From: Phyllobacterium sp. 21LDTY02-6
Lineage (GTDB): Bacteria; Pseudomonadota; Alphaproteobacteria; Rhizobiales; Rhizobiaceae
Direction: 5' to 3'
Length of the DNA stretch: 64,000 nt
Assembly (NCBI RefSeq): GCF_023554255.2
Contig: NZ_JAMJWD020000002.1
Span: forward strand, 489,435 to 553,434
The translations under genes and the position numbers were made by a program. Below the pieces are notes generated by a model. It was not told the origin of the DNA. It did no database searches and saw only the letters and a program-made list of their open reading frames with translations. Below are positions 1 to 64,000 of this stretch, in pieces; positions within the stretch are counted from its first letter, which is position 1, and every line of letters starts with the position of its first letter.

Positions 1-780
1 GGCCTCGACACCCGGAACGGTCGGCAGCGACGCTGTAACGTTGGGTGTTTGCAACTCGGGCGATGCCGGTTCCACTTTCGCAGTGCCCTTGTCGGCATTT
101 GGCGTGACGGGCAGCGATGGCGAGGTGACAACGTCTGGTGCTTCCGCTTTGGGTGCTGCAGGTTCGATCGCTACGGCGGTTTGAACGAGCGTGGGCTTCG
201 ACGCAGGCGCCTCGGCCTCGGCACCCGGGGCGGTCGGCAGCGACGCTGTAACGTTGGGTGTTTGCAGCTCGGGCGATGCCGGTTCCACTTTCGCAGTGCC
301 CTTGTCGGCATTTGGCGTGACGGGCAGCGATGGCAAGGTGGCAACGTCTGGTACTTCCGGCTCGGGCGCTGCAGGTTCGATCGCTACGGCGGTTGGAACG
401 AGCGTGGGCGTTGACGCAGGCGCCTCGGCCTCGGCACCCGGGGCCGGTGCTGGGCGCTCCGTGTCGACAATTGCCGGTATCTTGGGCGCCTCATCCTCGG
501 CACCCGCGACGGCCGGCAGCGACGCTACAACGTTGGGTGTTTGCAACTCGGGCGATGCCGGTTCCACTTTCGCAGTGCCCTTGTCGGCATTTGGCGTGAC
601 GGGCAGCGGCGGCAAGGTGGCAACGTCGGGCACTTCCGGCGCGGGCGTTGCTGCCGGCTCGATCTTTGTGGCAGCTTCGGCCGGAACCTCGGAAGCGGCC
701 GGCTCGGCCTTCGACTCGAATGTCTGCACGCCAGTCGCCTCTTGCTCCTTCGGCTTCGGAGCTTCCGGACTGGTTCCGGC
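1..780 (-). repeat. Coding tandem repeats in the lipoprotein gene
   Basis: Near-identical DNA blocks beginning TTGGGTGTTTGCA on the plus strand start at 41, 254 and 533. The first two copies are 213 bases apart (71 codons) and the next pair 279 apart (93 codons, a 22-codon insertion). Both periods are multiples of three, so the repeats keep the reading frame. The approximate right boundary is a judgement; the left edge is cut by the window. Confidence 0.75.
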
Positions 781-984
781 CAGCACGACCAGTGGCACCG
801 CCGTGGCGTCCACTTCCGGCTTCTGCCGTTCCGGCGTCGCCAGTGCGCCGCCTGTCGGTTTTACTTCGGTTTGCGGCGTGCCGAATGTGCTTGCCGCGGC
901 CTCAGGCTTTGCTGCGTCTTCCTTGCAACCGGAGAGCATGGTTGTGCAGAGTAGCGTTGCCACCAATGTGCGCTTGATCAACAT
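1..984 (-). CDS. Repeat-rich Ala/Pro/Glu lipoprotein (5' part; runs off the left edge)
   Basis: The frame is open from an ATG at 984 to base 1 (328 codons) with no stop, so the C-terminus lies outside the window. A GGAGG ribosome site sits just upstream of the ATG. The first 20 residues are a lipoprotein signal: MLIKR, a hydrophobic stretch, then the lipobox LSGC with Cys20 as the likely lipidated residue. The rest is low-complexity and rich in Ala, Pro, Glu and Thr. A block containing LPVTPNADKGTAKVEPASPE occurs three times, with DNA periods of 213 and 279 bases. Such extended linkers often span the periplasm or carry a C-terminal peptidoglycan-binding domain such as LysM, but none is visible here. 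Function unknown. It is the next gene downstream of dnaK, after a terminator. Confidence 0.8.
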   Translation of the reverse strand, partial: MLIKRTLVATLLCTTMLSGCKEDAAKPEAAASTFGTPQTEVKPTGGALATPERQKPEVDATAVPLVVLAGTSPEAPKPKEQEATGVQTFESKAEPAASEVPAEAATKIEPAATPAPEVPDVATLPPLPVTPNADKGTAKVEPASPELQTPNVVASLPAVAGAEDEAPKIPAIVDTERPAPAPGAEAEAPASTPTLVPTAVAIEPAAPEPEVPDVATLPSLPVTPNADKGTAKVEPASPELQTPNVTASLPTAPGAEAEAPASKPTLVQTAVAIEPAAPKAEAPDVVTSPSLPVTPNADKGTAKVEPASPELQTPNVTASLPTVPGVEA

Positions 985-1165
985 GATACCTCCACCAATG
1001 ACTTTCTGAAAAACGTTCGTTCTGAAAAAGACGGCGCTGCGTGCCCGCAGCGTCAAATCTGCGCGGTTACATAGCGACCATAGGGGTAGTAAAATATGAA
1101 CTCCAGGATCAAGTATTTACGGCACCGAGACTTGTGTCAATTCAGCTAAAGTCTGAGAACGACAC

Positions 1166-1193
1166 AAAAAAAGCCCGGCTCAAAGGCCGGGCT
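1166..1193 (-). terminator. Rho-independent terminator of dnaK
   Basis: A perfect 8-bp stem, AGCCCGGC (1172-1179) with GCCGGGCT (1186-1193), has a 6-base loop. Read on the minus strand it is followed by seven T residues. It lies 24 bases past the dnaK stop, so most transcripts should end before the lipoprotein gene. Confidence 0.93.
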
Positions 1194-1216
1194 CCTTCTC
1201 AATCCTGGATGAACGA

Positions 1217-3136
<1,920 letters not shown>

Positions 3137-3253
3137 TACTCTTCTCCATTCAGCAGGCTGCCGGGACCTCTGCCGAGCATTCCATGTAAGCAGCCCCTAG
3201 GGGGTTTAACAATTCAGAACTGCCGGGGCGGGCGGTTCTTACAGTGTTGCTGG

Positions 3254-3284
3254 CTATATAAGAAGCGGAAATTTGCCATGCAAG
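3254..3284 (-). promoter_or_regulatory. Candidate RpoH (sigma-32) promoter of dnaK
   Basis: On the minus strand a -35-like CTTGCA (3284-3279) is separated by 16 bases from a -10-like CTTATATAG (3262-3254). This resembles the alphaproteobacterial RpoH pattern of CTTG followed by CYTATNT. The predicted transcript start is about 110 bases before the dnaK ATG. It is seen by eye only; start-site mapping would settle it. Confidence 0.55.
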
Positions 3285-3389
3285 AAGGAAGCGCCGCTAT
3301 TTGCACCTCATAATGCCCCAAAACCCGCGTGAAACGGGCGAAAAATGCGACAAACCGCTTTGCGAGGTGCGACGATCGCCGTCCCGGAG

Positions 3390-4379
3390 CTAGACCTGCT
3401 CCCACTCGCCGGAAGCGTCGGCCCTGTAGATGGCGTCGATCAGCTTCTGATTGAGCACCGAATCCTCGAGCGTGAAGATGCCGTCCTTCGCGCCGCGCGC
3501 CGCCTGCACGAAAGCCTCGACCTGGAGGCGGTAGTGGTCGACGCCGCCAAAATTGAACTCCTGCGCCTGATCATGCGCCGCATTGTGGAGCCAGACCTTG
3601 GCGTGGTCGTATTTGCCGGTATTGAACGGCGCCAGCACCTCGATATAGCCCTTGTCGCCGTGGAACACCACGCCTTGCCGCGACGCGAGCTGCGTCGCCA
3701 CATAGAAGGTCAGTTCGAAGCTGTCGAACCTGGCGCAGACATTGGCGTAGCGATCGGTCCCGAACACCTCGTCGCGTTCGACGGTGGCCCGCACACGCTG
3801 CGGCTCCTCGCCCGTCACGAAGCGCGTCACGACCGTAGGATAGACGCCGATGTCCGGCAGGGCGCCGCCGCCCAGCGATAGCTGGTTACGCATATTGCCG
3901 GCATCCGTGTTGTAATAGGTGAACGCGGCCTGCACGTGGCGCAGCCGGCCGATCGCGCCTTCCGCCACCAGCTGGCGCACTTTCAGCCATTGCGGGTGAT
4001 AGGTGACCATGAAGGCTTCGGAAACCAGTACGCCATGCCTGTCCCTCGCCTCCTGCAACCGGCCTATCTCGTCGGCCTTCAGAGAGATCGGCTTTTCGCA
4101 GAGGACATGCTTGCCGGCATTGGCGGCCTTGAGTGCCCATTCGATGTGCTGGGACGTCGGCAGCGGAATGTAGACGCCGTCGATTTCGTCGGAAGCGAGG
4201 AGTTCCTCATAGGAGCCGAAGGCATGCGGCGCGCCGAACCGGGCGGCAACGTCCCGCGCCTTGCCGATATCGCGGCTGGCGATGCCGGCCAGAACCGAAT
4301 TCTCAGCAGCGCATATGGCGGGAATGACCGCCGTCACCCCGATCTTTGCCGTCGACAATACACCCCAGCGAAACATCAT
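3390..4379 (-). CDS. Gfo/Idh/MocA-family NAD(P)-dependent oxidoreductase
   Basis: 329 aa from the ATG at 4379, chosen because AAGGGAGAAGG lies just before it; an in-frame ATG at 4394 would add five residues. The N-terminal Rossmann fold begins [12 protein letters not shown], and the hallmark EKP motif is in [12 protein letters not shown], where the lysine is catalytic. The C-terminal alpha/beta domain builds the sugar or diol pocket. It is closest in feel to the dihydrodiol or glucose-fructose dehydrogenase-like branch, but the substrate cannot be read from sequence. It lies 68 bases downstream of the LysR gene on the same strand and could be co-transcribed with it. Confidence 0.9.
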
Positions 4380-4447
4380 GCCTTCTCCCTTCATCCACGG
4401 AACGGTTCTAGATAAGCCAAAATGGCATCAATGCAACCCGCGCTGCA

Positions 4448-6450
<2,003 letters not shown>

Positions 6451-6503
6451 ACACAGGCGCTAAGCCAGCCGTAACGAGCAAGGTGGGGCGCTTCAGCGCC
6501 CTG

Positions 6504-6566
6504 CCCGAATAAACCAGGCCTGAATAAAACCGGGCCTGAACAAAATCGGGTTTGAACGAACAAGGG
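6504..6566. repeat. Four imperfect 16-bp tandem repeats
   Basis: Units at 6504-6518, 6519-6534, 6535-6550 and 6551-6566 follow the pattern CCTGAAYAAAAYCGGG with drift. The last unit runs into the left arm of the pheT hairpin. The tract sits between the convergent aldo/keto reductase and pheT genes. A GGGCGC-TTCA-GCGCCC hairpin (6486-6501) just before it may help end the reductase transcript but has no T-run. Confidence 0.7.
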
Positions 6567-6590
6567 CGGCTTTCGAGCCGCCCTTGTTCG
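6557..6590 (-). terminator. Terminator hairpin after pheT
   Basis: A perfect 15-bp stem (6557-6571 with 6576-6590) closes a four-base loop. It lies 6 bases beyond the pheT stop. The T-tract on the minus strand is short (TTCAAA), so it may act as a stabilising 3' end as much as an intrinsic terminator. Confidence 0.75.
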
Positions 6591-6595
6591 TCATG

Positions 6596-9013
6596 TCAGC
6601 CGCGCAGGGTTCCGCCGGTCTGTTTCACCACATTGTCGATGATCCGCTTGCTCAGCGCCTCGAAGTCCTCATCGGTCAATGTCCGCTCGACGGGCTGTAT
6701 CGACACCTCGATGGCGACAGACTTCCTGTCCGCTCCCAGCGAAGCACCTTCGAACAGATCGAATACCTGCACGCCGGCAACGAGCTTCTTGTCGGCCGCA
6801 AGCGCGGCGCGCACGATGCTGCCCGCTTCGACGGCCTTGTCGACCACGAAGGCAAAGTCGCGCCTTACCATCTGGAAATCGGAGAGGGTAAGTGCCGGCT
6901 TGGTGCGCGTCGCCTTCTGCTTCGGCTCCGGAATGGCGTCGATGAACACCTCGAAACCGCACAGGCTGCCTGCGACGTCCAATGTCTCGAGCGTCTTCGG
7001 ATGAAATTCGCCGAAGGTTCCGAGAACGACCTTCGGCCCAAGCTTGATCGTGCCCGAGCGGCCGGGATGATACCATTCGGGACCGCCAGCCTCGATCTGC
7101 AGCTTGTCCACCGGCGCGCCGCAGGCCTCGAGCACGGCGATCGCATCGGCCTTGGCATCGAACACGCCGACCGATTGGGCATTGCCCGACCAGTGACGGC
7201 CATAGACCTCGAAATGCGCCGTTCCACGGCGGACGCCGGAGGCGACGCGGCGTTGGCCTTCCGGCGTATCGTCCTCATAGGTGCCGGACACCTCGAACAG
7301 CGCGAGATCGTTGAAGCCGCGATCCGCATTGCGGCTCGCAGCAGCCAGCAGGCCCGGCAGCAAGGATGGGCGCATGTCGGACATGTCGGATGCGATCGGG
7401 TTGGAAAGCCGCAATTGCGCTGCGCCGCCGCCGAATGCCCTGGCTGCCTTTTCGGAGATGAACGACCAGGTGACCGCTTCCATCATTCCGCGCGAAGCCA
7501 GCGCGCGCTTCGCGTGCCGCGTGCGTATCTGCAGCGTGGTCAGGATCTTGCCGTTGACGGCGGCATGGCTCGAAAGCGGCTGCGGCTCGATGAGATCCAC
7601 GCCGTGAATACGCATGACCTCCTCGACGAGGTCGGCCTTGCCGTCGATATCCGGACGCCATGACGGCACGAGAACTGCTACCTCCTCGCCCCTGCCCTGC
7701 GGCTGGAAACCCAGACGGGCGAGAATGTCGAGGCTGGTGTCGGATGGCACGTCGATGCCCGTCAGCCGCCGCACTTCGGAAGTGGGGAAGGTTACGCTTT
7801 TCGGCTTGAAACCTTCATAGCCGGTTACTCTGCGCTCCGACGGCGAGCCGCCGCAGAGTTCCAGCACCATCTGCGTTGCGAACTCGACGCCCGGCAGCAT
7901 GTATTCAGGATCGACGCCGCGCTCGAAGCGATAGCGCGCATCGGTGATGACGCCGAGGTCGCGGCCGGTACGGGCAACGGTCATCGGGTCCCACAATGCG
8001 GATTCGATCACGACATTGGTGGTGTTCTCGTCGCAGCCGGAATGCTCGCCGCCCATCAGGCCGGCAAGCGACTCGACGCCTTCCGCATCGGCAATGGCGA
8101 GATAGTCCGGGCCAAGTTCATATTCCTTGCCGTTAAGGCCGAGGAGCCGCTCCCCCTGGCGCGCGCGGCGCACGGTCAGAACGCCGCCCTTCACCTTGTC
8201 CGCGTCGAAGACGTGCAAGGGGCGGCCCCTGTCGAAAGTGATATAATTGGTGATATCGACCAGCGCATTGATCGGGCGCAGACCAATGGCGATCAGCCGC
8301 TGCTGCAGCCATTTCGGGCTCGGTCCATTCTTGACGCCGGTCACGCTGCGCCAGGCGAAGCCGGGGCAAAGATAGGTTTCGGTGCCAAGGTCGAGCCTGA
8401 CATCGACGAGCGGCGCGGATGTTCCCTGGACCGGCTCGACGCCGCCGTTCTTCAAGGTGCCGATGCCTGCGGCGGCCAGATCGCGGGCAATGCCATGAAC
8501 GCTGGTGCAATCCGGCCGATTCGGCGTCAGGTTGATCTCGATGACCGGATCGTCGAGCCCGGCATAGGCGGCGAAGCTCGTTCCGACCGGCGCATCGGCC
8601 GGCAGGTCGATGATGCCATTATGCTCGTCCGACATTTCCAGTTCGCGCTCCGAGCACATCATGCCGAAGCTCTCGACACCACGGATCTTGCCGACCGCAA
8701 GCGTCATGTCGATGCCGGGGACATATGTGCCGGGCGCGGCGAAGGCACCGATCATGCCCGCCCGCGCATTCGGCGCGCCGCATACGACCTGCAGTGGCTT
8801 GCCATCGCCGGCATCCACCGTCAGCACCTGCAGCTTGTCCGCGTCGGGATGGCGTACGGCGGTGAGCACCTTGGCGATGACGAAGGGCTTCAGCGCCGCC
8901 TTGTCGTCCAGCGATTCCACTTCCAGGCCGATCATGGTCAGCGTCTCCACGATCTTGTCGAGAGAGGCCTCGGTTTCCAGATGGTCTTTCAACCAGGACA
9001 GGGTGAATTTCAT
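6596..9013 (-). CDS. pheT: Phenylalanine--tRNA ligase beta subunit
   Basis: 805 aa, the usual length. With PheS it forms the alpha2-beta2 enzyme that charges tRNA-Phe. Visible parts in order: the N-terminal [21 protein letters not shown], a tRNA-binding (EMAP-like) domain at about 40-150, the B3/B4 editing domain that removes mischarged Tyr, the B5 domains, the catalytic-like core, and the C-terminal ferredoxin-fold anticodon-binding domain (FSFVVDK-type motif seen as [15 protein letters not shown]). It is the last gene of infC-rpmI-rplT-pheS-pheT, 67 bases after pheS, and ends at a long hairpin. Confidence 0.99.
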
Positions 9014-9080
9014 CGTTTCACTCGTTTCTTGAATTTGCGTCCGGGACTGCGTTTCGTCCCATGGTTGGCAACTGGCCGCT

Positions 9081-10163
9081 TCAGGCGCTCAGACCACCGA
9101 ACAGCGTCGGCATGTCGAGCGGGCGGAAGCCGTAATGCGACAACCAGCGAATATCGGCATCGAAGAAGGCGCGCAGGTCCGGCATGCCATATTTCAGCAT
9201 GGCGATCCGATCGATGCCCATGCCCCAGGCGAAGCCCTGATATTCATCGGGATCGAGCCCGCCGGCACGCAGGACATTGGGATGAACCATGCCGCAGCCG
9301 AGGATTTCCATCCAGTCATTGCCCTCGCCGAAGCGGACTTCCTTGCCCGAGCGATCGCACTGGATATCGACCTCCAGCGACGGCTCGGTGAAGGGGAAAT
9401 AGGACGGCCGGAAGCGCATCTTCAGCGCCGGCACCTCGAAGAAAGCCTTGCAGAACTCTTCCAGCACCCATTTCATGTTCGCGACATTGGCCGTGCGATC
9501 GATGACCAGGCCTTCCACCTGATGGAACATCGGCGAGTGGGTCGCGTCCGAATCCATGCGGTAGGTCTTGCCGGGAATGACGATGCGGATCGGAGGCTTC
9601 TGGTTCTCCATCGTCCTGATCTGGACGGGGCTCGTATGGGTGCGCAGGACGCGCCGCTCGTTCTTCTCGTCCGGATTGAAGAAGAACGTATCGTGCATTT
9701 CGCGCGCCGGATGGCCTTCCGGGAAGTTCAGCGCGGTGAAATTATAATAATCGGTCTCGATATCCGGCCCCTCGGCGATGGCGAAACCCATATCGGCGAA
9801 AATGGCGGTTATCTCATCGATGACCTGGCTGATCGGATGAATCCGGCCGCGCTCCGCCGGGGCAGCGCGCAGGGGCAGCGTGACATCGACCTTCTCCGTT
9901 TCCAGGCGTGCTGCAATGGCCGCGTCCTTCAGCAGCGCCTTGCGCTCGCTCAGTGCCTCGGTGATCCTGTTCTTGAGCCCGTTGATCTCCGGTCCCTTGA
10001 CCTGGCGTTCCTCGGGAGACATGGAGCCGAGCGATTTGAGCTTCTCGGAAATCGCACCCTTCTTGCCCAGCGCGGCGATGCGGACGGCCTCGATGGCGGC
10101 CTCGTCATTGGCCGCCTCGATTTGTGCGGTCAACGCGCTTTCCAATTGTACCAGATCGTTCAT
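9081..10163 (-). CDS. pheS: Phenylalanine--tRNA ligase alpha subunit
   Basis: 360 aa from the ATG at 10163 ([19 protein letters not shown]), the family N-terminus, preceded by GTGAGAAG. The frame is open 47 codons further upstream across a terminator hairpin, so that part is unlikely to be coding. The N-terminal coiled coil (about 1-90) contacts tRNA. The class II catalytic core contains motif 2 around [13 protein letters not shown] and motif 3 in [18 protein letters not shown] terminator or attenuator hairpin lies between rplT and pheS. Confidence 0.99.
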
Positions 10164-10205
10164 CTTCTCACCCGTTTCACGGTTTGCTGCATTCGTCCGA
10201 AATCG

Positions 10206-10238
10206 AAAAACCCGCGCCAGCCGAGCCAGCGCGGGTTT
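10206..10238 (-). terminator. Terminator/attenuator between rplT and pheS
   Basis: A 10-bp stem, AAACCCGCGC (10208-10217) with GCGCGGGTTT (10229-10238), is followed on the minus strand by a T-run. It ends the ribosomal-protein transcript or attenuates read-through into pheST. I see no Phe-rich leader peptide like E. coli pheM. Confidence 0.85.
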
Positions 10239-10281
10239 CCCAAATGTGATGTTCCTGATGCTTTGGGAGCGGCTGACCCGT

Positions 10282-10686
10282 TTATGCGCGGACAGCGCCT
10301 TCAAAAGCGTTCGGAGTTGTGTCTTTCAGATATTCGAGCGCTTTCTTGGCGGAGGCCACGATCGCACCGAATGCTTCCGGCTCGTTGATTGCGAGATCCG
10401 AGAGAACCTTGCGGTCGACCTCGATACCGGACTTGCTCAGGCCGTCGATGAAACGGCTATAGGTCAGGCCATGCTCACGAACGGCAGCATTGATACGCTG
10501 CGTCCACAGCGCGCGGAACGTGCGCTTGCGGTTCTTGCGGTCGCGATAGGCATATTGCTTGGAACGATCGACGGCAGCCTTGGCGGTCTTGATCGTGTTC
10601 TTGCGGCGGCCACGGAAACCCTCGGCCTGCTTGAGAACTTTCTTGTGCTTGGCGTGGGACGTAACGCCCCTTTTTACACGTGCCAT
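10282..10686 (-). CDS. rplT: 50S ribosomal protein L20
   Basis: 134 aa, full length. The basic N-terminus [20 protein letters not shown] is the extended tail that threads into 23S rRNA during early 50S assembly; the globular C-terminus ([20 protein letters not shown]) binds the rRNA surface. In other bacteria L20 represses its own operon by binding the rpmI-rplT leader. It lies 19 bases downstream of rpmI. Confidence 0.99.
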
Positions 10687-10705
10687 GATATGATCTCCTT
10701 AAAAC

Positions 10706-10906
10706 TCAAAGGCCGTTCGGCAGGAACTTCTTCGCGATCTTCGCATCGGGATCCGATAGAACCATCGTCCCGCGCGCGTCACGAATGAACTTGTTCGAAC
10801 GCTTGATCATGCCATGGCGCTTGCCAGCCGCGGCGGCTTTGATTTTGCCAGTTCCGGTGATCTTGAACCGTTTCTTGGCAGCAGATTTGGTCTTCATCTT
10901 GGGCAT
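10706..10906 (-). CDS. rpmI: 50S ribosomal protein L35
   Basis: 66 aa from the ATG at 10906, preceded by [27 protein letters not shown] is the L35 signature and the whole protein is lysine/arginine rich. The frame is open 26 codons further upstream, but that stretch is not ribosomal-protein-like. It is placed between infC and rplT as in most bacteria. Confidence 0.99.
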
Positions 10907-11000
10907 TTTGCTACTCCTTCTTGAGGCCGATTGCGATCCCCAACGGGATGCCGGCCTTTTCATTGTTGATTTCGAGCCGACCAAAGCCCGAAAGCATGCA

Positions 11001-11032
11001 AAACCGCCACGGCATGCCCTGCCGGGCGGTTT
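11001..11032 (-). terminator. Hairpin in the infC-rpmI gap
   Basis: An outer stem AAACCGCC (11001-11008) with GGCGGTTT (11025-11032) encloses an inner CGGCA-TGCCC-TGCCG stem. On the minus strand four T residues follow. It may be a partial terminator before rpmI, or part of the L20-responsive leader known from other bacteria. Confidence 0.55.
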
Positions 11033-11140
11033 GAACGGGGTCTTATTAGCAGAAGTCGCGAAAAGCGCAACTATTGAATCGCGCCCTGCGGCTCAAAAGC
11101 CGCATTATCGGCCGCATGGCCAAGAACGGCAGAAATGCAA

Positions 11141-11160
11141 GAGCCGCCCGGAGGCGGCTC
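11141..11160 (-). terminator. Hairpin just after infC
   Basis: A perfect 8-bp stem GAGCCGCC (11141-11148) with GGCGGCTC (11153-11160) has a four-base loop, 32 bases past the infC stop. Only a weak T-rich tail (TTGCATTTC) follows on the minus strand. The rest of the 286-base infC-rpmI gap holds a second hairpin at 11001-11032 and the rpmI ribosome site; I see no other gene. Confidence 0.5.
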
Positions 11161-11192
11161 GCTGGTGATCCGAAAGTGACCAGGCCAACGCC

Positions 11193-11729
11193 TCAGCGCG
11201 GCGCGAGCACCATCATCATCTGGCGGCCTTCGAGCTTGGGCTCGGCCTCGACCTTGGAAATCTCCACGGTGTCTTCCTTGACACGCTCGAGCAGGCGCAT
11301 GCCGAGTTCCTGGTGCGCCATTTCGCGGCCACGGAAACGCAGCGTCACCTTTACCTTGTCGCCTTCTTCGAAGAAGCGCTTGATCGCCTTCATCTTCACC
11401 TCATAATCATGGGTGTCGATGTTCGGCCGCATCTTGATTTCCTTGATTTCGACCGTCTTCTGCTTCTTGCGCGCTTCGGCCGCCTTCTTCTGGCCCTGGT
11501 ATTTCAGCTTGCCGAGATCGACGATCTTGCACACCGGCGGTTCCGCGTTCGGCACGATCTCGACAAGGTCAAGCCCCGCCTCATCGGCCATGGCCAATGC
11601 TGCCTGAATGGTTACGATGCCATGGTTTTCACCTTCGGCATCAATGAGCTGTACCTGGGGTACCCGGATATCACGGTTGGAGCGGGGTCCGTCTTTCTGG
11701 ACCGGCTGGGCTCTGAAGGGTCGGCGAAT
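11193..11729 (-). CDS. infC: Translation initiation factor IF-3 (AUU start)
   Basis: 178 aa from an ATT codon at 11729-11727. AAGGAG lies 9 bases upstream (11744-11739). Reading ATT as Met gives [20 protein letters not shown], the rhizobial IF-3 N-terminus; the first in-frame ATG (11597) would remove 44 residues, including most of the N domain. IF-3 binds the 30S subunit, blocks premature 50S joining and checks the initiator tRNA and start codon. The rare AUU start is the known basis of infC autoregulation: IF-3 discriminates against its own start codon. The C domain holds [11 protein letters not shown] at the end. First gene of the infC-rpmI-rplT-pheS-pheT cluster. Confidence 0.97.
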
Positions 11730-11937
11730 GGCAGTAGTCTCCTTGAATTATTTCGGACCCGCAAATAGCATCGTCGGCGCGCCGCCGCAATGCTTAGCTG
11801 CGTCACTGCCGCCAATATTGCCGATTTTCGGCAGATTCTCGCACAGGGAACAATGGGATTGCTTCGTTTCCATGCTTGTGTTGCTTTCATCCCGTTGATT
11901 CCCGCCAATATCGCCCGCTGCCGCAAGAGAGTATCCC

Positions 11938-12741
11938 ATGACCGTTCCCCCGCCCGAATTTCTCGACGTCGAGGACACGAAGATCGCCCTGCGCCGGCGG
12001 CCCGGCGCCAATCCGGGTCTCGTCTGGCTCGGCGGCTATCGCTCGGACATGCTGGGAACCAAGGCGGAATTCCTCGACCGGTTCGCGCATGAAAAGGGCC
12101 TGGCCTTTCTCCGGCACGATTATTCCGGACATGGGGAATCCGCCGGGGAATTCCGCGACGGCACGATCTCGCTCTGGCTCGGGCAGAGCCTCGCGGTGTT
12201 CAGGCAATTCTCGTCGGGGCCGCAGGTGCTGGTCGGCTCCTCGATGGGAGGCTGGATCGCATTGCGGCTGATCGAGGAACTGCAGAAGCTCGGCGAGAGC
12301 AGCCGCGTCGCGGGCCTGGTGCTGATAGCACCGGCGCCGGACTTCACGGCGGAACTCGTCGAACCGCAGCTTACCGCGAAGCAGCGCCGGCAACTCGCCG
12401 AGCAAGGCTACATGGAGGAACGTTCCGCCTATTCGCCCGAGCCCGACATCTATACGCGCGCGCTGATCGAGGACGGCCGCGACAATCTCGTGCTCAAGGG
12501 TGTCATCCAGACCGACTGCCCTGTCCATATCCTGCAGGGCATGCGCGACAAGGATGTGCCCCACACCCATGCCATGAAGCTGGTCGATCACCTGCCGGTC
12601 GATGATGTGACGATCACGCTCGTGCGGGATGGCGACCATCGCCTGTCGCGGCCGCAGGACCTCGAGCTTCTCGCCCGCACCGTTTCCGGCATGATGGATC
12701 GCCCCGGTGCGGCCGGCTCCCCCAAACCTCCAGTCCAGTGA
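11938..12741 (+). CDS. Alpha/beta hydrolase (serine esterase or thioesterase type)
   Basis: 267 aa. An alpha/beta-hydrolase fold with the nucleophile elbow GSSMGG (Ser), an acid in MRDKDVPHTH and the catalytic His in DGDHRLS. The oxyanion region is in VWLGGYRSDM and the early RHDYSGHGES strand-loop. Layout resembles the ABHD10/palmitoyl-thioesterase-like branch; the physiological ester is unknown. No signal peptide, so probably cytosolic. It is divergent from infC across 208 bases and the stop codon is only 9 bases before a BenE-type transporter gene, so the two are probably co-transcribed. Confidence 0.88.
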   Translation: MTVPPPEFLDVEDTKIALRRRPGANPGLVWLGGYRSDMLGTKAEFLDRFAHEKGLAFLRHDYSGHGESAGEFRDGTISLWLGQSLAVFRQFSSGPQVLVGSSMGGWIALRLIEELQKLGESSRVAGLVLIAPAPDFTAELVEPQLTAKQRRQLAEQGYMEERSAYSPEPDIYTRALIEDGRDNLVLKGVIQTDCPVHILQGMRDKDVPHTHAMKLVDHLPVDDVTITLVRDGDHRLSRPQDLELLARTVSGMMDRPGAAGSPKPPVQ

Positions 12742-12750
12742 GTCGATCCC

Positions 12751-13896
12751 ATGCGATTTTCCGTCATTGCTTCCGCCGTCGTCGCCGCGTTCGTCGGATT
12801 TGGCGGAACGCTGGCCCTTATCATCGCCGCCTCGCAGGCGCTCGGGGCGACCCAGGACCAGACGGCAAGCTGGGTGACGGCGGTCTGCCTCGCCATGTTT
12901 TTCGCGACGGGATATCTCAGCTGGCGCTACCGCATGCCCATCATCACCGCCTGGTCCACGCCGGGACTGGCGCTCATCGGAAGTTCGGCCGGCTTTTCCA
13001 TGCCGGAGGCGGTCGGAGCCTTCATCCTTACCGCCATCGCCATCATCATAACGGGGCTGGCGAAGCCGATCTCGGCGCTCGTCTCCAGGATACCGGCGTC
13101 CATAGCGTCGGGCATGCTTGCAGGCGTGCTCTTCGCCTTCCTGACCGGCGCGGCGCGCACCATACCGGTCGATCCGCTGTTCGTGCTGCCACTCATCGTC
13201 CTTTTCTTCGTCATCCGCCTCTTCAACCCGGCCATGGCGGTGCTTGCGGTGCTCTTCGGCGGCATCTTCTATGCCTTTCTCGCCGGCCGGGTCGAAACCG
13301 TTCCGGCGGTGGAGCTTTCGACGCTCACCCTGATCATGCCGGTCTTCACGCTGCAGGCCGCCATTGGTCTTGCGCTGCCGCTCTATCTCGTGACGATGGC
13401 GTCGCAGAACCTGCCGGGCTTTGCCGTGATGCGAGCGGCCGGATACGAACCGCCAACCGCGGCGGCGCTGCAGGTCACCGGCCTCGCATCGCTGCTGAGC
13501 GCGCCTTTCGGCGCCCATACGAGCAATATGGCGGCGATTTCCGCGGCCATATGCACCGGCCCCGACGCCCATCCCGATCCGGACAAGCGCTGGCTGACCG
13601 GCCCATTCTATGCCTTGAGCTATCTGGTCTTCGCGCTGTTCGGCGCTTCGTTCGTGGCGCTCTTCGCCGTATTGCCGCCGCCGCTGATCGTGCTCGTAGC
13701 CGGGCTGGCGCTGATCGGAGCTGCCGTCAATGCGATGACGCTCGCACTCAAGAAGGAGGATGAGCGGCTGGCCGCCATGGTCACCTTTGCGGTTACCGCC
13801 TCCGGAATCAGCATTGCCGGCATCGGCGCCGCGTTCTGGGCATTGATCGCCGGAATGGCGGTTTTCCTGCTCGACCAGATAAAGAACCGGGCCTGA
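12751..13896 (+). CDS. benE: Benzoate/H+ symporter BenE-family membrane protein
   Basis: 381 aa, almost entirely hydrophobic with about 11-12 transmembrane helices. The pattern matches BenE proteins: MRFSVIASAVVAAFVGFGGT at the start, the TAWSTPGLALIG motif, and the SAPFGAHTSNMAAISAAICTG motif of this UraA/NCS2-fold family. Known members import aromatic acids such as benzoate, coupled to protons. No benzoate catabolic genes are nearby; the linked partner is a hydrolase 9 bases upstream, so another aromatic or organic acid is possible. Confidence 0.9.
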   Translation: MRFSVIASAVVAAFVGFGGTLALIIAASQALGATQDQTASWVTAVCLAMFFATGYLSWRYRMPIITAWSTPGLALIGSSAGFSMPEAVGAFILTAIAIIITGLAKPISALVSRIPASIASGMLAGVLFAFLTGAARTIPVDPLFVLPLIVLFFVIRLFNPAMAVLAVLFGGIFYAFLAGRVETVPAVELSTLTLIMPVFTLQAAIGLALPLYLVTMASQNLPGFAVMRAAGYEPPTAAALQVTGLASLLSAPFGAHTSNMAAISAAICTGPDAHPDPDKRWLTGPFYALSYLVFALFGASFVALFAVLPPPLIVLVAGLALIGAAVNAMTLALKKEDERLAAMVTFAVTASGISIAGIGAAFWALIAGMAVFLLDQIKNRA

Positions 13897-14012
13897 TTTC
13901 AAGCAGATGGCCGAATCCGGATCACGGTTTCTTGAAAAGCCACAAAGTCCATCCCATTTCGTTGATAATCGACCAATTGGGGTCGGGGCTTCTTGAGAAG
14001 GAAGGGCTTTAG

Positions 14013-14459
14013 ATGAACAATACTGCTTTGATCCGGCCGGCCTGGACGCCGGCAACGATCGCCCTGATGATCATCGGGTTCATGCTGTTCTGGCCGCTTG
14101 GCCTTGCCATGCTCGCCTACATTATCTGGGGCGACCGGCTGGATGGCTTCAAGCGCGACGTGAACCGCAAGGCCGGCGGCTTCTGCGGCGCATTCCGCAA
14201 GAGCGGCAACCGTCATGCAGGCTTCGGCCGCGCAGGCTTTGGCACCGGCAACGTTGCCTTCGACGATTGGCGCGACAAGGAACTCGCAAGGCTGGACGAA
14301 GAACGCCGCAAGCTCGAAGAGATGCGCGCCGAATTCGAAGCCTATGCGGAAGAGTTGCGCCGCGCCAAGGACCGCGAGGAGTTCGACCGTTTCATGGCCG
14401 AGCGCAGCCGCAAATCCTCAGGCCCGGTACCGGACGTCACCGACGACGGCAAGGACTGA
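14013..14459 (+). CDS. DUF2852 membrane protein
   Basis: 148 aa. One or two transmembrane helices lie in residues 13-40 (ATIALMIIGFMLFWPLGLAM and the following AYIIWGD). A Gly/Phe-rich basic linker follows, then an Arg/Glu-rich predicted coiled coil at about 85-130 (ELARLDEERRKLEEMRAEF). This is the DUF2852 layout found widely in Rhizobiales; its role is unknown. An AGAAGGAAGG ribosome site precedes the ATG. A hairpin terminator follows. Confidence 0.85.
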   Translation: MNNTALIRPAWTPATIALMIIGFMLFWPLGLAMLAYIIWGDRLDGFKRDVNRKAGGFCGAFRKSGNRHAGFGRAGFGTGNVAFDDWRDKELARLDEERRKLEEMRAEFEAYAEELRRAKDREEFDRFMAERSRKSSGPVPDVTDDGKD

Positions 14460-14500
14460 CGAAGTCCTCCCGCGGCAAGGACCGCGGGAGCAACCAATCG

Positions 14501-14529
14501 GAAGGCCCAGCGATGGGCCTTCCCTTCTT
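14501..14529 (+). terminator. Terminator after the DUF2852 gene
   Basis: Stem GAAGGCCCA (14501-14509) with TGGGCCTTC (14514-14522), loop GCGA, followed by a T-rich tail. A second GC-rich hairpin (CTCCCGCGG / CCGCGGGAG) lies just upstream at about 14466-14490. Confidence 0.75.
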
Positions 14530-14606
14530 GCTGCCACACCCCTTCTTCCTGAAGCCCCCTTCCAATTCCCCTCACTATTTTTCTTCGAATCGTATATTCA
14601 TCATCC

Positions 14607-15365
14607 ATGGTTCTTTCGCTTTTCCGTGCCCCCAAAAAGGCGGCGGTGACACTCAAGGCTGAACGCAGTTATGAGGTCGCGGGCCGAATCCTTCCGCTGC
14701 GCGTCATGGAAAATCCGCGCGCGACCCGGCTGACGCTGCGTATCGACGCGGGCGGCAAGGGCCTGCGCATGACGGTTCCCCCGGGCATGCCCGGCCGCGA
14801 GATAGAGCGCTTTCTTGCCAAGCACGAGGGCTGGATCGAAACGCGCATCGCAAAGATGCCGAACCAGCCGAAAGTCCGCCCCGGCATCCGGATTCCGGTG
14901 CGCGGCGTTCCGCATCTGGTGGTGCATGAACCGGCCAGCCGCGGCACGGTGCGACAGGAAAATGGCGCGGAAGGGCCGAGGCTGATCGTCTATGGCGACC
15001 GTCCGCATCTGGCGCGGCGGGTTTCGGACTTCCTGAAGCGGGAGGCGCGCAAGGATATCGAGCTGCTCGTCGCCCGCCACACGGCAACCGTCGGCAGGCG
15101 GGCAAAGGCCATCCGCCTGAAAGACACCAAGAGCCGCTGGGGCTCCTGCACGTCGGACGGAACCTTGTCGTTCTCCTGGCGGATCATGATGGCGCCGCCG
15201 CCGATCATCGACTATCTGGTCGCGCATGAGGTGGCGCATCTCATCGAGATGAACCATGGCCCGCGCTTCTGGAAACTGTGCGGCGAACTCTGCCCCGACA
15301 CCGAGCGCTGCAAGGCATGGCTCAAGCGCAATGGCGGCGCCCTGCAGGCGATCGATTTCGCCTGA
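14607..15365 (+). CDS. YgjP-type zinc metallopeptidase (DUF45, M48-like)
   Basis: 252 aa. The zinc site is clear: HEVAHLIEMNHGPRFW gives the HExxH pair and the downstream His. The family's KSRWGSCTSDGTLSFSWR segment precedes it. The N-terminal half is a beta-rich domain with basic residues (NPRATRLTLRIDAGG). No signal peptide, so cytosolic. E. coli YgjP belongs here and is sometimes linked to restriction systems, but no such genes are nearby. The stop overlaps the next start by one base (TGATG), indicating translational coupling. Confidence 0.9.
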   Translation: MVLSLFRAPKKAAVTLKAERSYEVAGRILPLRVMENPRATRLTLRIDAGGKGLRMTVPPGMPGREIERFLAKHEGWIETRIAKMPNQPKVRPGIRIPVRGVPHLVVHEPASRGTVRQENGAEGPRLIVYGDRPHLARRVSDFLKREARKDIELLVARHTATVGRRAKAIRLKDTKSRWGSCTSDGTLSFSWRIMMAPPPIIDYLVAHEVAHLIEMNHGPRFWKLCGELCPDTERCKAWLKRNGGALQAIDFA

Positions 15366-16015
15366 TGCCGGCTGGCATGCCGCGCAGCATCGCCGCTGCG
15401 GCCCGCATCCTGTGGGAGTACCACCTCGTCTACGACGAGCTGGTGCCGAGCGACCTCATCATCGGCCTCGGCAGCTATGATCTGCGCGTCGCCGATCGCT
15501 GCGCGCAATTGTTCCGGCTTGGCCTTGCGCCGTCCATCCTGTTCACCGGCAAGGCCGGCAACTGGACGCAAGGGCTTTATCCGAGCTCGGAAGCCGAGGC
15601 CTTCGCCGCGCGGGCCGAAGCTCTCGGCGTTCCGTCAGACTGCATCCTCGTCGAGCCGCATGCCACCAATATCGGCGAGAACATCCGCTTTGCGCGGTCA
15701 ATGTCGCCCGGCGTGGCGCGTGCGATCATCATCACCAAGCCGCAGACGCAGCGACGCGCGCTAGCCACCGTCAAGGCGCAATGGCCCGAAATTTCCGCGC
15801 TCGTCAGCGCACCGCTCACGCCATTCGAGCAACAGCCGACCGCGAACTATCCGCTCGACATGCTGATCGCCGAGATGGTGGGCGATATCCGCCGCATCAT
15901 CGACTACCCGGCGCTCGGCTTCCAGATACCGCAGGCGGTTCCGGACGAAGTGCTCCGCGCCTGTGACCATCTGGTGGCCCATGGTCATGACGGGCATCTG
16001 CACGCGAAACTATGA
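15365..16015 (+). CDS. YdcF-family protein (DUF218, SanA/ElyC-like)
   Basis: 216 aa from the ATG at 15365, which overlaps the upstream stop codon. The DUF218 core begins DLIIGLGSYDLRVADRCAQL and contains SILFTGKAGNWTQG, ATNIGENIRFAR and AIIITKPQTQRRA, the usual nucleotide-binding-like Rossmann pattern. No transmembrane helix is visible, so it resembles soluble YdcF rather than membrane-bound ElyC. Role uncertain; family members touch envelope biogenesis or bind S-adenosylmethionine. It converges with the DUF1402 gene with no gap. Confidence 0.87.
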   Translation: MPAGMPRSIAAAARILWEYHLVYDELVPSDLIIGLGSYDLRVADRCAQLFRLGLAPSILFTGKAGNWTQGLYPSSEAEAFAARAEALGVPSDCILVEPHATNIGENIRFARSMSPGVARAIIITKPQTQRRALATVKAQWPEISALVSAPLTPFEQQPTANYPLDMLIAEMVGDIRRIIDYPALGFQIPQAVPDEVLRACDHLVAHGHDGHLHAKL

Positions 16016-16981
16016 TCAGAACAGGGATTTCAACTGGCTGATCTTGTCATTGACGAGCCAGCCATAATAATTTTCCTCAGGCATTTGCGGCGGCTCGCCA
16101 TTCGCCGCGCGCTCCGCATTGGCGTTGGCAAGGGAGCGGGCGCGGCTATCGGCGCCGCCGGTATTGTAGAGCGTGGCGGTGATGCCCGGGTTCTTCGAGA
16201 TGTCCATGTCGGCGACGCGGCGATAGACATCGATCGAATGTTTGAGGGAAGCGGCCATGTAGGGCAGCGTGAGATCGGGATCCATGATCGTCTTGTAGAC
16301 GTCGCCCGCATCGTCGGCGCTCAGCTTCGGCAAGCCGGAATAGCGATTGACCATGTCGGTCATCTGCAGCGCCACCAATGGGCTCAGCTGCCCGAGGCCG
16401 AAGCTCTGCCCGGCATAGAAGGGCTGGAAGAAGACCGCGCTCAAACGATTCTTGGGAAACCGCTTGCCGCCGACGCTGGCGCCGCGAAAATCCTTGTCCC
16501 ACACGGCCTCGCGGCAGGTCCAGAGCCTCAAACTGTCCTTGAAGCGTGCGCATTCGGCAAATTGCGGCCGCTTGACGAACTCGCCGATCGTCTCGCCGTC
16601 ATAATCGAAGCTCAGCCCCTGCTTCACATAGGAGACGGCCTTGACGTAATAGGTCTGCAGGCGGTCATAGGCATCGACATTGTAGGTATGCTCGCCGACG
16701 AGCGCACCGGCGATATGCACCGGATCGATGCCATAGGTGCGCGAGACGCTGACGATCTTGGCGCGCAGCTTCGAATCCGTCTTCAGGAGATTGTATATCT
16801 TCTGGAACTTGGCCTCGTAGGTGGTGTTCATCTCGCGCGTGCGCTTGGCCGATGCCGCCGGAACGCCCGGCTGGCTGGCATTGCGATTGCCCTCCGGCAC
16901 GACGGTGACCGCCATCGAGGGCTGGAGCAACGCGCCAAGCAGGAGGACGCTCATCGCGAGAAGACAGAAATGCCGTTTCAT
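16016..16981 (-). CDS. DUF1402 exported protein, lytic-transglycosylase-like
   Basis: 321 aa from the ATG at 16981 (MKRHFCLLAMSVLLLGALLQ), a clear signal peptide with cleavage near PSMAV; a 12-codon longer frame would bury it. Residues about 70-260 carry helices and motifs that recall transglycosylase-type folds (GIDPVHIAGALVGEHTYN, FYAGQSFGLGQLSPLVALQM). The Glu in GEHTYN could be a catalytic acid, by analogy only. DUF1402 proteins are common in Rhizobiales and uncharacterised. Convergent with YdcF and 157 bases after hslU, beyond hslU's terminator. Confidence 0.82.
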   Translation of the reverse strand: MKRHFCLLAMSVLLLGALLQPSMAVTVVPEGNRNASQPGVPAASAKRTREMNTTYEAKFQKIYNLLKTDSKLRAKIVSVSRTYGIDPVHIAGALVGEHTYNVDAYDRLQTYYVKAVSYVKQGLSFDYDGETIGEFVKRPQFAECARFKDSLRLWTCREAVWDKDFRGASVGGKRFPKNRLSAVFFQPFYAGQSFGLGQLSPLVALQMTDMVNRYSGLPKLSADDAGDVYKTIMDPDLTLPYMAASLKHSIDVYRRVADMDISKNPGITATLYNTGGADSRARSLANANAERAANGEPPQMPEENYYGWLVNDKISQLKSLF

Positions 16982-17068
16982 GCCAAATCCACTCAGTTCC
17001 GGTCGGGACCTTCCCATACCGCCTCGCTCGTAGCAAAGCCAGAATTTCCTTCAAAATCGGCCGATACA

Positions 17069-17100
17069 TAAAAAATGCCCCCTCGAGAGTCGAGGGGGCA
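17069..17100 (-). terminator. Terminator of hslU
   Basis: An 11-bp perfect stem TGCCCCCTCGA (17076-17086) with TCGAGGGGGCA (17090-17100), loop GAG, followed on the minus strand by a T-run. It is the strongest intrinsic terminator in the left half of the window. Confidence 0.95.
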
Positions 17101-17138
17101 GGAGCGATAAGCCGCCGGCGATGCCGATCGGTCACAGG

Positions 17139-18446
17139 TCAGAGGATGAAGCGCGACAGATCGGCATTCTTCGCCATGTCGCCAACGGTCTCGCGCACAT
17201 ATTTGGCATCGACCGTATAGGAAGCACCCGCCTTGTCCGGAGCGCTGAACGATATGTCGTCCAGCACGCGCTCCATCACGGTCTGCAGCCGCCGCGCACC
17301 GATGTTCTCGACCGTCGCATTGAGATCGACGGCGATATCCGCCAGCGCGTCGATCGCGTCATCCGTGATGTCGAGCTTGACCTCCTCGGTCGCCATCAGC
17401 GCGATATACTGCTTGAGCAGGCTCGCCTCAGGCTCGGTGAGGATGCGGCGCATGTCGTCGCGCGTCAGGGCACTCAGCTCGACGCGGATCGGCAGGCGCC
17501 CCTGCAATTCCGGCAGAAGATCGGACGGCTTCGACACATGGAACGCGCCCGACGCGATGAACAGGATGTGATCCGTCTTGATCGGGCCGTATTTGGTGGC
17601 GACGGTCGTACCCTCGACCAGCGGCAGCAGATCGCGCTGCACGCCTTCACGCGATACACCTGCACCCATCCCGCCATCCCGGGCAGCAATCTTGTCGATC
17701 TCGTCGAGGAACACGATGCCGTCATTCTCGGCCGAGCGCAGCGCCTCCTGCGTGATCTGGTCCTGGTCCAGAAGCTTGTCGGATTCGTCATTGATCAGCA
17801 GTGCGTAGGAATCCTTCACCGTCGTCTTGACGGTCTTGCTGCGTCCGCCCATGGCCTTGCCCAGCATGTCGCTGAGGTTGAGCACGCCGATATTGGCGCC
17901 GGGCATGCCTGGCAGCTCGAAATTCGGCATTCCCGAACCCGTATCGGCGACCTCGACCTCGATCTCCTTGTCGTCGATCAGTCCGTCGCGAAGCTTCTTG
18001 CGGAAACTGTCGCGCGTCGCCGGGCTTGCCGTCTTGCCGACCAGCGCATCGAGCACGCGCTCTTCGGCATTGAGATGGGCCTTGGCCTTGACGTCCTCGC
18101 GCTTTTTCTCGCGCACGAGGCCGATGGCCACTTCCACGAGGTCGCGGATGATCTGTTCGACATCGCGGCCGACATAACCGACCTCGGTGAACTTCGTGGC
18201 TTCGACCTTGATGAAGGGAGCGCCAGCCAGCTTGGCCAGGCGGCGCGAGATTTCGGTCTTGCCGACGCCGGTGGGCCCGATCATCAGAATATTCTTCGGC
18301 ATGACCTCTTCGCGCATCTGGCCTTCCAGCTGCTGCCGGCGCCAGCGATTGCGCAATGCAATGGCAACGGCCCGCTTGGCGTCGTTCTGGCCGATAATGT
18401 AGCGGTCGAGTTCGGATACGATCTCTCTTGGGGAAAATGTCGTCAT
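17139..18446 (-). CDS. hslU: ATP-dependent protease ATPase subunit HslU
   Basis: 435 aa, full length. A hexameric AAA+ unfoldase that feeds substrates into the HslV peptidase. Walker A is GPTGVGKT at residues 57-64, and Walker B is [15 protein letters not shown]. The I domain lies between the AAA+ halves at roughly 110-240. The C-terminal tail ends DLSRFIL, which inserts into HslV to activate it. It is the third gene of hslV-GNAT-hslU and ends at a strong terminator. Confidence 0.99.
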
Positions 18447-18486
18447 GGGAATCTCATTTCATCCTGCCCGCGAAGGGCGGTTGTTC

Positions 18487-18999
18487 TTAACCAATATCCG
18501 GATTGTCCCGCGCCATCATCAGTGCGGGTCCGTAGATGGAGGTGCGGGTATCGAATGCGGCAAACCCGGCTTTCTGATAGGCGCGGATGGCGCGTTTATT
18601 GCCGGGATCGGGATCGACGATGACGCGTGGAACGCCTTCTTCGAACAATAGCGAGACGAATTCCCCGATGATGCGCGATCCGTGGCCCTGGCCGAGCATT
18701 TCCTCGGCGCCGATGAACTGGTCGAGGCCAAGGGTGCCGGTGGGCTGGTCCTGGTATGGATGGTCTTCCTCCAGGTGCGGATCATAGGTCTGCAGGTAGC
18801 CGATCGCCTCGTCGCCAAGCATGACGATGAACGGTTCGACCGAAATGCTGTCCATATGCGCCTCGATCGCCGACAGTTCGTCCGCATGGTCTCCCCACCA
18901 CTGCGCCACATGCGGCTCCGCCAGCCATCGTGAAATCAATTTCAGATGACGCGGCTCCACCGGAACGAAGCGGTAGTGGAATGGATTGTCAGTCGGCAT
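18487..18999 (-). CDS. GNAT acetyltransferase (AAC(6')/siderophore-type)
   Basis: 170 aa. The N-terminal FRFVP-like strand, the [14 protein letters not shown] motif and the acetyl-CoA loop in [13 protein letters not shown] match the Acetyltransf_8 branch that includes aminoglycoside 6'-N-acetyltransferases and siderophore or lysine acetylases. [18 protein letters not shown] is the C-terminal GNAT signature. Its start overlaps the hslV stop by 11 bases and hslU follows after 40 bases, so it is part of the hslVU transcript. Substrate unknown; a drug-resistance role should not be assumed. Confidence 0.9.
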
Positions 19000-19543
19000 C
19001 GATGCTCTCTAGCGTGACGCTCGAATTGGTGTAGATGCAGATCTCGGCGGCGATCTCCATGGCCCGGCGGGCGATTTCCTCAGCACTCTTGTCCGAATCC
19101 GCGAGGGCGCGGGCTGCGGCCAGGGCATAATTGCCGCCGGAGCCTATGGCCATCACGCCGTGCTCGGGTTCAAGCACGTCGCCATTGCCGGTAAGCGCGA
19201 GCGTCACCGATTTGTCGGCGACGAGCATCATCGCCTCGAGGCGGCGCAGATAGCGGTCCGTGCGCCAATCCTTGGCGAGTTCCACGCAGGCGCGCATCAA
19301 TTGGTCCGGATATTGCTCGAGCTTGCTTTCGAGCCGCTCGAGCAGGGTGAAGGCATCCGCGGTGGCGCCGGCGAAACCGGCAATGACATTGCCCTTGCCG
19401 ATGCGGCGCACCTTGCGGGCATTGCCCTTCATGACGGTATTGCCGAGACTGACCTGTCCGTCACCGGCGATCACCACCTTGCCGCCCTTGCGGACGGTCA
19501 CGATGGTCGTCCCATACATTGTGGAGGGATTGTGTTCTTGCAT
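18989..19543 (-). CDS. hslV: ATP-dependent protease peptidase subunit HslV
   Basis: 184 aa. A proteasome-type N-terminal-threonine peptidase that forms the dodecameric core of HslUV. The short propeptide [11 protein letters not shown] is removed to expose Thr12 of [20 protein letters not shown]. The conserved Lys in VRKGGK and the [13 protein letters not shown] segment are present. First gene of the cluster, divergent from hisB over 180 bases; I looked for an RpoH-type promoter there but saw no convincing match. The 3' end overlaps the GNAT gene. Confidence 0.99.
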
Positions 19544-19723
19544 GACTTGCTCCTTAAGCGGGTTCGCATATGCCCCGACTGGCAGCGGATCGAACCCCTT
19601 TCTTGCACTTATGTATGATACCGTTGCCGAAATGCAAATGCCCGCCGCGCCTGCGCCATCAAAGCGTTTGGAGATTCGGCGATCGTGTTCTAGAAGGCCT
19701 CATCCAATGGCAATCCGGACGGA

Positions 19724-20338
19724 ATGACAATGACGAGCGGCAACAAACGCAGTGCAACGATCGAGCGCAGGACCAAGGAGACCGGCATCAGCGTCGGCAT
19801 CGACCTCGATGGCACCGGCACCTTCGATATCGCTACAGGCGTCGGCTTTTTCGATCACATGCTGGAGCAATTGTCGCGGCACTCGCTGATCGACATGACC
19901 ATCAAGGCGGATGGCGATCTGCACATAGACGACCACCATACGGTGGAAGATACGGGTATCGCACTCGGCCAGGCAATCGCACAGGCACTCGGCGACCGGC
20001 GCGGGATCAACCGCTATGCCTCGCTCGACCTTGCCATGGACGAGACCCTGACGCGCGCCGCGCTCGATGTCTCGGGCCGCCCCTATCTCGTCTGGAACGT
20101 CGATTTCTCCGCACCGAAGATCGGCACCTTCGACACCGAGCTGGTGCGTGAGTTCTTCCATGCCCTGGCGCAGAATGCCGGGATCACGCTGCATGTCGCC
20201 AATCTTTATGGCGCCAACAATCATCACATTGCGGAGACATGCTTCAAGGCCGTGGCCCGCACCTTGCGGCACGCCATCGAAACCGACCCGCGTCAGAGGG
20301 ACGTCATTCCTTCGACGAAGGGCTCTCTGAAAGGCTGA
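19724..20338 (+). CDS. hisB: Imidazoleglycerol-phosphate dehydratase
   Basis: 204 aa, the monofunctional form. Sixth step of histidine synthesis: IGP to imidazole-acetol phosphate. The paired metal-binding signatures are visible: [14 protein letters not shown] with [16 protein letters not shown], and later [21 protein letters not shown]. An in-frame ATG six bases downstream is an alternative start. It opens the hisB-DUF2628-hisH-hisA-hisF-hisE-coaA cluster. Confidence 0.98.
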
Positions 20339-20341
20339 GCC

Positions 20342-20824
20342 ATGGCTCGCTATCTCGTTTTGACGCCTGAATGGCCGGATGACACGGAAGAGCGGACAGT
20401 CTTCATCCGCGACGGATTCTCCTTGCTGGCATTCCTCTTCCCGGTGCCGTGGCTGCTGCTGCGGCGCCTGTGGTTCCATGCGATCATGATCCTGGCGGCG
20501 ACGACCGGCATGTCGATGCTCGGCGCTTCCAGCGGCCACGGCGTGGCGGCTGCGCTCGTCACGACCCTGCTTTTTGCCCTTGTCGGGCTGGAAGCCAATC
20601 ATTGGCGCGCCCAACGTCTCATCCGGCACGGCTATGCCGAGAGCGGAATCGTTCATGCCGCAAGCGCGTCCGATGCCGAGATCATTTATTTCCATGACAG
20701 GGCACAGCTTGCCCCGCCTCCGCCGGAACCGGCGGCCATACACCGGGACAAACCTGTTGCGGGACCAGCAATGCCAGTTCGCGGCGGCATGGTCGGCCTC
20801 GTCGGCCATCGCGGGGATATTTGA
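20342..20824 (+). CDS. DUF2628 small membrane protein
   Basis: 160 aa. Two to three hydrophobic helices lie at about residues 27-60 ([18 protein letters not shown] onward) and 65-90. A short soluble tail rich in Pro follows. This matches the DUF2628 family often embedded in rhizobial his operons. It starts 3 bases after hisB and stops one base before hisH, so it must be translated from the his transcript. Its role in or beside histidine synthesis is unknown. Confidence 0.85.
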
Positions 20825-20825
20825 G

Positions 20826-21476
20826 ATGCGCGTCGCCATCATAGATTACGGCTCCGGCAACCTGCGCTCCGCGACCAAGGCGTTCGAGCGCGCGTCGCGT
20901 GAAAGCGGCATGGATGCAACCATCGAGTTGACGGCCGATGCGGACCGCGTGCGCCGTGCGGACAGGATCGTGCTTCCTGGTGTTGGCGCCTATGCGGATT
21001 GCCGTCGCGGCCTTGACGCGGTGCCAGGCATGGTCGAGGCGATCCACGAGGTGGCGATCGACAAGGCACGGCCCTTCCTCGGCATCTGCGTCGGCATGCA
21101 GCTCATGTCGTCGCGCGGGCTGGAAAAGACCATTTCCCGCGGATTCGACTGGATCAAGGGCGATGTGCGCGAAATGGTGCCTTCCGATCCGGCGTTGAAA
21201 ATACCACAGATCGGCTGGAACACGATCCGGCTGACGCGCCCGCATCCGCTGTTCGATGGAATTGAAACGGGTCCGAAAGGCCTGCACGCCTATTTCGTCC
21301 ATTCCTATTTCCTCGATGCGGAGCTTGAAAACGACGTCGTCGCCTTTACCGAATATGGCGGGCCGGTCACCGCTGCCGTCGCCAACGACAATATGGCCGG
21401 CACCCAGTTCCATCCCGAGAAGAGCCAGGCGTTGGGCCTGGCGCTCATCGCCAATTTCCTGAGGTGGAATCCATGA
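20826..21476 (+). CDS. hisH: Imidazole glycerol phosphate synthase, glutamine amidotransferase subunit
   Basis: 216 aa from the ATG at 20826 ([15 protein letters not shown]). HisH releases ammonia from glutamine and passes it through the HisF barrel. The class I amidotransferase triad is visible: Cys in [11 protein letters not shown], and His and Glu in TQFHPEKSQ. Start and stop overlap or abut neighbours (DUF2628 upstream, ATGA overlap with hisA). Confidence 0.98.
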
Positions 21477-22212
21477 TTCTTTTTCCCGCGATCGACCTGA
21501 AGGACGGCGAATGCGTACGCCTGAGGCTTGGCGACATGGATCAGGCAACCGTCTACAATGCCGATCCGGCCGCGCAGGCACGCGAATTCGAGGCACAGGG
21601 CTTCGAATGGCTGCATGTGGTCGACCTCAATGGCGCCTTCTCCGGCCGGTCGGTCAATGGCGCCGCCGTGGAGGCCATTCTTGCGGCGACGAGCAACCCG
21701 GTGCAACTCGGAGGTGGCATCCGTACCCTCGATCATATCGAGAGCTGGCTGGAAAAGGGACTGGCGCGCGTGATCCTCGGTACCGTCGCGGTGCGCGATC
21801 CTGCCCTCGTCATTGAAGCCTGCAGGCGCTTCCCCGGCAAGATCGCCGTCGGCATCGATGCCAAGGGCGGCAAGGTCGCCGTCGAGGGCTGGGCCGAGGC
21901 TTCGACGCTCGGCGTTGTCGAGCTCGCCAGGAAATTCGAAGGCGCCGGCGTCGCCGCCATCATCTACACGGATATCGACCGCGACGGTGTCCTTGCCGGC
22001 ATCAATTGGGAATCGACGCTGGCGCTGGCCGAGGCGGTCTCGATACCGGTGATCGCATCGGGCGGCCTCGCTTCCATTGCCGATATCGTGCGCATGACGA
22101 TGCCGGATGCCGCCAGGCTCGAGGGCGCGATTTCCGGAAGAGCGCTTTATGATGGCCGCATCGACGCCGCCGAGGCGCTCGATATTCTGCGTAAAGCGAA
22201 GGAGCGGGCGGC

Positions 22213-22216
<4 letters not shown>
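21473..22216 (+). CDS. hisA: Phosphoribosylformimino-AICAR-P isomerase
   Basis: 247 aa from the ATG at 21473, which overlaps the hisH stop (ATGA). A TIM barrel that catalyses the Amadori rearrangement of ProFAR to PRFAR. The catalytic Asp is in [14 protein letters not shown] and the second in [12 protein letters not shown]. Half-barrel phosphate loops VQLGGGIRT and [10 protein letters not shown] are present. ATGA coupling to hisF follows. Confidence 0.98.
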
Positions 22217-23009
<793 letters not shown>

Positions 23010-23013
<4 letters not shown>

Positions 23014-23333
23014 CATCTTTCAGCCTCTCCGATCTCGAACGGATCGTCACGCAGCGCGCCGCATCCAGCGATGGCGGTTCCTACACCGCGAGCCTCTATG
23101 CCAAGGGCATAGGCAAGGCAGGGCAGAAGCTCGGTGAAGAAGCGGTGGAGACGGTGATCGCCGCCGTAACCGGCGACCGGGACGGCGTTATTTCAGAAAG
23201 CGCGGATTTGCTCTATCATCTTCTCGTTGTCCTCGGCATTTCCGGCGTGGCGCTTGACGATGTCCTTGCGGAACTGCAGCGGCGGACCAGCCAGAGCGGG
23301 CTGGAGGAAAAAGCTGCCCGGGGACAGGACTGA
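23010..23333 (+). CDS. hisE: Phosphoribosyl-ATP pyrophosphatase
   Basis: 107 aa. Second step of histidine synthesis: PR-ATP to PR-AMP. The MazG-like metal site is visible in [19 protein letters not shown] and [14 protein letters not shown]. It is a separate gene here; the fused hisIE of enterics is absent and hisI is not in the window. Confidence 0.98.
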
Positions 23334-23335
23334 TC

Positions 23336-24337
23336 ATGTTCAAGACATCCGCTGTGGAGCGTAGCGCGGAAGGCGAAGTCGTGGATCAACTGGCACCGAG
23401 CGAATTCTCGCCCTATCGATTCTTCAGCGCCGAGCGCTGGGCCGAATTCCGCGCCGACACGCCGATGACCCTCACCTATGAGGAAATCAAGCGGCTGCGC
23501 TCGCTGGGTGACCCGATCGATCTCGACGAGGTCAGCCGTATCTATCTCTCGCTGTCGCGCCTGCTATCGGCCCATGTCGAGGCGAGCCAGTTGCTGTTCT
23601 ACCAGCGCCGTCGCTTTCTCAATACGGATGATGCGTTCAAGACACCGTTCATCATCGGCGTGGCCGGATCGGTCGCGGTTGGAAAATCGACCACGGCGCG
23701 CGTCCTGAAGGAACTGCTGGCGCGCTGGCCATCGAGCCCGAAGGTCGATCTCGTGACGACCGACGGCTTTCTCTATCCGAACGACGTGCTGCGGTCGAAG
23801 GGCCTCATGGAGCGCAAGGGCTTTCCAGAAAGCTACGACGTCGGCATGGTTCTGCGCTTCCTCTCGCAGATCAAGGCGGGCCAGCGCAATGTCAGCGCGC
23901 CGCTCTATTCGCACCTCACCTATGACGTTCTGCCGGGCAAGTACCAGATCGTCGATGCACCCGACATCCTCATCTTCGAGGGGATCAATGTCCTGCAGGT
24001 GCGCGACCTGCCGGAAGACGGCAAGATGGTACCGTTCGTTTCGGACTTCTTCGACTTCTCCATCTATATCGATGCGGATGAGGAGCAGATTCATAAATGG
24101 TACATGAGCCGCTTCATGCGCCTGCGGGAAACGGCGTTCCGGGACCCGGACTCCTTCTTCCACCGCTACTCGACGATTTCCGACGAGGCGGCGCTGGCCA
24201 TCGGCGAAGGGCTCTGGGCCAATATCAACCTGAAGAACCTCAGGGAAAATATCCTGCCGACGCGGCCGCGCGCCGATCTGATCCTGCGCAAGGGCGACAA
24301 TCATCTGGTGGAGGAAGTGGCGCTCAGGAAGTTGTGA
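23336..24337 (+). CDS. coaA: Pantothenate kinase (type I)
   Basis: 333 aa. First step of coenzyme A synthesis; feedback-inhibited by CoA in characterised type I enzymes. Walker A is [12 protein letters not shown]. The pantothenate/CoA region [16 protein letters not shown] and the [19 protein letters not shown] segment are typical. It starts 2 bases after hisE and is likely read from the his transcript. Its 3' end overlaps the convergent alkB by 14 bases. Confidence 0.98.
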
Positions 24338-24965
24338 CGCGGCGCAGCGTCAGGTTGATGCGCCCGCCATTCTTCAGGAGCGTCGAAGTTCCGGGATAAA
24401 TCCTGTCGACCCCGTGAAAGGCAAGGCGGCCTTCTTCGCCGAGAACCACCACGTCGCCGCTTTCCAGCCGGATCGAACGGGTCTTGTCGGTGCGACTGGT
24501 GCCGCCGAACCGGAACAGGCAGCTATCCCCCAGCGATACGGAAACCACCGGCGCCTCGAGGTCCTTCTCGTCGCGATCCTGGTGAAGGCCCATCCTGGCC
24601 GTATCGGAGTAGAAATTGATCAGGCAGGCCTGGGGCGGCGCCGGGTAGTGGCCGACATCCTGCCAGAGCTGCAGCAGGGATTGCGGGATTTCCGGCCAGG
24701 GCTTGCCAGTAACGGGATGTTCCGGCTGGTAGCGATAGCCTCTTTCCTTGTCCGTAACCCAGCCGAGCGCACCGCAATTCGTCATGCGGACGCTCATTTC
24801 GCGGCCCGTTTTCGGCATGACGGGCACGTAAAGCGGTGCTTGCTGCACGATTTTGCGGATTTCTTCCCGCAATTCCGCCTGTTGTTCGACCGAAAAACAG
24901 CCGGGATAGTAGCGGATTCCGGGGGCAAGGCCGAGCATGGGCTGGCGGTCCTGAAGTGGGAGCAT
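24324..24965 (-). CDS. alkB: DNA oxidative demethylase AlkB
   Basis: 213 aa. A 2-oxoglutarate/Fe(II) dioxygenase that reverses N1-methyladenine and N3-methylcytosine damage. Iron ligands His128, Asp130 (LHQDRDE) and His184 (AFHGVDR) and 2-oxoglutarate arginines 202 and 208 (GRINLTLRR) all align with E. coli AlkB H131/D133/H187/R204/R210. The last 14 bases overlap coaA on the other strand. It is the next gene after the BON/LysM gene, 42 bases away. An in-frame ATG at 24938 is an alternative start. Confidence 0.96.
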
Positions 24966-25007
24966 CGGGCCAAAACCAGGACCGATGCTCCAAACACACT
25001 CGAGCTC

Positions 25008-25466
25008 TTAGTCGAGCGGCGGAATGCGCAACACCTGGCCCGGATAGATCTTGTCGGGATGGGAAAGCATCGGCTTGTTGGCCTCGAAGATGAGCGTGTT
25101 CTTGGCGCCCTTGCCCTTTCCATACTGGCTCTCGGCGATCTTCCAGAGATTGTCGCCCTTCTTGACCGTATAGAATACGGGGGCCTTCTCGACCGAGCCG
25201 GTCGTCGTCTCATCGACCTTGAGCCCGCCCGTGTCCACCTTGGAAACGCCAAGCGAATTGCCGACCGCGATGATCGCCTTTTCAAGGATTTCCTGATTGG
25301 TCACATTACCCTTGAGGATAGCCTTGTCGCCTTCGACGGCGACTTCGACTTTATCGGTGCCGAGCTGATGGGAATCGAGCTCTTTCTTCAAATCCTCTGC
25401 CGAGGGCTCGCTGTCGCCAATACCGATCTTCTTGCCTACGGATTTAACGAAATCAAACAGTCCCAT
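25008..25466 (-). CDS. lysM: BON and LysM domain protein (Kbp/YgaU-like)
   Basis: 152 aa. The BON domain is at about 24-78 (VEVAVEGDKAILKGNVTNQE), and a C-terminal LysM at about 98-149 (YTVKKGDNLWKIAESQYGKG). No signal peptide. E. coli YgaU/Kbp, with the same order, binds potassium; that role is inferred by homology. The N-terminus MGLFDFVKSVGKKIGIG is the family start. An AGGAGCAAG ribosome site precedes it. Confidence 0.93.
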   Translation of the reverse strand: MGLFDFVKSVGKKIGIGDSEPSAEDLKKELDSHQLGTDKVEVAVEGDKAILKGNVTNQEILEKAIIAVGNSLGVSKVDTGGLKVDETTTGSVEKAPVFYTVKKGDNLWKIAESQYGKGKGAKNTLIFEANKPMLSHPDKIYPGQVLRIPPLD

Positions 25467-25570
25467 GACTTGCTCCTCATGATCAATTAAATCGACACCT
25501 AGTCTTGTGCCATCCCGGAAGGCAATTGGAAAGCCGAATTAAACGCCTGGCTTGCAGATATGCTTCACGT

Positions 25571-26008
25571 TCAATCGCCGGTTACTCTGCCTCGCATCTT
25601 CTTGACGTTGGAGCGACCCGATTTCTGCTTCAGCCGCCGCTCGACGGAACCTTTTGTCGGCCGCGTCTTCTTGCGGGGCGGCGGAGGCGGCTCGGCAGCC
25701 TTGGCGACCAGCGCGATCAACCGCTCCCTTGCGTCCTCACGGTTGCGCTCCTGGGTGCGGAAGCGATTGGCTTCGATGAGGACATCGCCCTCCTTTGTGG
25801 CGCGTTGCCCGGCGAGCCGCATCAGCCTGTCGAGGACATCTGCGGGCAGGCCGGACCTTGCCGCCTTGAAGCGCAATTGCACGGCAGTCGAGACCTTGTT
25901 GACATTCTGTCCGCCCGGGCCGGCGGAACGAATGAAGCTCTCCTCCAGATCGTTCTCGTCGATCCAGAGCCTGTTCGTGATTCTGATGGTGCTGCCGCGC
26001 TCGTCCAT
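25571..26008 (-). CDS. arfB: Peptidyl-tRNA hydrolase ArfB (ribosome rescue)
   Basis: 145 aa. ArfB enters stalled, empty-A-site ribosomes and hydrolyses peptidyl-tRNA. The catalytic GGQ is at residues 32-34 (SAGPGGQNVNKVST). The C-terminal basic tail (KKTRPTKGSVERRLKQKS and beyond) is the part that occupies the mRNA channel and distinguishes ArfB from RF1/RF2. Stand-alone between pckA and the LysM gene. Confidence 0.97.
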   Translation of the reverse strand: MDERGSTIRITNRLWIDENDLEESFIRSAGPGGQNVNKVSTAVQLRFKAARSGLPADVLDRLMRLAGQRATKEGDVLIEANRFRTQERNREDARERLIALVAKAAEPPPPPRKKTRPTKGSVERRLKQKSGRSNVKKMRGRVTGD

Positions 26009-26040
26009 GCAGCAGTCCTAGCGCAAACTTGCGGTCGCGA

Positions 26041-26074
26041 AAAGCAGCGGCCCCGCGTTGAAATGCGGGGCCGG
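26041..26074 (-). terminator. Terminator of pckA
   Basis: A 9-bp stem CGGCCCCGC (26049-26057) with GCGGGGCCG (26066-26074), 8-base loop, followed on the minus strand by CTGCTTTT. It lies 29 bases past the pckA stop and before arfB. Confidence 0.8.
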
Positions 26075-26102
26075 CACGGTATTTCGTTCTGAAGGGCTGC
26101 GA

Positions 26103-27716
26103 CTATTCGGCAGCGACCGGCGTATGCGGGGCGGCGGCCTTGATGTCGCTGTCCACATGCTTCTCGAACTTGCCGAAGTTCGCGATGAACATGTCGACCA
26201 GCTTCTGTGCCTGCGCATCATAGGCCGACTTGTCGGCCCAGGTGGAACGAGGATCGAGGATCGAGGCTTCGACGCCCGGGACAGCCACGGGAACGGCGAA
26301 ACCGAAATTCGGATCGGTGCGGAACTGTGCATCCTTCAGCGAGCCGTCGAGGGCCGCCGAAAGCAGGGCGCGCGTTGCCTTGATCGGCATGCGCTTGCCC
26401 GTCCCATAGGCGCCGCCGGTCCAGCCGGTATTGACGAGCCAGCAATCCACGCCGTGATCGGCGATGAGCTGGCGCAGCAGATTGCCGTATTCCGAGGGAT
26501 GACGCGGCATGAAGGGCGCGCCGAAGCAGGTGGAGAAGGTCGCTTCCGGTTCGGTGACGCCGCGTTCGGTACCCGCGACCTTGGCGGTATAGCCGGAGAG
26601 GAAGTGGTACATGGCCTGCGCCGGGGTCAGCTTGGCGATCGGAGGCATGACGCCGAACGCATCGGCGGTCAGCATGATGATATTCTTGGGGTGCCCGGCC
26701 TTGCCCGATTTGGATGCATTCGGGATGAAATCGAGCGGATAGGCGCAACGCGTATTCTCGGTCAGCGAGCCATCGTCGAAATCCGGAACGCGGCGTTCGT
26801 CCAGCACGACATTTTCCAGCACCGTGCCGAAACGCTGCGTCGTCGCGAAGATTTCAGGCTCGGCCTCGGCCGAAAGCCGGATCGTCTTGGCATAGCAGCC
26901 GCCCTCGAAATTGAAGACGCCGTGCTCGCCCCAGCCATGCTCGTCATCGCCGATCAAGGTGCGCGACGGATCGGCCGAAAGCGTTGTCTTGCCCGTGCCG
27001 GACAGGCCGAAAAACACCGCCGTATCCCCTTCGGGCCCCTCATTGGCGGAGCAATGCATGGGCATGACGCCCTTGGACGGCAGGATATAGTTGAGCGCCG
27101 TGAACACGGATTTCTTCATCTCGCCGGCATAGGCGGTACCGCCGATCAATACGATCAGCCGCTGCAGATCGACCGCGATGACCGTTTCCGTGCGGGTGCC
27201 ATGGCGGGCCGGATCGGCGCGGAACGATGGCAGATCGATGATCGTCATCTGCGGCACGAATGTTTCGAGGCTGGACCGTTCCGGCCGGATGAGCAGGTTG
27301 CGGATGAACAGCGAATGCCAGGCGAATTCGGTGATCACGCGGGTGTTGAGGCTGTAGGTATCGTCGGCGCCGCCGACCAGATCCTGCACGAAGAGATCCT
27401 TGCCCTTCGCCTGTTCCATGAAATCCGCGTAAAGCAGGTCGAACGCTTCCGGCGACATGGCGGCATTGTTGTCCCACCAGATGGAATTCTCGGTCGAAGC
27501 ATCCCGGACGACGAACTTGTCCTTCGGCGAGCGGCCGGTGTGCTGGCCCGTCCGCGCCACGAGCGCGCCCTGGGCAGTAAGCACTGCCTCGCCGCGACGC
27601 AGCGTCTCTTCGTAAAGCTCGGCGGCTTCCAAATTGTAATAGAAGGCGGAAGCGTCCTTCAGTTTCGAGTTACGGAGCGCGGTTGCCGCGTTGTGGAGGC
27701 CGATTTCTCTGATCAT
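26103..27716 (-). CDS. pckA: Phosphoenolpyruvate carboxykinase (ATP)
   Basis: 537 aa, full length. Converts oxaloacetate to PEP with ATP, the entry to gluconeogenesis during growth on organic acids. The P-loop is [14 protein letters not shown], preceded by the ATP-type signature [16 protein letters not shown]. The substrate region [12 protein letters not shown] is seen as [12 protein letters not shown]. Divergent from chvI over 309 bases that contain matching palindromes. In rhizobia this position beside chvI/chvG is conserved. Confidence 0.99.
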
Positions 27717-28025
27717 CTGTCCGCCATTGTCTGTGAGGGTGCAAAGGGTTCAAAAGTCGTTGTGGCACACTCCATTCCATCCGACAGAGTGTACCACAAT
27801 CAGGTGAAAAGCAGAAAAATTGAACAGTATCAAACGTTTAATCGATTTAAAGATTTTAAATTTTGTTTAAATCGTTTTAGTAAACGGAAATTTCGCCTAC
27901 TATTCCCTTAGCGTAAACGTAAAGGATTCCGGCGCCGGATGAAGTGACAGGTGGACTGTGCCACATTTTGTACCTAATTTGTCCTGCACAAGCAGCGCAG
28001 TTTAACTGCATAAGGAAGGCAGGGC
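27717..28025. promoter_or_regulatory. Divergent pckA-chvI control region with three related half-sites
   Basis: This 309-base gap holds no gene. TTGTGGCACACT (27760-27771) and AGTGTACCACAA (27788-27799) form a 12-base inverted repeat with one mismatch. TGTGCCACA (27957-27965), the exact reverse complement of part of the first arm, lies near chvI. A second inverted repeat, CGATTTAAA (27843-27851) with TTTAAATCG (27866-27874), lies in an AT-rich core. These suggest control of both genes by one or more regulators; none can be named from sequence. Confidence 0.6.
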
Positions 28026-28745
28026 ATGAGGGAAGTACCCGCAATGCAGACGATCGCGCTCGTTGACGACGACCGCAATATTCTGACATCCGTTTCCATC
28101 GCGCTGGAATCGGAAGGCTACCGCGTGGAGACCTATACGGATGGTGCCTCCGCCCTGGACGGGCTGATGGCGCGTCCTCCGAACCTTGCCATCCTCGACA
28201 TCAAGATGCCGCGCATGGACGGAATGGAGCTGCTGCGTCGGCTGCGCCAGAAATCCGATCTGCCGGTCATCTTCCTTACCTCCAAGGATGACGAGATCGA
28301 CGAATTGTTCGGCCTGAAGATGGGCGCCGACGATTTCATCACCAAGCCGTTCTCCCAGCGCCTGCTCGTCGAGCGGGTAAAGGCGGTTCTTCGCCGCGTT
28401 GCCGCCCGCGACGCCACGGCAAAGCCCGGCGGAACGCAAACCAAGTCGCTGGAGCGCGGCCAGCTCGTCATGGACCAGGAACGCCATACCTGCACCTGGA
28501 TGGGCGAACCCGTGACATTGACGGTCACCGAGTTCCTCATTCTGCATTCGCTGGCGCAGCGTCCGGGCGTGGTCAAGAGCCGTGATGCGCTGATGGATGC
28601 GGCCTATGACGAACAGGTCTATGTCGACGATCGCACCATCGACAGCCACATCAAGCGGCTGCGCAAGAAGTTCAAGGTCGTGGATGATGATTTCGACATG
28701 ATCGAGACGCTCTACGGAGTAGGATACCGCTTCCGGGAAACCTGA
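28026..28745 (+). CDS. chvI: Two-component response regulator ChvI
   Basis: 239 aa; an in-frame ATG at 28044 ([14 protein letters not shown]) is a plausible alternative start and matches some relatives better. An OmpR-family regulator: the receiver domain has the acidic pair in VDDD and phosphoacceptor Asp58 (LAILDIKMP); the C-terminal winged helix ends [17 protein letters not shown] and YGVGYRFRE. With ChvG it controls envelope, exopolysaccharide and acid responses in Agrobacterium and Sinorhizobium (BvrR/BvrS in Brucella). 328 bases separate it from chvG. Confidence 0.97.
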
Positions 28746-29073
28746 TGCCAGGGGCGTCAAAGCCCTTGGCGCCAGGCGTTCAAAGCCGCGTGATCGGTCT
28801 GAGAAACCGGTTGTCTCCATGGCGCATGAATGCGATGAGGCAGCCGGCCGGACGTTAGTCGCAACCGGTGCATTCATCCCCGGCCGCGGCGCTGTCCGTG
28901 GCTTGATGTCGTACTGTCCCGATTGTGGTATAAGGCATGGGGTGGTTTCAGGATTGAAAACGACCCGGAAATCAAAGGGTTGTTGGCGTTCCGGTTCTGA
29001 ATATGCGCGAAGTGCCCGATGGACATCAGCGGATTGACGAAACGGGGTGCAGGAAGAGAACTTCGAGGCAGGA
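28746..29073. other. chvI-chvG intergenic gap
   Basis: This 328-base gap has an imperfect hairpin (GCCAGGGGC / GCCCTTGGC) at about 28745-28770. A 72-codon frame at 28819-29037 has no clear ribosome site and unusual codon use, so I do not call it. The gap may hold a separate chvG promoter. Confidence 0.5.
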
Positions 29074-30861
29074 ATGGTAGCCGAACTGCGAGGCGGCAAT
29101 ATCACGCGCAAGAGCGCCGTCATGCGCCGCAAGCGCTCGCTTGTCCTGCGGCGGCTGTTCAAGCCGCTGAACAGGATGTTCGGCAATTACCTCTTTTCCA
29201 GCCTGACGCGGCGCATCCTGTTTCTCAACCTGGCCGGACTCGCCGTTCTGCTCTCCGGCATCATGTATCTCAACCAGTTCCGCGACGGGCTGATCGACGC
29301 GCGCGTCGAGAGCCTGATGACGCAGGGCGAGATCATTGCCGGGGCAATAGCCTCCTCGGCGACCGTGGACACGAATTCGATCGCCATCGACCCCGAAAAG
29401 CTGCTGGAGCTGCAGGCGGGACAGAGCATCACACCCTCGCCCGACGTTCTCGACAATCTGGACTTCCCCATCAATCCGGAGCGGGTGGCGCCGGTTCTCC
29501 GCCGCCTCATATCGCCGACGCGGACGCGGGCCCGCATCTATGACCGCGACTCCAATCTGCTGCTCGATTCCCGCCACCTCTATTCGCGCGGCCAGGTGCT
29601 GCGCTACGATCTTCCGCCCGTCGACGGCGAAGAACCCGGCTTCTTCGAGCGGCTGACCAACCGGATGACGCGGCTTCTGCGCCGAAGCGACCTGCCGATC
29701 TACCAGGAAATGCCCGGCGGCAACGGTTCCTCCTATCCTGAAATCGTCAGGGCGCTGACCGGCTCTCCCGCCACCGTCGTGCGGATGACGGAGAAGGGAG
29801 AGCAGATCGTATCGGTCGCCGTGCCGATCCAGCGTTTCCGCGCGGTGCTCGGCGTGCTGCTGCTTTCGACCGAGGGTGGCGACATCGACAAGATCGTGCA
29901 GGGCGAGCGCTATGCGATCATCCGGGTGTTCACCGTGGCGGCGCTGGTCATGGCCATCCTGTCGCTGTTTCTCGCCTCCACCATCGCCAATCCGTTGCGG
30001 CGCCTGGCGGCGGCGGCGGATCGGGTGCGCCATGGCGTCAAGAACCGGGAAGAGATACCGGATTATTCGGAGCGCCAGGACGAGATCGGCCATCTTTCCA
30101 CCTCCATCCGCGACATGACCAATGCCCTCTATGCGCGCATTGAATCCATCGAGAGCTTCGCCGCCGATGTCAGCCATGAGCTCAAGAACCCCCTCACCTC
30201 GCTGCGCAGCGCGGTCGAGACATTGCCGCTGGCCAAGAACGATGAATCGCGCAAGCGGCTGATGGACGTCATCCAGCACGATGTGCGCCGGCTCGATCGG
30301 CTGATCACCGACATTTCCGATGCGTCCCGGCTCGATGCCGAGCTGGCGCGCGAGGATTCCGAACATGTGGACCTGCAGCAATTGCTTGGGAACCTCGTCG
30401 TCGCGGCGCGCGAGGTCAGGCGCAACAAGAAGAACACCCGCATAGAGTTCAATGTGGGCAAGCTGCCGACAAACAGGAAGGGCTTCTATGTCGCCGGCCA
30501 TGATCTGCGGCTTGGCCAGGTGGTTTCCAACCTGATCGAAAATGCGCGCTCCTTCGTGCCGGACGACAAGGGCGTCATCACCGTGACCCTGCAGCATCTC
30601 GGCGACCGCATCCGCATCCTTGTCGAAGACAATGGGCCCGGCATCCGCGTCGAGCAGATCGATCGCATATTCGAACGCTTCTACACCGATCGTCCGGCCG
30701 GCGAAGCGTTCGGGCAGAATTCGGGCCTTGGTCTTTCGATCAGCCGCCAGATCATCGAGGCCCATGGCGGCACCCTGAATGCAGAGAACATCATCGATCC
30801 CCATGATCCCGATTGCTATCTCGGCGCGCGCTTCGTCGCCATATTGCCGGTGGAAAGCTGA
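29074..30861 (+). CDS. chvG: Sensor histidine kinase ChvG
   Basis: 595 aa from the ATG at 29074, chosen because GAGG lies five bases before it; a GTG at 29047 in the same frame would add nine residues. A first transmembrane helix lies at about 48-66, a periplasmic sensor domain follows to about 279, and a second helix at about 280-308. Then come a HAMP domain, the H-box with His368 (FAADVSHELKNPLTSLR), and an ATPase domain (NLIENARSF, DNGPGIR, GLGLSISRQI). In characterised alphas, periplasmic ExoR restrains ChvG; exoR is not in the window. Its stop overlaps hprK by one base. Confidence 0.97.
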   Translation: MVAELRGGNITRKSAVMRRKRSLVLRRLFKPLNRMFGNYLFSSLTRRILFLNLAGLAVLLSGIMYLNQFRDGLIDARVESLMTQGEIIAGAIASSATVDTNSIAIDPEKLLELQAGQSITPSPDVLDNLDFPINPERVAPVLRRLISPTRTRARIYDRDSNLLLDSRHLYSRGQVLRYDLPPVDGEEPGFFERLTNRMTRLLRRSDLPIYQEMPGGNGSSYPEIVRALTGSPATVVRMTEKGEQIVSVAVPIQRFRAVLGVLLLSTEGGDIDKIVQGERYAIIRVFTVAALVMAILSLFLASTIANPLRRLAAAADRVRHGVKNREEIPDYSERQDEIGHLSTSIRDMTNALYARIESIESFAADVSHELKNPLTSLRSAVETLPLAKNDESRKRLMDVIQHDVRRLDRLITDISDASRLDAELAREDSEHVDLQQLLGNLVVAAREVRRNKKNTRIEFNVGKLPTNRKGFYVAGHDLRLGQVVSNLIENARSFVPDDKGVITVTLQHLGDRIRILVEDNGPGIRVEQIDRIFERFYTDRPAGEAFGQNSGLGLSISRQIIEAHGGTLNAENIIDPHDPDCYLGARFVAILPVES

Positions 30862-31319
30862 TGCCTGATGCGGAGCCGAGCCTCGTTCACGCAACTGCCG
30901 TGCTCGTCGGCGATCGCGGCGTCATCATTCTCGGGCCATCGGGCGCCGGAAAAACCACTCTGGCGCACACGCTGCTCGACCGGGCGGCAGCGCGCGGCAG
31001 CTTTGCTGCACTGATATCGGACGACCAATGTCTCCTGAGCGAGATCTCGGGCCGTATCGAATGCCGGGCGCCGGAAAGCATTCGCGGCGGCGTGGAGGTT
31101 CGCGGCGCGGGACTGTTCGAGGCACGGCACGAACCGGCGGGCATCCTGCACCTCGCGGTCCAGCTCGTCGCCGCGGTCGATGCGCTGCGCTATCCGGGCG
31201 AAACGCCATTCCGCTACGGGAAAGTCGTAATTTCCCAGCTTTGGTTACCGATGCACCGGGAAACCAGTGCCGGCAAAGCAGTGGAAGCGGCGCTGTTCGG
31301 GAGGGTGTGGGAAAAATAG
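30861..31319 (+). CDS. hprK: HPr kinase, short alphaproteobacterial form
   Basis: 152 aa from the ATG at 30861, overlapping the chvG stop. Walker A is GPSGAGKTT at residues 25-32. Only the C-terminal kinase domain is present; the N-terminal domain of Gram-positive HprK/P is missing, as is usual in alphaproteobacteria. It phosphorylates HPr on serine. Downstream are EIIA-Man and HPr, its likely partners, so chvG, sensing and PTS signalling are joined in one locus. Confidence 0.95.
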   Translation: MPDAEPSLVHATAVLVGDRGVIILGPSGAGKTTLAHTLLDRAAARGSFAALISDDQCLLSEISGRIECRAPESIRGGVEVRGAGLFEARHEPAGILHLAVQLVAAVDALRYPGETPFRYGKVVISQLWLPMHRETSAGKAVEAALFGRVWEK

Positions 31320-31329
31320 TTTCGATATT

Positions 31330-31481
31330 TCAGTCATTTGCACCGCATGAATGCGATAAAATGACTGAGAGCCATGTTCGTGACATTTTCCTCTTGCCTT
31401 CGCGATTCGTCCTGCCAAAATGCGACACCTGCAAAACGGGGCATTGAATGCGCCAATAAAAACCCACGACAGGGTTGGCGC
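31330..31481. promoter_or_regulatory. Two inverted repeats before the EIIA gene
   Basis: Perfect 10-bp arms TCAGTCATTT (31330-31339) and AAATGACTGA (31359-31368) flank a 19-base loop with a smaller nested repeat. A second repeat, GCGCCAA (31450-31456) with TTGGCGC (31475-31481), ends just before the EIIA ribosome site. They could terminate hprK transcripts or control EIIA translation. Neither is followed by a T-run. Confidence 0.5.
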
Positions 31482-31499
31482 GATAGGAGCAGTTTCAGA

Positions 31500-31901
31500 A
31501 TGATCGGACTCGTGCTTGTGACGCACGGAAGACTGGCCGAGGAGTTTCATCATGCCGTCGAGCATGTTGTCGGGCAGCAGGAGTATCTGGAAACCGTCTC
31601 GATCGGTGCAGATGACGACATGGAGCAGCGGCGGCGCGATATCGTCGATGCCGTGGAGCGTGCCGACAATGGTTCCGGCGTCATCATTCTGACGGATATG
31701 TTTGGCGGCACTCCCTCCAATCTTGCCATATCCGTTATGGAATCCGGGCGCATCGAAGTGATCGCCGGCGTGAACCTGCCGATGCTGATCAAGCTCTCCA
31801 GCGTGAGGCAGACCAACGACATGGCTGCGTCCTTGCGCGAGGGGCAGGATGCGGGCCGTAAATATATCAATGTGGCCAGTCAGGTCCTGACTGCAAAATA
31901 G
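31500..31901 (+). CDS. PTS EIIA component, mannose family
   Basis: 133 aa from the ATG at 31500, with AGGAG upstream. The mannose-type EIIA fold starts MIGLVLVTHGRLAEEF, where His9 is the phosphorylation site, and includes GVIILTDMFGGTPSNLAIS. No EIIB, EIIC or EIID is present, so it is a regulatory rather than sugar-transporting PTS protein, as in other rhizobia. HPr follows 8 bases downstream. Confidence 0.95.
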   Translation: MIGLVLVTHGRLAEEFHHAVEHVVGQQEYLETVSIGADDDMEQRRRDIVDAVERADNGSGVIILTDMFGGTPSNLAISVMESGRIEVIAGVNLPMLIKLSSVRQTNDMAASLREGQDAGRKYINVASQVLTAK

Positions 31902-31909
31902 AGGTTTGC

Positions 31910-32224
31910 ATGCGCCTATCCGCCGAGACGACAGGTACGTTCGACCCAGCCGAGGCGCTGGTTGAATCAATCGAAATCGTCAATCGGCGTGGCCTGCATG
32001 CGCGAGCCTCGGCAAAGTTCGTCCAGCTCGTCGATGGCTATGACGCCCATGTCCGCGTCGAGAAGGACGGCATGACCGTCGGCGGAACGTCCATCATGGG
32101 CCTCATGATGCTGGCCGCCTCGCCCGGATGCTGCATAACGGTAAGCGCTTCCGGCCGGCAGGCGGCCGAGCTGATGCAGGCGCTGAAGGCGCTGATCGCC
32201 GACAAGTTCGGCGAGGAAGCCTGA
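31910..32224 (+). CDS. ptsH: HPr phosphocarrier protein
   Basis: 104 aa, about 15 residues longer at the N-terminus than classical HPr. The phosphohistidine is His30 in NRRGLHARASAKF; the serine targeted by HPr kinase is Ser61 in GGTSIMGLMML. It takes phosphate from EI-Ntr (PtsP, not here) and passes it to EIIA proteins. Together with hprK and EIIA it forms the regulatory PTS cluster. Confidence 0.96.
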   Translation: MRLSAETTGTFDPAEALVESIEIVNRRGLHARASAKFVQLVDGYDAHVRVEKDGMTVGGTSIMGLMMLAASPGCCITVSASGRQAAELMQALKALIADKFGEEA

Positions 32225-32254
32225 GCGGCACGACGCCATTCATCATATGCACGC

Positions 32255-32270
32255 ATAAGGATTTCTTTAT
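32255..32270. promoter_or_regulatory. Candidate SahR operator upstream of ahcY
   Basis: ATAAGGATTTCTTTAT is a 16-base near-palindrome, 97 bases before ahcY. From memory it resembles the ATAAAGA-TCTTTAT site reported for SahR, the ArsR-family regulator of the SAM cycle in Proteobacteria. sahR itself is not in the window. Confidence 0.5.
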
Positions 32271-32366
32271 ATCCCATTGTGCACCGCTGCCTAATCTGCT
32301 AGTCAACGGCATCTTTGGCACGCCCGCCGGCGCGCCGACAGCCATAGTCGAAATGGAGCAACCAAG

Positions 32367-33767
32367 ATGGCCGATATGCAAGATTATGTCGTCAAGGACC
32401 TGGAATTGGCGGCATGGGGCCGCAAGGAAATCGAGATCGCCGAGACCGAAATGCCCGGCCTCATGGCCAGCCGCGAAGAGTTCGGAGCCTCGCAACCGCT
32501 AAAGGGCGCGCGCATCACCGGCTCGCTGCACATGACCATCCAGACAGCGGTTCTGATCGAAACGCTTCAGGCGCTGGGCGCCAAGGTGCGCTGGGCATCG
32601 TGCAACATCTTCTCGACGCAGGATCACGCCGCAGCCGCGATCGCCGCGACCGGCACGCCGGTCTTCGCCATCAAGGGCGAGTCGCTCGAAGAGTACTGGA
32701 CCTATACGGACCGCATCTTCCAATGGCCGGATGGCGAACCATCCAACATGATCCTCGATGATGGCGGCGACGCCACCATGTATATCCTCATCGGCGCGCG
32801 CGCCGAGGCAGGCGAGGACGTCCTGTCCAATCCCGGCAACGAAGAGGAGGAAATCCTCTTTGCCCAGATCAAGAAGCGCATGAAGGAAACCCCCGGCTTC
32901 TTCACCCGCCAGCGCGAAGCTATCAAGGGCGTCACCGAAGAGACCACGACAGGCGTGAACCGCCTCTACCAGCTGCAGAAGAAGGGCCTCCTTCCCTTCC
33001 CCGCCATCAATGTCAATGACAGCGTCACCAAGTCGAAATTCGACAATAAATACGGCTGCAAGGAATCGCTGGTCGACGGCATTCGCCGCGCTACCGACGT
33101 GATGATGGCCGGCAAGGTTGCCGTCGTCTGCGGCTATGGCGATGTCGGCAAGGGTTCCGCGCAGTCGCTGGTCGGTGCTGGCGCCCGCGTCAAGGTCACC
33201 GAGGTCGATCCGATCTGCGCCCTGCAGGCGGCGATGGACGGTTTCGAAGTGGTGACTCTGGAGGACGCTGCCCCCACCGCCGATATCGTCATCACGACGA
33301 CCGGCAACAAGGACGTCATCACCATCGACACCATGCGCAAGATGAAGGACATGGTGATCGTCGGCAATATCGGCCATTTCGACAATGAGATCCAGGTTGC
33401 AGCGCTGCGCAACCTGAAATGGAACAACATCAAGCCGCAGGTCGACATGATCGAGTTCCCGGACGGCAAGCGCCTGCTTCTGCTTTCAGAGGGTCGCCTG
33501 CTCAATCTCGGCAATGCGACCGGCCATCCGAGCTTCGTCATGTCTGCCTCCTTCACCAACCAGGTGCTGGCGCAGATCGAGCTTTATACGCGCGGCGAGC
33601 AGTACAAGAACGAGGTCTATGTCCTGCCAAAGCACCTCGACGAGAAGGTCGCACGGCTCCATCTCGACAAGCTCGGCGCGAAATTGTCGGTGCTTTCGGA
33701 AGAACAGGCGGCTTATATTGGCGTGACACCATCCGGCCCATTCAAGTCTGACCACTACCGCTATTAA
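32367..33767 (+). CDS. ahcY: Adenosylhomocysteinase
   Basis: 466 aa. NAD-dependent hydrolysis of S-adenosylhomocysteine to adenosine and homocysteine, restoring methylation capacity. The NAD-binding [13 protein letters not shown] motif and the signature [16 protein letters not shown] are present, and the C-terminal tail ends KSDHYRY, where Lys and Tyr contact cofactor in the neighbouring subunit. A palindromic operator lies upstream and a strong terminator follows. Confidence 0.99.
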
Positions 33768-33798
33768 TATCAGCGTATAAAAACACAATATATAGATG

Positions 33799-33832
33799 CC
33801 GGAGGATTGACAAATTCTCCGGTTTTCTTTTT
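33799..33832 (+). terminator. Terminator of ahcY
   Basis: Stem CCGGAG (33799-33804) with CTCCGG (33817-33822), followed by TTTTCTTTTTT. It lies 32 bases past the ahcY stop. Confidence 0.85.
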
Positions 33833-33884
33833 TGCGCGCAGTTCTTCCCGTCGATTCCCGCAGGGTTTATTCTAGTGATTCGGG

Positions 33885-36503
33885 ATGGGGTTGCTTCGGA
33901 TGGGCCAGATGATCGCCAGATCAGCTGGAAACGGAAGCGACGAACATCTGCCTGAAGGGGTGACGGCAAGAGATATGAAAAGTGAAGATGGTGACGTTGG
34001 CGGCGGCAGCGCAGCACAGGGACCCTCCGTGCTGGGCATGATACGGCGACTGGCCATGGGCACGGCGTCCGCCCTGCCGCTGCTCTTTTCAAGCATTGTT
34101 GCGGCGCGCGCCGAAGGCCCGCTCGGCATGATCGAGGCCCCGTTCGGGATCCGCGTCGGCGCTTTCGAAGTCGTCCAGTTCGCCATGTTTCTCGGCGCCA
34201 TGGGCGCGGCACTGCTGTCGGCCGGCTGGCTGATCCGGGAGCGCAGCCGCATCGCCCAGGAGAACCGCCATCTGCGCGGCAAGGTCGCCGACCTCAACGT
34301 CGCCCTGCAGCGCAACGAGGCGCTTCTCAATCTCAAGGACCAGAAGATCATCATCTGGGATGGAAGCACGGGTGCGCCGAGCATTATCGGCAATCTTTCG
34401 CCGGAAACCGGCGTCCCCGAGGGGCGGTCGCTGTTTCTCGCCTTCGGGCGCTGGCTGCGCGTCGAATCCGTGACGTTGCTGGAAAGGTCGATTACCGCGC
34501 TGCGCGAGGCGGCCCGCCCCTTCGACATCGCCATAGAGACCTCCAAGGGCGCACCGATCGAGGTGCAGGGGCGCACCTCGGGCGGATATGCCATTGTGCG
34601 GTTCATGGACCCGGGCGAAGCGAGAGCTTCCTACGCCCTGCTGAAGACAGAGAATTACCAGCTTGCAGGGGCAATATCGAACCTGCGTACACTGCTCGAT
34701 GCGGTGGACATGCCGTCCTGGAGCCGGGATGCGGATGGGCGCCTCGACTGGGTCAATGCCGCCTATGCCAGGGCGGTAGACGGCGACGCCAATCTTGCCG
34801 CCAGCGAAGGCAGGGAGCTCTTCGGCATCCAGGCGCGTGAGCGAATCGGCCAGGAAAGGGCCGCCCATGGCAAGTTCGCGGACGAGCTGTCGACCGTCGT
34901 CGGCGGCGACCGGCGCGTGTTCCAGGTGACCGACGTCGCCACGGGTTCGGGCTCGGCCGGGCTGGCGGTCGATATCAGCGAGGCGGAGCTGGTGCGCGAG
35001 GAGCTGAAGCGCACCATGGCCAACCATTCGGACACTCTGGACCAGCTCAATTCCGCCGTGGCCATGTTCGATGCCAACCGCAAATTGCAGTTCTGCAACC
35101 AGGCCTTCGCCAAATTATGGGGTCTGGAGACGCCTTATCTCGATAGCAAGCCGGACAATTCGCTGTTGCTCGACCGTTTCCGCAGCGACGGCATTCTGCC
35201 GGAACAGCCCGACTGGCGGCGCTGGAAGGAGCAGGTCCTTTCGTCCTATCATTCCGTCGAGTCGCAGGAATATGTCTGGTACCTCACTGACGGGCGTACG
35301 TTGCGTGTCGTCGTCAATCCGCAGGCAAAGGGCGGAGTGACGTGGATATTCGAGAACCTCACCGAGAAGCTCGAACTGGAAAGCCGCTACAACACCCTGA
35401 TAAAGGTGCAGGGGCAGACACTCGATCACCTTGCCGAGGGCGTTGCCGTGTTCGGTTCCGATGGCAAAATCCGGCTATCAAACCCGGCATTCGCCGCGCT
35501 CTGGGACTTGCGGCCGGAACAGACGGTGGAGGGAACCCATATTTCCGCCATCCGGCGCCTGTGCGAAGCGCGATCGAACGCCGAGAGCTGGGAAATGTTC
35601 GTGACGACCGTCACCGGTTTCAGCGATGAGCGGCAGACTCATTCCGGTCATATCGAGCTTTCCACCGGCAAGATCCTCTCCTATGCCGCCGCGCCGCTCC
35701 CCAGCGGCCAGACCATGCTCACATTCGTCGATGTGACGGATTCGGTGCGGGTCGAGCGGGCGTTGAAGGAAAAGAACGAGGCGCTGGAGCGCACGGACGA
35801 GCTGAAAAACGATTTCGTGCAGCATGTCTCCTATGAGCTGCGTTCGCCGCTGACCAATATAATGGGCTTCACCGAACTGCTGCAGACGCCGATGACCGGT
35901 CCGCTCAACGAGCGGCAGCGCGACTATCTCGACCATATCGGCACATCTTCCTCGGTGTTGCTCACTATCGTCAACGACATATTGGACCTCGCAACCGTCG
36001 ATGCAGGCATCATGGAGCTGGACATCAGCGACGTTGCGGTTTCAGATGCCGTCGCCATGGCGTCCGACAAGGTCGCGGACCGACTGAAGGAGCATTCGAT
36101 ATTGCTCGATGTCCGCATTGCGCCGGGCACGGGTTCCTTCAGGGCCGATCCGACGCGGGTGAAGCAGATATTGGCCAATCTCCTCAGCAATGCCGCCAAT
36201 TACGCGCCGGAAGGCAGCACGATCACGCTCGCCTGCTGGCGCGACCAGGCCGAAATGGTATTCAGCGTAACCGACCAGGGCCCAGGCATGCCCGAACATG
36301 TGCTGGACAGCATCTTCAAGCGCTTCCAGCCCTATCCGAATGGCGGGCGCAAGCGCGGCGCCGGGCTCGGTCTTTCGATCGTCAAGGGATTCGTGGAACT
36401 GCATGGCGGAACGGTCGAAATCGCCAGCGCCGCGGGCAAGGGCACGACGGTGACGTGCCATTTCCCCCTGGAAGCGCGCGTCTTCAGCATAGCCGCCGAA
36501 TAA
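33885..36503 (+). CDS. divL: DivL-like kinase with Tyr in place of the catalytic His
   Basis: 872 aa with this ATG; later ATGs at 33900 and 33975 are possible because the ribosome site is weak. Two N-terminal hydrophobic segments lie at about 56-75 and 92-115. PAS-like domains follow, three or so between about 260 and 625. The dimerisation helix reads DFVQHVSYELRSPLTNI, where Tyr650 replaces the phosphoacceptor His. The ATP-binding domain is intact (NLLSNAANYAPEG, DQGPGMP, GAGLGLSIVKGF). In Caulobacter, DivL has the same His-to-Tyr change and acts as a platform that modulates CckA through phosphorylated DivK, not as an ordinary kinase. It is followed after 5 bases by tsaE-amgK. Confidence 0.93.
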   Translation: MGLLRMGQMIARSAGNGSDEHLPEGVTARDMKSEDGDVGGGSAAQGPSVLGMIRRLAMGTASALPLLFSSIVAARAEGPLGMIEAPFGIRVGAFEVVQFAMFLGAMGAALLSAGWLIRERSRIAQENRHLRGKVADLNVALQRNEALLNLKDQKIIIWDGSTGAPSIIGNLSPETGVPEGRSLFLAFGRWLRVESVTLLERSITALREAARPFDIAIETSKGAPIEVQGRTSGGYAIVRFMDPGEARASYALLKTENYQLAGAISNLRTLLDAVDMPSWSRDADGRLDWVNAAYARAVDGDANLAASEGRELFGIQARERIGQERAAHGKFADELSTVVGGDRRVFQVTDVATGSGSAGLAVDISEAELVREELKRTMANHSDTLDQLNSAVAMFDANRKLQFCNQAFAKLWGLETPYLDSKPDNSLLLDRFRSDGILPEQPDWRRWKEQVLSSYHSVESQEYVWYLTDGRTLRVVVNPQAKGGVTWIFENLTEKLELESRYNTLIKVQGQTLDHLAEGVAVFGSDGKIRLSNPAFAALWDLRPEQTVEGTHISAIRRLCEARSNAESWEMFVTTVTGFSDERQTHSGHIELSTGKILSYAAAPLPSGQTMLTFVDVTDSVRVERALKEKNEALERTDELKNDFVQHVSYELRSPLTNIMGFTELLQTPMTGPLNERQRDYLDHIGTSSSVLLTIVNDILDLATVDAGIMELDISDVAVSDAVAMASDKVADRLKEHSILLDVRIAPGTGSFRADPTRVKQILANLLSNAANYAPEGSTITLACWRDQAEMVFSVTDQGPGMPEHVLDSIFKRFQPYPNGGRKRGAGLGLSIVKGFVELHGGTVEIASAAGKGTTVTCHFPLEARVFSIAAE

Positions 36504-36508
36504 ACACC

Positions 36509-38020
36509 ATGGCGATGCTGGTCGTTCATCTTGCCGATAGCGAAGATACCGAACGTCTTGGCGAGGATATTGCCCTTGCGCTGCGCCAGGGTGATCTGGT
36601 TACGCTCTCCGGCGATCTCGGCACCGGAAAGTCCACACTGGCGCGGGGCCTGATCCGCACGATTGCCGATGAGGATGATCACGAGGTGCCAAGCCCGACC
36701 TTCACGATCGTGCAATCCTATCCGGAACTGCGGCTGCCGATAAGCCATGTCGACCTCTACAGGATCGCCTTCGCCGACGAGATTCACGAACTCGGCCTCG
36801 ATGAACTGCGCGAGAATGGTGCCGTGCTGGTGGAATGGCCGGAAAATGCCGGCAACGCCCTCGACGATGCGGATATCGCCATTGTCCTGCGCGACAGCGG
36901 CACCGGCCGCGAAGCCGTCATCGGCGGCAGTGAGGCGGCCATGGCGCGGCTCGAACGTTCCTTCGCCATCCGGGACTTCCTGCGTCGCAATGATCGTCCC
37001 TCGGCCAGGCGCCGCTATCTCTTGGGCGATGCTTCGGCCCGCAGCTATGAGAGGGTCTACCCCGCCGATCAACAGCCGCTGATATTGATGAACTCCCCCT
37101 ATAATCCGGGTGGACCCGTTCTTCGCGATGGCAAGACCTACATGCAGATCGCACATCTCTCCCAGTCGGTGCATGCCTTTGCGGGCATCGACAAATTGCT
37201 GGCTGCGCAGGGTTTCACCGTGCCACCTATCATCGCCTCCGATCTCGATGCAGGCCTGCTGCTGATTGGCGATCTCGGCAATGAGGGAATACTCGACGAC
37301 GCGGGCAACCCTATTGCCGAGCGCTACGAAGCGGCTGCACGCGCACTTGCCCGCTTGCATGAGCGTAGCTGGCCGCACGACATACCGGTCGCACCCGGTG
37401 TCACGCATCATATTCCGCCATTCGACCGCGACGCCATGCTCATAGAAGTCGAACTCCTGTGCGAATGGTATGCGCCATGGCGTTCCGCTGCGCCGTTTCC
37501 GGCTCATATGATCGAGGATTATCGCGGCGTATGGAATGATATATTTAACCGGCTTATCACTGCGGAAACGAGCCTGCTCCTGCGGGACGTGCACTCACCC
37601 AATATTCTCTGGCAACCAGGCGAACGTGGCATAAGGCGCGTTGGGTTGATCGACTTCCAGGATGCCATGATCGGCCCTTCGGCCTATGATGTCGCCTCGC
37701 TGGTCTTCGATGCGCGCGTGACGATCCCACCGGAGCTGCGCCGGGCGCTGCTTGCCGCCTATGTCGAGGAGCGCTCCGCTCAGGGTTCATTCGATACCGA
37801 GGCCTTCTTCGAGGCCGTCGCCATCATGGCAGCGCAGCGGAACGCCAAAATCCTGGGGATATTCGTTCGTCTCGACCGGCGCGACGGCAAGCCCGCCTAT
37901 CTTCGCCATCTGCCACGGATACAAGCCTATTTGAAAGAGGCAATGGCACATCCGGCGCTTCAACCGCTCAAGGCCTGGTTGGAATCCGCCGGCATACTGG
38001 ATATGGAGAAGTCCGCTTGA
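36509..38020 (+). CDS. tsaE-amgK: Fusion: TsaE (t6A ATPase) and AmgK-like sugar kinase
   Basis: 503 aa from the ATG at 36509, 5 bases after divL. Residues 1-about 150 are TsaE, the ATPase of tRNA threonylcarbamoyl-adenosine synthesis, with Walker A GDLGTGKS at 35-42 and SPTFTIVQSYPEL, HVDLYRI and VLVEWPE motifs. Residues from about 165 form an aminoglycoside-phosphotransferase fold (LLLRDVHSPNILW catalytic loop, GLIDFQDAMIG metal site). The next gene is a MurU-type nucleotidyltransferase, so the kinase part is best read as AmgK, the anomeric MurNAc/GlcNAc kinase of cell-wall recycling. The fusion is reported in some alphas. Its stop overlaps the TTG start of murU. Confidence 0.92.
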   Translation: MAMLVVHLADSEDTERLGEDIALALRQGDLVTLSGDLGTGKSTLARGLIRTIADEDDHEVPSPTFTIVQSYPELRLPISHVDLYRIAFADEIHELGLDELRENGAVLVEWPENAGNALDDADIAIVLRDSGTGREAVIGGSEAAMARLERSFAIRDFLRRNDRPSARRRYLLGDASARSYERVYPADQQPLILMNSPYNPGGPVLRDGKTYMQIAHLSQSVHAFAGIDKLLAAQGFTVPPIIASDLDAGLLLIGDLGNEGILDDAGNPIAERYEAAARALARLHERSWPHDIPVAPGVTHHIPPFDRDAMLIEVELLCEWYAPWRSAAPFPAHMIEDYRGVWNDIFNRLITAETSLLLRDVHSPNILWQPGERGIRRVGLIDFQDAMIGPSAYDVASLVFDARVTIPPELRRALLAAYVEERSAQGSFDTEAFFEAVAIMAAQRNAKILGIFVRLDRRDGKPAYLRHLPRIQAYLKEAMAHPALQPLKAWLESAGILDMEKSA

Positions 38021-38742
38021 AAAGACCCTCAACCGCCATGGTCCTCGCAGCTGGCCTTGGCAAGCGACTGGCGCCCATAACCGACACTACACCCAAGCCG
38101 CTGGTTAATGTAGCCGGCAAACCACTTATAGATTGGGGACTCGATGCCCTGAGCGCCGCGGGGGTATCGCGGGCGATTGTCAACGTGCATCATCTGGCGG
38201 ATCAGCTGGAGGCGCACCTCGCAAAGCGGAGACTGCCGGAGATTGCCATATCGGACGAGCGGGGCGAACTGCTCGAATCCGCCGGCGGCATCATCAAGGC
38301 CCTCGACCACATCGGCGCGGACCCATTCTACGTGCTGAATTCCGATACATTCTGGGTGGATGAGGGTCAGTCGAATCTTGTTCTTCTGGCCAATGAATGG
38401 GATGATGAGCGGATGGACATCCTCCTCATGCTCGCAACGAAGGACCATGCCACCGGCTATGACGGCCGCGGGGACTTCCATATCGGCGCGGACGGAACCC
38501 TGCGCCGCCTCGATGCTGGCGAAACGTCGCCCTGGATCTATGCCGGAGCTGCGATCGTCCACCCGCGTGTTTTCGCTGATGCCCCCCAGGGCAAGGCTTC
38601 GCTGAACCGCTATTTCGACAAGGCAATCGCAACCGGACGACTGTTCGGCATGCCCATGCGCGGCCAATGGGTCACGGTCGGAACACCCGACGCGATAGGC
38701 ATGGCGGAAGAGGCAGTGGCCCGCTACGGCACCCATGGCTGA
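38017..38742 (+). CDS. murU: N-acetylmuramate-alpha-1-phosphate uridylyltransferase-like (MurU)
   Basis: 241 aa from a TTG start at 38017, overlapping the upstream TGA (TTGA), with GGAGAAG before it. The nucleotidyltransferase signature MVLAAGLGKRLAPITDTTPK is followed by metal-binding Asp in YVLNSDTFW. MurU makes UDP-MurNAc from MurNAc-1-P, bypassing fosfomycin-sensitive MurA. Overlaps addB by 8 bases. Sugar specificity is inferred from the AmgK neighbour. Confidence 0.9.
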   Translation: MKRPSTAMVLAAGLGKRLAPITDTTPKPLVNVAGKPLIDWGLDALSAAGVSRAIVNVHHLADQLEAHLAKRRLPEIAISDERGELLESAGGIIKALDHIGADPFYVLNSDTFWVDEGQSNLVLLANEWDDERMDILLMLATKDHATGYDGRGDFHIGADGTLRRLDAGETSPWIYAGAAIVHPRVFADAPQGKASLNRYFDKAIATGRLFGMPMRGQWVTVGTPDAIGMAEEAVARYGTHG

Positions 38743-41700
38743 CGCTCGCTCGGCGCGCATATTTTCGATCAGCCCGGGAACGCCGTTTCTTCCCACCCTC
38801 GTCGAGGCACTGCGGACCGGCATGCTTGTGCCGTCCTACCCGGCGGCACCGGATGATCCCATGGCGCTGGCCGATGCCACCATCTACGTTCCAACCCGGC
38901 GCGCCGCTCGAACACTGCGCTCTCTCCTCGTCGAAAAGAGCCCGGTAAATTCGGCAATTCTCCCGACGATCCGCCCTCTTGGCGATGTCGATGAAGACGC
39001 CGCGATGTTCGATACCGGCTCGGATGCCCTTTTTGATCTTCTGCCGCCGATCGGAGGGGTGGAGCGCCTGCTTCTCCTGGCAAGGCTGGTTCGCCCCTGG
39101 CGCGAGAGGTTGCCGGACCATGTGCGCGCATTGTTCGGCAATGAGGAAATCGCCATCCCAGCTACCACGGCGGATGCGCTCTGGCTGGCGCGGGACCTGG
39201 CCACCCTCATGGACCAGGTGGAAACGGAAGGAACCGACTGGGCCAGCCTCGGCAACATAGCTGCGGCGGAGTTGCCCAATTGGTGGCAGGTGACGCTCGA
39301 CTTTCTCAATATCGTCACGTCCTTGTGGCCGGATATACTGGCGGAGCGGCGAAGGTCCAATCCGGCGGCTCACCGTAACAGGCTGATCGAGCTCGAGGCG
39401 GAGCGGCTGCTGCGCAATCAATCGGGCGGACCGGTCATCGCGGCCGGATCGACGGGTTCGATACCCGCAACAGCCAAGCTTCTCGCCGTCATTGCCTCCT
39501 TGCCGCAGGGGGCGGTCGTTCTGCCCGGCCTCGACCGGGACATGGATGATCCTAGCTGGGACCTGCTCGCAAACCCCGGCAGCGAGCCTTCCATCTTCGG
39601 CCATCCGCAATTCGGATTGCACAAGCTCCTCAAAGAACTCGGCGTGCTCAGGCGCGACGTCATGGTCCTCGGAGAGGTAGCGGCGCCGAAGCGGCGGCGG
39701 GAGATGCTGATGGCCGAGGCCATGCGACCGGCAGACACGACGGAGAAATGGGCTGAGCTGGCACGGGGCGACGATATCGATCCTGCCACATCCGGGATCA
39801 GTCTCGTCGAGGCCGCCAATGAGCGCGAAGAGGCCATGGCCGTCGCCCTTGCCTTGCGCCATGCGATCGAGGAACCGGGGCGGACCGCCGCATTGGTGAC
39901 GGCCGATCGCGACCTTGCACGGCGCGTATCGGCCGAACTGGCGCGCTTCAATATTTCCGCCGATGATTCCGGCGGCCGGGCGCTGCGGGAAACGCCGCCC
40001 GCGACACTGATGCGACTGGTGCTGGACTGTGTTTTCACGCCCGGCGATCCCGTCGGCCTGCTGGCGCTCCTCAAGCACCCGCTGACGCGACTCGGCCTGT
40101 CGCGCGCCGACGTCGCCAGCGCCACCCAGACGATCGAGCTCATCGCCCTGCGCGGCGGGACGGGCCGCGTGACGCTTTCCGATCTCGCGACCTTCTTCGA
40201 TGAGAGGCTGGCCGCATCCGGCCAGGCTGTCTTCGAGCCTTTCTGGCTGAAGCAGATCACGGCAGGCCACATCGAAGCCGCCCGGGAGGCATGCCGCGCC
40301 CTCAGCCAATGTCTGGAGCCGCTCGTCGCCATTGCCGGGGCGGAAGGATCGCTGGACCTCTCGGATTTCATGCGCGCCACGGTAACGAGCCTCGAAAGCC
40401 TCGCTTCGGACGAGACCCGGAACGTCGCCACGCTCTATGCGGGCACGGATGGCGAGCAGTTCGCCTCGTTCCTGCGCAACCTCGTTTCGGCGGAATCCGG
40501 CCTCGATGCCCAGCCCGCCGAATTTCCGGCCATGATGGAAGCCCTCCTTGCCGGCGAAGTCGTCAAGCCCCGGGCCGGTGCGCATCCGCGCCTCTTCATC
40601 TGGGGTGCACTTGAGGCGCGGTTGCAGACCGTGGATACGGTCATCATCGGCGGTCTCAACGAAGGCACATGGCCAGGCAAGACCCGCAACGATCCCTTCA
40701 TGTCGCGGCCCATGAAATCGATCATCAGCCTGGAGCCGCCGGAACGGCGTACCGGCCTCGCCGCGCACGACTTCCAGATGGCGCTGGGCATGGACCGGGT
40801 CATCCTGACGCGCGCGCAGCGTGCCGCCAATTCGCCAACCGTTCCGTCGCGCTGGCTGCAACGCCTCGAAACGGTGCTCGGCAAGAAGGCAGCCGACGCG
40901 CTGCGCGGGCGCGGTGCGACATATCTCGACTGGGCACGTGAATTCGACCATGCGCCCGACGAGGATTTCGTCAAACGGCCGGAACCGAAGCCGCCGCTGG
41001 AGGCACGGCCGACGCATTTTTCCGTCACGGAGATCGAAACGCTACGGCGCGACCCCTATGCGATCTTCGCCAAGCGGGTCCTGCGGCTTCGGCCGATCGA
41101 CCCCTTGATCCGCGATCCGGATGCGGCCGAGCGCGGCTCGCTGTTCCATGACGTTCTCGCCAGCTTCACCCAGTCCGGGATCGATCCCGCCCGACCGGAT
41201 GCGGCGGCCGAATTGCTGCAGATCGGCCGGCGCTACTTCGATGCACTTGCGCTGCCGGAGGAAATCGACGCGGTGTGGTGGCCGCGCTTCCACATGCTCG
41301 TGCCGCAATTTCTCCAATGGGAGCGCGATCGCGCTGGCCTCGTGGCGCAGCGCCATGCGGAGGTATCCTCGGGCAAGATAGCCATCGACGGAACCGGCGT
41401 CACGCTTTCGGGGCGCGCCGACCGCCTCGATCTGCTTCGCGACGGAACGGTCGAGATCATCGACTACAAGACCGGGTCCACGCCCTCGCGGCGCCAGGCC
41501 CATGTCCTGCTTTCGCCGCAGCTGGCACTCGAGGCGGCACTGCTGGCGCGCGGCGCCTTCAAGGAGCTCGGCCAGCGCAATGCCTCGGAACTGCTCTATG
41601 TCCGCCTGCGCCCAAGCGGACGCGTCGAGCCGGAATCGGTTCTCAGGATCGGATCGGGCGGCAAGGCCAGCGAGAAACCGGCGCCGGAACTCGCAGCCCT

Positions 41701-41872
41701 CGCCTGGCTGCGGCTGACGGAATTGCTGACGGCCTATCGCGATCCGGACAAGGGCTATCTCTCGCGCGCGTTGCCCTTCAAGGAAAGCGACCTGACGGGA
41801 GACTACGACCATCTGGCGCGGGTGCTCGAATGGTCCGCCGGCGGTGCCGACGATAGCGGTGAGGGCGAATGA
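38735..41872 (+). CDS. addB: Double-strand break repair protein AddB
   Basis: 1045 aa. With AddA it resects double-strand ends for RecA, recognising Chi-like sites. The N-terminal helicase-like half lacks a Walker A motif (SPGTPFLPTLVEALRTG in its place), as in alphaproteobacterial AddB. The C-terminal RecB-type nuclease has GSLFHDVLASF and EIIDYKTGSTPSRRQAH, the Asp and Lys of the metal site. No cysteine occurs in the nuclease domain, so the Fe-S cluster of Bacillus AddB is absent. Overlaps murU and addA. Confidence 0.96.
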   Translation: MADARSARIFSISPGTPFLPTLVEALRTGMLVPSYPAAPDDPMALADATIYVPTRRAARTLRSLLVEKSPVNSAILPTIRPLGDVDEDAAMFDTGSDALFDLLPPIGGVERLLLLARLVRPWRERLPDHVRALFGNEEIAIPATTADALWLARDLATLMDQVETEGTDWASLGNIAAAELPNWWQVTLDFLNIVTSLWPDILAERRRSNPAAHRNRLIELEAERLLRNQSGGPVIAAGSTGSIPATAKLLAVIASLPQGAVVLPGLDRDMDDPSWDLLANPGSEPSIFGHPQFGLHKLLKELGVLRRDVMVLGEVAAPKRRREMLMAEAMRPADTTEKWAELARGDDIDPATSGISLVEAANEREEAMAVALALRHAIEEPGRTAALVTADRDLARRVSAELARFNISADDSGGRALRETPPATLMRLVLDCVFTPGDPVGLLALLKHPLTRLGLSRADVASATQTIELIALRGGTGRVTLSDLATFFDERLAASGQAVFEPFWLKQITAGHIEAAREACRALSQCLEPLVAIAGAEGSLDLSDFMRATVTSLESLASDETRNVATLYAGTDGEQFASFLRNLVSAESGLDAQPAEFPAMMEALLAGEVVKPRAGAHPRLFIWGALEARLQTVDTVIIGGLNEGTWPGKTRNDPFMSRPMKSIISLEPPERRTGLAAHDFQMALGMDRVILTRAQRAANSPTVPSRWLQRLETVLGKKAADALRGRGATYLDWAREFDHAPDEDFVKRPEPKPPLEARPTHFSVTEIETLRRDPYAIFAKRVLRLRPIDPLIRDPDAAERGSLFHDVLASFTQSGIDPARPDAAAELLQIGRRYFDALALPEEIDAVWWPRFHMLVPQFLQWERDRAGLVAQRHAEVSSGKIAIDGTGVTLSGRADRLDLLRDGTVEIIDYKTGSTPSRRQAHVLLSPQLALEAALLARGAFKELGQRNASELLYVRLRPSGRVEPESVLRIGSGGKASEKPAPELAALAWLRLTELLTAYRDPDKGYLSRALPFKESDLTGDYDHLARVLEWSAGGADDSGEGE

Positions 41873-44800
41873 GCAAGCGTCTCGACATACCGCCGGAAAC
41901 CATCAGGGACCAGAACCGTGCAGCCGATCCGCGCGATTCCGTCTGGGTGTCGGCCAATGCCGGCTCCGGCAAGACCCATGTTCTGACGGAGCGGGTCATA
42001 CGCCTGCTGCTCGACGGCACCGATCCCTCCAAGATCCTGTGCCTGACTTATACGAAGGCCGCGGCTGCCGTCATGCAGAACCGCGTTTTCGCGCGCCTGT
42101 CGGATTGGGCGACGATGAGCGAGGCGGCGCTGACGCAGACGATCGCCGCAATCGATGGCAGAGAGCCCGACCGACGCCGGATCGCCGAAGCGCGGCGTCT
42201 GTTCGCACGGGCGCTGGAAACCCCCGGCGGGCTGAAGATCCAGACGATCCACGCCTTTTGCGAGGCGATCCTCCATCAATTCCCGCTGGAAGCCAATATT
42301 GCCGGCCATTTTGAGCTCATGGACGACATGATGCAGATGGCGCTGATCGGCGAAGCGCGCAGGCAGGTGCTCCAGGCAGCGCGCCTCAACCATGACAGCG
42401 AACTCGCAGCCGATTTCGCAACCGTGCTGGAGGCTGCCGGTGAGTTCGGCCTGCACGAATTGCTGGACGAGGCGGTCGCCAAGCGCCACGATCTGGTGGA
42501 ATTCATCGGCGGTGTCGGCGACAGGGAACTGCGACGGCAGGCCTACCAGTCGCATTTCGGCTTTGCGCCCGGGGAAAGCGAACACAGTATCCTCTCAGGT
42601 CTTTGGCCGGTGCCGGAATTCGGCGAAGACATGTTGGCCGGCCTGATGTCCATACCGAAGGGCGCGGCGCGGGCGCAGGAGTTTGCCCTCACCCTGCGTT
42701 TCGCCAAATTCGGCGATGGGCTGGACGAGCGGGAGGCGGCGCTGACGGCGGCCTTCATCAAATCGACCGGCGAACCGAAGGCTGGGTCCTACATATCGGC
42801 CAAGGCGGTTACCGACCTCTATCCCGACTTCATCGAGCTCTACGACCAGGCCGCGCAACGCGTACATCAGGGGCTGGACAGGCTGCGGCAGTGGCGGCTC
42901 ATTGAGGTCACGCTGGCAGCCTTGTCGCTGGTCGACGATCTGATATCGCGGTACCAGCAGTCGAAACGGCTGCGTGGGCTGCTGGATTTCGACGACCTCA
43001 TCATCCGCACCGTGGCGCTGCTGTCGCGGGAGGATGCCGGCGCCTGGGTCCAGTACAAGCTCGACAAGGGCATAGACCATATCCTGGTCGACGAGGCGCA
43101 GGATACGAGCCCGCATCAATGGAGCGTGATACGGCTGCTCAGCGAGGAGTTCTTCACCGGCATGTCCGCCCGGGAGACGAAGCGCACGCTGTTTGCGGTC
43201 GGCGACGAAAAACAGTCCATCTACTCGTTCCAGGGCGCCGTCCCGGAGGATTTCGCCGAGCACGGCCGGATTACGGAGCGTAAGACGCGGCAGTCGGAGC
43301 TCAGCTTTGCCCGCGTAAACCTGAACTTCTCGTTCCGTTCGGCGCCGGAAGTGCTCTCGGCGGTCGATCTCGTCTTTGCCCGGCCCGAGGCCAATCGCGG
43401 CTTCGGCAAGGATCACGGCCCGACGGTCCATACGGCTATCCGCAGCAATGATCCCGGCGAAGTGCAGATCTGGGACATGCTGACGCCGGAAACGACGCCG
43501 GAAGTGGATGATTGGCGCACGCCGGTGGACAGCCTTCCCGCGCCGCCCATACGCCTCGCGGAACAGATCGCCCGCACAATGGAATTCTGGTTGCGCAATG
43601 ACGAAACGATCGAAGGCAAGAACCGCCGCTTGCAGGCGCGCGACGTGATGGTGCTCGTGCGCAAGCGCGATCAATTCATGCCAGCGCTCTCGCGCGAGTT
43701 GAAGAAGCGGCATGTGCCCGTCGCAGGTGCCGACCGGTTGAATCTCACCGACCATATCGCCATCAAGGATCTGATGGCGCTCGGCAGGGTCATGCTTCTG
43801 CCCTCGGACGACCTTTCGCTCGCGGCGCTCTTGAAGAGCCCGCTGTTCAAATGGACGGACGACCAGCTGTTTGCGCTTGCCCATGGCCGTGCCGCGGATG
43901 AATCGCTCTATGACCGCCTGTTGCAGACAGCCGCACAGGACCTGATGCTGGCGCCGGTTGCTGCCCGCCTGCAGGAATGGCGCTGGCGCGCCGATACGGT
44001 GCCGGTCTTTGAATTCTACGCGGATATTCTCGGCCGTGGCGGTGCGCGGCGCGACCTGCTGGCGCGGCTCGGCCACGAGGCCGGCGACGTCATCGATGAA
44101 TTCCAGAACTACGCGCTGACGACCGAAAAGACCGGCCTGCCGGGGCTGCAGGCATTCCTGGAGACGCTGGAGGCCGCGACGCCGGAAATAAAGCGCGAAC
44201 TGGACCAGAATCGCGATGAAGTACGCATCATGACGGTGCATGCCGCCAAGGGACTGGAAGCGCCGGTGGTATTTCTGGTGGATTCCGGCAGCGCGGCATC
44301 GGCGGGCGGGCGCACGCCAAATCTCCTCGCCTTCCCCCTGAAGGAACATGGTGGCTGGAGCGGCAAGAGCTTCCTTTTCGTCCCGAACAAGACCTATTCG
44401 ACCAGATTCACGCAAGCCCTGACCGACCATCTCAAGACCCGCTCGGAAGAGGAATACAGGCGGTTGCTCTATGTCGGCATGACGCGAGCGGAGGACCGCC
44501 TGATCATCTGCGGCTATCGCGGCGCCCGCCAGTCGCCGAATACATGGCACGCATTGGCCGATGCCGCCTTGAACGAATTGAGCGAGCCGATGGCCCATCC
44601 TGTGGAAACGGTGGCGGCGAAGCGCTACCGCACCTCTCCACCGCTGGCCCCAACCATTGCAACCGAGCCGGAACCGCCAGTTGCCCCTATCGTCAGGCTA
44701 CCGGCGGACTATCGCAGGCCGATGCGCAGCGAGGCGGCGCTGCCCCGTCCGCTTGCGCCATCCGGCGTGTCGATCCTGATCGAACCGGAAAGGGCCGAGC

Positions 44801-45375
44801 CGGCGAATATCGGTTCTCCCGTCCTCGGACCGGAAGGCCGAGATCCTTCCTTTGCCATTCGCCGTGGAACCGTGGTGCACGCGCTGCTTCAAACCTTGCC
44901 ACGGCTGCCTCTGAGCGAGCGCCTTTCGGCGGCGCAGCGATATCTCGCCCGCGCCGCCTTCGACTGGCCGGACGCCGAGATCGAGCAGGTGCTGACATCG
45001 GTGTTCGCCGTCATGGACGAGCCACGGTTCGCTGCGGTGTTTGCGCCCGGCTCCCGCGCCGAAATCGCTATCATGGGAACCCTGACCATCCGCGACAAGG
45101 CACATGCCGTTTCGGGCGTGCTCGACCGGCTGGCCGTCGCTGGCGATCGTGCGCTGATAGTCGACTACAAGACCAATCGCCCCGCCCCCTCCGAGCTTCG
45201 TGAGGTGCCGCCGGCCTACATCGCCCAGCTGGGGCTCTATCGGCGCCTTCTGCAGCCGCTTTACCCCGGCAAATCCGTGGAAGCGGCGCTGCTCTTCACC
45301 GAAGGGCCAAGGCTGATCGATATTCCCGTCGAGGAGATGGAGGCGGCGATGGCGCGGATCAGCCAAGCAATTTGA
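41869..45375 (+). CDS. addA: Double-strand break repair helicase-nuclease AddA
   Basis: 1168 aa. A UvrD-type helicase fused to a RecB nuclease. Walker A is ANAGSGKT at residues 29-36; Walker B is HILVDEAQDTSPHQW; helicase motif VI is RLLYVGMTRAEDRLIICG. The nuclease core near the C-terminus reads GDRALIVDYKTNR. ATGA overlap with addB. The next gene, trxA, is 177 bases away. Confidence 0.97.
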   Translation: MSKRLDIPPETIRDQNRAADPRDSVWVSANAGSGKTHVLTERVIRLLLDGTDPSKILCLTYTKAAAAVMQNRVFARLSDWATMSEAALTQTIAAIDGREPDRRRIAEARRLFARALETPGGLKIQTIHAFCEAILHQFPLEANIAGHFELMDDMMQMALIGEARRQVLQAARLNHDSELAADFATVLEAAGEFGLHELLDEAVAKRHDLVEFIGGVGDRELRRQAYQSHFGFAPGESEHSILSGLWPVPEFGEDMLAGLMSIPKGAARAQEFALTLRFAKFGDGLDEREAALTAAFIKSTGEPKAGSYISAKAVTDLYPDFIELYDQAAQRVHQGLDRLRQWRLIEVTLAALSLVDDLISRYQQSKRLRGLLDFDDLIIRTVALLSREDAGAWVQYKLDKGIDHILVDEAQDTSPHQWSVIRLLSEEFFTGMSARETKRTLFAVGDEKQSIYSFQGAVPEDFAEHGRITERKTRQSELSFARVNLNFSFRSAPEVLSAVDLVFARPEANRGFGKDHGPTVHTAIRSNDPGEVQIWDMLTPETTPEVDDWRTPVDSLPAPPIRLAEQIARTMEFWLRNDETIEGKNRRLQARDVMVLVRKRDQFMPALSRELKKRHVPVAGADRLNLTDHIAIKDLMALGRVMLLPSDDLSLAALLKSPLFKWTDDQLFALAHGRAADESLYDRLLQTAAQDLMLAPVAARLQEWRWRADTVPVFEFYADILGRGGARRDLLARLGHEAGDVIDEFQNYALTTEKTGLPGLQAFLETLEAATPEIKRELDQNRDEVRIMTVHAAKGLEAPVVFLVDSGSAASAGGRTPNLLAFPLKEHGGWSGKSFLFVPNKTYSTRFTQALTDHLKTRSEEEYRRLLYVGMTRAEDRLIICGYRGARQSPNTWHALADAALNELSEPMAHPVETVAAKRYRTSPPLAPTIATEPEPPVAPIVRLPADYRRPMRSEAALPRPLAPSGVSILIEPERAEPANIGSPVLGPEGRDPSFAIRRGTVVHALLQTLPRLPLSERLSAAQRYLARAAFDWPDAEIEQVLTSVFAVMDEPRFAAVFAPGSRAEIAIMGTLTIRDKAHAVSGVLDRLAVAGDRALIVDYKTNRPAPSELREVPPAYIAQLGLYRRLLQPLYPGKSVEAALLFTEGPRLIDIPVEEMEAAMARISQAI

Positions 45376-45552
45376 TTGAGTTTCGCGCAATGCCGCACGG
45401 GTATATCAATAGGGACGTCGCGCAGCCCCACCCCACCCGGTGACCGGCCCGGGCCGGCAAGCGCACCGATTCGTGACCAATCCGCGCTTGACGGGAGCCC
45501 GCCGACTCACCACATGATGCGCAACACGTTCACATCAACAAGGATGAGCCCG

Positions 45553-45879
45553 ATGGCCAGCACCGTAAAGATCGACACCAGCAACTTCCAATCCGATGTC
45601 ATTCAAGCAAGCCAGCCTGTGGTCGTCGATTTTTGGGCCGAATGGTGCGGTCCCTGCAAGATGATCGCCCCTGCACTCGAGGAAATCGCTTCCGAGATGG
45701 ATGGCAAGGTGACGATCGCCAAAGTGAATATCGACGAGAATCCCGAGCTTGCCGCCCAGTTCGGCGTACGCTCGATCCCCACGCTCCTGCTGTTCAAGGA
45801 CGGCGAATTGGCCGCCAACCTCGTCGGCGCGGCTCCGAAGAGCAAATTGTCCGACTGGATCAAGAATTCAGCAGCCTGA
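45553..45879 (+). CDS. trxA: Thioredoxin
   Basis: 108 aa from the ATG at 45553, with AAGGA eight bases upstream; the frame is open much further but that part is not thioredoxin-like. A cytosolic disulfide reductase. The active site is WCGPC in [17 protein letters not shown], with the cis-Pro in [11 protein letters not shown]. It sits after addA in many alphas, and converges with folC at a shared terminator. Confidence 0.98.
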
Positions 45880-45882
45880 TGA

Positions 45883-45909
45883 AAAACCCGGCCTCGAGCC
45901 GGGTTTTTT
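45883..45909 (+). terminator. Terminator of trxA overlapping the folC stop
   Basis: A 10-bp stem AAAACCCGGC (45883-45892) with GCCGGGTTTT (45898-45907) has a T-run. The right arm runs up to and the T-run contains the folC stop codon on the other strand, so the hairpin probably serves both genes. Confidence 0.9.
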
Positions 45910-47236
45910 ATTGCGGCGGCGTGCCATTGTCCTTGAGGACGTCGCCGGCAAGATAAAGCGAGCCGCCAATCAGAATCCGGGGTGCCGGCTCCTCGTCGCT
46001 CCAGCTGCTGGCCAGTATCTTGAGAGCGTTTTCCACGGAATGGACCGGCTCGGCCGAAAGTCCCGCTTCCTGCGCGGCGAGCGCCAGTTCCTGATGCGGT
46101 ATGCCCGCATCGCTCGAACGGATCGGCACCGTGTACACATGCCGGGCCATGCCGGTGAATGCCTTGAAATAGCCGACCGGATCCTTGGTGTTGATCATGC
46201 CCGTGATGAGAAACAGCGGGCGCTGGACGCGATCTTCCAGCGTGGCGACCGCCTCGGCGACCGCGAGCCCGGCTCCGGGATTATGGCCGCCATCGAGCCA
46301 TATCTCCGCGCCCTCTACCGCAACATCCACGAGCGCGCCCTTGGAAAGGCGCTGCATCCGGGCTGGCCAGTCAACCGATGCCATCGCCCGCTCGATCGCT
46401 GCCTCGGGCACGGCGAAACCTGCCACCTTCACCGCCTGTATCGCTGCCGCGGCATTCGCCAGCTGGTAGCGGCCGACAAGGTTCGGCAATGGCAGGTCCA
46501 TCAGGCCGGTATTGTCCTGGTAGATCAGCCGACCGCGCTCCTCGAAGCCAAAGAAATCCTGGCCATAGACGAGATAGGGGCAATCGCGCCGCTCGGCGGT
46601 CTCGATGAGGACGTCGCGCGCGGCATCATGTTCCTGCGCGCCGATGATGACCGGACAGCCCGGCTTGATGATCCCGGCCTTCTCGGCTGCGATCAGCTCG
46701 ACCCTGTCGCCGAGATAGGGCTGGTGATCGAGCGAGATCGGCATGATGACGCTGGCCGCCGGCTGGGGAATGACATTCGTGGCGTCGAAACGTCCGCCCA
46801 GCCCGACTTCCAGGATCACGGCGTCGGCCGGATGCTCGGAGAAGAGGACGAAGGTCACGGCAGTCAAAATCTCGAAAACGGTTATCGGCTGACCGGCATT
46901 GGCATCGGCCACGCGCCGCACGGCATCGGCCAGCACGGCGTCGGAGACGAGCTTGCCTCCTCCAGGCGCCGCTATCCGGTAGCGCTCATGCCAGGAAACG
47001 AGATGCGGCGACGTATGGACATGGACGCCGTAGCCCGCGGCCTCCAGCAAGGCGCGCGAGAATGCCACCGCCGATCCCTTGCCGTTCGTGCCGGCAACAT
47101 GGATGATCGGCGGCAGGCGAAGATGCGGATTGCCCAGACTGTCGAGCAGTCGCGTAATGCGCCCCAGCGAAAGGTCGAAACCCTTCGGATGCAGCTGCAG
47201 AAGCCGCTCGATTTCCCGTTCGGCTTCGGATGTCAT
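45908..47236 (-). CDS. folC: Bifunctional folylpolyglutamate / dihydrofolate synthase
   Basis: 442 aa from the ATG at 47236, which overlaps the accD stop by one base (TGATG). Adds glutamate to dihydropteroate and then to folates. The ATP loop is HVAGTNGKGSAVAF, followed by VHVHTSPHLVSWHERYR. A Mur-ligase-type C-terminal domain has the NPGAGLAVAEAV loop. Last gene of trpF-trpB-trpA-accD-folC. Confidence 0.98.
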   Translation of the reverse strand: MTSEAEREIERLLQLHPKGFDLSLGRITRLLDSLGNPHLRLPPIIHVAGTNGKGSAVAFSRALLEAAGYGVHVHTSPHLVSWHERYRIAAPGGGKLVSDAVLADAVRRVADANAGQPITVFEILTAVTFVLFSEHPADAVILEVGLGGRFDATNVIPQPAASVIMPISLDHQPYLGDRVELIAAEKAGIIKPGCPVIIGAQEHDAARDVLIETAERRDCPYLVYGQDFFGFEERGRLIYQDNTGLMDLPLPNLVGRYQLANAAAAIQAVKVAGFAVPEAAIERAMASVDWPARMQRLSKGALVDVAVEGAEIWLDGGHNPGAGLAVAEAVATLEDRVQRPLFLITGMINTKDPVGYFKAFTGMARHVYTVPIRSSDAGIPHQELALAAQEAGLSAEPVHSVENALKILASSWSDEEPAPRILIGGSLYLAGDVLKDNGTPPQ

Positions 47237-48150
47237 CAAACGGCAGCTTCGGCCGGAGCCGGAAGGGCGGAATCAGCCTCGCTCGTTTCCACTGCCGTGG
47301 CAGGCTCGCCCATCAGCATCTTGAGCAATCGTGCAATCGTAGGTTTCAGTTCTGTGCGCGGCACCACCATATCAACCATGCCATGCGTCTTGAGGTATTC
47401 CGCGCGCTGGAAGCCTTCCGGCAACTTCTCGCGCACAGTCTGCTCGATCACGCGCTGTCCGGCAAAGCCGATGAGTGCACCGGGTTCGGCAATATGGATG
47501 TCGCCGAGCATCGCATAGGACGCCGTCACGCCGCCCGTCGTCGGGTTGGTCAGAACGACGATATAGGGAAGTCCGGCCTCCTTCAGCATCTCGACCGCGA
47601 CAGTCGTTCGCGGCAGCTGCATCAGCGAAAGAATGCCTTCCTGCATGCGCGCGCCGCCGGACGCCGCGAACAGGACCAGCGGGCGCTTCTCCGCGATGGC
47701 AGTCTCGAAGCCCTTGATGATGGCTTCGCCGGCCGCCATGCCAAGCGAACCGCCGATGAAATTGAAGTCATGGATCGTGACGACGATCGGCAGGCCCTCG
47801 ATGGTGCCCAGCGCATTGATGATCGTATCTTCCTGGCCGGTCTTGGAGCGATGTTCCTTCAGCCGGTCGACATAACGCTTCTCGTCGCGGAATTTGAGCG
47901 GGTCCGTCGCCACCTTGGGCTGTTCGAGCGTCTCGAACACGCCGTCGTCGAAGAAGAATTTGAGGCGATCCTTCGCCGGAATGCGCATGTGAAAACCAGA
48001 CGACGGAACCACCCACTGGTTCTTCTCCAGATCCGTATGAAACACCATTTCACCGGATTCAGGGTCCTTGATCCAGAGATTCTCCGGCATTTCACGGCGG
48101 CCAAGCATCGAATTGATCTTCGGCCGGACGTAATTGGTGATCCAGTTCAT
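47236..48150 (-). CDS. accD: Acetyl-CoA carboxylase carboxyltransferase subunit beta (no zinc ribbon cysteines)
   Basis: 304 aa from the ATG at 48150 ([18 protein letters not shown]). With AccA it moves the carboxyl group from biotin to acetyl-CoA. The crotonase-like core is intact ([53 protein letters not shown]). The N-terminal zinc ribbon is degenerate: the four positions that are Cys in E. coli are Asp29, Ser32, Val48 and Ser51 here, and no Cys is seen in the whole protein. Coupled to folC downstream. Confidence 0.98.
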
Positions 48151-48193
48151 GATCGTTCCTGTTCTCGTCTGATCCTGATTTGATTTAAGAAGC

Positions 48194-49033
48194 CTATTCG
48201 GCCGCTGCAAGGCGAACGGCGCGAACCCCGCTGGAAAGACCCTGGACCATGGTGGCCACGGCCTCGGCAGGATCGGCAACCAGGGAACCGTCCGGATTGA
48301 TCGTATTGGCCACCGCATTGACGATTGCTGTCCCGACAACGACGCCGTCTGCGCTGGCTCCGATAATCTTCGCCTGTTCGGCCGTCTTGACGCCGAAACC
48401 GACGACGACCGGAAGCGAGGTATGTCTCTTGATCCGATCGACTGCCGCTGCAACTTTCGACGTGTCGGGCAGCGCGGAGCCGGTGATGCCGGTCATCGAG
48501 ACGTAATAGACGAAGCCGGAAGTGTTCTGCAGGACCTTGGGCAGGCGCTTCTCGTCCGTCGTCGGCGTGGCCAGCCGGATGAAGTTGATCCCTGCCTTGA
48601 TGGCCGGAATACAGAGCTCTTCATCCATTTCCGGCGGCAGATCGACGATGATCAGACCATCTATGCCCGATTGCCTGGCATCTTCCAGGAAGCGATCGAC
48701 GCCATAGATATAGATGGGATTGTAGTAACCCATCATGACGATCGGCGTCGCATCGTCATCAGCCCTGAATCTCGCCGCGAGTTCCAGCGTCTTCGTCAGC
48801 GACATGCCGCCCTTGAGGGCGCGCAGGCCTGCCGCCTGGATCGCGGGTCCATCGGCCATGGGGTCGGAGAAGGGAACGCCGAGCTCGATGATATCGGAAC
48901 CCGAAGCCGGCAAGGCCTTCATGATCCGCAGCGAAGTCTCGAGGTCGGGATCGCCTGCCATGAAATAGGTGACAAGAGCCGGGCGACCTTCGCGCTTCAG
49001 CGTGGCAAATTTGGTGTCGATGCGTGTCGCCAT
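48194..49033 (-). CDS. trpA: Tryptophan synthase alpha chain
   Basis: 279 aa. A TIM barrel that splits indole-3-glycerol phosphate and passes indole to TrpB. The catalytic Glu is in [16 protein letters not shown] and the Asp in [10 protein letters not shown]. Two bases after trpB. Confidence 0.98.
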
Positions 49034-49035
49034 GA

Positions 49036-50286
49036 TCAGATATCCATTCCAAGCAATTGGCCGACCGTATGCACATCCTTGTCGCCGCGGCCCGAAAGAT
49101 TGACGATCATGATCTTGTCCTGGTCCATGCCGGGCGCGATCTTCACCGCATGCGCAATGGCATGGGCCGATTCCAGCGCCGGGATTATGCCCTCCGTGCG
49201 CGTGGTCAGCGTGAAGGCATCCAGCGCCTCATTGTCCATTATCGGGACGTAGGAGACACGGCCTGTATCCCGCAGCCACGAATGTTCGGGGCCGACGCCG
49301 GGATAGTCGAGGCCGGCGGAAACCGAGTGGCCGTCGAGGATCTGGCCATCGGCGTTCTGCAGGAGATAGGTGCGGTTTCCATGCAGCACGCCGGGGCGGC
49401 CGGCGCTCATCGAGGCGCAATGCTCGTCGCCGTCGAGGCCGCGGCCACCGGCTTCTATGCCGATGATCTCGACTTCCTTGTCGTCGAGGAACGGGTGGAA
49501 CAGGCCGATGGCATTCGAGCCGCCGCCAACCGCCGCGATGATCGTATCGGGCAGGCGGCCCTCCATCTCGAGTATCTGCTGGCGCGCCTCTTCGCCGATG
49601 ACCGACTGGAAGTCGCGGACAAGTTCCGGATAAGGGTGCGGACCGGCGGCAGTGCCAATGAGATAATAGGTATCGTCGACATTCGAAACCCAGTCGCGCA
49701 AGGCTTCGTTCATCGCGTCCTTCAGGGTCCCGTGGCCAGACGAGACCGCCTTGACCTCGGCGCCGAGCAGCTTCATCCGGAACACGTTGGGCTTCTGGCG
49801 CTCCACATCGGTTGCGCCCATATAGACGACGCAGGGAAGGTCGAACCGTGCGGCGACCGTCGCGGAAGCAACGCCATGCTGGCCCGCACCGGTCTCGGCG
49901 ATGATGCGGGTCTTGCCCATGCGCTTGGCCAGGAGTATCTGCCCGAGGCAATTATTGATCTTGTGGCTGCCGGTATGGTTGAGATCCTCGCGCTTGAAGT
50001 AGATTTTCGCGCCGCCATTGCCACCCTGCTCCCTTGCGAGCTGGCGAACATGCCTGGTCAGGCCTTCGGCGTGATAGAGCTTGGAGGGGCGCCCGGCATA
50101 ATGTTGCGACAGGTTCTGCAACTCTGCCTTGAACGACGGATCGTTTTTCGCGTCGTCATAGGCCTGTTGCAGCTCGAGGATGAGCGGCATCAGGGTTTCG
50201 GCTACGAAGCGCCCGCCAAAAATGCCGAACATGCCCTCTTCGTCCGGGCCTGTCTTGAATGAATTGGGTTGCGCCACCTTGTTCAC
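49036..50286 (-). CDS. trpB: Tryptophan synthase beta chain
   Basis: 416 aa from the second of two adjacent GTG codons (50286), which is six bases from AAGGAG; the first (50289) is three bases away. PLP enzyme joining indole to serine. The PLP lysine is in [12 protein letters not shown], the phosphate site in [10 protein letters not shown], and GAGQHGVA is present. 15 bases after trpF. Confidence 0.98.
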
Positions 50287-50301
50287 CACTCGCTCCTTCG
50301 A

Positions 50302-50958
50302 TCAGGCGCCAACGCTGCGCGCAGCAGCAACCGCCTGGAAAAATTCCCTTATCAGACCCACGTCCTTCACGCCGGCCGAAGATTCGACACCGGAAGAGAC
50401 GTCCACCCCGCGTGCATGTGTGGATGCCAGTGCCTCGCCAACATTGCGGGCATTGATCCCACCGGAAAGCATGTAATCCACGGACCCGTCAAGCGCGCTC
50501 AGCAACTTCCAATCGAAAGAAACGCCATTGCCGCCTGGAAGTTCGGAACCCCTGGGGGGTTTTGCATCGAAAAGCAGCCGATCCGCAACAGCAGCATAGG
50601 CGCCAGCATCGGCAAGGTCGGCCGGTTCGCGCAAAGGCATCGCCTTGATAACCGGCAGGCCATAACGCCGCTTGATCTCCTTGACGCGCTCGACACTCTC
50701 ATGGCCATGCAATTGCAGCATGTCGGGCTGCAGCGCGGCAACAATCTCATCGAGCTCGGCGTCGGTTGCGTCCACGGTGACAGCCACCGCTTTGGCCCTC
50801 CCCGCCGCAGCCAGCCGAAGCCGTCCGGCCTCTGCCGGAGCTATGTTGCGCGGGCTTTTGGCGAAGAAGATAAACCCGATATGGCTCGCACCGCCTTCGA
50901 GAGCGGCGGCGACCGCTTCGCTGGTTTTCAGTCCGCAGATTTTAACATCCAGATCCAT
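50302..50958 (-). CDS. trpF: Phosphoribosylanthranilate isomerase
   Basis: 218 aa from the ATG at 50958 (MDLDVKICGLKTSEAV), the family N-terminus. TIM barrel for the third tryptophan step. The catalytic Cys is in VKICGLK and the Asp in VAVTVDATD; phosphate loops MLSGGINARNV and GVDVSSGVES. First of trpF-trpB-trpA. An XRE gene lies 55 bases upstream on the same strand. Confidence 0.98.
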   Translation of the reverse strand: MDLDVKICGLKTSEAVAAALEGGASHIGFIFFAKSPRNIAPAEAGRLRLAAAGRAKAVAVTVDATDAELDEIVAALQPDMLQLHGHESVERVKEIKRRYGLPVIKAMPLREPADLADAGAYAAVADRLLFDAKPPRGSELPGGNGVSFDWKLLSALDGSVDYMLSGGINARNVGEALASTHARGVDVSSGVESSAGVKDVGLIREFFQAVAAARSVGA

Positions 50959-51013
50959 AAGCGGGAACTCGCATGAAAATGCGTCAAAGTCGAGGATTTT
51001 GCGCAAAGTCGGC

Positions 51014-51388
51014 TCAGGAAGCCCTGCGCCGCTCCGGCAGCGATTTCAGTTTGGTGATCATGCTGTCGATCGTGTCCGGATCGAGGTCACCAATTCTCGC
51101 CGCCAGCAGATTTGCAAGCTCGGTCACGGAGGGCGACAGTCCGCCGGTGTCGATCACGACCTTGGGCTGCGAAATCATGGCAAGACGGATCAGTTCCTCG
51201 GCCTCATCCCAGATAATATTGAAAAAGAGGATGATCCGCTGCAGCTTGTCCCATGTCGGCTGACCGCGGCGGCCATGTTCGAGCGCCGAGAGATAGGCTG
51301 CCGAAACGCCGATGGCCTTGGCCATTTCCTTTTGCGAGATGCCGCGCTCGGCGCGCAAATCCCGCAATCTCTTGCCGAATGGAGTCAT
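51014..51388 (-). CDS. XRE-family helix-turn-helix regulator
   Basis: 124 aa. The helix-turn-helix is at about residues 5-60 (KRLRDLRAERGISQKEMAKA, IGVSAAYLSALEHGRRGQP). The C-terminal half is a helical segment with no named domain. Its ATG overlaps the smr stop by four bases, so the two are translationally linked. A trpF promoter could lie in the 55 bases downstream, but no operator is obvious. Confidence 0.9.
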   Translation of the reverse strand: MTPFGKRLRDLRAERGISQKEMAKAIGVSAAYLSALEHGRRGQPTWDKLQRIILFFNIIWDEAEELIRLAMISQPKVVIDTGGLSPSVTELANLLAARIGDLDPDTIDSMITKLKSLPERRRAS

Positions 51389-51936
51389 GGAGCCTCCGCT
51401 TGCTTGCGAATGCGCACATAGATCGCGCCCGAACCGCCATGGTTTCGCGCCGCGTCCTCGTAACCGCTGACCAGAGGGCGGAAAAGCGGTGTGCTGAACC
51501 AGATCGGCACCGCTTGCCGCAGAATGCCATCGCTACCGAAGGACGAGCCTTTCCCGGTGATGACGAGCACATGCCGCAGCCGGCGATGATGCGCGCGCTG
51601 TAGAAAATCGAGCAACAGGCCGTGGGCCGCGCTCTGGGTCAGGCCATGGAGATCGATACGAGCTTCGATGACAAGCCGTCCCTTGGCGATCTTCTTGTGC
51701 GTCGGGCGATCTATAGGGTGAAGGCCCAATGATCTAGGCGGCTGGCCGGCGGGCTGTGATGCCGCGGGGTCGCTTGGCTTTTGCGGAACCGCAATCTTCT
51801 CGGCTGTTTCCGCCTTTTCCTCATCGGTGACCAGCGCCGTGGGCTTGCGGCCCTTCAGCGGCCGCGCCGTGCGCGCAACCGTTTCCCAAAGAATGCGGTC
51901 CTCCAAGGTGACCGTAGCGGCCGGCTTCCGTCTCAT
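51385..51936 (-). CDS. Smr-domain protein
   Basis: 183 aa from the ATG at 51936. The N-terminal half is basic and disordered. The Smr domain is at about 95-180, with RIDLHGLTQSAAHGLL and HVLVITGKGSSFGSDGILRQ, its DLHG and TGKG signatures; other Smr proteins nick DNA or cleave RNA. Short form (SmrA-like), not fused to MutS2. ATGA overlaps on both sides tie mltA, smr and xre. Confidence 0.93.
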   Translation of the reverse strand: MRRKPAATVTLEDRILWETVARTARPLKGRKPTALVTDEEKAETAEKIAVPQKPSDPAASQPAGQPPRSLGLHPIDRPTHKKIAKGRLVIEARIDLHGLTQSAAHGLLLDFLQRAHHRRLRHVLVITGKGSSFGSDGILRQAVPIWFSTPLFRPLVSGYEDAARNHGGSGAIYVRIRKQAEAP

Positions 51937-53030
51937 CGGCGATTCGCCACAAGCGAGCGCGGGACCAGCGCATAGAAATCCGCCTCGTGGCGTATGCCGC
52001 CGGCGATCTCGCCGGCCCCATCGCCGGAGCCGGCGAAGAGGTCTCCCCTGGCCGCACCGACGATCGCGGAACCCGTATCCTGCGCGATCATGAGGCGCGA
52101 GAAAGGCTCTCCGCCAAATGCCCGCAAATCGGGAGCATGGATATGGAAGGGTGTGCCGAATGTATGGAGCAGGCGGTCGACCGCGAGCGAACGCCCGGGC
52201 TCCAGCGGCACTTTGGCTGCGGCCACGGGGCCCAGCGATGGGTCGTCCACCGGCGCTTCGCGAAAGAAAATATAGGACCGGTTGTTCCACAGAAGGTCGT
52301 CAACCTGCTCCGGATGAGCCGCGAGCCAGGCGCGGATGGACTGCATGGATATGTCGTCCGGTGCAATTTCGCCCCGATCGATCAATATCCGGCCGATGCC
52401 GGTGAAGCGGTGGCCGGTCTTGGCCGCATAGGTGAACCGCCGCAGGCTGCCATCGGGCATTGTCAGCCTTGCCGCCCCCTGAACATGGATGAAGAAGGCA
52501 TCGACCTTGCTTTCGACGAAGACGAGTTCGAGCCCCCGTCCGGCGAGCGCGCCCTGATCCACCGCCCGGCGGTCGAAATATTCCACCAGCACGCCGTCCG
52601 TGCTGCGGCGGGCGAAGGCGAAATAGGGATCGAGGCCTTGCGGTCGATTGTCGTCATCGACATCGACGAGATCGGCGGGGCGAGCGAGCAGCGGAACGTT
52701 AAACCGTTCCGTCCGAACCGGCGAACCGGCCAGTTCCGGCTCGTAATAACCCGTCACGAAGCCCGGCTGCTCGGCAATGATGCGCGCCGGGACAAACCAT
52801 TTTTCGAAGAAGGCGCGCGCTTCGGCATCGGTGCGGATCGATGTTTCACGTGAATCAGCGAAGGCGGGCTCAAGGGCGGCGAGGCTTATTCCGAGCGCAC
52901 CGGATCTGTAGGGCTTGTTCAATATCTGATGGGCCGAGCGGCGAAACGCCGTGAAGGCCGCAAGTTGCCTGTCCGCGCCCCACCCCGGACACTCGCTGAA
53001 TTCCACCGGGTTGAACACGGGTGAAAGCAT
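51933..53030 (-). CDS. mltA: Membrane-bound lytic murein transglycosylase A, MltA family (no signal peptide seen)
   Basis: 365 aa. The MltA fold is clear: GFVTGYYEPELAGSPVRTER, the insertion HVQGAARLTMPDG, and the C-terminal 3D domain IAQDTGSAIVGAARGDLFAG, whose Asp is the catalytic acid. The N-terminus MLSPVFNPVEFSECPGWG lacks a signal peptide or lipobox, and an in-frame stop lies 21-24 bases upstream, so no longer form exists. Other rhizobial MltA proteins also start this way (from memory). Coupled to smr downstream and 21 bases after the TimA-like gene. Confidence 0.95.
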   Translation of the reverse strand: MLSPVFNPVEFSECPGWGADRQLAAFTAFRRSAHQILNKPYRSGALGISLAALEPAFADSRETSIRTDAEARAFFEKWFVPARIIAEQPGFVTGYYEPELAGSPVRTERFNVPLLARPADLVDVDDDNRPQGLDPYFAFARRSTDGVLVEYFDRRAVDQGALAGRGLELVFVESKVDAFFIHVQGAARLTMPDGSLRRFTYAAKTGHRFTGIGRILIDRGEIAPDDISMQSIRAWLAAHPEQVDDLLWNNRSYIFFREAPVDDPSLGPVAAAKVPLEPGRSLAVDRLLHTFGTPFHIHAPDLRAFGGEPFSRLMIAQDTGSAIVGAARGDLFAGSGDGAGEIAGGIRHEADFYALVPRSLVANRR

Positions 53031-53051
53031 GGTTCTTCGGCTCCGGCGGAG

Positions 53052-53747
53052 CTATTCTTCTGCTTCGGTCGCGACGAGTTTCCAGTTGGGATCCTTCGAC
53101 CGCGCATCCCGGGCAAACGTCCAGACATCCTTGACCTCGACAACGGCTTCCTTGTCGCCGTCGATGACATTGTCTTCCTTGTCGAGCGTTGCGGAGATGA
53201 GCTCGCTGACGACACGAACCGTCACATGCGCCTCATTGCCCTTCATCTCGGCGCCGATTATATCCGCTTTGTTGATGCCGACGAAGGAAGATTGCACCTT
53301 CTCGCCGCGCGACTCGCGATCGGCAATGGCCGACACGAAGCCATCGAACACCTCTCGCGACAGCAAGGATTTCAACGTCTTCCGGTCGCCATCGGCGAAC
53401 GACATGACGATCATCTCATAGGCCATCTTGGAGCCTTCGATGAACTTGTCCGGATCGAAGCCCGGATCGGCAGTGGCGATCGCCCGCAACCCGTCATTCA
53501 CCGGCGTGCCGGGCTTCGCCGCCGCATCGATGCGCTCGAAGGGATTTTCCTTCTGCTCGCCCCGGCGCGGAAGCGAGACCACATTGTCCAGCGCCTTGCC
53601 ATTGTCCTCGACCTCGGCTGTGCGGGAATAGGGATTGAACGGCGGACGTTCATTTCCGGTGCGACGGCCAAGGACCTTGCGCAGCTGCAGGAAAATGACC
53701 ACTGCCGCCACGAAGAAGAAGATTGTTCCAAAGTCCAGATATTCCAT
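53052..53747 (-). CDS. timA: Tim44/TimA-family membrane-anchored adaptor
   Basis: 231 aa from the ATG at 53747 (MEYLDFGTIFFFVAAVVIFL); an ATG at 53759 would add four residues. A single N-terminal transmembrane helix (about 8-25) is followed by a basic linker (LRKVLGRRTGNERPPF) and a C-terminal Tim44-like domain from about 85 (PGFDPDKFIEGSKMAYEMIV). Homologues are mitochondrial Tim44 relatives; Caulobacter TimA is anchored to the inner membrane. Divergent from fxsA over 175 bases. Confidence 0.93.
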   Translation of the reverse strand: MEYLDFGTIFFFVAAVVIFLQLRKVLGRRTGNERPPFNPYSRTAEVEDNGKALDNVVSLPRRGEQKENPFERIDAAAKPGTPVNDGLRAIATADPGFDPDKFIEGSKMAYEMIVMSFADGDRKTLKSLLSREVFDGFVSAIADRESRGEKVQSSFVGINKADIIGAEMKGNEAHVTVRVVSELISATLDKEDNVIDGDKEAVVEVKDVWTFARDARSKDPNWKLVATEAEE

Positions 53748-53922
53748 GTCGCCTGCCATTCATCCAGCTGTTCATTTCCGGTTTTCGATCTCCGCCGAAA
53801 TACCAAAAACATATAGATTGCCAAACACAATCATACAAATACTCTTCTTGATACCTATATAGGCACGAAATCCATATCGGCTATGGCAAATAGGCCTTAT
53901 GCGCCTGGAAAGGTAAATTCGT

Positions 53923-54411
53923 TTGCGATCGTTCATTCCCCTGTTTCTGCTGGCGCTTCCTTTTCTCGAGATCGCCGGCTTTATAGTCGTCGGCAGCGAG
54001 ATCGGTGTCCTGCCAACACTTGGCCTCATCATACTCTCAATGTTTGTCGGTGTCTTTCTCCTGCGCTTTCAGGGTTTCGGCCTGATCCAGAGGATACGCC
54101 AGGAAGCGGCGGCGGGCCGCACGCCAGGTCGCGAGCTCGTCCATGGCGTAATGTTGTTCATCGCGGCCCTGCTGTTGATCATTCCGGGATTCATTACCGA
54201 TATAATCGGGCTGCTTCTCTTCATTCCCGCCATACGCGAAATCGGCTGGCGCCTTGTCAGCGACCGGATCGTCGTGGTGGACGGCATGAGGCGCGGCGGC
54301 GCACGCCCGTCCGCCGGCCCCTCCAATGGCCGTGACCGGGTCATAGACCTCAACCCCGACGACTATAATAGCGACCCGAATCCACGCTCGCCCTGGAAGC
54401 CCGACGAATAG
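53923..54411 (+). CDS. fxsA: FxsA-family inner membrane protein
   Basis: 162 aa from a TTG start at 53923, with AAAGG nine bases upstream; reading TTG as Met gives [20 protein letters not shown]. Three to four helices (residues 1-60 and 75-105) and a charged C-terminal tail. E. coli FxsA (YjeG) counters phage F exclusion of T7; its cellular role is unknown. 118 bases before secB on the same strand. Confidence 0.9.
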
Positions 54412-54529
54412 GACATGGTACGATGGGATTAGAGCCGGCGGCTTGCCTCGTCCCACCACACATGCTAGCCAGCCTTCATTCACTTTGAGAGCCGCCGCGG
54501 CGGGTGCAACAGAAGAAGGTTTCCAGACA

Positions 54530-55036
54530 ATGGCTCAACAGCCTGACGAAAAGGCCGAGAACGGCAGCGAAGCGACCAATGGGAATGGATCGGTTCAACA
54601 GCAGACGCTGAACATTCTGGCTCAGTACGTAAAGGATCTTTCCTTTGAGAGCCCCGGCTCGCCCTTGTCGCTGCGTCCGCGCGAAAAGGCCCCGGGCATC
54701 AGCATCAATGTGAACGTCAACGCCAATCCGATTGCGGAGACCGATTTCGACGTCGTGCTTACGCTTTCGGCCAAGGCTGCCGACGGCAAGGATGTCCTGT
54801 TCAACGTGGAACTGGTCTATGGCGGTGTGTTCCGCCTCGAGGGTTTCCCGCAGGAGCACATGCTTCCGCTGCTGTTCATCGAATGCCCTCGCCTGCTCTT
54901 CCCGTTTGCGCGGCAGATCATCGCCGAGGCGACCCGCAATGGCGGCTTCCCGCCGCTGATGATCGATCCGATCGATTTTGCGCAGATGTTCCAGCAGCGC
55001 ATGGCCGAAGAACAGACCAAGGCTCAGGTCAGCTGA
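54530..55036 (+). CDS. secB: Protein-export chaperone SecB
   Basis: 168 aa from the ATG at 54530 ([20 protein letters not shown]); the upstream open frame is not SecB-like. A tetrameric chaperone that keeps preproteins unfolded and delivers them to SecA. The core [23 protein letters not shown] and [20 protein letters not shown] is diagnostic. Convergent with dnaQ at a shared terminator. Confidence 0.97.
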
Positions 55037-55080
55037 ACGGCTTGACGAAGCTTCGGATTTTCCGGATCGCGCTAAAACCA

Positions 55081-55106
55081 AACCCGGGCATCGACCCGGG
55101 TTTTTT
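55081..55106 (+). terminator. Terminator of secB shared with dnaQ
   Basis: Stem AACCCGGG (55081-55088) with CCCGGGTT (55095-55102), then a T-run reaching the dnaQ stop codon. The hairpin is symmetric and A residues precede it, so it can serve both strands. Confidence 0.9.
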
Positions 55107-55813
55107 CATACTGCGGCAAGGCGCGCCTTCCACAATGCCTTCTCTCCCAGCCTGTCCACCAGCGCGGCATGGGCGAGGCGTTCGGCTTCGGTCAGACGCG
55201 GTGGAAGCGGAACTGGCCGTTGCGACAGGACAATCGCGCTGGCCTGGCCGGCTTCGCTCCAGTTTCCTGGCTGTTCGGCAACCGTCAGGCCGAGAGCAGT
55301 CTGCTTGCCGCCGATCAGCTCGATATAAACTTCCGCCAGCAATTGCGAATCCAGCAAGGCGCCGTGCATGGTGCGATGGCTGTTGTCGATGCCGTAACGG
55401 CGGCAGAGCGCATCGAGGGAGTTCGGGCCCATCGGATGCTTCCGCCTGGCCAGTGCCAGCGTATCGACGACCCGGTCGCTCGTGATCGCGGGATGGCCGA
55501 GCCTGTTCAGTTCAGCATTGATGAAGCCCATGTCGAACGTCGCATTATGGGCCACGAGCTTGGCGCCATCGATGAATTCGAGGAATTCGTCGACGATCCC
55601 GGCAAACACGGGCTTGTCCATGAGGACGTCATTGCCGATACCGTGCACGGCAAGGGCTTCGGCATGCACCATGCGGCCGTCCGGATTGATATAGACGTGG
55701 AATGATCGACCGGTTGGAAAGCGGTTGACGAGTTCGACGCCGCCGATTTCGATAATCCGGTCATCGAGCCGATCAAGGCCTGTGGTTTCGGTATCGAATA
55801 TGATCTCGCGCAT
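55106..55813 (-). CDS. dnaQ: DNA polymerase III epsilon subunit (proofreading exonuclease)
   Basis: 235 aa from the ATG at 55813, preceded by GGAGCAACG. The DEDDh exonuclease motifs are visible: IIFDTETTGLDR, HNATFDMGFIN, and HRTMHGALLDSQLLAEVY. The short C-terminal tail is where the alpha subunit is bound. Separated from coaE by 92 bases, in the ppsR-maf-aroE-coaE-dnaQ order typical beside the origin in rhizobia. Confidence 0.97.
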   Translation of the reverse strand: MREIIFDTETTGLDRLDDRIIEIGGVELVNRFPTGRSFHVYINPDGRMVHAEALAVHGIGNDVLMDKPVFAGIVDEFLEFIDGAKLVAHNATFDMGFINAELNRLGHPAITSDRVVDTLALARRKHPMGPNSLDALCRRYGIDNSHRTMHGALLDSQLLAEVYIELIGGKQTALGLTVAEQPGNWSEAGQASAIVLSQRPVPLPPRLTEAERLAHAALVDRLGEKALWKARLAAV

Positions 55814-55905
55814 CGTTGCTCCTGGACCGCCGCTTTGCCTTTCCGTCCGATGCTTTAATCCGGATCGTGCGGCTGCTGCAAGCTTAACGGCCAATTCGCC
55901 TCGCG

Positions 55906-56502
55906 TCAGACGTCTCCGTCGATATCCACCAGGGATTTTATCAGCATGCGCACGGCATTGCGCGCTTCCGCCATTCCCTTGCTGGTATCAATGAGGAAAT
56001 CCGCCCTGGCGCGCTTCTCCGCATCGGGCATCTGCCGCGCCAGAATGGAGTTCAGTTTCTCTTCGTCCATGTCCTGGCGCGCCAGAACGCGTTGCCGCTG
56101 CACGTCCGCCGGTGCCGTAACGACGAGCACCTTGTCGACACGTCCGCGTGCGCCTGTCTCGAACAGCAGCGGGATGTCGAGGACGATCAGCTTTTCCCCG
56201 GCGCTCCGTGCCTGCTCGCGAAACTCCTGTTCCTGTCGCTGCACCAGCGGATGGATTATCGCTTCGAGCCGCTTCAAGGCGTCGGGATTGCCCAATACAT
56301 GTTGCGCAAGCTTCTTTCGATCGACGCCATCCGGCCCTGTCGTCCCGGGGAATTCTGCTTCGATCAACGGAATCGCCGCGCCCGAATAAAGCCGGTGCAC
56401 GGCATCATCGGCAGAATAGACCGGTATTCCTTCGTCGAGAAACATCTGCGCCGTGGTAGATTTTCCCATCCCGATCGAGCCGGTGAGGCCGAGAACGATC
56501 AT
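55906..56502 (-). CDS. coaE: Dephospho-CoA kinase
   Basis: 198 aa from the ATG at 56502, overlapping the aroE stop (ATGA). Last step of coenzyme A synthesis. Walker A is [12 protein letters not shown]; the CoA-binding [10 protein letters not shown] and [12 protein letters not shown] are present, and the lid [12 protein letters not shown]. coaA for the first step is in this window too. Confidence 0.98.
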
Positions 56503-57341
56503 TTTGGCCGGCTGCCGCTGTTGGCCATGTCGGCGAGGACGATGTTGCGCAATTCGTCCGTGACGACGGGCCTGATGCCAAACCAATGTTCGAATCCGAA
56601 TACCGCCTGATGCAGGAGCATGCCGAGGCCATCCACCGTCGCCAGCCCATGGGCTCGGGCGGCACGCAGGAACGGCGTTTCAAGCGGAATATAGACGACA
56701 TCGGTAACCAGCGCGTCCTTTCTGGCCGGTGAAATGTCGAGGGTGAAGGCTTCCTTGCCTTCCATGCCGAGCGAGGTCGTATTGACGATCATGTCCGCCT
56801 GGCCGAGGAGCTCGGAAACCGCTGCCCATTCATGTGGCGTGACGGTGGGGCCGAACCTGTCGGCGAGTTCCTGCGCGCGCGACAATGTCCTGTTGGCCAC
56901 ATGGATTTCCGAGAATCCCCGCTGTTTCAGACCGTAGATGACGGCACGGCAGGCGCCGCCGGCACCGAGAATGAGCGCGGATTCTCGTTTGTCCCATCCG
57001 GGCTGCGATGCGTCCAGATTGGCGAGAAAGCCAAAAGCATCGGTATTTCCGCCGACAAGTTGGCCGTTCTCGAACCATAATGTGTTCACGGCACCGATTT
57101 CCTCCGCGGCGCCGTCACGCTTTTCGCACAGGTCGAATGCCCTTTCCTTATGGGGAAGTGTGACATTGCCGCCGATGTAGCCATTCGGTTCCAGGCTGGC
57201 GAGAAAATCGGCAAAGCCTTCCGGCGCGACTTCAATCGCCTGATAGCTGCCATCTATGCCATGCTGCTTCAGCCAATAGCCGTGGATGATTGGAGAACGG
57301 GAATGCCGGATCGGAAATCCGGTGACGAAAGCCTTAACCAT
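56499..57341 (-). CDS. aroE: Shikimate dehydrogenase (NADP+)
   Basis: 280 aa from the ATG at 57341, with AGGAG six bases upstream; it overlaps the maf stop by 8 bases. Fourth shikimate-pathway step. Shikimate-binding [16 protein letters not shown] and [11 protein letters not shown] (catalytic Lys), Asp in NTDAFGF, and NADP loop [13 protein letters not shown] and [12 protein letters not shown] are visible. Confidence 0.98.
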
Positions 57342-57927
57342 CAATGGCTCCTAGTTCGCGCAATTCAGCAAGCAACGGCAGCAAGGGAAGACCGACGATG
57401 GTGAAATAGTCACCCTCGACGCTCTTGAACAATTGAACACCTTCCCCCTCATACTGATAGGCGCCGACGCTTTGAAGTGCTATTTCGCCGACGCGGGAGA
57501 GATGTCTGCCGATAAATCCCGGATCAAGTTCCCTCAGCGTCATCCGCGCCACCGCGACGTGCCGCCACAAGGTCTGGCCGTCTCGGGCTATGACCACCGC
57601 GCTGTTCAGGTGATGCGTCTTTCCGGACAGTTTCAGCAATTGAAGCCGGGCCGCCTCCATGTCGGCAGGCTTGTGCAGTACCTCGTCATCCAGCGAAAGG
57701 GTCTGGTCGGAACCGATGACCAATGCGCCGGGATTGCTTTCGCTGACATCGAGTGCCTTCGCTTCCGCCAGAACAAGGGCGACATCTTCCGGCGATGCAC
57801 CACTGTCATAAAGCGGCGCCTCGACGGCCCTCTCATCGATATTTGCCGATCGCCCGGTGAATTCGACACCGGCATTCTTGAGGAGAAGCGCGCGAAAAGG
57901 GCTTTTCGACGCCAAGATGATAGCCAT
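57334..57927 (-). CDS. maf: Maf-family nucleotide pyrophosphatase
   Basis: 197 aa from the ATG at 57927 ([20 protein letters not shown]). Hydrolyses non-canonical or modified NTPs. The SxxR signature and the [16 protein letters not shown] and [14 protein letters not shown]-like ([16 protein letters not shown]) motifs are visible. Five bases after ppsR and coupled to aroE. Confidence 0.96.
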
Positions 57928-57932
57928 TGTTT

Positions 57933-58766
57933 CTATCCCTGTTGCGATGCCGCCTGGGTTCGGAGTGCGAGAACAGCGGCAGCTGTTTCTTCTATCGACC
58001 GACGGGAAACGTCGATCGTCGGCCAATTGTGCCGGTGGCAGATCTGCCTCGCATAGGCGAGTTCTTCGATGATATTCGCCCTGTCGAGATAGCTATCGGC
58101 ATCAAATCCCTGCGTTGCGCCTAAAATACGGTGCTGGCGAACCTGCGATATCCGTTCCGCCGACGCCACGAGTCCCACGATCAGCGGCCTTTTTGCCGAT
58201 ATGATGGCTTCAGGCATCGGAACGCCGATGACGATCGGCACATTGACGGTCTTCACCCCGCGATTGGCGAGATAGATGCTCGTCGGCGTCTTGGACGTGC
58301 GGGAAATGCCGATCAGGATGACGTCCGCTTCCTCGATATCCGGCGGCAATTGGCCGTCATCATGCTCCATCGTGAAATTGAGCGCATCGATGCGGCGGAA
58401 ATATTCGGCGTTGAGCACATGTTGGGCGCCCACGCGCCGGCCGGCCGGGGTTCCGAGATAGGATTGAAAGGTGGCAAGCACGGGCTCGAGCACGGACACG
58501 CAGGGAACGCCGAGCTGGCTGCAATTCTCGTCGATCAATGCGGCCAGGCGCTGATCCACGATCGTGTAGAGTACGATTCCCGGCTCCGCATCGATGTTCT
58601 CCAGGACTTTCCTGATCTGCTTCTCGGTGCGGATGAGGGGGTAAATATGTTCGATCGCCCGCGCATGCGCATATTGCGCCGCGGCTGCCCTCCCCGCCGC
58701 AATGAGAGTCTCACCCGTGGCGTCAGAAATCATGTGAAGATGGAAGTAGCTGATCGCCTTGGTCAC
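57933..58766 (-). CDS. ppsR: PEP synthase / pyruvate phosphate dikinase regulatory protein
   Basis: 277 aa from a GTG at 58766, giving [20 protein letters not shown], the family N-terminus; AGGAG is 12 bases upstream. A DUF299 bifunctional ADP-dependent kinase and Pi-dependent pyrophosphorylase that switches PPDK or PEP synthase. The nucleotide loop is [15 protein letters not shown]. It is the first minus-strand gene left of the candidate origin, as in Caulobacter and rhizobia. Confidence 0.95.
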
Positions 58767-59176
58767 AGAATTCTTTTGCTCCTGTTGAGAGCTGTGGAGA
58801 AAAGTCGGGATAATCCCCAAGTGATGGCAGCCATGTGGATTGTTGGCAAGTCATCCACAATGACCGCTGCTGTGGAACCATTGCCGGGGTCCAATGAACT
58901 ATGTGGATAGTTGCGACTTATCGTCTGCCATTCACAACTGATCCCCAGTATCGTCCACATGGTCTATTGCAGCATATCATTGTTTTTATTTGTTTTTATG
59001 CCAATATCAACAAAGCATGCGTTTGCATCCTGCTTTTATCCCGTCACGATGGCAAATCGGATGGGTGTGGGAAAATCGCGGCAATGTGTTAATTCCCACA
59101 ACTAACAGACTCTAAGAATCAGAAAATCCGAAATAGATCTAAATTTCTTTTTTAAGAGAAGGACGGGGAGAGGGAA
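58767..59176. other. oriC: Candidate chromosomal replication origin (oriC)
   Basis: The 410-base gap between divergent ppsR and hemE holds no gene. DnaA-box-like sites (consensus TTATCCACA or TGTGGATAA) with one mismatch: TGTGGAGAA 58793-58801, TCATCCACA 58851-58859, TGTGGATAG 58902-58910. With two: TGTGGATTG 58834-58842, TCGTCCACA 58951-58959, TGTGGGAAA 59066-59074. An AT-rich stretch with runs of T lies at about 58972-59000, a good unwinding element. GANTC methylation sites lie at 59108-59112 and 59116-59120. Position next to hemE matches the Caulobacter origin and rhizobial origins. I saw no TTAA-N7-TTAA CtrA site. Not proven without skew or marker-frequency data. Confidence 0.8.
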
Positions 59177-60199
59177 ATGGTCCGGAAAGTGATGCAAGTC
59201 CTTAAGGGCGAAACCGTCTATCCCCCGCCCATCTGGATGATGAGGCAGGCAGGAAGATACCTCCCCGAATACAGGGAGGTGAGAAAGACGGCCGGAAGTT
59301 TCCTCGACCTTTGCTATTCTCCCGATCTTGCAGTCGAGGTTACCCTGCAGCCGATACGTCGCTTCGGCTTCGACGCAGCCATCCTCTTTTCGGATATATT
59401 GGTGGTTCCGCATGCGCTCGGTCGCGACCTGAGATTCGAGGAAGGCCGTGGTCCACTGATGACGCCGATCGACACGGACGGCATATTCTGGCTCGAAGCC
59501 AAGGGCGCAGCTGATCGGCTGGAGCCGGTCTACGAGACGGTCCGGCTGCTGCGCCAGCAACTGCCTGCGGAAACCACGCTGCTCGGCTTCTGCGGGGCGC
59601 CCTGGACCGTTGCGACCTATATGATCGCCGGTCATGGAACGCCCGACCAGGCGCCAGCACGCCTGTTCGCCTATCGTCATCCGGACGTGTTCGAAAAGCT
59701 GCTGCAGGTGATCGTGGAAGTTTCGGCCGAATATCTGATCCGGCAGATCGATGCCGGTGCCGATGCGGTCCAGATATTCGATTCATGGTCGGGTGTGCTC
59801 GACGAGGATTGTTTCGAGAGATATTGCGTCAAACCCGTTGCCGATATCGTCGCAAGGGTGCGGAAGTCGCATCCGGAGGTGCCGATCATCGGCTTTCCCA
59901 AGGGTGCGGGCATGCTCTACACGGATTATAGGCAGCGAACCGGAGTGACCGCGCTGGGGCTCGACTGGTCGGTGCCGCTTTCCTTTGCATCCAAACTGCA
60001 GGCCGGCGGAACCGTGCAGGGCAATCTCGACCCATTGCGCGTCGTTGCCGGGGGGCAGGCGCTCGATGAAGGTGTCGATCGGATCATGTCGGCGCTCGGC
60101 AACGGTCCGCTCATCTTCAATCTCGGACATGGTATAACGCCGGACGCACCGCTGGCCCATGTGGAGCAATTGGTGAACCGCGTTCGCCAGGCGCGTTGA
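59177..60199 (+). CDS. hemE: Uroporphyrinogen decarboxylase
   Basis: 340 aa, with GGGGAGAGG before the ATG. Removes four carboxyls from uroporphyrinogen III to give coproporphyrinogen. The signature [17 protein letters not shown] and the [16 protein letters not shown] motif are present. First plus-strand gene right of the origin, with hemJ 24 bases behind. Confidence 0.98.
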
Positions 60200-60223
60200 G
60201 ATAGTCACAAGGGAGAGAAGACG

Positions 60224-60757
60224 ATGGCTGATGAAGAGAAAAGAGATGATGCGAAGGTGCCTGTCCTGCCGCGGATCATCGTCGCAGCGGTTGCGGTCAT
60301 TGCGATCATCTTCGTCTTTCTCTATCCGGATCAGTCATATCTATGGGTGAAGGCGCTGCATGTGGTCGCCGTCATTTCATGGATGGCCGGCATGCTCTAT
60401 CTGCCGCGGCTTTTCGTCTATCATTGCGCGGCGGAGCCCGGATCGGCCCAATCTGAAACCTTCAAGGTGATGGAGAACAGGCTGCTGAAGGCCATTGTCA
60501 ATCCGGCCATGGGCGTGACATGGCTGGCGGGCCTCTGGCTGGCCTGGCATACCGCCGCCTATCAGGATGGCTGGTTCCATGTGAAGTTCCTCGCGGTCCT
60601 GCTTCTGTCGGGACTGCACGGATTTTTCACCAAGTCGGTGCGCCTGTTCGCTGCCGACAAAAACGAGAAATCGCAGCGCTTCTGGCGGATGATGAACGAG
60701 GTGCCGGCATTGCTCATGGTCGTCATCGTCATCATGGTCATCATTAGGCCATTTTGA
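60224..60757 (+). CDS. hemJ: Protoporphyrinogen IX oxidase HemJ
   Basis: 177 aa. Four hydrophobic helices: residues about 17-35, 43-63, 88-110 and 118-140, with a C-terminal one at 160-177. HemJ is the oxygen-independent, cofactor-poor enzyme of many alphas. Conserved VKALHVVAVISWMAGMLYLPRL (His of KALH) and FLAVLLLSGLHGFF are present. Second heme gene beside hemE. Confidence 0.95.
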   Translation: MADEEKRDDAKVPVLPRIIVAAVAVIAIIFVFLYPDQSYLWVKALHVVAVISWMAGMLYLPRLFVYHCAAEPGSAQSETFKVMENRLLKAIVNPAMGVTWLAGLWLAWHTAAYQDGWFHVKFLAVLLLSGLHGFFTKSVRLFAADKNEKSQRFWRMMNEVPALLMVVIVIMVIIRPF

Positions 60758-60870
60758 TTCATTACTAATATTGCATCGTCTATCAAATCCAGTCATGAAA
60801 TCCCTTGCCCTCCTATTCATGATTGGTTAGATAGGGCCTCTCCTTACGGAAATACCGCCGTGGTAATATC

Positions 60871-60888
60871 GCCATTCGCCCGAATGGC
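60871..60888. repeat. Palindrome in the rho leader
   Basis: GCCATTCG-CC-CGAATGGC is a perfect 8-bp arm palindrome, 66 bases before the rho ATG. The neighbouring TACC-GCCG-TGGTA (about 60853-60865) is a second hairpin. Neither is followed by a T-run. They could shape a rho leader; E. coli rho is autoregulated by attenuation in its leader. Confidence 0.45.
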
Positions 60889-60953
60889 ACCGCATTCAGG
60901 CATTGTCATTTCCCTCCCCCAATCAATCTCATAGAAATCAGAGTTCCGCACAC

Positions 60954-62219
60954 ATGCAGGAAATGAAACTACAAGAACTAAAAAACAAGACAGCGGTGGA
61001 CCTTCTGGCGTTCGCCGAATCGCTGGAGGTGGAGAACGCCAGCGTGATGCGCAAACAGGAACTGATGTTTGCGATACTCAAGAAACTGGCCTCGCAAGAG
61101 GTCGAAATCATCGGCGAAGGCGTGGTCGAGATTCTGCAGGATGGCTTTGGCTTCATGCGTTCCGCCAATGCAAACTATCTCCCTGGCCCCGATGACATCT
61201 ATATTTCTCCCTCGCAGATCCGGCGTTTTTCGCTGAAGACCGGCGATACGGTCGAAGGCCCCATTCGCGGCCCCAAGGAAGGCGAACGCTATTTCGCACT
61301 ACTGAAGGTCAATACGGTCAATTTCGAAGACCCTGAAAAGATCCGCCACAAGATCCATTTCGACAATCTTACGCCGCTCTATCCGAACGAGCGTTTCAAG
61401 ATGGAGCTGGAAAACCCGACGACCAAGGACCTTTCGGCCCGCGTCATCGATCTTGTCGCTCCTCTGGGCAAAGGCCAGCGCGGTCTGATCGTCGCCCCGC
61501 CACGCACGGGTAAGACCGTGTTGCTCCAGAATATCGCCCATTCCATCACCGCCAATCATCCGGAATGCTACCTCATCGTCCTCCTGATCGACGAACGGCC
61601 GGAAGAAGTGACGGACATGCAGCGTTCGGTGAAGGGCGAGGTTGTCTCCTCCACCTTCGACGAGCCTGCCTCTCGCCACGTGCAAGTGGCCGAAATGGTG
61701 ATCGAGAAGGCGAAGCGCCTGGTCGAGCATGGCCGCGACGTGGTTATCCTCCTCGATTCGATCACGCGCCTTGGCCGCGCCTACAACACGGTCGTTCCTT
61801 CATCGGGCAAGGTATTGACGGGTGGTGTCGACGCCAATGCGCTGCAGCGCCCCAAGCGCTTCTTCGGCGCAGCGCGCAATATCGAGGAAGGCGGCTCGCT
61901 CACCATCATCGCAACGGCGCTGATCGATACCGGCAGCCGCATGGACGAAGTGATCTTCGAAGAATTCAAGGGTACCGGCAATTCGGAAATCGTGCTCGAC
62001 CGCAAGGTTGCGGACAAGCGTATCTTCCCGGCAATGGATATTCTCAAATCCGGCACGCGCAAGGAAGACCTGCTCGTTCCGCGCCAGGACCTGCAGAAGA
62101 TTTTCGTCTTGCGCCGTATTCTTGCGCCGATGGGCACGACGGACGCCATCGAGTTCCTCATCGACAAGCTCAAGCAGACGAAGACCAATGGCGAATTCTT
62201 CGACTCGATGAATACCTAG
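60954..62219 (+). CDS. rho: Transcription termination factor Rho
   Basis: 421 aa from the ATG at 60954 ([20 protein letters not shown]), the rhizobial length; a TTG at 60903 is less likely. Hexameric RNA helicase. Order: N-terminal helical domain, RNA-binding OB fold ([20 protein letters not shown]), ATPase with Walker A APPRTGKT, and the secondary RNA site. The 3' end overlaps the convergent YyaL-type gene by four bases. Confidence 0.99.
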
Positions 62220-64000
62220 CCGGGGCGACGTTGCTGCAGGAGCTCTTCAAGCTCCCCTGCGCTGGCGACCGGTGGAAGACATGAGAACCCGCGGCAAAGA
62301 TATGCCGCGGGTTTTTCTATGGCTATGGCGCCACCACCCGGTATGAGTTCTATGGCCTGTTCATGCTGCCATTCGACCCAGATGTCGGTCCGGCGCGGAT
62401 CAACCATTCGCGCGGCAGCTTGCACCAATTCATGGTCCTTGGTCGGCGTGACGAGCACGAGCTTGATAGGCTCGAGAAGCAGGCTCGCGCTGTTCAGGAT
62501 GCCGGCCTGTCCGTAGCGCTGGTGCAGCACCCGCCCAACGGCCTTCGCTGCCACCCGCTCCGCCTGCTCCAGCAGATCGGTATTGCCGCTGGCAATGGCC
62601 AGCCTGGTCAACGCCTCGATGATCTGGCTCGTTGCGCTGGATATCGCTTCATCCTGGTCGCCGCGAATACGGATGATCACGTCATCGGCGCGTGCGGCGC
62701 TGAAACTATATTCGTCGGGGCCCGTCCGATGATCGGCATTCAATATATCCAACCATTGCGCTGCCTCGGCAATATAATCTTCCTCGAATGTTGCCTGGTA
62801 AAGCGACACGGCCGCATTGATCATGGCGGCATAATCGGATGACAGGCCGGGAAACAAGCGCGATTCCCCGAGCACGGAATGGGGCACGCGCCCATCCTTC
62901 ATCGAGGCACGGATTTGATGATAGGCCGTTTGTGCCAGCAACACCCAGTCGGGTTGTTCCAACGCCCTGCCCGCCTCGGCGAGCGCGCGGATCATCAGCC
63001 CATTCCAATCGGTGAGCGCCTTTTCGTCCCTTGTAGGATGCACGCGCTTCTCGCGGATTTCGAACAATTGCCGCCGTATGGGCTCCAGCTGCTGCTCCAG
63101 TTCAGGGCGATCGGCGGAGCCTGCTGCCAGGCGATTGAGGATTGTCTTGTGCTCCCAATTACCTTCCGGCGTCACGTCATAAATCTCCCGAAACAAGGTA
63201 AATTCCAGGGAATCAGGGATTTCTTCGGCGCTCCAGCAGTAGAACTTGCCTTCTTCGCCCTCGCTATCGGCATCAAGACTGGAAGCGAACCGGCCATCGA
63301 TCAGCATTTCTCGCTGTAACCATCCGACAGTCTCTTCGATTCGCCGGCGGAACAAATCATCTCCCGTCGCGTCGAAGGCCCAGAGCGCGTGGCGGATCAT
63401 ATGGGCGTTGTCGTACAGCATCTTTTCGAAATGCGGGACGAGCCAGCGATCGTCCACCGCATAGCGCGAGAGCCCGCCTCCGAGATGGTCATATATGCCG
63501 CCTTGCAGCATCGTGCCGAGGCTGGCAAGGAAAGCGTCGCGGTGCTGGCGATCGCCGTTGCGTAACCAGGACAGCCACAAAGTGTCCATGAACGGGGCAT
63601 TGGGAAACTTCGGTGCGCCTCGCAAACCGCCCTTCTCGGTATCCATGGCAGCGAATATGTTTGTGGCGAACTGGTCGAATATTTCCGGATCAAGCGTGCC
63701 CGGCTCCGCTTCCACAGCGAGGTTGGCCTGAAGATGCCGCGTCAGCGCGGTCACATTATTGGCGATCTTCTGCTTGTCGCTCTGCCAGACGCGGTGGATG
63801 GATGCGAGAATATCCATGAAGCCCGGTCGACCGTAGCGCGAGGTCTTGGGGAAGTAGGTGCCGCCCCAGAATGGTCCCGCATCAGGCGTGAGGAACATTG
63901 TCAGCGGCCAACCGCCCTGCTCGCCCATGGCGCCCAGCGCCGCCATGTAGATCTGATCGATATCGGGCCGCTCTTCCCGATCCACCTTCACATTGACGAA
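62216..64000 (-). CDS. YyaL/DUF255 thioredoxin-fold protein (N-terminus off the right edge)
   Basis: 595 codons in the window, with no start; the frame continues beyond 64000, beginning [15 protein letters not shown]. The N-terminal thioredoxin-like part ([16 protein letters not shown] as seen, then [20 protein letters not shown]) is followed by a long alpha/alpha-barrel of the N-acyl-glucosamine epimerase type. It is the bacterial relative of human SSP411/SPATA20. The last residues hold the paired-cysteine motif [14 protein letters not shown]. The rho terminator is inside this 3' end. Role unknown. Confidence 0.93.
62286..62316 (+). terminator. Terminator of rho, inside the YyaL-type coding sequence
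   Basis: A 10-bp stem AACCCGCGGC (62286-62295) with GCCGCGGGTT (62304-62313), loop of 8, T-run to 62316. It is 67 bases beyond the rho stop and codes on the other strand for part of the conserved YLCRGFSC motif. Confidence 0.88.

Follow-up and report, generated by a model that had tools for sequence, protein, structure and literature searches.

The ppsR–hemE gap of a Phyllobacterium genome as a very probable hemE-type chromosome origin with conserved CcrM sites in its presumed opening module

The gap between ppsR and hemE in a Phyllobacterium draft genome is very probably oriC, the single, DnaA-dependent origin of the main chromosome, working through the initiation pathway proposed below. The gap contains a cluster of DnaA boxes, coincides with a switch in GC skew, lies amid a cluster of parS sites and is conserved within the genus, and a short module at its hemE-proximal end is conserved beyond it. 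As an origin it is ordinary, and can be assigned with high confidence to the known hemE type as one more case of that class. The part that merits the attention of specialists is the set of conserved CcrM methylation sites in the module at which the duplex presumably opens. The window, that is the whole stretch of 64,000 nucleotides that was analysed, corresponds to C5:489435–553434, on one of the 12 contigs of a 4.6-Mb draft genome. The nearest named relatives of its PpsR protein come from Phyllobacterium species (85–88% identity), and the gap offers an exact place for experiments in this genus. Features are listed in Table 1.

Table 1. Features of the ppsR–hemE gap and its surroundings, in window coordinates unless a contig position (C5) is given.
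Feature	Position	Strand	Evidence
parS-like palindrome, 1 mismatch	52842..52857 (C5:542276-542291)		genome-wide parS scan
Three further parS sites past the window end	C5:555053, 555097, 557096		genome-wide parS scan
ppsR (COG1806/DUF299), left boundary gene	57933..58766	-	NCBIfam NF003742 above cut-off
Very probable oriC, ppsR–hemE gap, 410 bases	58767..59176		DnaA-box cluster, skew switch, parS on both sides, kept length
DnaA box TTCTCCACA, 1 mismatch	58793..58801	-	mismatch scan
Two overlapping 2-mismatch boxes, TTATCCCGA (-) and TAATCCCCA (+)	58805..58819		mismatch scan
37-nt block with inverted repeat ATGGCAGCCAT (58824-58834) and boxes CAATCCACA, TCATCCACA	58823..58859		genus alignment
Box CAATCCACA	58834-58842	-	mismatch scan; inside 37-nt block
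Box TCATCCACA, 1 mismatch	58851-58859	+	mismatch scan; same place in 20/20 genus gaps
DnaA box CTATCCACA, 1 mismatch	58902..58910	-	mismatch scan
Tandem 2-mismatch boxes TGATCCCCA (58939-58947) and TCGTCCACA (58951-58959)	58939..58959	+	mismatch scan
Central AT-rich tract with tandem TTGTTTTTAT repeats; alternative unwinding site	58960..59012		scan, repeat check
Box TTTCCCACA, 2 mismatches	59066..59074	-	mismatch scan
Degenerate tandem box pair, TAATTCCCA (59090-59098) and CAACTAACA (59099-59107)	59090..59107	+	anchored alignment, authors' reading
GACTC spacer separating the box pair from the triplets; CcrM (GANTC) site	59108..59112		family gaps
Four in-register DnaA-trio-like triplets AAG AAT CAG AAA	59114..59125	+	family alignment
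Second GANTC (GAATC) inside triplets	59116-59120		motif scan
hemE, right boundary gene	59177..60199	+	NCBIfam TIGR01464

The hemE-type alphaproteobacterial oriC is recognised by its position between hemE and COG1806 (ppsR), a DnaA-box cluster, a GC-skew switch at the site with the opposite switch at the terminus, and a nearby parS cluster. The gap occupies this position, as originally predicted from the sequence, and the Caulobacter and Rickettsia origins are reported to sit between hemE and COG1806 (PMC1914354), in line with the accompanying statement that Caulobacter Cori lies beside hemE. Across a wider set from the order and class, ppsR was adjacent in 78 of the 86 loci with hemE. The chromosomal oriC of Sinorhizobium meliloti is said to lie beside hemE in the same setting, reportedly according to Sibley et al. 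in 2006. The S. meliloti origin has reportedly been tested for autonomous replication and DnaA binding. The PpsR search took in 19 genomes of the same genus; gap length is kept at 407–416 nt in all 20 genus gaps, and 117 of the 422 columns in their alignment are invariant. A predicted switch from minus-strand to plus-strand genes is real at ppsR and hemE themselves; further out, each side of the gap carries genes in both orientations. The dnaA gene lies 500 kb from the gap. The C-terminal domain of its product aligned with domain IV of Escherichia coli DnaA (1j1v) with an E value of 4e-23, and in the alignment with 8btg the residues GGRDHTTV are identical.

Counting sites by their mismatches to the DnaA-box consensus TTATCCACA gave three one-mismatch and seven two-mismatch boxes in the gap, far above chance, where three and at least three had been predicted. 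These are all three of the sites with up to one mismatch in the 64-kb window, and 10 of the 98 with up to two. In 2000 Markov sequences built on the dinucleotide frequencies of the gap, the corresponding means were 0.13 and 1.6 sites, and none of the 2000 reached the observed counts. Similarly, 340 kb of sequence from the same genome, made up of 60 kb of the window and 14 sampled stretches and counting an overlap of about 10 kb twice, contained 23 one-mismatch boxes, and pairs less than 150 nt apart occurred only in the gap. The mismatch scan found no perfect box in the gap, which counts against the origin reading. Closer matches, several of them perfect, are present in relatives at gap positions 171 and 181–183, which correspond to the tandem boxes TGATCCCCA and TCGTCCACA.

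Two of the boxes fall in a 37-nt block that is nearly fixed in the genus, with 0–4 differences in each of the 20 gaps; its inverted repeat ATGGCAGCCAT is intact in 18 of them. An unknown protein that binds the origin may have its site in this block. A general role of ATGGCAGCCAT in origins was rejected, the repeat being confined to the genus and not seen in the gaps read from other genera.

GC skew was negative in 11 of 12 sampled 20-kb stretches that lie to the left of the window or within it as far as the gap, and positive in all five to the right of the gap. The contig itself was sampled around the gap only; both switches were observed in G012, a complete Phyllobacterium chromosome of 3,876,158 bases from which 40 stretches were sampled. 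In G012, 19 of 19 stretches were negative on one side and 19 of 21 positive on the other. The sign changes from the stretch that begins at 540 kb to the one that begins at 560 kb, with the gap at about 558 kb, and changes back between 2.5 and 2.6 Mb, roughly half a chromosome from the gap. The original prediction had named a skew minimum elsewhere as evidence that would speak against it; as far as this comparison was run, on sampled stretches, the prediction withstood it, since the sign switches at the gap both on the contig and in G012. In G012 the cumulative skew reaches its local minimum at 559126, roughly 1 kb from the gap. The genome under study has its local minimum at window coordinate 64747, which is 5.6 kb right of the gap, and this displacement counts against the origin reading.

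All four parS sites of the genome lie 6–9 kb from the gap, at −5.9, +6.4, +6.5 and +8.5 kb. The right-hand sites are at or around mnmG, which is followed by rsmG, a ParA-type gene and a ParB gene. Four parS sites per genome were found in each of the 20 genus genomes, and they are at most 11 kb from ppsR in 17 of the 18 genomes for which all places are listed; the exception, G014, has two sites on another contig. DnaA boxes are also able to regulate genes, and the gap could in principle be a mere divergent promoter region where DnaA controls the transcription of ppsR and hemE, with the origin elsewhere. The coincidence of the skew switch and the parS cluster at the gap, together with the origin function of the same setting in Caulobacter and Rickettsia, makes this extremely improbable.

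A Caulobacter-type, CtrA-controlled origin carries TTAA-N7-TTAA sites. The motif scan found no such site in the gap, in agreement with the original prediction, and none in any of the 20 genus gaps. The gap resembles Cori of Caulobacter crescentus in its boundary genes, its DnaA boxes and an AT-rich region, and Cori is likewise reported to contain GANTC motifs (PMC1914354, PMC8959179, PMC3973325). Cori differs in its five CtrA sites and in the ncRNA gene ccnA. An Rfam search of 57000–62000 at E up to 1 returned no match, in a database that may not include CcnA. The S. meliloti oriC is likewise described without CtrA sites nearby, and how initiation is limited or timed in their absence is stated to be unclear (PMC11500502).

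The hemE-proximal module (59090–59125) is the best conserved part of the gap outside the 37-nt block. Over 13 genera of the family its layout is two box-like nonamers, GA[C/G]TC, one W and four central-A triplets, and none of the 13 genera lacks the middle A in any of the four triplets. The second module box is recognisable in relatives as TTATCAACA (L094), ATACCCACA (L032), CTATTCACA (L039) and TTATCCACA (L254). When the family gaps are aligned on the spacer, the invariant columns after it are 7, 9, 10, 13 and 16, in an alignment that is partly circular in that its anchoring presupposes C[A/C]GA[C/G]TC. A genome-wide search for the module pattern matched 127 of 151 family genomes (92 of 106 genera), with places not tied individually to hemE, and the reversed pattern matched 18 genomes in the same search. 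The pattern occurs once in 344 kb of sequence from the genome under study.

The gap comparison used 124 of 130 gaps, 109 of them distinct; L042, L045, L051, L080, L086 and L101 were dropped for want of a hemE match in the DNA examined. Relatives L072–L135 were assigned to the family by their names and a PpsR identity of 75% or more rather than by a tree. A PpsR match was absent in eight of 59 relatives, five of which belong to the family. Three of these five keep the module by pattern and L253 keeps it by eye, while L256 is without it. L256 (G025) is a family member with a 1.1-Mb genome that has hemE but no PpsR match, and neither boxes nor a module precede the gene; the origin of this genome may have moved. 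In the Mesorhizobium gaps L110, L113, L114, L122 and L131 (496–751 nt), extra DNA separates the module from hemE, which shows that the two can be moved apart.

Tandem boxes, a short spacer and in-register central-A triplets, in the same order, liken the module to the Bacillus subtilis BUS, with its DnaA-box#6/7 and DnaA-trios (PMC8287927, PMC6669920). In B. subtilis, the DnaA-trios are reported to act in a 3-nt register in vitro, in that opening is slowed by deleting 1 nt but not by deleting 3 nt (PMC6669920). The strict rule for a BUS describes a GC-rich spacer of about 4 nt (PMC8287927). The Phyllobacterium module differs in that its boxes are too degenerate for the published rule and its spacer is a CcrM site. 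Applied here as a box with at most two mismatches, a spacer of 0–16, and at least three NAN triplets on the same strand, the strict rule found no BUS on the strand of the window that reads towards hemE, the second box of the module having five mismatches. Judged by homology, an in-register central A over at least three triplets is found in all 13 family genera in the spacer-anchored comparison.

The strict rule was also applied to one locus per genus (43 for the order, 25 for the class), leaving out non-adjacent loci, same-genus repeats and L229. Of the 43 order genera, 20 had a hemE-ward BUS by this rule and 14 had one on the opposite strand; for the 25 families from other orders of the class, the figures were 16 and four. 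The hemE-ward BUS lay at most 125 nt from hemE in 12 of those 20 order genera and 10 of those 16 other families. In other alphaproteobacterial orders (L224, L230, L236, L240 and others), boxes upstream of hemE are followed by triplet runs of the CAC, TAC or CTA type, such as ATCCACTACTACTACATT. On the other strand of the window the rule does identify a BUS, which by the authors' reading is a six-triplet run beside ppsR: on the minus strand of 58767–58801, box TTCTCCACA leads into six NAN triplets that keep the register, and this further BUS-like arrangement is weaker in the other genus gaps looked at.

It is proposed, by analogy with known origin families, that DnaA would bind the box cluster in the ppsR-side half and the middle of the gap, and that its assembly would reach, or be nucleated at, the weak tandem boxes, GACTC and triplets of the hemE-proximal module. 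A DnaA filament would then form on one strand at the triplets, and the duplex would open in the AT-rich tract there. Helicase loading would follow, with two forks moving outwards, and ParB bound at the nearby parS sites would segregate the new origins.

Strand opening at the hemE-proximal module is the moderately likely reading, with the central AT-rich tract as its alternative. The T-run tract noted in the original prediction is real and consists of two perfect 10-bp tandem repeats (58980–58999), but as an unwinding site it is less well supported than the module: no other part of the genus alignment is conserved so poorly. As a conserved unwinding element it was rejected on this account. Within the window, the central and hemE-proximal tracts are about equally unstable (−1.12 vs −1.11 kcal/mol per step), and the central one is the less stable of the two in 14 of the 20 genus gaps. 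The least stable 40 nt coincide with the hemE-proximal tract in 11 of 13 family genera, but in only six of 20 Phyllobacterium gaps, which counts against opening at the module.

Unwinding elements may also vary in sequence, and it is conceivable, if rather unlikely, that the gap is the origin but opens at the T-run tract beside the tandem boxes of 58939–58959, with the module serving as the hemE promoter and its GANTC sites serving GcrA/CcrM-dependent transcription. The genome does encode one GcrA and one CcrM-like enzyme, whose best solved relative is 6pbd (CcrMI), and wherever the module is found next to hemE it always adjoins that gene. A promoter accords poorly with invariant columns that keep a 3-nt register (7, 10, 13 and 16 after the spacer start, plus 9), with the resemblance of L034, L035, L039 and L095, by eye, to whole-triplet insertions, and with the perfect TTATCCACA that L254 carries directly before GAGTC. 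Furthermore, L256 has hemE without a module upstream. A consensus scan for sigma-70-like promoters found two sites against 0.8 expected, none of them over the module.

At the probable first-opening spot of the duplex there are cell-cycle methylation sites, which relatives have retained. The paired GANTC sites of the original prediction were located at 59108 and 59116. All 95 distinct family gaps have either GACTC (74) or GAGTC (21) as the spacer, a count that is partly circular in presupposing the triplets and at least three of the five letters of GACTC, and GAATC occurs inside the triplets in 84 of the 95. A count free of the circularity of spacer anchoring was obtained by comparing GANTC with shuffles in a strip 20–120 nt before hemE. 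In the family the strip holds 28 sites vs 7.0 in shuffles (sd 2.6), a 4-fold excess, and in 30 other Rhizobiales genera it holds 49 vs 18.6 (sd 4.2), a 2.6-fold excess. The 18 sites in other orders are within the shuffle range (11.2, sd 3.2). Counts in the rest of the gap are near expectation in the family (21 vs 16.6), in other Rhizobiales (49 vs 43.6) and in other orders (43 vs 35.9). For the control motif AGNCT the family likewise shows a slight preference for the strip (15 against 13), which is explained by the AGACT within CAGACTC.

The spacer may instead have been kept as GA[C/G]TC because a box–triplet spacer must be short and GC-bearing, irrespective of CcrM methylation, a reading that is doubtful but deserves consideration. 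The free position is C or G in all 95 distinct family gaps and in 124 of the 134 module-pattern matches listed, and a GC-rich spacer of such length is described for BUS (PMC8287927). Such a constraint does not account for the G, A, T and C that flank the free position, all of which are kept while C and G alternate, nor for the strip excess in the 30 other Rhizobiales genera, where GANTC occurs with all four middle bases and at other positions. A literature search, judged partly by titles and the opening lines of abstracts, found no report joining GANTC with a DnaA-trio, which is not proof that the association is unpublished.

In E. coli oriC, GATC sites stand at the start of the 13-mers. A methylation-gated origin of the Dam/SeqA kind has methylase sites enriched in its opening region and the methylase encoded in the genome; GANTC is enriched in the presumed opening region here and a CcrM-like enzyme is encoded. 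Adenine-methylation sites at the origin are shared with E. coli oriC under Dam/SeqA (PMC10073500). The two differ in methylase and site, and loss of CcrM is reported not to disturb initiation in Caulobacter, where cells without ccrM show a normal DNA-content profile (PMC3973325).

Under a gating mechanism, the opening module of the Rhizobiales, whose origins lack CtrA sites, would carry one CcrM site as its box–triplet spacer and often a second in the triplets, and would be hemimethylated after firing until CcrM acts late in the cycle. The hemimethylated state would weaken DnaA filament formation or opening, and the origin would in this way read its own replication history. The sites would then be what GATC is to the E. 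coli unwinding element, evolved separately in the alphaproteobacteria, but such gating is judged improbable. Overproduction of CcrM is stated to give extra chromosomes in Caulobacter (PMC3973325), and a review describes CcrM as essential in the other alphaproteobacteria studied (PMC6090056); both were counted in favour of gating. In Agrobacterium tumefaciens, depletion or overproduction of CcrM is reported to have no significant effect on ori1 foci, whereas ori2 is affected (PMC11514494). The Caulobacter and Agrobacterium experiments argue against a strong effect of methylation on firing. GANTC-rich repABC origins are noted in the same review (PMC6090056), so GANTC at replication origins is not new as such. 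With a CcrM site conserved where opening presumably begins, one possible answer to the question of how initiation is limited and timed in the Rhizobiales can be tested by single-base changes.

The single-strand DNA fold of the gap has a z of −2.1. The least stable 40-nt stretches of the window are elsewhere, at 27829–27886, between a minus-strand ORF (26103–27716) taken to be pckA and a plus-strand ORF (28026–28745) that presumably encodes a ChvI-like response regulator. Among the relatives, L091 (JAHREI010000001.1) is titled Bacillus subtilis strain SK6B4, and its ppsR–hemE gap is almost the same as that of Pseudochrobactrum (L092); the record is probably mislabelled or contaminated.
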